Of a stretch of 36,609 nucleotides of DNA, positions 1-36,609 are shown piece by piece. The translations under genes were made by a program, and so were the position numbers. This DNA comes from Candidatus Kryptoniota bacterium. Lineage in GTDB: Bacteria > Bacteroidota > Ignavibacteria > Kryptoniales > JAKASW01. The stretch's first letter is position 1. The number at the start of each line of letters is the position of its first letter. Below the pieces are notes generated by a model. It saw only the letters and a list, made by a program, of their open reading frames with translations. It was not told where the DNA came from and did not search any database. The stretch is taken from positions 1 to 36,609 of the forward strand of contig JAHECO010000038.1 in the NCBI GenBank assembly GCA_024641705.1, in the 5' to 3' direction.

Positions 1-430
1 CGATCGATGCTACCCCGACGACTGTTCCTCTGCGGGATTTTACAAGGTCGACGACCTCCTTCACGCTTCCGCCAGTAGTAACGACATCCTCACAAACGAG
101 GACGCGCTCGCCCTCGTTTATAGAGAACCCGCGCCGCAGAGACATTGAGGTGTCTTCCCGCTCGGCGAATATCCCCCGCACGCGCAGCTGCCGGGCCACT
201 TCCTGCCCAACCATGATGCCGCCAATAGCCGGGGCGACGACGACATCAACGCCCTGGTCTTTGAAATGTGCGGCAATCTCCCCGCACAGAAGCTCATTAT
301 GTTCGGGGTATTGCAGAACTTTCGCGCATTGGAAATACTCCGGGCTGTGGAGCCCGCTTGTAAGCCGGAAATGCCCATGCTGAAGCGCTTCCGTCGACCG
401 GAATAGTCCGAGTATCTTTTCTTTTTCCAT
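1..430 (-). CDS. pyrE: Orotate phosphoribosyltransferase (partial, C-terminus beyond window)
   Basis: This enzyme transfers a phosphoribosyl group from PRPP to orotate to give OMP in de novo pyrimidine synthesis. The reading frame starts at an ATG at 428-430 and runs off the left edge, giving about 143 residues. The N-terminus has the substrate-binding stretch [28 protein letters not shown] segment follows, and then the PRPP-binding motif [17 protein letters not shown] near residues 110-126. This is the usual order in PyrE. It is the last gene of the minus-strand clpS-alaS-GGGPS-gmhA-phhB block, 62 nt after phhB. The missing part is only the C-terminal third, so the identification is firm. 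Confidence 0.93.
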
Positions 431-492
431 CAGTCCCTGTTCTTTTGTAAATGCCCGACGGCGGTTGAGTCCAATACTATTCCCGGGCGGAG

Positions 493-774
493 TTATGCTC
501 CGAAGAATTTCTCGATTTTCTCAGCAAGGTCGAAGTCCTTTGTCGTCAGACCTTCTTCACTGTGTGTCGTGAGGACTATCCTGACGCGGTTATACTCGAT
601 GGTGATGTCGGGATGGTGCTGGACTCTTTCCGCCTCAAGGGCAATCTTTACGACAAATCCCATCGCCGCCGGGAAGTCGCCGAGTTTGAAGTCTTTCTTT
701 ATGGAATCGCCGGCGAGCTGCCAGCCAGACAGCTTCGACATCCTCGCATCTATTTCCTGCTTCTTGAGTTTCAT
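493..774 (-). CDS. phhB: 4a-hydroxytetrahydrobiopterin dehydratase (PCD/DCoH family)
   Basis: Pterin-4a-carbinolamine dehydratase of 93 residues, the normal family length. In other bacteria it dehydrates 4a-hydroxytetrahydropterin formed by aromatic amino acid hydroxylases, and it is also found where molybdopterin or another pterin is recycled. The family signature is intact: [15 protein letters not shown] with the paired histidines 53-54, then [14 protein letters not shown] with His71 and Asp80. The ATG at 774 follows a GGAGAG ribosome binding site. No aromatic amino acid hydroxylase is in the window, so its real pterin substrate cannot be read from context. Confidence 0.92.
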
Positions 775-813
775 TTGATGCTCTCCGCTAAACCAGTAAA
801 CCCATGTACGTCA

Positions 814-1398
814 TCAGCCGTAGAGCTCCATCTCAGCGAGTTCGGCGATAATGTGTCCGATCGTGATGTGGCCTTCCTGAATCCTCTGCGTGTTTTCGGA
901 TGGGACAACGATAGGGAGATCGCATTGGGATTTCAGTTTACCGCCGTCTTTCCCGAGGAGGCCGATAACGGTCATGCCGTTCTCGTGAGCTTTCTGGGCA
1001 GCCCTTAGGATATTCTCCGAATTGCCGCTAGTCGAAATCGCGACAAGCACGTCCCCTTTACGCCCGAGCGCCTCCACGAGACGCGCGAACGTGTTTTCAA
1101 AACCTATGTCGTTTCCGCCCGCTGTCATGGCTGATGAGTCCGTTGTGAGGGCAATGGCGGGAAGCCCCTTTCTCTTAATCTCATGGTTGAGGCGGATCGT
1201 AAATTCGGTGGCGATATGCTGAGAATCGGCCGCGCTCCCGCCGTTACCACAGAACAATATCTTGCTGTCGTTCTTCAGCGCATCCCTGACGATCGTCACC
1301 GCGCGCGAGATTTCTTCAAAGCATGAATTCAAGATCGCTTTCTTCGTTGCCGCACTTTCCTCGAGAGATTCCCTGATGAACTTCGTGCGATCTACCAC
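814..1398 (-). CDS. gmhA: Phosphoheptose isomerase (sedoheptulose 7-phosphate isomerase)
   Basis: A single SIS-domain protein of 194 residues that converts sedoheptulose 7-phosphate to D-glycero-D-manno-heptose 7-phosphate, the first step to the heptoses of the LPS inner core. The phosphosugar-binding loop FCGNGGSAADSQHIATEF is near residues 49-66 and contains the His and Glu of the GmhA active site. A second phosphate loop ISTSGNSENI and the C-terminal RIQEGHITIGHIIAE with the catalytic His are present. The start is GTG at 1398, about 10 nt after an AAGGAG site; no ATG lies nearby in frame. Its presence supports a Gram-negative envelope with heptose-containing LPS. Confidence 0.93.
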   Translation of the reverse strand: MVDRTKFIRESLEESAATKKAILNSCFEEISRAVTIVRDALKNDSKILFCGNGGSAADSQHIATEFTIRLNHEIKRKGLPAIALTTDSSAMTAGGNDIGFENTFARLVEALGRKGDVLVAISTSGNSENILRAAQKAHENGMTVIGLLGKDGGKLKSQCDLPIVVPSENTQRIQEGHITIGHIIAELAEMELYG

Positions 1399-1449
1399 TA
1401 TACGAATACTCCTTTCCCTGTCAATTTTTCTTGGTGTTCGGGATCGCGA

Positions 1450-2214
1450 CTAAACGACAGTCGTGACCGGTTGCTTAATGTGAACGGCCTTTGCGAATTC
1501 CCTCAGCCGGTTTGAGTTGCCGTCGTGTTCGAAGAAGTTTCCTGTAACGATGAAAGAGGCGCCAGCCTGGGCCAGTTCACGGGCTTTTTCCGGGTTCCTT
1601 ATGCCGCCACCGACGATCACGGGGATGTTTACCGCCCTGGCGACCTTCTGTACCATCTCACCCGGCACACTCTCGTTTGCACCGCTTCCCGCCTCGAGAT
1701 ACACCAGCTTCATACCGAACATCTCCGCGGCCATGGCATATGCGGCCGCAATTTCCGGCTTCTCCCTCGGGATCGGGAAGCTGTCGGACATGAAATGCGC
1801 GGAAGTGAGTTTGCCGGATTCCACGAGCAAATAAGCCATGGCTATCGTCTCCAGCTTATGCTGCCTGATGAGAGGCGCCGCATGGACATGATTGCCGACT
1901 ATCAGGTCGGTATTTCTCGACGCGAGAACCGAGAGGAAGAGTATCGCGTCCGCCTGCCCGGATATCTGGAAGAGACTCCCCGGAAAAATTATTACCGGGA
2001 CCTTCGCATGTTTCTTTATCTCTCCCAGCGACTTTTCAAAAACGTCTCGCGTCATGAGGCTGCTGCCGACAAGAAAGGCGTCGACGCCGGAGTTCTGCGC
2101 GTGTTTGACGATATTGCCGAGGTTTTCATTTGCAAGCTTATCGGGGTCCAGAAGCAACAGGAACCCGGCCCCCTTGCGCCCGCGGATATCAAGAAGGTAC
2201 TCGAATGTTTTCAT
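1450..2214 (-). CDS. Geranylgeranylglyceryl phosphate synthase family protein (PcrB/GGGPS group II type)
   Basis: A 254-residue TIM-barrel prenyltransferase. The family joins a polyprenyl diphosphate to sn-glycerol 1-phosphate to make an ether lipid precursor; bacterial members occur in Firmicutes (PcrB, heptaprenyl) and in Bacteroidota and relatives (geranylgeranyl type). Visible marks are LLLLDPDK near residue 20, a VGSSLM loop, YLEAGSGA near residue 170, and the phosphate-binding VGGGIRNPEKA near residue 200. The ATG at 2214 has an AGGAGG site 5 nt upstream, and the gene begins 7 nt after the alaS stop, so it is probably cotranscribed with alaS. Prenyl chain length cannot be decided from sequence alone. 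Confidence 0.9.
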   Translation of the reverse strand: MKTFEYLLDIRGRKGAGFLLLLDPDKLANENLGNIVKHAQNSGVDAFLVGSSLMTRDVFEKSLGEIKKHAKVPVIIFPGSLFQISGQADAILFLSVLASRNTDLIVGNHVHAAPLIRQHKLETIAMAYLLVESGKLTSAHFMSDSFPIPREKPEIAAAYAMAAEMFGMKLVYLEAGSGANESVPGEMVQKVARAVNIPVIVGGGIRNPEKARELAQAGASFIVTGNFFEHDGNSNRLREFAKAVHIKQPVTTVV

Positions 2215-2221
2215 TGGCCTC

Positions 2222-4825
2222 CTACTTTAATAGCTGCCTCACTATCTCGGGCACGCTGTCCACGGCTTCGCGTATTTTGAATTGATCTCTGCCGCCCGCC
2301 GTGGCAAAATTCGGTCGTCCGCCGCCGCCGCCGCCCACCTTGCGTGCCACCTCATTTACAATTTTACCGGCATGAAGGCGTTTCTCCGATATCGCGTCCT
2401 GTGACACGCTTGAAACAAACATCGCTTTGTCCTGGATCTTGCTTCCGAGCACTACAACACCGCTTCCGAGTTTGTCCTTCAGATGATCCGCCACTTGTTT
2501 CAGCTCGTCATCCGAATCGACCTCGACCAGCCCGTACACGACCCTGACACCGTCGACCGTGCCGGCGCCGTTCGATCCGTCCAACAGCTCTTCCGCTGCC
2601 GACATGGCAGTGCGCAGGCGATAACCGCTTAATTCCTTTTCGAGGCTCCTGATCCTTTCGACCAGTTCGTCTCTTTCCTTTTCTTTTTCATCGGCCCTTG
2701 CCATCAGGTTCTCTATCACTTTCTCGACGCCACCGCCGGTGACGGCTTCTACCCTTCTCACGCCGCTCGCGATGCTGGCCTCGGTAATGACTTTGAAGAA
2801 GCCGATCTCACTCGTGTTCCTGACGTGGGTACCGCCGCAGAATTCCATCGAGAAGTCACCGAACTGGACGACGTTTACCTTGTCCCCGTATTTATCGCCG
2901 AAGAAGGCCAGCGCACCCATCTTGCGCGCCTGGTCGTATGGAATACTGCGATGATGGGTCAGCTCGATTCTCTCAAGAATCTTGTCGTTTACGATCTGTT
3001 CGATATCCCGGAGCTCTTCCTGGCTGACTTTCTTATGGTGTGTGAAATCAAAGCGCAGATGGCCCGGATCGACGAGCGATCCCGCCTGGTGAACGTGAGT
3101 GCCGAGAATATTTCTGAGTGCGGCATGGAAGAGATGCGTCGCGGAATGGTTACGCATGATCTCGAGCCTTCGCCTGGCATCCACCTGGGCCACGACGTCG
3201 TTGCCGACGCGGAGCATATCGTCCGAGCTCCCCTCCAGCACATGTACGATCTTGTCGTCAACTTTCACGAGGTCCACGACCGGAAGGGACTTCTCGGGCG
3301 TCTTTATCACGCCGGTGTCGTCCACCTGCCCGCCTGACTCCGCGTAGAAAGGAGTCTTGTCGAGGAGAACATAGTGCTCGCTTCCAACATGCTTCAAACC
3401 GACGATCTTCGCCGAGTTCTGGACCGTATCGTAGCCGGTAAATTCACTCTTTGCATCTCTCACCAGTTCGTCGAGATGGACGTCTTCGGTAAGATTGATA
3501 TTGAAAGTCTTCTTCGTCGCTTCGCGAGACCGATCCTGCTGCTCCTGCATCAGCGTTTCGAATCCCGCCATGTCGATAGAGAAGCCGCGTTCCTGCGCGA
3601 TGAGGTTCGTCAGGTCGGCCGGGAATCCGTAAGTGTCGTAGAGCTTGAAGACGTCTTCGCCCGGGATCTGCTTCGAACCCGATTTCTTGACCCGGCTCGC
3701 CACCTCTTCGAATATTTCCAATCCGCGGTCCAGAGTCTGGTTGAAGCTCTCCTCCTCTGATTTGATGACCTCCTTTATCCTGTCCCTGGCCGATACGATC
3801 TCCGGATAGGCGCCACCCATATTGCCCGCGAGGACATCCACGAGCCTATATATGAAGGGCTCGCGTGCGTCGAGGTTTCGTGCATACCTTGAGGCACGGC
3901 GCAAAATCCGCCTCAGAACATACCCTCGTCCCTCGTTCGAAGGGTTGGCATTATCGGCGATCGCAAACGTCAAGGCACGGACGTGGTCGGCAATCACGCG
4001 CATCGCGACCCGGTTCCGTTCTCCTTTATATTTCTTTCCTGTAAGCTTCTCAATTTCCGCAAGGATTGGAGTGAAGACGTCGGTATCGTAATTGGACCGC
4101 TTCCCCTGAAGCACAGAAACCACCCGTTCGAAGCCCATTCCCGTATCGACGTGCTTTGCCGGAAGGGTCTCGAGCTCGCCGGATGCGTCTCGATTGTACT
4201 GTATGAACACAAGGTTCCAGAGCTCGATGTACCGGGCACAGCCGTCGACATTTACGCCGTGTTTGTGATCCTTCGAGCACAGTCCATCACCCAGATCTAT
4301 GTGTATCTCCGAACAGGGTCCGCACGGCCCGGTCTCGCCCATTTCCCAGAAGTTCTGTTTCGCACCGAATTTCATGATCCTGGCAGGATCGATATCGGTC
4401 ACCTTCTTCCACAATTCCAGCGCCTCGTCGTCGCTCTCGAAAACGGTCGCGTAGAGTTTGTCCTTCGGAAGCTTCCACACTGCGGTGAGGAGCTCCCAGG
4501 CCCATTCGATCGCTTCCTTCTTGTAATAATCGCCGAACGACCAGTTGCCAAGCATCTCGAAGAAAGTATGGTGGTAGGTATCATGGCCCACTTCCTCGAG
4601 ATCGTTGTGCTTCCCGCTGACGCGGATACACTTCTGGTAATCGACCGCCCTCGTGTAGTCGCGCTTTCCCTTGCCAAGGAAAACATCCTTGAACTGGTTC
4701 ATCCCCGCATTGGTGAACAGCAAAGTCGGGTCGTCATAAGGCACAACCGGAGCACTGGGTACAGATCTATGTCCGTGCTTTTCGAAAAATTTTACGAAAC
4801 TCTCACGTACTTCGTTTGAATTCAT
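2222..4825 (-). CDS. alaS: Alanyl-tRNA synthetase
   Basis: Full-length AlaS (867 residues from ATG 4825), which charges tRNA-Ala and edits mischarged Ser and Gly. The class II catalytic core starts with the N-terminal SFVKFFEKHGH segment and continues through VVPYDDPTLLFTNAGMNQFK. The editing domain carries the zinc ligands in HSATH (His560, His564) and CGGTH (Cys663, His667). A coiled-coil linker (about 705-740) and a DHHA1-type C-terminal domain ending in GGGGGGRPNFATAGG follow. An in-frame TTG lies one codon before the ATG at 4828; I prefer the ATG. The gene starts 3 nt after the clpS stop, so translation of the two is probably coupled. Confidence 0.97.
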   Translation of the reverse strand: MNSNEVRESFVKFFEKHGHRSVPSAPVVPYDDPTLLFTNAGMNQFKDVFLGKGKRDYTRAVDYQKCIRVSGKHNDLEEVGHDTYHHTFFEMLGNWSFGDYYKKEAIEWAWELLTAVWKLPKDKLYATVFESDDEALELWKKVTDIDPARIMKFGAKQNFWEMGETGPCGPCSEIHIDLGDGLCSKDHKHGVNVDGCARYIELWNLVFIQYNRDASGELETLPAKHVDTGMGFERVVSVLQGKRSNYDTDVFTPILAEIEKLTGKKYKGERNRVAMRVIADHVRALTFAIADNANPSNEGRGYVLRRILRRASRYARNLDAREPFIYRLVDVLAGNMGGAYPEIVSARDRIKEVIKSEEESFNQTLDRGLEIFEEVASRVKKSGSKQIPGEDVFKLYDTYGFPADLTNLIAQERGFSIDMAGFETLMQEQQDRSREATKKTFNINLTEDVHLDELVRDAKSEFTGYDTVQNSAKIVGLKHVGSEHYVLLDKTPFYAESGGQVDDTGVIKTPEKSLPVVDLVKVDDKIVHVLEGSSDDMLRVGNDVVAQVDARRRLEIMRNHSATHLFHAALRNILGTHVHQAGSLVDPGHLRFDFTHHKKVSQEELRDIEQIVNDKILERIELTHHRSIPYDQARKMGALAFFGDKYGDKVNVVQFGDFSMEFCGGTHVRNTSEIGFFKVITEASIASGVRRVEAVTGGGVEKVIENLMARADEKEKERDELVERIRSLEKELSGYRLRTAMSAAEELLDGSNGAGTVDGVRVVYGLVEVDSDDELKQVADHLKDKLGSGVVVLGSKIQDKAMFVSSVSQDAISEKRLHAGKIVNEVARKVGGGGGGRPNFATAGGRDQFKIREAVDSVPEIVRQLLK

Positions 4826-4828
4826 CAA

Positions 4829-5134
4829 TCAGATTTCTATTTGAGTGATAAGGTTAATCTCTTCAAGCACACCGTTGATTCGGAGACAATCTTTCATCGG
4901 ACCCTCATAGACAAGGGCCTTGCCTCTGGCATGTGCCTCTAGGGCGATTGCGCTGGCTTTGTCCGTTCCGCAACCGAGTGCCTTTATCAGCTGTCCGATC
5001 ACTTCCTCAAAAGTATGCCAATCGTCGTTGAACAGAATCACTTTCGCGGGGGTTTGTGATTCGGTCGTCGTTTCTTCAATTTCTAGAGGTTGATTCTCAG
5101 TCTCCTGACCGAAAACACCCGTTAGTCTGGTCAT
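4829..5134 (-). CDS. clpS: ATP-dependent Clp protease adaptor ClpS
   Basis: The N-degron adaptor that delivers proteins with bulky hydrophobic N-termini to ClpAP. The 101-residue protein has a variable acidic N-terminus of about 29 residues and then the ClpS core: VILFNDDWHTFEEVI (Asn-Asp-Asp of the substrate pocket at 36-38) and ALEAHARGKALVYEG with the pocket His-x-x-Gly. The ATG at 5134 has an AGAGGT site 7 nt upstream. It is the first gene of the minus-strand block and sits directly upstream of alaS. No clpA is in the window. Confidence 0.94.
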   Translation of the reverse strand: MTRLTGVFGQETENQPLEIEETTTESQTPAKVILFNDDWHTFEEVIGQLIKALGCGTDKASAIALEAHARGKALVYEGPMKDCLRINGVLEEINLITQIEI

Positions 5135-5150
5135 CGTAAACCTCTGTAAA

Positions 5151-5179
5151 ATATAAACCTAAACGGGGGTCTGATTCAA
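5151..5179 (-). promoter_or_regulatory. Sigma70-like promoter for clpS-alaS block
   Basis: On the minus strand, TTGAAT (5174-5179) and TTATAT (5151-5156) are separated by exactly 17 nt. The predicted start, near 5144, leaves a short leader that still contains the AGAGGT ribosome binding site of clpS. Some FCB lineages use a different consensus (TTG / TAnnTTTG), which lowers confidence. Confidence 0.45.
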
Positions 5180-5387
5180 GATTGATCGGGGGACTAAATC
5201 CGTTATATCGGGCAACCGCGCACGCTTGCCCATCGAATCCTGGCTGCCAGTTCAGAAGCTTCTCAAAAGGCTCATCGCGCAATGACTAACTGCGGCAGCC
5301 TCATCTCTCCCCAGCTCAGCAGCACCCTTTTGAGAGCGTTCCCGGTTGCAACTGCAGATCCGTTCAACTAAATTCACGGAAGTGAAA
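5180..5387. other. Intergenic stretch without a supported gene
   Basis: The non-coding gap between divergent clpS and the gene at 5444 is 309 nt (5135-5443). Beyond the two candidate promoters I see no gene. A 61-codon minus-strand frame here runs into clpS, has no recognisable protein features and is probably chance. A fragment resembling a tRNA T-loop near 5232-5240 lacks the pairing arms of a tRNA. Confidence 0.5.
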
Positions 5388-5417
5388 TTGATGTTGGGAA
5401 TGCATACGCGGTAACAT
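5388..5417 (+). promoter_or_regulatory. Possible promoter upstream of membrane-protein pair
   Basis: TTGATG at 5388-5393 and TAACAT at 5412-5417 with an 18-nt spacer, 26 nt before the ATG at 5444. A small inverted repeat, TTCAC (5373-5377) / GTGAA (5382-5386), lies just upstream of the -35 element and could be an operator. Both are weak matches. Confidence 0.3.
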
Positions 5418-5443
5418 ACCTACACCGATAGAGGAGCAACACC

Positions 5444-6442
5444 ATGGCTTCGACTATTTCACCGATGACGCTCGGGGATATTTTCGACAGAACTTTCTCG
5501 ATGATCGGGAAGACGTTCTGGCGAAACCTGGCAATCGCTTTCACATTCATGATAATCCCGGCGATACTTTTCACGATTTCCGCTCATCGATTTTATTCAT
5601 CCATGCCCGATTTCGGGGGCACGTCCCCAAACCAATCGATAGAGGCGATAGGCCCGTTCATTTCTGGAAGCGTGTATTTCGGAATCGCGTCGCTCCTATT
5701 TGCCCTGGGGGCCATGATGGCTGAAATCGCGATAACTCTTGTGATCGGCAGGGAGCTCAGTTCCGAGCGGATCGACTATGCGACGGCCCTCCGGTTGACT
5801 TTCGATCGGCGGTGGCTCAACGGAATCGGCGAGGGACTATTGAAGAGCCTTGGTCTATGTGCCTTCGTTGTCGTAGCCACGATTCTCGGCGTAATTATCG
5901 GTGTTTCTGTCGGAAGAGGAAATGGCTCTTCGTCTCCCATCCTCATTCTCTTTACCGTTCTCTTCATTCTCGTTCTCGTGGCGGCATTATTCTACTTCAT
6001 AATCAGACTCTACTTCGCCCTGACCGCCGTTGCGGTTGAAGACCTCGGACCCATCAATGCATTGAAGAAGAGCTGGCATCTCGTCGGGGATCACTGGTGG
6101 AGGACGCTGGGGATATTAATACTCTTTTTCATACTTTCGGGCTTTGCCATATCCGTCGTAACCGTGCCGGTTACTTTCGGAAGCATGTGGAACGAATACA
6201 AGCATTTCTTCACCATGCTTGGGGAAACCGGGGGCCAGGTCGCCCCGTCGCAGCTGAGGCACCTCCAGATGTCGCTCGGTCCTCTGGTCGGAATAAGCAG
6301 CGGATTGAGTTCGCTTTTGAGTCTCCTCATCACGCCTGCCTTCACGGTAGTCATGTACTTCGATCTGAGGGCGCGCCACAATGATTTGCCGGCGCCGGAG
6401 CCACCCGCACCGACGGAAGACGTTCCAGTACAAGTCATCTAG
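5444..6442 (+). CDS. Integral membrane protein, GDPD-associated membrane-domain type
   Basis: A 332-residue polytopic inner-membrane protein. The opening TISPMTLGDIFDRTFSMIGK matches the amphipathic start seen in proteins with the glycerophosphoryl diester phosphodiesterase membrane domain (PF10110-like). About six hydrophobic segments follow (near residues 28-45, 70-100, 125-150, 160-185, 215-245, 285-310), with a proline-rich C-terminal tail. There is no phosphodiesterase catalytic domain, so it is a stand-alone membrane domain of unknown function. The ATG has a clear GAGGAG site 7 nt upstream. It sits just ahead of a CPBP protease, which suggests a two-gene envelope operon. Confidence 0.82.
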   Translation: MASTISPMTLGDIFDRTFSMIGKTFWRNLAIAFTFMIIPAILFTISAHRFYSSMPDFGGTSPNQSIEAIGPFISGSVYFGIASLLFALGAMMAEIAITLVIGRELSSERIDYATALRLTFDRRWLNGIGEGLLKSLGLCAFVVVATILGVIIGVSVGRGNGSSSPILILFTVLFILVLVAALFYFIIRLYFALTAVAVEDLGPINALKKSWHLVGDHWWRTLGILILFFILSGFAISVVTVPVTFGSMWNEYKHFFTMLGETGGQVAPSQLRHLQMSLGPLVGISSGLSSLLSLLITPAFTVVMYFDLRARHNDLPAPEPPAPTEDVPVQVI

Positions 6443-6455
6443 TGTAAAGTGTAAA

Positions 6456-7421
6456 TTGACCGAAGCACCTGAAAGCCTTCCACCGCCGGGCCCGCAACCG
6501 GAATTCGAAGGTTCGTGGGAACGATCAGACAGGAGCCTGACGACGGCCGCTATCCTCGGCCTGATCATCGTAGGGATCATCTACGCCTATGCGGCGGGGT
6601 TCATCAGTTTTATCGCCATAATGCTCCACGGCACCGGAGGGACGGCAGGTGCAAACAAGACATTCGTCGACCTGCTGGCCGCGAAGGCGATTGCCACGAA
6701 AAACCCGATAAGGTACTCGGTGTTCATATCCGAGTTCCTGTTCATGCTTCTCCCGACCGTATGGATAATACGCCGCTGGCACACAAAGGACATTTTCCGA
6801 TATGTGAGGCTCCGGCGCGTGACGGGCACGGAAATACTACTTGCCGTCGTCGCGGCGATCGCCTTCTTCCCCGTCAGCAACGCCATCAGTAATCTTTTTT
6901 TGAGAGAACTCGACTTTCCGGATTTCCTGACGAGAATAAATTCGGAGATATTCACGTCCTATAGCTCGAAAGAAATCGTCTGGGTAATTGTTGTAGTCTG
7001 TGTTACACCTGCGATATGCGAGGAGACGCTGTTCAGAGGTTACCTCCAGAGGACACTTGAACGCACCCTCGGGGCGAAGAGCCTCTTCATCACAGGCATT
7101 ATCTTCGGCTTGTTTCACATGCGCCCGCTGAACCTCGTGTCCCTATCTCTGCTGGGAATGATGATCGGCTTCTTCTTCTACAGAAGCAAGAGCCTCCTTC
7201 CGGGCATGGCTGCCCACTTCACGAACAATTTGATGGCCGTCCTTTCGCTCTACCGGCTGCCGGACGGCAAGCCGAGGATACCCATAATATCGGCGGATCT
7301 GCCTGTGATCGGCTTACTTCTGGCAGCGGCGATAACGGTTGCCCTGCTCGTCCTTTACCGTAAAGAGACTGAGAAAAACTTTGCGGGCGCTGTTGTGGAC
7401 ATGGTACAACAGGCCCCTTGA
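6456..7421 (+). CDS. CPBP family intramembrane metalloprotease (Abi/CAAX type)
   Basis: A membrane-embedded protease of the CPBP/Rce1 family, related to eukaryotic CAAX prenyl proteases and to bacteriocin self-immunity proteins. The three family motifs are present: EETLFRG (Glu189-Glu190 from this start), FGLFHM (His221) and HFTNN (His254, Asn257). There are about eight hydrophobic segments and a proline-rich N-terminus. The longest open frame begins at an ATG at 6381, inside the preceding gene. I place the start at TTG 6456, just after that gene's stop at 6440-6442, because the intervening residues look like read-through. No strong ribosome binding site marks either choice. Confidence 0.87.
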   Translation: MTEAPESLPPPGPQPEFEGSWERSDRSLTTAAILGLIIVGIIYAYAAGFISFIAIMLHGTGGTAGANKTFVDLLAAKAIATKNPIRYSVFISEFLFMLLPTVWIIRRWHTKDIFRYVRLRRVTGTEILLAVVAAIAFFPVSNAISNLFLRELDFPDFLTRINSEIFTSYSSKEIVWVIVVVCVTPAICEETLFRGYLQRTLERTLGAKSLFITGIIFGLFHMRPLNLVSLSLLGMMIGFFFYRSKSLLPGMAAHFTNNLMAVLSLYRLPDGKPRIPIISADLPVIGLLLAAAITVALLVLYRKETEKNFAGAVVDMVQQAP

Positions 7422-7473
7422 AGGTTTCACCGGCACTCGGTAAAGAGACCGGCCGGAGTAGAAAGATTCACAA

Positions 7474-8772
7474 CTAATCCGAAGATTTTGCCGCTGCCGA
7501 GCTGACGATTTCCAGCTTCCGTCCTTTTGTCTCCGGAAAAGTCCATATCCAAATCCCCGTCAGAATGGCGAAGATAGCCGCGAGCGAAATGCCGCCGCTC
7601 AGTCCGTATTTCTCGGCCACAACGGCAATTATTACGGGGGTGAAGAACTGGACGCCCCGGGCAAGATTGAACGCCGAGCCCATGGCAGTGTTCCTGATGC
7701 TCGTCGGGTACAACTCGCTGAACAGCGGCCCGTAACCGCTGAACATACCTGTCCCGAACCCTACGAGGAACATGAACGAGAGAATAACCGCCGGGTAAAC
7801 GACGACCACGTTCCACATGAGCGTAATCATCACCAGGGCAAATGCCATAATGAAAGAGTAGATCGAGTAGGCCGGTCGCCGTCCGAGCCTGTCCGCTACG
7901 AACCCGAAGGAAAGGTAACCCAGGAGCCCGCCTGCCTGAGTGACAAGCATCCACACTGCCGATTTTGCCATGGGGAAATGTCTCTGCTCGTGCAGGTAAC
8001 CGGGGAGCCAGGAATAGGTGAACCAGTAGGCAGACATGTCGAAGATGGCGAGAACCAGGGACTGGGAAAAGAGCCTTCTGTATTCTCTCGAGAAAAGAAG
8101 GAGGAACTTACTTTTCGATTCCTCTTCGACGCTCGTGGATTTGAATCCGCTCTCGGCAATCAGCCTCTTTCGCTCTGCCCAAACGTCAGATTCTGGAAGG
8201 CGTCTTCTTATGACAATGACGAGGACAGCAGGAAGAACGGAGAGCAGGAAACATGCGCGCCAGCCGATAGAGGGTTCGACGAACCCGCCGACGATCGAAG
8301 CAAGTACAATTCCAAAGGGAGCGCCGGTTTGCATGAATGCCGCGTATCTCGCCCTGACTTTAGGCGGAAATGTTTCTCCTACATATGTCTGCCCCGTCGC
8401 CCATTCCCCGCCGACCCCAAGACCGGTGATGATCCTGAAGACGAGGAGTACGAAAAGATTGGGAGCAAACCCGCTGAGGAATGTGCCGACGCTGTATGTC
8501 AGTATCGTCCACTGGAGTACGCTCCGTCGTCCGAACCGATCCGAAAGGATGCCGAAGAGGACGCCCCCGAGTGCCGTGGCGGCCAGAGAGGCTCCCAGGA
8601 TATACGAAAGCTCGACGCGCGATAGGCTGAGCTCATGGCCGATGGGGATAAGGAGAAAGGTGAAAAGGATCAGGTCATAGAAGTCGAAAACCCAACCTGC
8701 CCAGCTCATCAGAAGAATCTCGAAATGGGCTCTGGTAGGCTTTTCCTGCTCGTTCAGAAGGGTGCGTTCCAT
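7474..8772 (-). CDS. MFS transporter (SHS/AAHS-like metabolite:H+ symporter)
   Basis: A 432-residue, 12-segment major facilitator superfamily carrier. The loop 2-3 signature GILSDRFGRR and its half-repeat FVADRLGRRPAY in the second half are clear, as is the RIITGLGVGGEWATG segment typical of metabolite:H+ symporters. A cytoplasmic loop of about 35 residues between helices 6 and 7 (LPESDVWAERKR onwards) divides the two halves. The family takes up sugars, organic acids or aromatic acids; the substrate cannot be named here. The ATG at 8772 has a GAGGA site close upstream. It faces the CPBP gene end to end. Confidence 0.85.
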   Translation of the reverse strand: MERTLLNEQEKPTRAHFEILLMSWAGWVFDFYDLILFTFLLIPIGHELSLSRVELSYILGASLAATALGGVLFGILSDRFGRRSVLQWTILTYSVGTFLSGFAPNLFVLLVFRIITGLGVGGEWATGQTYVGETFPPKVRARYAAFMQTGAPFGIVLASIVGGFVEPSIGWRACFLLSVLPAVLVIVIRRRLPESDVWAERKRLIAESGFKSTSVEEESKSKFLLLFSREYRRLFSQSLVLAIFDMSAYWFTYSWLPGYLHEQRHFPMAKSAVWMLVTQAGGLLGYLSFGFVADRLGRRPAYSIYSFIMAFALVMITLMWNVVVVYPAVILSFMFLVGFGTGMFSGYGPLFSELYPTSIRNTAMGSAFNLARGVQFFTPVIIAVVAEKYGLSGGISLAAIFAILTGIWIWTFPETKGRKLEIVSSAAAKSSD

Positions 8773-8869
8773 GCTTCCTCTTTTCTTCTAAGCCCGGGGC
8801 GCCCTGCCGGCCTCGACTGTCGCCTTGCAGCTTCGCAGTCAGCCTGACAACTTCGACGATGTATTGTTT

Positions 8870-8896
8870 ACCCGCGCGCCACCGGCGGATGCGGGT
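8870..8896 (-). terminator. Hairpin downstream of the membrane-protein/PspC pair
   Basis: ACCCGC (8870-8875) pairs with GCGGGT (8891-8896), and inside it CGCC (8877-8880) pairs with GGCG (8884-8887) around a 3-nt loop. It lies between the stop of the gene at 8909 and the MFS start. No run of T follows on either strand, so intrinsic termination is uncertain. Confidence 0.3.
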
Positions 8897-8908
8897 CGAT
8901 GCCCAACT

Positions 8909-9442
8909 TTATTCCCTTGACCTGAAGAAATTCTTCCAGATGATGTACACGCCGGCCGCGACTACGGCGGCAGGTACCAGGAATCTCAGAGCGCCGAAGA
9001 TACCTTCGCTAAAACCGTAGTCGCCCCTACGTGCCATAAGAAGGCTCCATCCGACGACAACGAACAGCGCGGCGATGATGAGGAGCGAGTACTCCCTGGG
9101 ATTCGAGAAGAAAAGCATGAGGAACGCCAGGCCCGGGATTATGAGAGCGGACGGCCAGATCTGGCTCCAGGAGGCAGGTATATATTCGTATGACACGAGA
9201 AGCACGAGCATAGCCGACAGGAAGAGGACCGAGCCCCAGAAGAGCCTTCTCTGGTTCGAATAGGCAAACGCCATTATCGCCTCGAAGGCGCCAACGATGA
9301 GCACGGCAAAGGCGGCTATCCGTGTAAGGTTAAGGTCGACTACTCCGGCCCGACTCATCAGGAGAAGTACTCCGAATAGAAGCAAGAGAAGTCCGAGAAA
9401 AAAAGTCCCGAAGTGGCTATTCTTTTCAGCGAGTGTGCTCAT
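8909..9442 (-). CDS. Polytopic membrane protein, LiaF/DUF5668-like
   Basis: A 177-residue protein made almost entirely of short hydrophobic segments (about six), ending in a basic WKNFFRSRE tail. The repeated two-helix units resemble the LiaF transmembrane / DUF5668 families that accompany PspC proteins, but I cannot identify a specific family with certainty. I chose ATG 9442 rather than the upstream in-frame ATG at 9475: AAAGGAG lies 8 nt before it, and it overlaps the PspC-gene stop as TGATG, a typical translational-coupling junction. Context suggests a role in sensing or buffering envelope stress together with the PspC protein. Confidence 0.75.
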   Translation of the reverse strand: MSTLAEKNSHFGTFFLGLLLLLFGVLLLMSRAGVVDLNLTRIAAFAVLIVGAFEAIMAFAYSNQRRLFWGSVLFLSAMLVLLVSYEYIPASWSQIWPSALIIPGLAFLMLFFSNPREYSLLIIAALFVVVGWSLLMARRGDYGFSEGIFGALRFLVPAAVVAAGVYIIWKNFFRSRE

Positions 9443-10128
9443 CAAACGATCTCCTTTGGGATAATGAAAGCACATGCGACATACAGAATCAGCGCCAGTC
9501 CGAACGAAGCGAACGCGAGAATGACGTATGTCAGCCTGACGATGGTCGGATCGACCTCCATATACTCAGCCAGGCCGCCGCACACTCCTGCGATTTTTTT
9601 GTCGCGCACGGACCGCGCCAGTCTTTTCTTCTCCACTCTCCCGCCGGTATCCCCGGCATGCACACTCTCTTGTGAGCCTTCTCTCCTGCCCCTTCCAAGG
9701 AGCAAGGCCCCGCCGATAAGAATGAATATCACGGGAAGCGCGAGCCTCCCGAATTGATGGAATGTAAATGTAAGCGGGATCACGTCGTAGTAATCGAAGA
9801 ACAGGGTGACCCCTATTATGACAATAATGATTCCGAGCACGAGCGTGATTGTCGCTCCGCCTGCCGACCGATCTCCGCTTTCCGAAGATCCGGCCGATGC
9901 TTCGAGAGATTTTGGTTTCGTAGGAATGACTACCATCGCTATTATGTAGAGGATGACTCCTGCCCCGATGCTCAGTATAGAGAAAGCCACCATGAGGAGC
10001 CGTACCACAGTCGCTCCGATGCCGAGATATTCCGCCACACCACCGCAAACGCCGTCGACGATCCTGTCGGTCGGCGACTTGTACAGTCTTCGCTTCATGC
10101 CCGGGGATTCGGAGTTCTGTTCGTCCAT
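9442..10128 (-). CDS. Protein with two PspC domains
   Basis: A 228-residue membrane protein carrying two complete PspC domains. The first (about residues 13-71) reads KRRLYKSPTDRIVDGVCGG and ends in an ILYIIAMVVIP helix. The second (about 169-227) reads RLARSVRDKKIAGVCGGLAE and ends in CAFIIPKE. Between them are two further membrane helices (about 92-112 and 128-146) and a charged linker. PspC in enterobacteria is an inner-membrane sensor of the phage-shock response; here no pspA or pspF is nearby. The two PspC units differ in sequence, so the duplication is probably old. The downstream membrane gene is coupled through a TGATG overlap. Confidence 0.88.
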   Translation of the reverse strand: MDEQNSESPGMKRRLYKSPTDRIVDGVCGGVAEYLGIGATVVRLLMVAFSILSIGAGVILYIIAMVVIPTKPKSLEASAGSSESGDRSAGGATITLVLGIIIVIIGVTLFFDYYDVIPLTFTFHQFGRLALPVIFILIGGALLLGRGRREGSQESVHAGDTGGRVEKKRLARSVRDKKIAGVCGGLAEYMEVDPTIVRLTYVILAFASFGLALILYVACAFIIPKEIV

Positions 10129-10152
10129 GATTGCTTTCGGTGCGGCACGGCT

Positions 10153-10734
10153 TTATCGCCGCGCGCCTGTTTTTATTATCTCGTTCTCGGTCACAATATA
10201 GTCAACTTTCACGTCTGTATCAGAAGGCTCGATGCTGTCGACGACCTGAAAGTTGTAAGCGAGTGCAACGATGGGTTTGTTCTGGGACTGGAGAAACTTA
10301 TCGTAGTAGCCGAAACCCCAGCCGATTCTGTTCCCTGATCTATCGACGGCGACAACCGGGACAATGAACAGGTCGACCTCTTCCGACGGAACCGCGGAGA
10401 AGACCTTAGGCTCTTTCGTGTCGAACGGGCCTTCCGTCAGGTCCCCTATGTTCATAAGTTCGGAGGTTTCGATGTTCCGCTCCTTCTTGTCGGTGATTAC
10501 CGGGACGGCGATCCTCTTTCCCCGCGCAAAAGAGCGAGCGATAAGCATGATCGTGTCGACCTCGTTCGGTTTCGACGATATATATGTGTGGACAAGGCCG
10601 GCATTCCTGTACTCGGGTAGATTCTCCAGATGCCGAAGGACGCTCTTGCTTCTCTGGACGGCTTCCTCCTGGTCGAGTTCTTCCCTCAGCTTAAGGACGG
10701 CCTTTCTGATTTTCTCTTTTTCTGTCAAATGCAT
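10153..10734 (-). CDS. 5-formyltetrahydrofolate cyclo-ligase
   Basis: Converts 5-formyl-THF to 5,10-methenyl-THF with ATP, rescuing folate trapped as folinate. The length is 193 residues, as expected. The N-terminal EKEKIRKAVLKLREEL helix is typical. The C-terminal family signature VVAVDRSGNRIGWGFGYYDK, which carries the Mg-ATP and phosphate-binding residues, is complete. The ATG at 10734 has AGGAGA upstream. The enzyme is the YgfA/Fau/MTHFS type; in proteobacteria the 6S RNA gene lies next to ygfA, but nothing of that kind is visible here. Confidence 0.94.
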   Translation of the reverse strand: MHLTEKEKIRKAVLKLREELDQEEAVQRSKSVLRHLENLPEYRNAGLVHTYISSKPNEVDTIMLIARSFARGKRIAVPVITDKKERNIETSELMNIGDLTEGPFDTKEPKVFSAVPSEEVDLFIVPVVAVDRSGNRIGWGFGYYDKFLQSQNKPIVALAYNFQVVDSIEPSDTDVKVDYIVTENEIIKTGARR

Positions 10735-10818
10735 TCTCTCCTATCAAAGCCGGCTTCGGACAACTTCTTCCGTCCATCCGTCTCTGCTTCAGCGTTCGAG
10801 ATTTAAATAGTCAGGGGT

Positions 10819-11688
10819 CTATTGCTTCTTTCCAAGGATTTCGTAGACGACAGAGAAATCCAGCTCGCCGTATCCTTTGTCGTTCGCGGCAGAGTAAAGG
10901 TCCCTGACGAGCGCCTGCACCGGCATGGCTGCACCCGCTTTCCTGGCTGTCTGCGTTATGTAATTTAGGTCCTTTACGAGCAATCTAAGAGGAAACTGGG
11001 CCGTATAGTCTCCGGAGATCATCTTCGGCATCTTGATGTCGTACATCGGCGACCTGACGACGCTCGTGTTCAACACGTTCGCGAAGACGGAAGCGTCTAT
11101 GCCGAGCTTCTGAGAGAGGTCCACTCCTTCGGCCAGCAGCTCCGTCATTCCGGCTACGAAGTGGTTTATGACCAACTTGAGCGCGAGCGCAGAACCGTGA
11201 TCCCCCACGTGAAAAATGAATTTCCCCATTGCTTGCAGCACTTCCCTGACTTCATCGAGGACGCGCGGGTCGCCCCCGACCATGATAGTCAGCTCGCCCT
11301 TCTCTGCCACGTTCGTGCTTCCCGACATGGGCGCGTCGAGCATTGCGGCTCCGGCGGCCTCAACCAGCCCGGCAAATTTTCTCGAAGCCTCCGGCGTAAT
11401 CGTGCTCATGTCGATATAGATCTTGCCCGGCGTCAGTGCGCCCAGGATACCGTCCCTCCCGGCAAGCAAGGACTCCACCGCTTCGATGTTGGAAACCATC
11501 GTTATGACAACATCCGAGGACGCTGCTGCTTCAAGCGGGGTCCTGGCAACCTTCGCACCAGCCTCCGCAAGCGCGGCCGTCTTCGCGGCGGTCCGGTTGT
11601 ACACGACGAGGGGGAAGCTCTTCTTCAGGATGTTCAACGCCATGGGTCTTCCCATCAGTCCCGTGCCGATGAACGCGACACTCTTCAC
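10819..11688 (-). CDS. NAD(P)-dependent beta-hydroxyacid dehydrogenase (HIBADH / tartronate semialdehyde reductase family)
   Basis: A 289-residue oxidoreductase of the 3-hydroxyisobutyrate dehydrogenase family. The N-terminal Rossmann fold starts with FIGTGLMGRPMA (residues 6-17). The substrate-binding DAPMSGS segment is at 118-124, with Ser instead of the usual second Gly of SGG. The catalytic lysine is in KLVINH (Lys171, Asn175). The cofactor position after strand beta-2 has NRT, which often goes with NADP preference. Family members act on 3-hydroxyisobutyrate, tartronate semialdehyde, glyoxylate or succinic semialdehyde, and the sequence alone does not choose between them. The start is GTG at 11688 with only a weak ribosome binding site. 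Confidence 0.87.
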   Translation of the reverse strand: MKSVAFIGTGLMGRPMALNILKKSFPLVVYNRTAAKTAALAEAGAKVARTPLEAAASSDVVITMVSNIEAVESLLAGRDGILGALTPGKIYIDMSTITPEASRKFAGLVEAAGAAMLDAPMSGSTNVAEKGELTIMVGGDPRVLDEVREVLQAMGKFIFHVGDHGSALALKLVINHFVAGMTELLAEGVDLSQKLGIDASVFANVLNTSVVRSPMYDIKMPKMISGDYTAQFPLRLLVKDLNYITQTARKAGAAMPVQALVRDLYSAANDKGYGELDFSVVYEILGKKQ

Positions 11689-11814
11689 GTCTGCAAGGTC
11701 TCTTCAGTTAGTGATGATTAATTACCTAACCTCGGCCGTATGGGCACAGCCGAGCTGGTTTCCCGAATTAGTGATTTACCGAACGAAATATCACAAAAGA
11801 CATAACAAAATGCA

Positions 11815-11845
11815 AACCCGCGGGATTCGTCCCCGTCCGTGGGTT
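11815..11845 (-). terminator. Probable terminator after the APC-type permease gene
   Basis: A 9-bp stem with one G-T pair (11815-11823 with 11837-11845) and a 13-nt loop, just past the stop of the permease gene. On the minus strand it is followed by TGCATTTTGTT, a modest T-rich tail. It separates the permease from the dehydrogenase gene. Confidence 0.5.
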
Positions 11846-11858
11846 CTGCACCTGCTGG

Positions 11859-13880
11859 TTACAACTCGAACTTTATCTCGCCGGTCGGTCCGACCGTTCT
11901 CACGGCAACGTGATGGTTCTCGTCGGCCTCAACCATTCCCCAGTACAGTGCGAACTGCTGCATCTGGTATTCGGGAGGGTATCGTTCCGAAGTCCCGAGG
12001 AACACTTCCTCGGCGCCGATCTGAACAGTCGTATGCGCGATCGCATAAGCCGCATTGTTCGTCGGGACTATGATCGGGAGGATCGTCTTCCCGGCCTTCT
12101 CGGCCAGTTTCACGACCTCGCTGAAGACTTCCTCCTCGGGCAAGTCTATTGTCTGCCTCACGGCAGTGCTTTGGCCGGGGATCATCTTCGCGGTCATGAC
12201 AACGATATCCACATCGTCGGGGTCGTTCTCCTCCAGGCATCTCTGAAGGTGGTGGAGACGATTAGGTGCGCGCACGGCTACCAGCTTACGCTGCTGGTGT
12301 TTGCAGCCGACCGCCTCAGCCGTGAGATTGTCCTGTGCATAGACGTTGAACTTCTCAAGCTCGGCATTCCTCGAGGCATGTATCTTCCGGTTGGCCCGTT
12401 CGGAGAACGCGAACAGGCTGAAGAGGACCACCGTGAATGTGAGCCCGCCTTCGGTCGCTATCGGCTTGGTGAAAAGGTTGGTGAAACCGAGCCCGAACAG
12501 CACAAGGAAAACAAACGTAAGTCCGATCGGGATCTCGAATTTCCCGATGTATATGTTCGGCGGCACCTTCCATTCCCTGGGAGACTTATCCTTGTAGCGA
12601 AGGACAAAAATTGAAATGGTTGTCATCACAAACGTCCATACGACGCCGAACGCGTACGCCTCACCCAGAAGGAAAACATCTCCCCTGCTTCCTATGATCA
12701 TCAGGAGTTGGATGATCGCAAGCAGGTTTATGATCCTGTATGAGGTGCCATAGCGGCCGTGGGGCTTGCGGAACCACTCGTGTAATACGCCGTCTTCCGC
12801 GACGCGGTTGAGCACGCTGTTCGCACCTATCAGCGAAGTGTTGACTGCTCCGGCCAGAATCAGAAAACCCACCACCACGACGAACATCTGCAGCGCCAGC
12901 AGCGCGGCGTGCGGTCCGATGAGATTCATCGCCAGGCCGCTCAGGGCGTTGTCGTTGTACTTGCCCATCAGGTCCTGCTGCGGGATTATCATCGCACCGA
13001 ACAGCGAGTTCAGGCCGGTGAAAATGAAACTGAAGACGAACATAATCAGGGCAGTCTTCTTCAGGTTCTTCAGTTTTGGAGACTCTATCTCCCTGTAAAC
13101 CTGTGCCAGCGTTTCCTCCCCGCTGACCGCCAGAATAGAGTGTCCCATGCCGACTATGACGCCCACAAATCCGACCGTCCTTAGCCAGTCGACACCTTTA
13201 AGCCACCCGAGGGCATCAGGCGAAAGGTTGACCGTGAACGGCGGCAGCTTAACGCCCCGGACGAAAATCGTTATCAACGACCAGACGAAAAGCATCGCGG
13301 CCAGAACGGACGTTACCTGGAAGATCCTCAGGGCCTTCTCGCTCGACTCTTCTATCCCTATAATGTTGTTTCTCCAGAAGTAGAGCTCGATGAGGACGGC
13401 AGCTCCGACAGCAACCACATTCCCGGGGATCTGGACGTTCATGCCGAGGGAGTGAAATACGGATTCGAGCAACCCTTCGAAGTACTGCCCCGCGGAGACG
13501 GCGCTGATAGGAGCGGTTATCAGGTAATCGAAGACGAGCGCTGAGACAGCCACCTTCGCAAAACCGCTGCCGAGTGTCTTCTTGACGACACGGTAACTCC
13601 CTCCCCTTACGAACATGCTCGAGGATTCTATATAGACAGCCCTGATGCCGTACGCGAACAGCATCACGAAGAGTATAAACCAGGGAGCGGAAGGTCCCAC
13701 GGCTTTTTCGGCTATGCCGAGGGCATAGAAGGCGCTTGAGCCGAGATCCGAAACCACGACCGCCGCCGCGCGCCAGTACGATATGAAAGACAACATCACG
13801 GTGGTTATTACAACCACCTTGACCTTCTTTAAATCTATACCTTCAGAATCTTTGTGAACATCAATGTATTCTTGTTTCAT
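11859..13880 (-). CDS. APC superfamily permease with C-terminal soluble (USP-like) domain
   Basis: A 673-residue transporter. Residues 1 to about 480 carry some 12 hydrophobic segments with the amino acid-polyamine-organocation architecture, including YIESSSMFVRGGSYRVVKKT, where GG precedes the first cytoplasmic loop, and SGEETLAQVYREIESPK after helix 6. The remaining 180 residues are soluble. They contain VAVRAPNRLHHLQRCLEEN, DVDIVVMTAKM and EEVFLGTSERYPPEYQMQQF, a pattern resembling universal stress protein folds fused to some APC carriers. The substrate is unknown; an amino acid or a cation such as K+ are both possible. The start at ATG 13880 has no clear Shine-Dalgarno site. Confidence 0.8.
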   Translation of the reverse strand: MKQEYIDVHKDSEGIDLKKVKVVVITTVMLSFISYWRAAAVVVSDLGSSAFYALGIAEKAVGPSAPWFILFVMLFAYGIRAVYIESSSMFVRGGSYRVVKKTLGSGFAKVAVSALVFDYLITAPISAVSAGQYFEGLLESVFHSLGMNVQIPGNVVAVGAAVLIELYFWRNNIIGIEESSEKALRIFQVTSVLAAMLFVWSLITIFVRGVKLPPFTVNLSPDALGWLKGVDWLRTVGFVGVIVGMGHSILAVSGEETLAQVYREIESPKLKNLKKTALIMFVFSFIFTGLNSLFGAMIIPQQDLMGKYNDNALSGLAMNLIGPHAALLALQMFVVVVGFLILAGAVNTSLIGANSVLNRVAEDGVLHEWFRKPHGRYGTSYRIINLLAIIQLLMIIGSRGDVFLLGEAYAFGVVWTFVMTTISIFVLRYKDKSPREWKVPPNIYIGKFEIPIGLTFVFLVLFGLGFTNLFTKPIATEGGLTFTVVLFSLFAFSERANRKIHASRNAELEKFNVYAQDNLTAEAVGCKHQQRKLVAVRAPNRLHHLQRCLEENDPDDVDIVVMTAKMIPGQSTAVRQTIDLPEEEVFSEVVKLAEKAGKTILPIIVPTNNAAYAIAHTTVQIGAEEVFLGTSERYPPEYQMQQFALYWGMVEADENHHVAVRTVGPTGEIKFEL

Positions 13881-13965
13881 AAATATTCTTTGTACAAGTG
13901 CTTAAGCTATAAGGTGAAATAGGAAAAATCAAATGTGCGGAAAAGTATTGCAGTCCCTGTCTAAA

Positions 13966-15096
13966 CTATTTCAGCAAGACGGCCTTCAGAGCCTTTCTTG
14001 TGCGGCGGCCGGTCCCGTAGACATCGACCATAACGAAATAGACTCCGGAAGAATATCTGGTCAGGTTGAGCGTGACCACGTTAGTCCCTGCGGAGAGATT
14101 ACGCTGCTCGCTCTTCACGAGTCTCCCTTCGGGCGAATAGATAGAGACAACGGCGATCGATGGCGGCGAGTCGTTAGGAAGAGAGATATTCAGAGCGGCA
14201 GTCGGGTTGAACGGGTTGGGGTAGACTGCTGAGACATCGAATGTGTAGGGCACCTGCACCGGAATGCCTGTCGTCAAAGGAGGAGAGCCCGCGTCGAGCC
14301 AGGCGGAATAGACAAGAGAAGCAAGCGCTTCCGAAGCACCCTGCAGCTGTTCATTCAAAAGCGTGTCGAGTTCCGACCACATCGCCGCGTAGTAAGCGGA
14401 ACCGTACTGTGAGTCGATAGCCTTGGCCTGGTTGTCCGCCTCAAGTATCGCTGCGACCCGCGCGTTCGATTCACCGATAACCCGGAAACCATACTCTACT
14501 ATGGTAGTGTCAATTCTGCCGATCGTCACCGGGTCGATGGCGATGCTCCCCTGGTATCTGTCGACAAGTCCCGTCTCAAATCTGGAGTGAATTCCCCGAT
14601 TGCCGGTCATTTGCCCGTCATAGTTCTCCGTGCAATGAAGGGGTTGGAATGCGTCTCCTATATAATGCCCGAGGTCCGCAATCACACTATCGGCCCCGGG
14701 AGTGTCGCCTTCTTCGAAATACAGGACCAGCGCGTTGTAGGTCATGCTGATCGCCCACGGCAACGTACCGTTCTGCGTGACGGTTAAGATCCCGTATTTA
14801 GCCAGCAGCGAATCGTAGCTGTGAGTCAGAGTGCCGGCGGCGAATTCCGGATAGGCATCGATATCGATGAAGTGCTTCGCCCCCTCGAAAGCGTCGCTTG
14901 ACTTCCTGCGATCGGCATCCGAGGCATGGAGAAGGTAGTAGGAACTCTTTGCGGAAATGGACTTAAGCGAAAGGGGAAGAAATTTCCCGAAGTTCCCGTT
15001 GATGATCTGATGTCCGGTACTCCCCCAGCCGAGTGCGACGTTGGTGATCAGGACAAGAACCGAGACGACCTTTACGCAGTAATTAAGACTTTTCAA
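13966..15096 (-). CDS. Secreted zinc-dependent phospholipase C / S1-P1 nuclease family protein with T9SS sorting domain
   Basis: A 376-residue secreted enzyme. A signal peptide of about 23 residues ends just before WGSTGHQIING; the mature N-terminal Trp and this His are zinc ligands in the S1/P1-PLC family. Further ligands are visible in HFIDIDAYP, LGHYIGDAFQPLH and GIHSRFE. The last has Glu where S1/P1 nucleases have Asp, as in bacterial phospholipase C, so the substrate could be phospholipid or single-stranded nucleic acid. Residues 292-376 form a type IX secretion sorting domain starting YPNPFNPTAALNISLP. The start is TTG at 15096, with GGAGAA inside the end of the upstream gene, 4 nt from its stop. 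Confidence 0.85.
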   Translation of the reverse strand: MKSLNYCVKVVSVLVLITNVALGWGSTGHQIINGNFGKFLPLSLKSISAKSSYYLLHASDADRRKSSDAFEGAKHFIDIDAYPEFAAGTLTHSYDSLLAKYGILTVTQNGTLPWAISMTYNALVLYFEEGDTPGADSVIADLGHYIGDAFQPLHCTENYDGQMTGNRGIHSRFETGLVDRYQGSIAIDPVTIGRIDTTIVEYGFRVIGESNARVAAILEADNQAKAIDSQYGSAYYAAMWSELDTLLNEQLQGASEALASLVYSAWLDAGSPPLTTGIPVQVPYTFDVSAVYPNPFNPTAALNISLPNDSPPSIAVVSIYSPEGRLVKSEQRNLSAGTNVVTLNLTRYSSGVYFVMVDVYGTGRRTRKALKAVLLK

Positions 15097-15100
15097 TAGG

Positions 15101-17107
15101 CTATTTCTCCAGAACCAGTTTTATCGCGGTTGCCCTACCGGGCGTCGTGAGCAGGCATACGTACACGCCGCTGGCGAGATTTCCCGCGTCAACCCTGATC
15201 TCATGCAGACCCGACGCCTGAAAGCCGTGCGCCAGCGTCTCGACCCTCCTGCCGAGGATATCGAAAAGCTCCACCGTCACCATACCGGCTTCCGCGACGT
15301 GGTATACCACTCTTGTCATGCCGTTGAACGGGTTGGGATAGTTCTGCAGGAGCGTGTAGTCCACCGGACCGTTTCCGTTCTGTCGGACTTCGGTAATATT
15401 TTGGCCGGGGATTACGGCGAGTATCTTGTTCGAAGGATCGAGGACGACCGAGTCCGCGCCGGCCTCGAAATAGAACTTGAATGTCTGTTGACCGACTGAA
15501 TCGATTGCGGTAAAAAGAGTCATCTGCTTGCCGGAGTAGACACCGATGTCGATGGGCATCCTGAACAAAGATGCGTTCGTCTGCACCTGACTGATTGTCA
15601 CCGACAGCGTGTCCCCGACTTGAACGTACGACTTCGTGTAGACCGGATATCCTTTTCCCCTTATCCACTCGTCGAAGAACCAGCTCATGTCGGTCTGAGC
15701 TACCGTGTCGACGACGTTCTCGAAGTCCGACGTGACCGCGTTCCCATACTGATAATCCGAACGATATCTTCTCATGATGCCGAAGAACGCCGAATCTCCG
15801 ACGATATTGCGCAGCATGTTAAGCACCCACGCTCCTTTGTAGTATTCGGCCAGCCCGAAAATATATCCCTCCGGGGGCGCGTATATCGGATAGCGCAGCT
15901 GCGTGCTGTCTTCGAAGAAGTATCGGCTCGCGTAAAATCTCATTTCATCCTCGAACTGCGTCTGGCTGGCATGCTGAAGTTCCATCGCCTCCGAGTATGT
16001 TGCGAAACCTTCGTTCAGCCAGATATCCTTCCATGTTCCGAGTGTCACCATGTCTCCCCACCATTGGTGGGCAAGCTCGTGGGCGACATCTCTCCGGTCG
16101 AATTCATATTTCCTGTTAATCGTGGCAATGGTCTGATGCTCCATCCCGCCGTACCTGAACGGTTCAACTCCAGTCATGCCGTACTTGTCAAAGGGATAAT
16201 CGCCGTAGATCGAGGAATAGAATTTCATCATCGAAACAACAGTGTCGATGCTGCATTGATTGCTTTTCAGTGCTTCAAGTGAGTCCTCGGGATAGACGTA
16301 ATACTCGACCGGGATCGACCTGCCGCCGATCGTCACGGAGTCTCTAATTACCGCGAACCGGGCGGCTGTCGCGCACATGAGGTAGGTTGATACCGGGTAG
16401 TTCTCGCTCCAATAGAACGTTGAACTCCCGTCGCCGTTGTCCGTAGTGCTGTCCAGGCCGCCGTTCGAGGCAACCACAAAACCATTCGGCACTCTTACCG
16501 CAATCCTGCAGAGCGCCTTGTCCGAGGGATCGTCATAACATGGCATCCAACACCTTGCGTCGCTCGGCTCGCTCATGGTGTAGGCGACGGTCTGCGAGAC
16601 GGTGGGTTGTCCGGCAACTTGCTCCCCCTCGTAATAGATGTAGAATCCCTTCTGAAGCGAGTCCGGCGAAGGTGCAACGCCGGGGTCGATTACGTGATAA
16701 TACAGATCGACCACGCCGGTGTCGCCGGCATACAGCTGATGATCGAGGGTCACGGTAAGCTTACCATTGGAGGATTCGGTCGTGAGAGCCATTTCGCCCG
16801 AAAACGCCGAATCCACGCTCAAATAAGCAGGATCATTGTCCAATCTGATCGAATCAAGAGGGACCCGGAGTGACGGGACGAAGGTGATTCCCATCTTCCC
16901 GATGAACCCATGCGAACTGTCCGACAATGCGTCGCACCAATCCATGTACAGGTTGTACCGGATGACGTCATAAGAATGGGAGAACGTCGCCGGAGAATTC
17001 TGAAGCCCGCCGAGATGATGACGGTATGCCGCGATTCGGTTCAGAGCCGTTTGCCCGGCGGCCGTCGACGCGCAAAGGAGAAGGAATATCCAGAGGGGAG
17101 GTTTCAT
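15101..17107 (-). CDS. Secreted M1 family aminopeptidase with T9SS sorting domain
   Basis: A 668-residue zinc aminopeptidase of the gluzincin M1 family. It has a signal peptide (first 18 residues, cleaved near ASTAAG) and an N-terminal beta-saddle domain. The catalytic zinc site HELAHQWWGDM has His343, Glu344 and His347, with the third ligand Glu366 eighteen residues on in WLNEGFA. A Tyr in EYYKGAWVLNMLR probably stabilises the transition state. The exopeptidase motif usually written GAMEN is YGGMEH here. Residues 590-668 form the T9SS sorting domain beginning YPNPFN. Probably exported to the cell surface or released to degrade peptides. Its ATG overlaps the EamA stop as ATGA. Confidence 0.92.
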   Translation of the reverse strand: MKPPLWIFLLLCASTAAGQTALNRIAAYRHHLGGLQNSPATFSHSYDVIRYNLYMDWCDALSDSSHGFIGKMGITFVPSLRVPLDSIRLDNDPAYLSVDSAFSGEMALTTESSNGKLTVTLDHQLYAGDTGVVDLYYHVIDPGVAPSPDSLQKGFYIYYEGEQVAGQPTVSQTVAYTMSEPSDARCWMPCYDDPSDKALCRIAVRVPNGFVVASNGGLDSTTDNGDGSSTFYWSENYPVSTYLMCATAARFAVIRDSVTIGGRSIPVEYYVYPEDSLEALKSNQCSIDTVVSMMKFYSSIYGDYPFDKYGMTGVEPFRYGGMEHQTIATINRKYEFDRRDVAHELAHQWWGDMVTLGTWKDIWLNEGFATYSEAMELQHASQTQFEDEMRFYASRYFFEDSTQLRYPIYAPPEGYIFGLAEYYKGAWVLNMLRNIVGDSAFFGIMRRYRSDYQYGNAVTSDFENVVDTVAQTDMSWFFDEWIRGKGYPVYTKSYVQVGDTLSVTISQVQTNASLFRMPIDIGVYSGKQMTLFTAIDSVGQQTFKFYFEAGADSVVLDPSNKILAVIPGQNITEVRQNGNGPVDYTLLQNYPNPFNGMTRVVYHVAEAGMVTVELFDILGRRVETLAHGFQASGLHEIRVDAGNLASGVYVCLLTTPGRATAIKLVLEK

Positions 17108-18048
17108 CTCCGAGGTTCTTCTCCTCCCCGCGCAAGAACGGTGCCCGTCTTTGGACCGCGTTCGCCGTAAACATTAATCAACAGAACCCCTCCGAGGATC
17201 ATTGCCGAGCCAAGCAGAATCCCGGAAGGAAATTTCTCTCCGAGCACCAACGCACCCGATCCTATCGCCAGAAGCGGCGTTATGAACGAGGTCATCGAGA
17301 GAAGGACCACGCTTATATGTTTGAGCAGATAGAAGTAAATGACAAACGCCACGACCGAGCCAAAGACGGCAAGGTATAAGATCGCAAGGACGGTCGATAA
17401 GTTGAAGACCAGAGTGCTCCAGTCTTCAATGAAGAAACTTGTGCCCAGCAGAGTCACAGCGCCAAGACCCATCGGAATAAGGTTAATGAAAACCGGATCT
17501 ATATGGTAGCCATACTTCTTGACACTGACCGCCACGACGGCATTAAGGAAGGCGCTTGCGACGACTGCCAATACGCCTGCAGCCGCACCCAGGGAACCAA
17601 CCTTGAGATCTCCCCCGAAGATTACGACCAGCCCTGAGAAACCGAGAAGTATGCCGAAGACTCTCCAGAAAGAGAGCTCTTCGGTCTTCAGGAAAAGTCT
17701 TGAAAGTATGGCGGCAAAGAAAGGCATCACCGCGAACGTCACGGCCGTCAATCCCGACGTGATTCTCCCTTCGGCCCAGTAAACCAGACCGTACGGCACG
17801 CTGAACGAACCCAGTCCGACAAGCAGAAGAAAAATTGTTTCCTTGAGATCGAACCGGTATCTGTAATTTCTGAATTTCAGGATCGCAAGGATGAGTAGAG
17901 AGGCGATCACGAACCTTATTCCAGCGCTGAAAAACGGAGGGAGGGTAAAGATCGAAAACTTGATCGCGAGCCAGGTCGTCCCCCATATGACGCATATCAG
18001 GATGTAACCGAGCACCAGCTTCATGCTGTCCGGCGTTGAAGATGTCAT
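17104..18048 (-). CDS. EamA family (DMT superfamily) transporter
   Basis: A 314-residue inner-membrane protein with ten hydrophobic segments in two EamA repeats (about residues 12-143 and 158-293). It shows the typical CVIWGTTWLAIKFS start of the first repeat and VFGSVVAFVIYFYLLKHIS in the second, followed by a short basic tail. DMT carriers export amino acids or other small metabolites; the substrate here is unknown. It overlaps the M1 peptidase start by 4 nt and begins 4 nt after the PAP2 gene stop, so it is part of the same transcript. Confidence 0.88.
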   Translation of the reverse strand: MTSSTPDSMKLVLGYILICVIWGTTWLAIKFSIFTLPPFFSAGIRFVIASLLILAILKFRNYRYRFDLKETIFLLLVGLGSFSVPYGLVYWAEGRITSGLTAVTFAVMPFFAAILSRLFLKTEELSFWRVFGILLGFSGLVVIFGGDLKVGSLGAAAGVLAVVASAFLNAVVAVSVKKYGYHIDPVFINLIPMGLGAVTLLGTSFFIEDWSTLVFNLSTVLAILYLAVFGSVVAFVIYFYLLKHISVVLLSMTSFITPLLAIGSGALVLGEKFPSGILLGSAMILGGVLLINVYGERGPKTGTVLARGGEEPRR

Positions 18049-18052
18049 CTTC

Positions 18053-18775
18053 TCAGAAAGTGATTCTCAAATTTATGAGTGTTGGGGCGGCGCTGAGCTG
18101 AATACCCATGTCGTCACCCAAAACCTTCTCGCGAAGCTTCGTAATTTGCGGGGCCAGCATGTGGATCGCAAAAGCCGATGCGGTTCCGAGGAAAGCACCT
18201 GCCAGTACGTCGCTTGGGTAGTGGAGACCGAGATAAATACGTCCATAGCCAACAAAGGCGGCCCAGGCATAAGCCGGGATGTACACGTACGGCTTGGGGT
18301 ACCGAAGGGTGAGTGCGGTCGCGATCGCGAACGCTGCCGTGGTATGTCCCGAAGGCATTGAGTACTTGTCGGCACTGTCCAGGTGGCCGGTATGGACTCC
18401 TGTAAGAGCGACATAGGGCCTCTCGCGTTTCACGATGAAATTCTTTATCGGGTAGTAGAGGACATATGCCAGAGCTTCAGTCACACCGACAATCACGCCG
18501 GTGTCGAAGGTGTATGCATCCTTCTCTGCAAGGCCGACGCCGCCGAAAACAAGCGGAGTGGCAATGGCAATCGGGAGCACGAGGTTGTCGTTCGTCCCGA
18601 CGGATGCGTCCAGGAACCCTGAGCGCGAGTCGTTGACACTCCTGAAAAGGCTGACGTCCCAGGAGGGTGGCTGGGCTTGGGCTAATGTCGGTATGAGTAA
18701 CAGGAATGAACAAAAAAAGGCGGCCACCGTGGACATGCCAAGTTGCCGCCTGTAAAGGTCATTATCGATTTTCAT
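18053..18775 (-). CDS. PAP2 superfamily phosphatase (membrane or periplasmic)
   Basis: A 240-residue phosphatidic acid phosphatase type 2 family protein. The N-terminal segment (about 12-34) is a signal peptide or anchor ending in AQAQ. The three active-site motifs are KNFIVKRERP (residues 111-120, one residue longer than the usual spacing), PSGHTTA (141-147, catalytic His144) and GRIYLGLHYPSD (Arg179, His185, Asp189). Likely substrates are lipid phosphates such as undecaprenyl diphosphate or phosphatidate. Its ATG overlaps the lytic transglycosylase stop by one base (TAATG), so both may act in peptidoglycan or lipid-carrier turnover. Confidence 0.9.
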   Translation of the reverse strand: MKIDNDLYRRQLGMSTVAAFFCSFLLLIPTLAQAQPPSWDVSLFRSVNDSRSGFLDASVGTNDNLVLPIAIATPLVFGGVGLAEKDAYTFDTGVIVGVTEALAYVLYYPIKNFIVKRERPYVALTGVHTGHLDSADKYSMPSGHTTAAFAIATALTLRYPKPYVYIPAYAWAAFVGYGRIYLGLHYPSDVLAGAFLGTASAFAIHMLAPQITKLREKVLGDDMGIQLSAAPTLINLRITF

Positions 18776-19497
18776 TACCTCTGGAGAACATTCCCGTAAA
18801 TATTGTAATAGTGCATCACATTTTCAACGTAGCTGAGCGTTTGGTCATACTCACCGAAATAGCCCGAAGTGGGCTTACCTGCACTCCAGATGTGTCTGTG
18901 AAGAGGGGCATATCTCGCAGAAAGCAGCGGGAGAGCCGACTTTACCGCGACCCAGGAATTGGGTTTGTCCCCCAGGAACTGGGCCACCGTCTGCGCGTCC
19001 TCAACGCGTGTGTAACCGCAATTGTACGCGGCAACGGCCAACTCCACCCTGTTCTTCCCTTCGGCTTCCGGGAAGTCTCTGATCATATCCCTCAGATGAA
19101 TCACTCCGAGCCTGAGGTTCATGTACGGATCCGAGATATCGTCGATATTGTGGAGAGACGCCAGTTGAAGCCCGGTGGACGGCATTATCTGCATGAATCC
19201 CTCCGCCCCCCTGTATGAGACAGCGCCCGGGTCGAATGCAGACTCCTGACGGAGAACAGCCAGGACCAGGCGCCAGTCGACTCCATAAGTGTTGCTGACG
19301 TTCCGAAGCCCCTTACCGTATTCTGTCAAAAATATGTAGGTTTGACGGTCCAATTTGGGGATGGAATTCTCTGGAATAACGCTGCTACTGTATGAATAAC
19401 GGGCAGCATCGGATTCACTAGTAACGAGAATGGCTATCCCAACAAAAACCACGGCGACCAACCGGATAATCAGACCGCGATTGAGTGGTCTATTCAT
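18775..19497 (-). CDS. Lytic murein transglycosylase, SLT domain
   Basis: A cell-wall hydrolase that cleaves the MurNAc-GlcNAc bond with formation of 1,6-anhydro-MurNAc. The N-terminus carries a signal anchor (about residues 8-27). The SLT goose-type lysozyme fold follows, with RQESAFDPGAVS containing the catalytic Glu (residue 85), GFMQIMPSTG, and AVAAYNCGYTRVED. Two ATGs are adjacent (19500 and 19497). AGGAGG is only 1 nt from the first and 4 nt from the second, so I prefer 19497. It heads a five-gene run and is preceded by a long structured leader with its own promoter, which suggests separate post-transcriptional control of this operon. Confidence 0.9.
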   Translation of the reverse strand: MNRPLNRGLIIRLVAVVFVGIAILVTSESDAARYSYSSSVIPENSIPKLDRQTYIFLTEYGKGLRNVSNTYGVDWRLVLAVLRQESAFDPGAVSYRGAEGFMQIMPSTGLQLASLHNIDDISDPYMNLRLGVIHLRDMIRDFPEAEGKNRVELAVAAYNCGYTRVEDAQTVAQFLGDKPNSWVAVKSALPLLSARYAPLHRHIWSAGKPTSGYFGEYDQTLSYVENVMHYYNIYGNVLQR

Positions 19498-19500
19498 CAT

Positions 19501-19672
19501 TCCTCCTAAGCATGTTCGCGATACTCAGCGTTCGCCGTCCGGAGGGTCTCTACGGACAGCCCATCATTCCCTTATGTTTCTATCGGGGTGCCTCAGACGG
19601 TTCAGTTAGTCTGTCACCCCACCTTAGGTAACTGGATCAACACTCTCCCTGTTCCCGATCTTGGGAACTGCT
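19501..19672 (-). promoter_or_regulatory. Structured 5' leader of the lytic transglycosylase operon (candidate riboswitch or cis-regulatory RNA)
   Basis: Between the predicted transcription start near 19672 and the ribosome binding site, the minus-strand RNA can form three stable hairpins. P1 is 19651-19656 with 19663-19668 (6 bp, 6-nt loop). P2 is 19585-19590 with 19615-19620 (6 bp) plus 19594-19598 with 19609-19613 (5 bp) and a 10-nt loop. P3 is 19537-19541 with 19553-19557 plus 19542-19544 with 19548-19550. The P2 loop (19603-19608) is complementary over 6 nt to 19629-19634, a possible pseudoknot. The layout resembles metabolite-sensing leaders of cell-wall hydrolase genes, but I find no match to the ydaO c-di-AMP or GEMM c-di-GMP consensus that I can recall. 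Confidence 0.5.
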
Positions 19673-19678
19673 CCTTAT

Positions 19679-19707
19679 ATGTTAAATCAATTCATCAAAT
19701 TCGCCAA
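19679..19707 (-). promoter_or_regulatory. Sigma70-like promoter of the lytic transglycosylase operon
   Basis: On the minus strand, TTGGCG (19702-19707) and TAACAT (19679-19684) are separated by exactly 17 nt. Transcription would begin near 19672, immediately before the first hairpin of the structured leader. The -35 hexamer is half of a perfect inverted repeat (19702-19708 with 19715-19721) that could be an operator. Confidence 0.5.
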
Positions 19708-19896
19708 ACATTTTTTTGGCGGAAATTGTCGATTGTCACACAGCCAATCGAAAATGACTTGATTTTGGGAATTCCTCAACGAGGAAATTTGGAGTTGACC
19801 GGCCGAATTCTGTTGAAGTGTGCCGACGCCCACCAGTTCGGCCCAAATTCAAACAAAAATGCCACTTCTTACCCCCCTGCAGTCGCAGTCCGAACG
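19708..19896. other. Hairpin-rich intergenic segment between two minus-strand operons
   Basis: No gene is supported here. Several inverted repeats follow one another: 19702-19708/19715-19721 (7 bp), 19729-19735/19745-19751 (7 bp, 9-nt loop), 19772-19777/19781-19786 (6 bp, 3-nt loop) and 19801-19807/19837-19843 (7 bp, long loop). One or more may end transcription of the block that finishes at 19897, although none has a good T-run on the minus strand. Confidence 0.4.
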
Positions 19897-20088
19897 CTAC
19901 TTGTCCTTGGCATCGGCATACTTGTCGAAGATCTCGCGCAGTCTCTTCATCGAGATAGAGTCGAGGTCCTCATCGTCCTTGTCCCGTTTAACATACATAT
20001 CGTAGTCATAACGGTCTTTTGGAAGCATTTTCGAGGTTTTGTACCTCAAGGCGGCGATCATCTTCCTCTGGTCTGCCAGCGTGGTCAT
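19897..20088 (-). CDS. Small highly charged protein of unknown function
   Basis: A 63-residue protein rich in Lys, Arg and Asp with no hydrophobic segment and no recognised domain. Its ATG overlaps the stop of the upstream GlmU-like gene as ATGA, which is good evidence that it is translated. The region MYVKRDKDDEDLDSISMKR is strongly charged and the rest is probably helical. The coupling suggests it works with, or is made in proportion to, the uridyltransferase. It could also be a remnant of a longer protein. Confidence 0.6.
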   Translation of the reverse strand: MTTLADQRKMIAALRYKTSKMLPKDRYDYDMYVKRDKDDEDLDSISMKRLREIFDKYADAKDK

Positions 20089-20864
20089 AACAAGCCCCCG
20101 AAGACGTTCACGTTTGACTTAAGCGCGCTCTCTGCCTCCTTGAGTTGGTCGACCGTATTCACTCCCCTGATTTCGTCAAAGTGCTTTGCCAAAACGGCAC
20201 TCACCCTCATGCCATGGTGGACAAAGTACCCGAACACGTCTGTGAGGTAGTACTCATGCTGCGAGTTCTCGGGGGTTATGTGGTGAAGGGCGTCAAAGAG
20301 CTCCTTGCGCTTGAAGACATATATTCCTGAGTTAATCTCGCTGACTCTCTTCTCTTCCTCCGAAGCATCCTTGTGTTCGACTATCCTGTCCACTGAACCG
20401 TCCGACAGCCTGACGATTCTGCCATACCCCGTCGGGTCATCGACGTCTGCGGTCAGAACGGTCATGGCTGCGCCGGTCCTGTGATGCGAATTCACGAGGT
20501 TTTGCATTGTCTTCTGCGTCAATAGCGGAACATCCCCCGAAAGGACGAGCACATCCCCGTCGAAGCCCTTCAGAAGCTCCTCAGTCTGCATGACCGCATG
20601 ACCGGTGCCGAGCTGTTCAGCCTGGATGGCAAATGTCACGGCCTTACCGTAGACCCCCTCCAGGTGATCAATAACCATCTCGCGTTTGAAACCGACTATT
20701 ACGATAACGGGGGTGCTCCCGAGGTTGATGGCCAAATCCACGACATGGTCGACCATCGGCTTGCCGTTGACCTTGTGCATCACCTTGGGTATTTCGGCAT
20801 TGAGCATCCTCTTCCCCTTGCCCGCAGCCATCACTACTGTCATGAAAGGCACGGAACTCATCAT
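20085..20864 (-). CDS. GlmU-like UDP-N-acetylglucosamine pyrophosphorylase domain, lacking the acetyltransferase half
   Basis: A 259-residue nucleotidyltransferase matching the N-terminal half of GlmU, which makes UDP-GlcNAc from UTP and GlcNAc-1-phosphate. The NTP-binding loop is VMAAGKGKRM with Lys27 in EIPKVMHKV. The nucleotide and metal site shows EQLGTGHAVMQT and LSGDVPLLT, and later come DDPTGYGRIVR, NSGIYVF and HEYYLTDVF. Bifunctional GlmU is about 450 residues with a C-terminal left-handed beta-helix; here the frame ends before that domain and is followed by a 63-residue gene. The acetylation step must be encoded elsewhere, or the substrate differs. The start overlaps the panD stop (TGATG), with AAGGA upstream. 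Confidence 0.85.
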   Translation of the reverse strand: MMSSVPFMTVVMAAGKGKRMLNAEIPKVMHKVNGKPMVDHVVDLAINLGSTPVIVIVGFKREMVIDHLEGVYGKAVTFAIQAEQLGTGHAVMQTEELLKGFDGDVLVLSGDVPLLTQKTMQNLVNSHHRTGAAMTVLTADVDDPTGYGRIVRLSDGSVDRIVEHKDASEEEKRVSEINSGIYVFKRKELFDALHHITPENSQHEYYLTDVFGYFVHHGMRVSAVLAKHFDEIRGVNTVDQLKEAESALKSNVNVFGGLL

Positions 20865-21253
20865 CAGTCCTTTTTTCCGGCGTCTTCGAGATGGCCTTTC
20901 AGAACCTGTTTCACTCTGTTCTTCTCGTCTACGAGAACGACCGTCGGCTCGTAGCTGGCCGCTTCCCCTTCTTCAAACTCGGCATAAGAAATCACTATTA
21001 TCTCGTCCCCGACGGACCCCAGCCTTGCCGCCGGTCCGTTAAGGCAGATGACCCCGGTCCCTGCCCCTCCCGGAATAATGTATGTTTCGAACCGCTGTCC
21101 ATTGTTGACGTTGACCACCTGTACCTTCTCGTACGGAAGTATGCCGGATGCTTTGAGAAGATCTGTGTCCACCGTCAGGCTCCCCTCGTAGTAGAGTTCA
21201 GCTTCGGTGACGCGGGCTCTGTGAATCTTAGATTTGCATAACGTAATGATCAA
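20864..21253 (-). CDS. panD: Aspartate 1-decarboxylase, pyruvoyl-dependent (proenzyme)
   Basis: Makes beta-alanine from aspartate for pantothenate and CoA. The 129-residue proenzyme begins with [20 protein letters not shown]. Self-cleavage occurs between Gly24 and Ser25 to create the pyruvoyl group; Lys9 and Tyr22 of the usual active-site region are also visible. The segment [19 protein letters not shown] carries the conserved NGAAA-like turn. It is coupled to the downstream GlmU-like gene by a TGATG overlap. About 180 nt of non-coding sequence separates it from the upstream carbamoyltransferase gene. Confidence 0.96.
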
Positions 21254-21435
21254 GTAAACTCCAGGAATCTGTTAATTCTGATTCGGTTGACGGGACAAGT
21301 TACCAACCCGGGTCAACCTTTTCAAGGAATTGGAGACGTACGTCGACACGTGCCGTCCGAATGTTTGAAGAAGGTCGGAGGAGCGGATCAACATTTGCCC
21401 GAACCGATTTGCCTCCGTACGCGCCCGCCGGCTCC

Positions 21436-22344
21436 TCAGCCTTCCAGGACAGAGGCAAGAAGAGCCATGCGCACCAGTATTCCGTTCCTGGTCTGCCGGA
21501 AGTAAGCCGCCCGGGGGTCGGCGTCGACTTCGGGCGATATTTCATTTGCCCTCGGAAGCGGATGCATGACAATTGACTTCTTCGGGAGATACCTCATCAG
21601 CGGGCCGTCCATGTAGAAATGAGTCGGGTCGACTCCTTCTCTTTGCACCGGTTCCAGCCTCGTCATGTAAACGACATCCACCTCGTTTATAATTTTTCTG
21701 AGGTCCTCTTCCTCGGTAAACCACACTTCGTGATGCTGCAAGTAATCGATTATATCCTGCTTCATTTGAAGTGCCTTGGGGGCAATGAAATAGAGCTTGA
21801 CGCGATCGAACTTGCCCAGCAGGTATGCGAGTGATCTCACCGTGCGCCCGTCCGCGAGGTTGCCGACCATAGCTATCCTGACGCCGTCGATTGTCTTGAT
21901 TTCCCTGTGTATCGTATAAAGATCGAGGAGCGCCTGCGTAGGATGCTGTCCGCCTTTACCGTCTCCGGCGTTTATCACCGGGATACTCGAGACTGCCGCT
22001 GCTCTCGCCGCGCCCCCTACCTCGTTATGCCGGATTACGATGACATCCGAGTAATTGTTTACAACCCGGACCGTATCCTCAAGAGTTTCGCCGTGCATGA
22101 CCGAGGAGAACTGATTTGCGCTCTCCGTCGCCAGGATTTTTCCGCCGAGCCTGGCCATGGCCGATTCGAATGAGAACCGCGTGCGAGTAGAGTGTTCGTA
22201 GAAGAGCAACGCCATTATCCTGTTGCTGTAGTCTCCCGTCCCGCCGCGCGCCACGATGTGCTCCATGCTGTCTGCAAGGTTGAACAACTCCATGAGCGTC
22301 GGGACAGTGAACTGCTGCGACTCGATGACATGATGTAGCTTCAT
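21436..22344 (-). CDS. pyrB: Aspartate carbamoyltransferase-like protein with His at the catalytic Lys84 position
   Basis: A 302-residue carbamoyltransferase closest to PyrB, which joins carbamoyl phosphate and aspartate in pyrimidine synthesis. The carbamoyl phosphate motif STRTRFSFESA (Ser52-Arg56) and HPTQALLDLYTI are intact. The aspartate side shows GRTVRSL (E. coli Arg167 equivalent), MTRLEPVQRE (Arg229) and MHPLPRANEI. The mobile 80s loop, which supplies a catalytic Lys to the neighbouring active site, reads SSVMHGETLEDT, with His84 in place of Lys84. The ATG follows the carbamate kinase stop by one nt. It may be an ordinary ATCase variant or a paralogue with another acceptor. No pyrI is nearby. 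Confidence 0.8.
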   Translation of the reverse strand: MKLHHVIESQQFTVPTLMELFNLADSMEHIVARGGTGDYSNRIMALLFYEHSTRTRFSFESAMARLGGKILATESANQFSSVMHGETLEDTVRVVNNYSDVIVIRHNEVGGAARAAAVSSIPVINAGDGKGGQHPTQALLDLYTIHREIKTIDGVRIAMVGNLADGRTVRSLAYLLGKFDRVKLYFIAPKALQMKQDIIDYLQHHEVWFTEEEDLRKIINEVDVVYMTRLEPVQREGVDPTHFYMDGPLMRYLPKKSIVMHPLPRANEISPEVDADPRAAYFRQTRNGILVRMALLASVLEG

Positions 22345-22345
22345 A

Positions 22346-23290
22346 TCAGTCCCCCTTCCTTATGTGAGTACCGAATTCGCCTTTGACAGCTTCTGCAAGA
22401 TGATAAGGACTCGTGATGATCACCTCTTCACCGCCGCGAGCCAGGAATTCCACTGCCGACTCGATCTTGGGACGCATGCTTCCCGGCGGGAACTGTCCTT
22501 CTCTCAGATGCTCAACGACCTTGCCGGCGGTGACATCCCTGAGGGCGGCCTGATCCGTCCTTTTGAAATTGATGTAGACGCAATCCACGGCCGTGGAAAT
22601 GATCATGCGTTTTAGTCCCAGCTCGACCGCGAGGAGCGAGGAGCTCAGGTCCTTGTCTATCACCGCCTCGATCCCGGTCAGACGACCGTCCTCAGCAACC
22701 ACCGGTATTCCGCCACCCCCCACCGCAATCACGATGATATCGTCCTCCACGCATCTTCGTATTGCGTCGATCTCGACTATTGAGACCGGCCGCGGTGAGG
22801 GGACGACACGCCGATAGCCCCGTGCAGCATCTTCACTTATATCCCATCCCAGCTCGTCCCGCCTTCGCTCTGCATCCTCTTTATGATAAAACGGTCCGAC
22901 CGGTTTGACCGGGTCCTGGAAAGCCGGATCGTGTTTGTCGACCTTGACCTGGGTGACGATGGCAGCTATCGGGGTATTTATGCCGCGCTCCCGCAACTCG
23001 GAGCGGATGGCGTTTTGAAGGATATATCCGATTTCCCCCTGAGTAGCGGCCACGCACACATCCAGCGGCTGCGTGTATGTCTGAGACGAACCGGACTCCG
23101 ACCGAAGGAGTTGCGATCCGACCTGCGGGCCGTTGCCGTGTGTGATGACGAGACGGTAACCCATGCCGGCAAGATCCGCGATGTGGGACGCGGTCACGCG
23201 GGCGTTCTCGATCTGCTCGTCGACCGTGCCCCGCTGACCTGCCCGGATCAGCGAGTTCCCGCCAATTGCGACCAGAACCGCCTCTTTCAC
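22346..23290 (-). CDS. arcC: Carbamate kinase
   Basis: A 314-residue amino acid kinase family enzyme that interconverts carbamoyl phosphate plus ADP with ammonia, CO2 and ATP. Characteristic stretches are VAIGGNSLIRAGQ at the N-terminus, ITHGNGPQVGSQLLRSE, PVKPVGPFYHKEDAERR (carbamate kinase-specific), AVGGGGIPVV and VIDKDLSSSLLAVEL. The start is GTG at 23290 with AAAGGGGTG upstream, 4 nt after the OTC stop. It lies between two different carbamoyltransferases. Arginine deiminase (arcA) is absent, so this is not the standard arc operon. Confidence 0.95.
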   Translation of the reverse strand: MKEAVLVAIGGNSLIRAGQRGTVDEQIENARVTASHIADLAGMGYRLVITHGNGPQVGSQLLRSESGSSQTYTQPLDVCVAATQGEIGYILQNAIRSELRERGINTPIAAIVTQVKVDKHDPAFQDPVKPVGPFYHKEDAERRRDELGWDISEDAARGYRRVVPSPRPVSIVEIDAIRRCVEDDIIVIAVGGGGIPVVAEDGRLTGIEAVIDKDLSSSLLAVELGLKRMIISTAVDCVYINFKRTDQAALRDVTAGKVVEHLREGQFPPGSMRPKIESAVEFLARGGEEVIITSPYHLAEAVKGEFGTHIRKGD

Positions 23291-23294
23291 ATTT

Positions 23295-24212
23295 TCACCC
23301 CTTTATAAGGGTATAGACAATTGCCTTCTGTGAGTGCAGCCTGTTCTCCGCCTCGTCCCAGACGACCGACTGCTTCGAGTCGATGACATCGTCGGTGACT
23401 TCCTCACCGCGATGGGCGGGAAGACAGTGCATGAATATCGCCGACTTCTTCGCCTGCTTCATGAGCTGCCTGTTGACCTGGAAACCCTGGAAAGCCTTGA
23501 GCTTTTCCTCTTTTTCGTTTTCCTGGCCCATGCTGACCCATACATCAGTATAGATGACGTCGGCATCACGTACCCCTTCGGCCGGATCGTGAACCAACTC
23601 TACCGAAGCGCCGGTCGCTTTAGCCTCTTTCCGGGAAATCCTCACGACCTCAGAAGGCGGTTCGTAACCTTCGGGGGTAGTCGCGACGAAATTCATTCCG
23701 ATCTTCGCCGCCATCAGCATGAGCGAGTTGCATACGTTGTTGCCGTCGCCGACGAAGACGAATTTCTTCCTCTTGAGATTCCCGAGATGCTCCGCTGCCG
23801 TGAGGAAGTCGCCCACAGCCTGGCAGGGATGCTCGTAATCGGTAAGCGCGTTGACGACGGGTATCTTCATGTACCTTCCCATATCCACGCAGGACTGGTG
23901 CGCGTAAGTCCTGACTACGACCGCATCCATCCATCTCTCGAGGTTCTTGGACACATCGTAGATGCTTTCGCGCTTTCCGAGGTTGATATCGGACTGCGTA
24001 AGATACACCGAATGTCCGCCGAGCTGGTAGATGCCGACGTCGAAAGTGACGTGGGTACGCAGGGATTGCTTTTCAAAGATCAGTGCGACCGACTTGCCGC
24101 TCAGGGAATTCTTGTATCTCGACGGGCGCGCCTTCATGTCCGCCGACAAATCCAGAATCTTCTTCAATTCCTTCGACGACCAATCCGCTATGCTGAGGAA
24201 ATCTCTCTTCAT
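23295..24212 (-). CDS. argF: Ornithine carbamoyltransferase
   Basis: A 305-residue enzyme that interconverts ornithine plus carbamoyl phosphate with citrulline. The ornithine-binding motif DVWVSMGQE and the catalytic HCLPAHRGEEV are canonical, and YEHPCQAVGDFLT binds carbamoyl phosphate. The phosphate motif reads SLRTHVTFD (residues 50-58) rather than STRTRxSFE; the Thr-to-Leu change occurs in some OTCs as far as I recall, but His after SLRT is less usual. I start at ATG 24212, which has AAAGGAG 9 nt upstream; the frame extends further to a TTG at 24263. Together with the adjacent carbamate kinase it could run in the catabolic direction. Confidence 0.93.
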   Translation of the reverse strand: MKRDFLSIADWSSKELKKILDLSADMKARPSRYKNSLSGKSVALIFEKQSLRTHVTFDVGIYQLGGHSVYLTQSDINLGKRESIYDVSKNLERWMDAVVVRTYAHQSCVDMGRYMKIPVVNALTDYEHPCQAVGDFLTAAEHLGNLKRKKFVFVGDGNNVCNSLMLMAAKIGMNFVATTPEGYEPPSEVVRISRKEAKATGASVELVHDPAEGVRDADVIYTDVWVSMGQENEKEEKLKAFQGFQVNRQLMKQAKKSAIFMHCLPAHRGEEVTDDVIDSKQSVVWDEAENRLHSQKAIVYTLIKG

Positions 24213-24315
24213 CAAATTTTCTCCTTTAGAACACAAGACGAAACAAAACCGGGTCCAAATCATTTAAATCGCAGGACATCAACGGGCAGTTAATCCTTGC
24301 TGACCTGGACTGAAC

Positions 24316-25647
24316 TCAGGACAATTTATGTTCTGCCAGAAAACCTTCCAAAATCTCTTTGAGGCCGGGCTTCGTTATCTCCGCGAGTTCGTAACGCACT
24401 CTTACCGAAGGTTTCTTGATCTTCACGACGCGCCTCAGGTCGATGGGCGTGCCGATGATAACCGTATCGCAATCGACCTTGTTGATGGTCGCCTCCAGGT
24501 CCTTCACCTGCTTGTTGCCATAGCCCATCGCGGGCAGGAGCGTGCCCGTCCCCGGATATTTCCTGAACGTTTCGGAGATCGAGTCGACAGCCCACTTCCT
24601 GGGATCGACAAGCTCGCTTGCGCCGAACTTCTGTGCGGCTATGACCCCCGCACCGTACGACATGCCGCCGTGCGTGAGCGTCGGTCCGTCCTCTACGACA
24701 AGCACTCTCTTTCCGCGGATCAACGACTCATCCTCCACCGTAACCGGCGATGCGCCTTCGATTATCTTCGCGCGCGGATTCACACTTGTGATATTCTTCC
24801 GCACGGTATCGACGTTTTCCCGCATCGCCGACTCGACCTTGTTTATCACTACGACGTCGGCAAGGAGGATGTTCGTCATGCCGGCATAGTACGATAGCTC
24901 GTGCCCCGGCCTGTGCGGGTCCGCAACCGTTATCGTCAGGTCGGGTTTGTAGAAGGAGGTATCGTTGTTCCCCCCGTCCCATACTATGACGTCGGCTTCC
25001 TTCTCGGCCTCGCGAAGGATCGCTTCGTAATCGACCCCGGCATAAATGATCGTGCCGTTGGTTATGTGCGGTTCATATTCTTCCATCTCCTCGATGGTGC
25101 ACTCAAACTTCTTCAGGTCCTCGATGCTTGCGTAGCGCTGCACCTTCTGCTTTACCAGGTCGCCGTACGGCATCGGGTGGCGTATCGCCACGACGCGGAG
25201 TCCCTTCTCGCGAAGTACGTTGCACACCTTCCGCGACGTCTGGCTCTTCCCGGACCCGGTCCTGACCGCGACCACTGCAATTACGGGGACGTTGCTCTTC
25301 AGCATCGTGTCTCTCTCCCCGAGGAGCTTGAAGTCCGCGCCGAGCGCGTTGACCTGAGCCGCCTTCGTCATGACGTAGTTGAACGACACGTCCGAGTAAG
25401 CAAACACAGCCTCATCGATTCCGTGTTCTTTTATGAGCTGAGCAAGCTCTGTCTCCGGATATATAGGTATTCCCTTCGGGTACAATGCACCGGAAAGTTC
25501 GGCCGGATACTTGCGGCCGTCGATGTTTGGGATTTGCGTCGCCGTGAAAGCGACCACCTCGTACTGCTCGTTGTTCCTGAAAACAGTATTGAAGTTGTGG
25601 AAGTCCCTGCCAGCCGCCCCTAAGATTAGTACTCTGGTCCGCTTCAT
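24316..25647 (-). CDS. COG2403 family P-loop protein (usually annotated cyclic 2,3-diphosphoglycerate synthetase)
   Basis: A 443-residue cytoplasmic protein. It opens with a Rossmann-like nucleotide-binding segment, VLILGAAGRDFHNFN (residues 6-20). The central P-loop domain has AVRTGSGKSQTSRKV (Walker A, Lys134-Ser135) and later VIVWDGGNNDTSFYKPDL and VVINKVES. The family name comes from the thermophilic archaeal enzyme that cyclises 2,3-diphosphoglycerate; bacterial members exist in organisms not known to make that compound, so the function here is open. It is the first gene of a run with OTC, carbamate kinase and an ATCase-like protein, which suggests a role in carbamoyl phosphate metabolism. 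The ATG has AAAGGGAA upstream. Confidence 0.8.
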   Translation of the reverse strand: MKRTRVLILGAAGRDFHNFNTVFRNNEQYEVVAFTATQIPNIDGRKYPAELSGALYPKGIPIYPETELAQLIKEHGIDEAVFAYSDVSFNYVMTKAAQVNALGADFKLLGERDTMLKSNVPVIAVVAVRTGSGKSQTSRKVCNVLREKGLRVVAIRHPMPYGDLVKQKVQRYASIEDLKKFECTIEEMEEYEPHITNGTIIYAGVDYEAILREAEKEADVIVWDGGNNDTSFYKPDLTITVADPHRPGHELSYYAGMTNILLADVVVINKVESAMRENVDTVRKNITSVNPRAKIIEGASPVTVEDESLIRGKRVLVVEDGPTLTHGGMSYGAGVIAAQKFGASELVDPRKWAVDSISETFRKYPGTGTLLPAMGYGNKQVKDLEATINKVDCDTVIIGTPIDLRRVVKIKKPSVRVRYELAEITKPGLKEILEGFLAEHKLS

Positions 25648-25710
25648 TCGTGTTCCCTTTCAATGTTTTTGAGAAGAGAATTGGGGAATTCAGGTAGTGC
25701 TTTGAAGACA

Positions 25711-25731
25711 GCTATCGGTTTAGCCGATAGC
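25711..25731. repeat. Perfect 8-bp inverted repeat (hairpin) at the edge of the A+T-rich segment
   Basis: GCTATCGG (25711-25718) pairs perfectly with CCGATAGC (25724-25731) across a 5-nt loop. It sits upstream of the COG2403 gene on the minus strand and just before the inserted segment on the plus strand. It could be an operator or terminator, or mark the junction of the acquired DNA. No T-run follows. Confidence 0.4.
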
Positions 25732-25739
25732 TAGTAATC

Positions 25740-25919
25740 ATGGCCGGTTACATAAACTGTTTGTTCATGCATACCTGTAAAATCTTAGGAGGTGGAGGCG
25801 AGAATTTCAAGGGAGGATCCGATGTGGCTGAGGATCCACCAGAGTCTGAGAGTAACACCAGCGATAGAAGCGAAGCTAACAAACAGGTTGTGGAGTTGGG
25901 AGGATTTACTAAATTATGA
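25740..25919 (+). CDS. Possible 59-residue hydrophilic protein of unknown function
   Basis: An open frame of 59 codons starts at ATG 25740 (a second ATG is at 25767) and ends at TGA 25917-25919. The product is Gly-rich, then Glu/Ser-rich: LGGGGENFKGGSDVAEDPP, then SESNTSDRSEANKQVVELGG. It has no hydrophobic segment and matches nothing I can name. No convincing ribosome binding site precedes either ATG. The purine-rich strand bias could mean a non-coding or mobile-element leader instead. It is included because it fills most of the 333-nt gap between the COG2403 gene and the nuclease-like gene. Confidence 0.22.
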   Translation: MAGYINCLFMHTCKILGGGGENFKGGSDVAEDPPESESNTSDRSEANKQVVELGGFTKL

Positions 25920-25980
25920 CGAGGAAAAAGTAGCAGTCTGAAAATAACATCGAGAACAATCGACAAGGAAACAGACTCAA

Positions 25981-26742
25981 TTGGATAAGCAAAAACAGGA
26001 AGAGCTGGGGTTTATTAACATCTTCAAGGGTGTTTGCGATTTCTTTCCGACTGGAGTAGTGGTGCCCCTCGCTGAACAGGAAGATCCCCCTGATTTTCTT
26101 GTTGAGAGTCCTAACGGCAAAATTGGAATTGAGGTGACGAGTCTTTTCAAATCCACGATCATGAAAGGACAAGAGGTGGAGCGAGAGTTGACCGTTACGA
26201 ACGCCGAACAGATTTATATCACCAAAGGCTATCCCTCAGTAGACGTGTCCGTATATTTCCGTGAAAGCTCAATCTTGACAAAGCGTGGGCGTGCGATATT
26301 GGCCGAGGAGATCGCGTCACTTGTCGCCAAAAACCTTCCACCATTTAATAGCTATATATCTTTTATGGACATATTGCCTTTAGCTTCTCTTTTACCTGAG
26401 AGCATAATAGATATTCGTGTTGCCCGCTTCTCATCGGTGGATGTAAACTGTTGGAGTGTGAGCGGCTTTGGTTGGACACAAACAGAGTTTGTCAACGAAC
26501 TTCAAGAGGCGCTGGAAAGAAAAAGCAAGAAGATACTTAAGGCAAAGACAATATGTAATCAGTATTGGTTGCTTTGTGTCGCCGAAGATATGGGCGACTC
26601 TTCTTTTCTTGATCCATCAGAAGAAACCAGTAGCCATCAATATTGCTCGCACTTTCATCGTGTGTTTTTTCTACGGATGAGTTCCCGCAAGTGGATTGAG
26701 CTAAATAATTCCCAACCTTCAAACCTTCCCATTTCAAAATAG
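25981..26742 (+). CDS. Putative PD-(D/E)XK nuclease-like protein, probably horizontally acquired
   Basis: A 253-residue soluble protein. The only recognisable feature is EQEDPPDFLVESPNGKIGIEVTSL split as PPDFLV (Asp38) and IGIEVT (Glu51-Val-Thr53), which fits the D...ExT/K core of restriction-endonuclease-like folds. The rest lacks known motifs; a Lys/Arg-rich helix lies near 175-190 and a His/Cys-containing stretch near 225. The start is TTG 25981, with AAGGAA 10 nt upstream and a stop in frame at 25945-25947. Codon use is visibly richer in A and T than the neighbours. It could be a defence-type nuclease or an inactive relative; I cannot name a family with certainty. Confidence 0.6.
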   Translation: MDKQKQEELGFINIFKGVCDFFPTGVVVPLAEQEDPPDFLVESPNGKIGIEVTSLFKSTIMKGQEVERELTVTNAEQIYITKGYPSVDVSVYFRESSILTKRGRAILAEEIASLVAKNLPPFNSYISFMDILPLASLLPESIIDIRVARFSSVDVNCWSVSGFGWTQTEFVNELQEALERKSKKILKAKTICNQYWLLCVAEDMGDSSFLDPSEETSSHQYCSHFHRVFFLRMSSRKWIELNNSQPSNLPISK

Positions 26743-26758
26743 CCCACTACCAGATTGT

Positions 26759-26780
26759 CAGCGGGAGAAGAACCCCGCTG
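26759..26780. terminator. Hairpin between convergent genes
   Basis: CAGCGGG (26759-26765) pairs perfectly with CCCGCTG (26774-26780) across an 8-nt loop. It lies between the stops of the nuclease-like gene (plus) and the DUF4380-like gene (minus), where a bidirectional terminator is expected. Neither side has a T-run. Confidence 0.4.
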
Positions 26781-26828
26781 GCAGCCTCCGATAAGGCCCC
26801 CCATATAGCGATTCTGCACGGCGAGAAT

Positions 26829-27752
26829 TCATTTCAGAAGATCCCTGGCAAACTCGACGAGTTCCTTGCTCCCGGCTTTGATCCTCAAGTTTCCGGGTAT
26901 GTTCGCGACTATCCACTCGACTTTCCATTCCGAACTCTCTCCAGGTTCAAGAGGCAGGTATCTCCCCTGGATTTCAAATTCCACGTAGTCCGCCATTGCA
27001 CTCACATAGACGACGATCCCACCCTCTCCCGGAGCCCGCTCGTGAGGCGTTACCACCGGAAATTTCTTCAGGAACAATCTCCCGTCAATCGCGTATCCCG
27101 CCCAGCCCTCGGTACCGTCTGCGGTGGTAAGCAGGTTCTCCGCCGGTCTTGACTTTGGATCCTCGTACCACGCTACACCATTGATCATCTGCACCTGCAC
27201 CGGGGCAAATGATTTCTTTCCCAATCGGTAGTTGCCTGCAGGAAAGAAGAGGAGCCCTCCCTTTCTGACTCTGGTTATCTCCCATGGTGCAACCTTCTTC
27301 CCGGAGGAGGAAACGTTGGATATTTCATAGACCAGGTCCATGCGGCTGCCTGTGCCCAGGTAAAATCTCTTCGTGAACTGGAAGCCAGTAACCGGATCTT
27401 TCCCGCTTATCAGTGTCAGCGTATCGCCGTCGACCTTCGCCTCATAGGGGCCGGCACTCAACACTGGCGGCGGCGGCCAGTTCCAGTCAGACTGCGGACT
27501 CGGCCAGAAAGTGGACCCGTAGAATTCGGCGTGCACGTTCCTGCCCGTCAGGAATTCATAGCCAGCAAACGAGAACGAGTCTATCGTTGCACCGGCACGA
27601 GGGTCTATCGCTATCCTGACCGGCCCCGCTGAAACTGTGTAATCTCCTCTATTCATCGAGACTACCGCAACTTTTGAGAGTTGGACCGGAGATTTTGATG
27701 CTAGCATCGAGCTCAGGCATACAGCCAATATCATGTCCAGACTGCGTATCAT
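26829..27752 (-). CDS. DUF4380-like secreted protein (galactose mutarotase-type fold)
   Basis: A 307-residue exported protein. The start is ATG 27752, 9 nt after GGAGGG; the open frame continues upstream but without protein-like character. A signal peptide covers about the first 20 residues (SLDMILAVCLSSMLASKS). The mature part contains IDPRAGATIDSFSFAGYEFL and GSTFWPSPQSDWNWPPPP, the marks of DUF4380, a family with an aldose-epimerase-like beta-sandwich. Function is unknown in the family; binding or turnover of a cell-surface or environmental sugar is the natural guess. A strong sigma70-like promoter precedes it. Confidence 0.78.
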   Translation of the reverse strand: MIRSLDMILAVCLSSMLASKSPVQLSKVAVVSMNRGDYTVSAGPVRIAIDPRAGATIDSFSFAGYEFLTGRNVHAEFYGSTFWPSPQSDWNWPPPPVLSAGPYEAKVDGDTLTLISGKDPVTGFQFTKRFYLGTGSRMDLVYEISNVSSSGKKVAPWEITRVRKGGLLFFPAGNYRLGKKSFAPVQVQMINGVAWYEDPKSRPAENLLTTADGTEGWAGYAIDGRLFLKKFPVVTPHERAPGEGGIVVYVSAMADYVEFEIQGRYLPLEPGESSEWKVEWIVANIPGNLRIKAGSKELVEFARDLLK

Positions 27753-27800
27753 TCGTTCTACCCTCCATGCAGACCAGGTCTCCTGACAATATGACGCCCT

Positions 27801-27829
27801 ATTATAATGAAGGCTTTCTAACTTACCAA
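27801..27829 (-). promoter_or_regulatory. Sigma70-like promoter for the DUF4380-like gene
   Basis: On the minus strand, TTGGTA (27824-27829) and a perfect TATAAT (27801-27806) are separated by 17 nt. The predicted start, near 27794, gives a leader of about 42 nt ending in a good GGAGGG ribosome binding site. Confidence 0.65.
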
Positions 27830-27863
27830 AAACGGGCCGGGTCCAAGCCGATACACCCGCAAT

Positions 27864-27892
27864 TTGTGTTTGCTTCGCACCACATCTATATT
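27864..27892 (+). promoter_or_regulatory. Sigma70-like promoter for the GNAT gene
   Basis: TTGTGT (27864-27869) and TATATT (27887-27892) with a 17-nt spacer, about 41 nt before the ATG at 27934. Together with the minus-strand promoter just upstream it forms a compact divergent promoter region. Confidence 0.5.
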
Positions 27893-27933
27893 TTCTGATA
27901 CAATTCCGAGACATTATCATCCGAAGGGTTACG

Positions 27934-28455
27934 ATGGAACAGAAGAAAGGTTCAGGCGAAAGCTTCTCAATCCGACCGGCGCGTGAGTCCGAATGCGATC
28001 TCATCCTTGGCTTTATACGCGAGCTGGCCGAGTACGAAAAACTCCTTCATGAAGTCGAAGCGACCGAGGAGATGATAAGGAGCAACATATTCGAGAAGCA
28101 TCTTGCGGAGGTCGTCTTCGCTGAGCTCGACGGGAGCCCCGTCGGCTTCGCCTTGTTTTTCCACAACTTCTCGACTTTCGTGGGCCGGCCCGGGATCTAC
28201 CTCGAAGACCTTTTCGTGAAGCCCGCTTTCCGCGGAAGAGGCTATGGGAAACAACTTCTTATTTACCTCGCGAAGCTGGCAAAGGAGCGCGGTTGCGGCC
28301 GATTCGAGTGGGCGGTGCTCAACTGGAATGAAGACGCTATTTCGTTTTACAGATCGCTCGGTGCACGACCGATGTTTAAGTGGACGGTATACAGGCTGGA
28401 CGGCCGCGAGCTTGACAAGGTGGCCGCACTTCCAGGCTTGAAGGGCGACAAATGA
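27934..28455 (+). CDS. GNAT family N-acetyltransferase (diamine/thialysine acetyltransferase-like)
   Basis: A 173-residue acetyl-CoA-dependent acetyltransferase. The acetyl-CoA pyrophosphate loop is RGRGYG (Arg100-Gly105), preceded by IYLEDLFVKPAFRG, which is characteristic of the spermidine/spermine or thialysine acetyltransferase branch (SAT1/SAT2-like). It also has ELAEYEKLLHEVEATEE near the N-terminus and WAVLNWNEDAISFYRSLGA near residue 130. The acceptor is probably a small amine, but this is inferred from family resemblance only. The ATG has AAGGG 6 nt upstream. Confidence 0.9.
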   Translation: MEQKKGSGESFSIRPARESECDLILGFIRELAEYEKLLHEVEATEEMIRSNIFEKHLAEVVFAELDGSPVGFALFFHNFSTFVGRPGIYLEDLFVKPAFRGRGYGKQLLIYLAKLAKERGCGRFEWAVLNWNEDAISFYRSLGARPMFKWTVYRLDGRELDKVAALPGLKGDK

Positions 28456-28485
28456 GCTAAGTGAAAAACAAAACGAGGTACAACG

Positions 28486-29589
28486 ATGCGCAACTGTTTC
28501 CGCTCTTCATATAGATATGTCTTGATGGCACTGGCCATCGTTACATTTCAGGGCGCTGCCACCGCTCAGACGACCGCTCAGAAGGATGAGTTCGTTTCCA
28601 CCATGGCTAAACTTGCCGAGTCCGCGGCAAAGGGATACGTCGCTCCCATCGTATCGGGCTTCGGCGCTGACCTGAATTCCGGGTGGATACACAGTGTACC
28701 CAATCCTGTGAAGGGATCGGTGGATCTTGAGTTCGGTATCGTGGGAATGGGGGCTTTCTTCTCAGCCTTCAGCAAGAGTTTCAGCAACGGCGGAACTTTC
28801 AAGTTCAACTACGACGAGGCGGATCTGTTGATCCCGAGGAGCTACACGGGAGCATTCCGAGATTCCATCAGGTCGGAAATCATGAAGTTGCCGTTCACAG
28901 TCACAATATCGGGACCGACCATAGTCGGTTCAAAAAATGACTCGGTGAGGATAGCATTTTCCGGCGGTACGGTGAAGGTAAACTACCAGGGCCTTTCAGA
29001 CAGCGTCGGACTGAACCCGCTCGTGATATCGACCGGTGTAACGGGGTTTCTTGAGAACGCAAAGGCCGTACCGATGGGAGCCTTTCAATTCTCGGCCGGT
29101 ACCCTCTTCGGAACGGCTGTCTCCTTCAGGTTCCTTCCGACTAGTAATCTGAACGGGAAACTGGGGAAAACGTCGTACGTGGGATTCGGTATTCAGCACA
29201 ATCCGATGGTCTGGTTCGGCAATTCGATCCCTGTGAATTTGTCCCTCGCTTTCTTCACGCAGACGCTCAAGATCGGAACGGTGTTCAAGAGCACCGCGAC
29301 CGATTTCGGAGTATACGCCAGCAAAAGGTTCGGCCCTGGTACGCTGAACGTCACCCCGTTTGCGGGGCTTTCGGTAGAGATCTCGAAGATGACTATTTCA
29401 TACGACTTCGAAACCACCGATCTCAGGAATCAACCCGTAACGATTCCTGTGTCCTTCACTTTGAAGGGGGAGAACACCGTCTGCCTGACACTTGGAGTCT
29501 CACTTAAACTCCTGTTGTTCAACATCAGTACCGAGTATGATATAGCCAAGTATAACTCTGCGAGCCTCGGCATAGGAATAATCATCTAG
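28486..29589 (+). CDS. Outer-membrane beta-barrel-type protein (DUF6588-like)
   Basis: A 367-residue exported protein with an N-terminal signal peptide (about residues 1-27, ending ATAQ). The body alternates hydrophobic and polar residues with many Gly and Phe (for example VGFGIQHNPMVWFG, LSLAFFTQTLKIGTVF) and ends in a terminal strand, SASLGIGIII. This fits an outer-membrane beta-barrel. The pattern resembles DUF6588 proteins of FCB bacteria; I am not certain of the family. It has no T9SS sorting domain. It begins 30 nt after the GNAT stop, with GAGGT 7 nt before the ATG, so cotranscription is possible. Confidence 0.75.
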   Translation: MRNCFRSSYRYVLMALAIVTFQGAATAQTTAQKDEFVSTMAKLAESAAKGYVAPIVSGFGADLNSGWIHSVPNPVKGSVDLEFGIVGMGAFFSAFSKSFSNGGTFKFNYDEADLLIPRSYTGAFRDSIRSEIMKLPFTVTISGPTIVGSKNDSVRIAFSGGTVKVNYQGLSDSVGLNPLVISTGVTGFLENAKAVPMGAFQFSAGTLFGTAVSFRFLPTSNLNGKLGKTSYVGFGIQHNPMVWFGNSIPVNLSLAFFTQTLKIGTVFKSTATDFGVYASKRFGPGTLNVTPFAGLSVEISKMTISYDFETTDLRNQPVTIPVSFTLKGENTVCLTLGVSLKLLLFNISTEYDIAKYNSASLGIGIII

Positions 29590-29625
29590 TTCGGGAACGC
29601 ATCACGGCAGCCGGCGGGCGCCAGC

Positions 29626-30000
29626 TCAAGCATCTTCGCCCAGAGTTTCCTTTTCCCGACCGTACCCTTCTTCGGTAAGCAGTAAACTGTGGAGCGTGTC
29701 GCAGACGTAGTTGGGGCAGAAGGCGCAACTCTCGATTTGTTTCGTGATGGCACACTTTCTTATCTCACAACCGCCGCAGGCGAAAAAGAGCTTGCCGTCA
29801 GCCGACCGGCACCCGTCACAATCATCGATCTGGCCTGCGGCGACATCCATTCCGTAGCGGGCTTTCAACGTCGCGGCTATCCCCTCGCGCATGTTCGCCT
29901 GTTTGTCCGGATCGGTCTCCCTGCCGGCGAGATATATCGGGCACGTCGCGCAATTAATTCCGCAGTAAGCAATCATTGAAGGTACTTTGATGTCATCCAT
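29626..30000 (-). CDS. DUF3795 domain protein (cysteine-rich, probably metal-binding)
   Basis: A 124-residue protein with about 12 cysteines in the DUF3795 pattern: YCGINCATCPIYLAG at the N-terminus, DDCDGCRSADGKLFFACGGC in the middle, then IRKCAITKQIESCAFCPNYVC. The spacing suggests zinc or iron-sulfur binding. The family is common in anaerobes and has no assigned function. I start at ATG 30000, which has AGGAGGTG 7 nt upstream; a further in-frame ATG at 30021 lies ahead of that site. Confidence 0.85.
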   Translation of the reverse strand: MDDIKVPSMIAYCGINCATCPIYLAGRETDPDKQANMREGIAATLKARYGMDVAAGQIDDCDGCRSADGKLFFACGGCEIRKCAITKQIESCAFCPNYVCDTLHSLLLTEEGYGREKETLGEDA

Positions 30001-30092
30001 ACAAGCCACCTCCTGTGCCATTTTTGCCGGAAGGTTCGGTATCGGTCAACGCCGACAAGTTCGGCAACCGAAACGGTGCCGCCGGCAGGCGT

Positions 30093-30467
30093 CTACCTGA
30101 TCCCGAACTTCTCCCGATTCTCGTCCGTATCGCTGAAGATCTTCCACTCCGCAACAAGGTCGTCCTCGATCTTCGCTACCCAGATCGCAGTATCATGAGT
30201 CTCTTTCTCATTCCAGTAGGCGTGACCGAGTATGATCACATTATCTTCCTTTGATTCGAGTCGGACGAAAGTGTTCCTGTATTCCGGAAACATCTTGAAA
30301 AACTCGTCCCAGCCGCGGGTCATCTTCTCTCGCGACCGCTCTGACTTTCCCTCCCTGTCGACAAAGAGATGATCTTCTGACATCAGGGCGGAAAGCGACG
30401 CGAGATCGTGCCGGGTGATGCACTCGTTGAACATAAGTGCAGTCAGTTTCGGATCCCGTGAATTCAA
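30093..30467 (-). CDS. SnoaL-like / NTF2-fold protein
   Basis: A 124-residue protein of the NTF2-like superfamily: a helix-rich start (LTALMFNECITRHDLASLSALM), then SEDHLFVDREG, MTRGWDEFFKMFPEYRNTF and a C-terminal beta-sheet with IWVAKIEDDLVAEWKIFSD. Such proteins are small hydrolases, isomerases or ligand binders; the sequence does not say which. The start is TTG 30467, with GGAGGT 9 nt upstream. It follows a small membrane-protein gene by 22 nt. Confidence 0.8.
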   Translation of the reverse strand: MNSRDPKLTALMFNECITRHDLASLSALMSEDHLFVDREGKSERSREKMTRGWDEFFKMFPEYRNTFVRLESKEDNVIILGHAYWNEKETHDTAIWVAKIEDDLVAEWKIFSDTDENREKFGIR

Positions 30468-30489
30468 ATCCGGTCAACCTCCGAGCTGT

Positions 30490-30816
30490 TCAGCTTGCAG
30501 GCGTGCGTTGCCTCGGTACAGCACTCCACACGGCAAGCACGGCCAGCACCGTTCCAATAATTACCGCCATTATGGTCCCCTGGAGGATATGCAGGAACGC
30601 CACGCTCCCAAGCCACAAACCACCGGCAACGATAAGTACGAGGAGCGCTCTCCGCGAGTCTCCGGGACTTTCGACGAGGGTCCACAGCCCCAGCACGAAA
30701 CAAATGATTCCCACGGCGAGATAGTTGACATCCGATTCCCCCGGTGTCGCCTTGAGAAGGCCGATTTCGAAGACCAGCCAGAGTGAGAGGAACAAAACGA
30801 GCCGGCTTTGCCACAT
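30490..30816 (-). CDS. Small four-helix membrane protein of unknown function
   Basis: A 108-residue protein with four hydrophobic segments (about residues 5-22, 30-47, 56-74, 78-97) and an Arg-rich C-terminal tail. No family is recognised. The ATG at 30816 has AAGGA 9 nt upstream. It is the first gene of a three-gene minus-strand group with the SnoaL-like and DUF3795 genes. Confidence 0.7.
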   Translation of the reverse strand: MWQSRLVLFLSLWLVFEIGLLKATPGESDVNYLAVGIICFVLGLWTLVESPGDSRRALLVLIVAGGLWLGSVAFLHILQGTIMAVIIGTVLAVLAVWSAVPRQRTPAS

Positions 30817-31122
30817 GGCGGGGTTTCCTTTTAGCAGGTGTTATTATGCCACGCGTTATGAAGAAGTCGTCTTATCTAAAGTATGCAGCCCACTGACGCC
30901 GAAAGTTATTTGTTCATTCGGTGAAGTGCAACCTTTCCACCGTCGAAACCGATAGTCGCAGTTTTGCCCTTGGTTTACCCCCCATCGCTCCCCGGCACTG
31001 CGCTTCAGGTCATCCCTCGCCTTTCAATTTGCAGCGATTGAGGAAGGAGGATATATTGACTCATCTTCAGAGTTCCATCATTTCATTCTTGTTTATTTAA
31101 ATAGTGCGCATTCTTTAATCCT
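30817..31122. other. Intergenic region between divergent genes, without a supported gene
   Basis: This 306-nt stretch separates the small membrane-protein gene (minus) from the GH2 gene (plus). I see no RNA gene. The one notable item is a strong AAGGAGG site at 31044-31050 followed by TTG at 31056, opening a 14-codon frame that stops at 31098-31100, 22 nt before the GH2 ATG. It could be a leader peptide or chance. A weak stem (30899-30903 with 30917-30921) is also present. Confidence 0.4.
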
Positions 31123-33741
31123 ATGACACGCGTCAAACAACTCTTAGTTCTGGCAGCCGGGTTAGTCGTCGCCGGAGCAGTCACTGCTTCACCACGATCG
31201 TACTCCTTGAAGAAGAATTGGCTTATCCATTCGTCCGGGTCGGTAGCCGCCGGCGGAGCTGCCATCACCGCTCCTTCTTTCAGACTCCAAAACTGGTACA
31301 ATGCAAAGGTGCCGTCAACAGTTCTCGGGAATCTCATCGCAGATGGGGTTTATAAAGACGTATTCAGGGGAAGAAACCTGGCTGCGATTTCAGATTCAAT
31401 CTTCAAGAGTCCATGGTGGTACAGAGCCGTTTTCTCCCTCCCCAAAAAGTCAGCCGGTTCCGACCACGCGGTCCTGAGATTCCTCGGCATCAATTATAAG
31501 GCGGATATCTGGTTCAACGGGCAATTGATCGCCGCCCGCGATTCGGTTGTCGGAGGATTCAGGCAATTCGAATTCGATGTAACGAAATACGCAAGGTTCG
31601 GCGGAACGAACATCCTTGCCGTCAAGGTTTTCAGACCAGGGCCCGGTGCTGCAACGCTTGGATTTGTGGATTGGAATCCAAGACCGCCGGACCATGACAT
31701 GGGGCTCTGGCGTCCCGTCGAAGTGCATCTCTGCGGCGATGTCTCGATTGACCGGCCCTTCGTCGCCACGAAAGTTGACACCGCCACTCTGAAAAAGGCC
31801 GAGCTCACGGTTTCGGCAGAATTGACTAACAATGCAGGCAGAATCGTGACCGGCACGCTCACGGGACGAATCGGTCCTGTGACGTTTTCACAGCATGTGA
31901 CTCTCAAGAGCGGTGAGATAACTTCGGTCTCCTTTTCATCCAACGTATACCGTCAGCTTGTTTTCAAGAATCCGAAGCTCTGGTGGACTCACGATTTCAG
32001 CAAGCCGAACTTATATCGATTGGATCTACGGTTTACGGCGGACGGAGTGATCATGGATAGCACCAGCCTCCAATTCGGGATTCGGCAGATCAACGATTAC
32101 ATAAACGCGCAGGGATTCAGAGGATACAAACTGAACGGCCGCAAAATTCTGATTCGCGGCGGCGGATGGACGGACCAAATCTTCCTTGACCAGAACGATG
32201 TGAAACTTAAGGCTCAGGTGGACTATGCCGCCAACATGCACCTAAACACGCTTCGCCTCGAAGGCTTCTGGGGTGAAAACGACGAGCTTTACAGGCTTTG
32301 TGACGAGAAAGGCTTGCTCGTTATGGTCGGATGGAGCGCACAGTGGGAGTGGGAAGGAGTTTTCGGCAAGGAAGCCGATGAATTTGGGGGAATAAAATCT
32401 CCGGGAGATATGAATATCGCCGCGTTGTCGTTCCGTGATGAGATCATCTGGCTGCGGAATCACCCGAGCATTTTTGTCTGGGCATACGGCAGCGACAAGA
32501 CTCCGCGACCGGAGCTCGAAAAAATGTACCAGGCAATCCTCGGCCAGTACGATTCGACACGGCCGTTTCTTGCCTCCGCCGCCGAGCATGTCAGCAGCGT
32601 TACAGGTCCTACAGCCGTCAAGATGCGCGGGCCCTACGATTACGTCCCGCCCAATTACTGGTACACCGATACATCTCATGGAGGCGCCTTCGGTTTCAAT
32701 ACCGAAACCGGCCCCGGACCCCAGGTGCCGCTTATCGGTTCGCTTAAAAAGATGCTTTCGCCCGATTCCCTCTGGCCGATAAACGGCGAATGGCTCTTCC
32801 ACTGCTCGCGCGGCGAGTTCGGAAATTTGAACAGATACAACGCCGCCATCACGGGGCGACTCGGACAGCCGGCAAATCTCGAAGACTACGAACGAAAGGC
32901 ACAGTTCACAAGCTACGAGGCGATGAGAGCCACGTATGAGGCTTTCGGCGCGATGAAGTTCGGATCGACCGGCGTCATACAATGGATGTACAATACCGCA
33001 TGGCCGAAAATGTGGTGGCAGCTGTTCGATTACTACCTGAACCCGACCGGGGCTTTTTACGGTGCGCAGGAAGCCTGCCGTCCTCTTCACGCGGTGTACG
33101 ATTATGCATCCCGGAATGTTTACGTCGTCAATTCGACCCTCCAACCCGCGAAAGACTTGACGCTGAAGACCAGCGTGCTTGATCTTGATCTCAAGGAAAG
33201 GTATCGCTCGGATACGCACATCGACGCTCCAGCCAACTCTTCGATAAAGTCACTTGTCGTACCGGTACCAGACTCTTTATCCGCGACATATTTCCTCGAT
33301 GTCAGGCTCTATGAGGGGAACAAACTCATAGACGACAATTTCTATGCGCTTTCCACGAAACCTGATTTGCTTGACTGGAATAAGTCCACATGGTTCGTAA
33401 CTCCGGATACTTCCTATGCGAACCTAACGGGTCTCGAAACACTCCCCGAAGTGAAGCTGGTTGCCAAGAGTGCCTTTGTCCGCAGGGGCGGAGAGTATTC
33501 CGTCAAGGTGAAGTTGCATAACCCAACCGACCACCTTGCCTTCATGGTTTACGTGTCGGTGAAGCAACTGAAAACAGGCGAAACAGTTCTCCCCGTTTTC
33601 TGGGATAAGAATTATATCGCCCTGCTTCCCGGTGAGACGCGGACAATAACCGGCAACTTCGGGACCGATTGCCTTCACGGCGGATCGCCTGTCATTCAAG
33701 TTTCCGGGTGGAATGTGAGACAAAGCCCGGTAACGAGGTGA
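31123..33741 (+). CDS. GH2 exo-beta-D-glucosaminidase-like glycoside hydrolase (secreted)
   Basis: An 872-residue glycoside hydrolase family 2 enzyme with a signal peptide (about residues 1-22). Domain order is a sugar-binding jelly roll (about 30-205), an Ig-like sandwich (about 215-330), a TIM barrel (about 340-640) and C-terminal sandwiches. It matches the CsxA/exo-glucosaminidase branch: the acid/base is Asp458 in WAYGSDKTP rather than the NE pair of most GH2 enzymes, and the nucleophile is Glu528 in GFNTETGPGP. MRGPYDYVPPNYWYTD is also characteristic. Likely substrates are chitosan oligosaccharides or other beta-linked hexosamine or mannose glycans. No T9SS domain. No clear ribosome binding site precedes the ATG. 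Confidence 0.9.
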   Translation: MTRVKQLLVLAAGLVVAGAVTASPRSYSLKKNWLIHSSGSVAAGGAAITAPSFRLQNWYNAKVPSTVLGNLIADGVYKDVFRGRNLAAISDSIFKSPWWYRAVFSLPKKSAGSDHAVLRFLGINYKADIWFNGQLIAARDSVVGGFRQFEFDVTKYARFGGTNILAVKVFRPGPGAATLGFVDWNPRPPDHDMGLWRPVEVHLCGDVSIDRPFVATKVDTATLKKAELTVSAELTNNAGRIVTGTLTGRIGPVTFSQHVTLKSGEITSVSFSSNVYRQLVFKNPKLWWTHDFSKPNLYRLDLRFTADGVIMDSTSLQFGIRQINDYINAQGFRGYKLNGRKILIRGGGWTDQIFLDQNDVKLKAQVDYAANMHLNTLRLEGFWGENDELYRLCDEKGLLVMVGWSAQWEWEGVFGKEADEFGGIKSPGDMNIAALSFRDEIIWLRNHPSIFVWAYGSDKTPRPELEKMYQAILGQYDSTRPFLASAAEHVSSVTGPTAVKMRGPYDYVPPNYWYTDTSHGGAFGFNTETGPGPQVPLIGSLKKMLSPDSLWPINGEWLFHCSRGEFGNLNRYNAAITGRLGQPANLEDYERKAQFTSYEAMRATYEAFGAMKFGSTGVIQWMYNTAWPKMWWQLFDYYLNPTGAFYGAQEACRPLHAVYDYASRNVYVVNSTLQPAKDLTLKTSVLDLDLKERYRSDTHIDAPANSSIKSLVVPVPDSLSATYFLDVRLYEGNKLIDDNFYALSTKPDLLDWNKSTWFVTPDTSYANLTGLETLPEVKLVAKSAFVRRGGEYSVKVKLHNPTDHLAFMVYVSVKQLKTGETVLPVFWDKNYIALLPGETRTITGNFGTDCLHGGSPVIQVSGWNVRQSPVTR

Positions 33742-33764
33742 CATGATTCGGAAGCCCCGGAGAA

Positions 33765-33870
33765 CTAGCCACGAAGCACACAGAGACCGGCGGGGACTGC
33801 AGCAAGACTCACAGAGATCACGAAGAGTCTCTTTCGGCTTGTTTACGACTTTCGAGGTCTCTTTGCGATC
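33765..33870. repeat. Degenerate dispersed-repeat remnant (CACGAAG / CACAGAGA type)
   Basis: The short gap after the GH2 gene contains imperfect reiterations of CACGAAG, CACAGAGA and GTCTCTTT-like words, with AGAGAC (33782-33787) complementary to GTCTCT (33827-33832) and a second GGTCTCTTT near 33857. This resembles the widespread low-complexity intergenic repeats of the form ACCACGAAGACACAAAGA found in several bacterial phyla. It has no coding capacity. Confidence 0.5.
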
Positions 33871-33911
33871 TTCATCCCGGACATTCTTAAACCCCTCACT
33901 TGAAGACTGAA

Positions 33912-35252
33912 ATGGAAAGACAGTCCGGACATCTCGACCGAAGCCTCGGTCTGATCCACGCCACCGCCAGCAACATGGCAACGATGGTCGGCATCGGCCC
34001 TTTCATCACGATTCCTCTGATCGTGAGTGCAATGGGAGGTCCGCAGGCAATGCTCGGCTGGGCAGTCGGCGCAATCATCGCCATCTCTGACGGTCAGGTA
34101 TGGGCCGAGCTCAGCACTTCCCTCCCGGGTGAAGGCGGATCCTACGTTTATCTCAGGGAGGCATACAAGAAGTACTTCGGGAAGCTTGCGGCGTTCCTAT
34201 TCATCTGGACATTTCTCCTCAGCGGCCCGCTGGAGATAGCCTCCGGTTTTGTCGGCATGGTCCAGTATGCCTCTTTCATATGGCCGTTCCTCAACGAGAC
34301 CAATATCAGGATTCTCGCCTTTACAGTCGGGGCCTTTACCATCCTCCTCCACTACAACCGCGTAAAGTTTGTGGGAGGCGTGACGGTGTTTCTCTGGATC
34401 GTCATGCTTGTCACCGTCTTCCTCACCATTATCGTCGGGCTGACACACTTCCACGTCCGCGATGCGTTCGTCTTCCCACACGGTTGGTTCGGCTTCTCGT
34501 GGGGTTTCGTTTCCGGACTCGGTTCAGCGACCCTCATAGCAATGTACGACCTGATGGGGTACTACAATATCTGTTACCTGGAGGAGGAAGTGAAGCGTCC
34601 GGAGTACGTATTCCCGCGCGCGATCATCTTCTCGGTAATCGGCGTGACGCTGATCTACGCGGTAATGAACGTGTCGATACTCGGCACCATGCCATGGCAG
34701 GAGATAGCGCGGTCCACTCATGTCGCTTCGGACATGTTCGAGCAGATCCTCGGCCGGCATGCAGCAGTAATCCTTACGATACTCGTGATCATCACCGCAT
34801 ACGGATCGACATACTCGCTCATGATGAGTTATTCCCGCCTCCCCTTTGCGGCGGCCCGCGATGGATTCTTCTTCAAATGGCTCGGCGAAGTACATGCGAA
34901 GAAGCATTTCCCTCATTTCTCGCTGCTCACGGTCGGCATCATTACATGTATCGCCAGCCTGTTCAACCTCGATTTCATAATCGCTGCTTCCCTCTCAAGC
35001 AGAATACTCATCCAGTTCATCGGACAGATTATCGGCTTGACACTCCTCCGGAAAGACCGCCCCGATATGAAGAGACCGTTCCGGATGTGGCTTTACCCGA
35101 TCCCCTCCATAATTGCGTTCTTCGGGTTCTCGTTCATATTCCTCAGTTCGGGACTGGAGGCCATAGCGGTCGGGATTGGCTGGATGGTAATCGGGGTTAT
35201 TCTGTACTTCAAGTGGTCGTCCAACGGCCGCGCGGAGACATCTCCGGTTTGA
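33912..35252 (+). CDS. APC family amino acid permease
   Basis: A 446-residue transporter with about 12 hydrophobic segments. The first helix begins LGLIHATASNMATMVGIGPF, with the broken-helix GIGPF substrate site of APC carriers. Helix 3 is preceded by SLPGEGGSYVYLREAYKK. Helix 6 is followed by GYYNICYLEEEVKRPEYVFP, the conserved E-x-x-R-P turn after an acidic run. Likely an amino acid:proton symporter of the LAT-like branch; substrate unknown. The longest frame begins at TTG 33900; I use ATG 33912, four codons later, and neither has a clear ribosome binding site. Confidence 0.87.
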   Translation: MERQSGHLDRSLGLIHATASNMATMVGIGPFITIPLIVSAMGGPQAMLGWAVGAIIAISDGQVWAELSTSLPGEGGSYVYLREAYKKYFGKLAAFLFIWTFLLSGPLEIASGFVGMVQYASFIWPFLNETNIRILAFTVGAFTILLHYNRVKFVGGVTVFLWIVMLVTVFLTIIVGLTHFHVRDAFVFPHGWFGFSWGFVSGLGSATLIAMYDLMGYYNICYLEEEVKRPEYVFPRAIIFSVIGVTLIYAVMNVSILGTMPWQEIARSTHVASDMFEQILGRHAAVILTILVIITAYGSTYSLMMSYSRLPFAAARDGFFFKWLGEVHAKKHFPHFSLLTVGIITCIASLFNLDFIIAASLSSRILIQFIGQIIGLTLLRKDRPDMKRPFRMWLYPIPSIIAFFGFSFIFLSSGLEAIAVGIGWMVIGVILYFKWSSNGRAETSPV

Positions 35253-35397
35253 CAAGGCAGTACAGGCGGGGACCGGCCGCCCGCGCCAGCCGCTCGACCC
35301 CACGGAGGGCAGCCGACCATCTTTTCTTGCAATTCCTTTCGCATTGTCGATTCTTCTGCTAAATTGGTCGGAACTAAAACTGGATTTGTAAAAGCAC

Positions 35398-36330
35398 TTG
35401 GAACAAACCGCCGCAGACCGCTCTTCGCTGAAGCTAAAGCAAAAGACAAGCATCAGCGACCTCCCGCACAAAGTCTTCACGCTCTTTCTCATCACGGTCG
35501 GACTCATCACCGCGATCACGATCTGGGCAAGGAACTACACCTACTATCTCATGCCGCTCCAGGAAAGACCCACGTCTCAAAGATACGATTCGCTCCGTCC
35601 TGACGGCGTCGAAAGCCATGGTTACGGCGTGATCGGGACGGCCATGATATTCATAGGAGTTGCAACTTACTCCAGCAGAAAGCGGCTCAGGCGATTCGCC
35701 AACCTCGGCAGGATAAGGGATTTCCTTGACTTCCACATATTCATGTGTCTCGTCGGACCAATACTGGTCCTGTACCACACCACTTTTCTTTTCGGCGGGA
35801 TCGCGGGCGCCGGATTCTGGTGCATGACGGCCGTCGTCCTAAGCGGGTTCGTCGGGAGGTACTTTTACAAGTTTATCCCGAAAAACATCCAGGGCGACGA
35901 ATTGACGTCGAAGGACCTGGAGACCGAACGTGCCGATCTGATGGAATCGCTGGTGTCGAATTATAAGTTGGACGAGAACACTGTCAAGCTCATCGAAGAG
36001 ATCAGTGTAGTCCGGTTCGACGAATCGAAGGCCGGGCTCTTGCAGCTCCTGTGGTACATGACAAAGGTAGATTTGTCGCACATGAGGAATACGAGACGAC
36101 TCCGGGCTCTCCTGCGCCGACGCTCGGTTCCGAAGTCATACGTGAGAGAGATAACGCGCATCGCGAACCGCAGGATAGTCCTTAGACAGCGGGTGCTGGT
36201 CCTCGAAAAGATCCGGCAGGTTTTTCATTACTGGCACGTGATCCACCTTCCCTTCTCCATTGTGATGCTCGTAATCCTCATAGTCCATGTCGGGGTTGCG
36301 ATTGCATTCGGATATACTTGGATATTTTGA
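35398..36330 (+). CDS. Membrane protein with cytochrome b-like histidines
   Basis: A 310-residue protein with four or five membrane segments (about residues 26-44, 78-93, 112-150, 283-305). Histidines sit in or near these helices: FLDFHIFMCLVGPILVLYH in the third and HYWHVIHLPFSIVMLVILIVH in the last, in positions suited to bis-haem b binding. Between them is a charged cytoplasmic region with IPKNIQGDELTSKDLE. Similar proteins occur in FCB bacteria and deltaproteobacteria near redox modules, with no assigned function that I know. The only in-frame start is TTG 35398, because a stop lies three codons upstream, and its ribosome binding site is poor. Confidence 0.65.
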   Translation: MEQTAADRSSLKLKQKTSISDLPHKVFTLFLITVGLITAITIWARNYTYYLMPLQERPTSQRYDSLRPDGVESHGYGVIGTAMIFIGVATYSSRKRLRRFANLGRIRDFLDFHIFMCLVGPILVLYHTTFLFGGIAGAGFWCMTAVVLSGFVGRYFYKFIPKNIQGDELTSKDLETERADLMESLVSNYKLDENTVKLIEEISVVRFDESKAGLLQLLWYMTKVDLSHMRNTRRLRALLRRRSVPKSYVREITRIANRRIVLRQRVLVLEKIRQVFHYWHVIHLPFSIVMLVILIVHVGVAIAFGYTWIF

Positions 36331-36435
36331 TGCAGACGACTTACTTTTGAGCCGATGCATGATTATGGAAGAGACCTGCAATCCGTTTCCCACATCGAAG
36401 GGGTCACCAACTTCGTAACTTTCTAAAGCGTCCGT

Positions 36436-36460
36436 GGCCGGAGATTTATCGCTCCCGGCC
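36436..36460 (+). terminator. Hairpin downstream of the cytochrome b-like gene
   Basis: GGCCGG (36436-36441) pairs with CCGGCC (36455-36460) around a 13-nt loop that may add two further pairs. It lies about 105 nt past the stop at 36330. No T-run follows, so it is only a weak terminator candidate. Confidence 0.3.
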
Positions 36461-36513
36461 GAAACGAATCATTAATTGCGCTGAAATGGCTAGTGTCTTG
36501 TAACTGAAATATC

Positions 36514-36542
36514 TTGAATAAGTCTTAACTTTTTACTATCAT
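36514..36542 (+). promoter_or_regulatory. Promoter of the IS transposase gene
   Basis: TTGAAT (36514-36519) and TATCAT (36537-36542) with a 17-nt spacer, 30 nt before the transposase ATG. GGAGGTG at 36561-36567 supplies the ribosome binding site. Confidence 0.45.
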
Positions 36543-36571
36543 GGGGCAACCACTTATTATGGAGGTGACCC

Positions 36572-36609
36572 ATGAGAACCGGACGACCCAAGAAGTCAAT
36601 TATACTTAA
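36572..36609 (+). CDS. IS630-family transposase, N-terminus only
   Basis: ATG 36572 follows GGAGGTG by 4-5 nt and opens a frame MRTGRPKKSIIL that runs off the window. The start (M-x-T-G-R-P-K) is the usual N-terminus of IS630 transposases, before their helix-turn-helix domain. Only 12 codons are present, so the family call rests on this motif and the upstream TA-ended sequence. Confidence 0.6.
   Translation, partial: MRTGRPKKSIIL

Follow-up and report, generated by a model that had tools for sequence, protein, structure and literature searches.

A candidate regulated promoter and structured 5′ leader ahead of a transglycosylase operon in one bacterial genus

On balance, the SLT-PAP2-EamA operon analysed here appears to be preceded by a dedicated regulated promoter and a structured 5′ UTR that are special to its genus. 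All coordinates refer to the window, the whole stretch of 36,609 nucleotides that was analysed. Comparison of orthologous sequences shows a conserved promoter block that occurs once in each genome, and a leader whose base pairing has been kept although most of its letters have changed.

Results

Gene neighbourhood of the operon

The operon lies on the minus strand and is read in the order SLT transglycosylase, PAP2 and EamA.

18778..19500, minus strand, SLT-domain transglycosylase gene (Pfam SLT, 7.5e-24)
18056..18775, minus strand, PAP2-superfamily phosphatase gene (Pfam PAP2, 7.8e-22)
17107..18048, minus strand, EamA-like transporter gene (Pfam EamA, 2.8e-38)

On this strand, 396 nt separate the ATG of the SLT gene at 19500 from the upstream 63-codon gene (stop codon 19899-19897). 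For the SLT gene, the second ATG (19497) is a likelier true start than the ATG at 19500, because the conserved ATG that follows GGAG in the relatives aligns with 19497. The 63-codon gene (19897-20088, minus strand), conserved and of unassigned function, sits between an NTP-transferase gene and the leader and was kept at every genus locus checked.

A search of the order revealed the SLT gene in 12 of the 13 genus genomes (that of the window among them), with identities of 64-100%; distant SLT genes were also found in another family, whose upstream regions, compared by eye, bore no resemblance to that of the window. Six further records were duplicates of six of the 12 orthologous loci. The order NTP-transferase, small gene, SLT, PAP2 and EamA is kept in the orthologues as far as the retrieved DNA reaches, with the exception of L017, where group II intron matches follow SLT. 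These matches (L017, 2416-2705, plus strand; RF02001, E = 2e-20, and RF01998) lie directly 3′ of SLT and occupy the place of PAP2 within the retrieved stretch. Retention of the leader in close relatives, on which the preliminary description of this DNA had made its proposal depend, was observed: the promoter-leader arrangement is present in all 12 genus members in which the SLT gene was found.

Promoter and operator-like block

The region upstream of the leader contains three overlapping features.

19679..19708, minus strand, promoter (-35 TTTGGC, 19708-19703; 18-nt spacer; -10 TAACAT, 19684-19679)
19702..19721, minus strand, inverted repeat CGCCAAA-N6-TTTGGCG (arms 100% complementary, centre at about -40)
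19704..19740, minus strand, operator-like block TGTGAC-N4-GACAA-N6-CCAAA-N6-TTTGG (inner dyad overlapping the -35)

The promoter with 17-nt spacing described earlier is present as an alternative -35 register (TTGGCG, 19707-19702, ahead of TAACAT), and the layout, written as TTTGG-N18-TAnnAT, recurs in 11 of the 12 orthologous upstream regions, with L010 as the deviant. The window promoter scored below the cut-off of a consensus promoter scan. Mean pairwise identity was 63% in the promoter block (-72..+1), compared with 30% further upstream and 38% in the leader. The 37-bp block pattern TGTGACNNNNGACAANNNNNNCCAAANNAATGTTTGG gave a single match in 10 of the 13 genus genomes when three mismatches were allowed, located at the SLT locus upstream of the gene; reversed-pattern controls gave 0 matches in the 13 genomes. 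The CCAAA..TTTGG dyad is kept in most orthologues and takes the form CGCAA..TTTGG in L011 and L012. From the coordinates, the centre of TGT-N8-ACA lies near -61.5 and that of the CCAAA-N6-TTTGG dyad near -40, placing the two parts of the block about 22 bp, or roughly two helical turns, apart. We infer that a DNA-binding regulator, acting as an activator, would bind the DNA at the 19704-19740 block. A CRP/FNR-type protein is possibly a candidate for this site (minus strand).

The Bacteroidota-type -7 box is TAnnTTTG. A variant of the transcript start, compatible with the other readings, takes AATGTTTG as such a box and would lengthen the leader by about 25 nt; TGTTTGG is indeed nearly invariant in the orthologues, but the TAnnAT 18 nt further on is likewise kept in 11 of 12, and we regard this variant as a minor possibility.

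Composition of the leader

The leader of about 170 nt claimed earlier was recovered, with a predicted length of about 172 nt in the window and 143-172 nt across the 12 orthologues.

19501..19672, minus strand, untranslated leader of about 172 nt (start at about 19672, inferred from sequence)
19651..19668, minus strand, 5′ hairpin H1, exact inverted repeat GTTCCC/GGGAAC (19668-19663/19656-19651)
19585..19620, minus strand, middle two-tier hairpin, exact inverted repeat GGGGTG/CACCCC (19620-19615/19590-19585)
19535..19559, minus strand, last hairpin, 10-bp stem with one mismatch, loop AGACC

H1 is also visible in L017 and L019. The middle hairpin, whose second tier is CAGAC/GTCTG (19613-19609/19598-19594), is present in both the MFE and the centroid folds of the window leader, and a hairpin at this position was found in the folds of most relatives, with the register judged by eye. 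The three hairpins of the preliminary description stand as far as the inverted repeats and the 19559-19535 hairpin are concerned, but the fold of the window leader is no better than those of shuffles. A further exact inverted repeat, CAGTTA/TAACTG (19634-19629/19608-19603), underlies the pseudoknot that had been proposed between the middle-hairpin loop and 19629-19634. This proposal was not borne out: 7.6% of shuffles contain a 6-nt complement to the loop, and none of the seven relatives with a mapped loop has one. A closing stem between the leader 5′ end and GAACATGCT, visible in the window by eye, was rejected, being missing in most relatives. Inspection by eye revealed no conserved uORF frame in the leader.

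The leader also contains a fragment of a dispersed palindromic genus repeat of the TGTCATTCCCGC...GGGAATGACA type (19564-19587, minus strand). The fragment matches one end of the repeat (CCCGATAGAAACATNNGGGAATGA), is identical at 22 of 22 specified bases to copies in G006 and G011, and overlaps the 3′ arm of the middle hairpin; up to 14 copies of the repeat occur per relative genome with two mismatches allowed. A DNA search of 41 genomes with the leader returned only itself, this repeat end and short chance matches. The leader element has one strong-scoring copy per genome, and a search of 149 class genomes gave no strong match beyond the genus. Outside the genus, the sister-clade RNA model matched two loci, L056 and L057, weakly (E = 0.028 and 0.032). 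The available leaders are few (12) and come from a single genus, which counts against a dedicated promoter and structured 5′ UTR.

Covariation within and between clades

In the sister clade (L010-L014), a 26-pair, three-hairpin structure had 87.7% of its cells paired, a fraction inflated because the structure was partly derived from those sequences. In ten of the 26 pairs both partners had changed, and the covariation score was reached by 0 of 500 shuffles, a signal that was lost when the partners were slid. The main covarying helix corresponds to the hairpin at the middle-hairpin position. For the last hairpin in five orthologues of the window's clade, 91.7% of cells were paired, three pairs changed on both sides, and the score was reached by 1 of 500 shuffles. 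Of the compensatory changes that had been named as support for the stems and the pseudoknot, those in the sister clade and the last hairpin were found, while the pseudoknot is not conserved.

Model R3, built on the last hairpin, picks out the corresponding position in three leaders of the sister clade (E = 0.017-0.21), among a few chance matches; this model-based result suggests that the last hairpin may be homologous between the two clades. Two extra R3 matches were taken as chance, one in L064, where the neighbouring ORFs resemble an integrase and a small antitoxin, the other in L065 antisense to a MetH-like gene (names assigned by eye). The sister-clade RNA model R1 did not recognise the leaders of the window and its clade, which counts against the favoured explanation. 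The sequence-only model R2, with a weak match inside the window's leader (E = 0.24), was no worse than R1, and structure is therefore no help across clades.

A more specific version of the favoured explanation is that translation would be controlled by an RNA-binding protein or a partner RNA that binds the leader, for example in envelope-homeostasis feedback. The loop AGACC is kept in four of the five members of the window's clade (UGAUC in L016), and the last 60 nt show 47% identity against 38% for the whole leader, both consistent with such a site; the loops differ in the sister clade, however, and the partner remains putative, so that we hold this version as tentative and on the unlikely side.

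Folding stability of the leaders

The window leader alone folds at -54 kcal/mol (z = -1.2), with 20 of 200 shuffles equally good; by itself it has no above-chance fold, which counts against a structured UTR. The 12 orthologous leaders gave a mean z of -1.85, with equal-length upstream controls near zero; as the leaders are related, these z values are not independent. Folding of column-shuffled alignments gave z = -6.2 for L010-L014, -6.0 for L013/L014, -3.5 for the five members of the window's clade and -2.4 for L017/L019. Aligned with L016, its nearest relative, the window reached only -1.2, again a point against the favoured explanation.

A long but otherwise unremarkable 5′ UTR, whose hairpins are incidental and where selection acts on the promoter only, would account for the window's z of about -1 and the low leader identity. 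We consider this improbable, given that sister-clade covariation exceeds all shuffles, the last hairpin covaries as well, and the leaders are stable as a set.

Search for riboswitch features

The Rfam search gave no match in the window, with noise only at a permissive threshold, and nothing relevant in the relatives' leaders, in agreement with the earlier remark that the conserved words of ydaO and GEMM RNAs are absent. RF00379 (c-di-AMP riboswitch) had 0 matches in the window and was above gathering score in 0 of the 13 genus genomes; the search control worked, finding it in B. subtilis and C. glutamicum. RF01051 (c-di-GMP-I) had no match in the window, nor in the relatives' loci at a permissive threshold, and a whole-genome search of the genus found none, the control genomes being equally silent.

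Conserved covarying structure, a general criterion for riboswitches, was found, strongly in the sister clade and for the last hairpin only in the window's clade. The leader contains no terminator, the SD sequence has an unpaired probability of 0.24-0.65 across leaders with no common masking helix, and no strongly conserved ligand-binding core was found across the genus (38% mean leader identity). The preliminary description had taken the leader for a candidate riboswitch of a new or divergent class. What persists of this is a conserved folding that belongs to no Rfam family; identity as a riboswitch is not supported, as there is no strongly conserved core, terminator or consistent SD masking, and the element is limited to one gene and one genus.

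A new small-molecule riboswitch class, whose hairpins would form an aptamer altering translation of the transglycosylase operon, is very unlikely. The covarying hairpins do stand ahead of a cell-wall hydrolase gene, a DAC (c-di-AMP cyclase) domain is encoded in 13 of 13 genus genomes, several leaders have the word UCUGAGG next to the middle hairpin, and PMC9960051 provides a precedent, a c-di-AMP riboswitch at a cell-wall-related peptidase in Corynebacterium glutamicum. Set against these points are the absence of a strongly conserved genus-wide core, of a visible expression platform, whether a terminator or a masked ribosome-binding site, and of a conserved pseudoknot, the failure of the sister-clade model to detect the window leader, and confinement to one gene in one genus.

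Discussion

A dedicated regulated promoter with a structured 5′ UTR is favoured because orthologues share the gene order and a single-copy promoter block; because the leaders are stable as a set, the L010-L014 alignment folds with z = -6.2 and the covariation scores are reached by 0 and 1 of 500 shuffles; because identity is low in the leader (38%) compared with the promoter (63%), with one copy per genome; and because there is no strong match outside the genus, no terminator and no consistently paired ribosome site. The leader hairpins would act on the mRNA itself, through 5′-end stability or processing, ribosome-site spacing or protein binding. Probably they influence how stable the mRNA is or how it is translated, or they bind a protein, rather than a small molecule. 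The leader is a weak riboswitch candidate at most; ligand binding is possible, not indicated. There is only a slight chance that a new genus-restricted ligand-sensing RNA class controls this peptidoglycan-hydrolase operon, perhaps for an envelope-derived signal.

In an uncultured group, the region would add a structured leader not described before, confined to one genus and served by a dedicated promoter present in single copy, to the upstream side of an operon for cell-wall hydrolysis; selection preserves the folding of this leader more than its letters. At present, it is a modest regulatory element. If the leader does sense a signal, envelope turnover would be tied to control at the level of RNA by a means other than the known cyclic-dinucleotide riboswitches.

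Comparison with known systems

The c-di-GMP-I (GEMM) riboswitch, RF01051, is a 5′ leader RNA often found ahead of surface genes. The window element is likewise a 5′ leader RNA, but it and its relatives do not match this family. In Corynebacterium glutamicum, a cell-wall-related peptidase is under the control of a c-di-AMP riboswitch (PMC9960051). RF00379 (ydaO-yuaA) resembles the window element in controlling cell-wall genes, and the genus analysed here encodes the cyclase domain; the family differs in having no match in the window or the 13 genus genomes. The yjbJ motif (WRC-39-1) of Streptococcus is a covarying hairpin leader restricted to one genus, upstream of a gene that its authors annotate as a lytic transglycosylase (PMC11109978). 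It has two hairpins, the second consistent with a terminator, and was classed as a weak riboswitch candidate that is possibly protein-bound (PMC11109978). It belongs to another phylum and gene, and the window leader, having no terminator, does not share the arrangement of two hairpins with a terminator. By description, however, the two are alike in being limited to one genus and one gene, in having hairpins with covariation, and in ranking as weak candidates.
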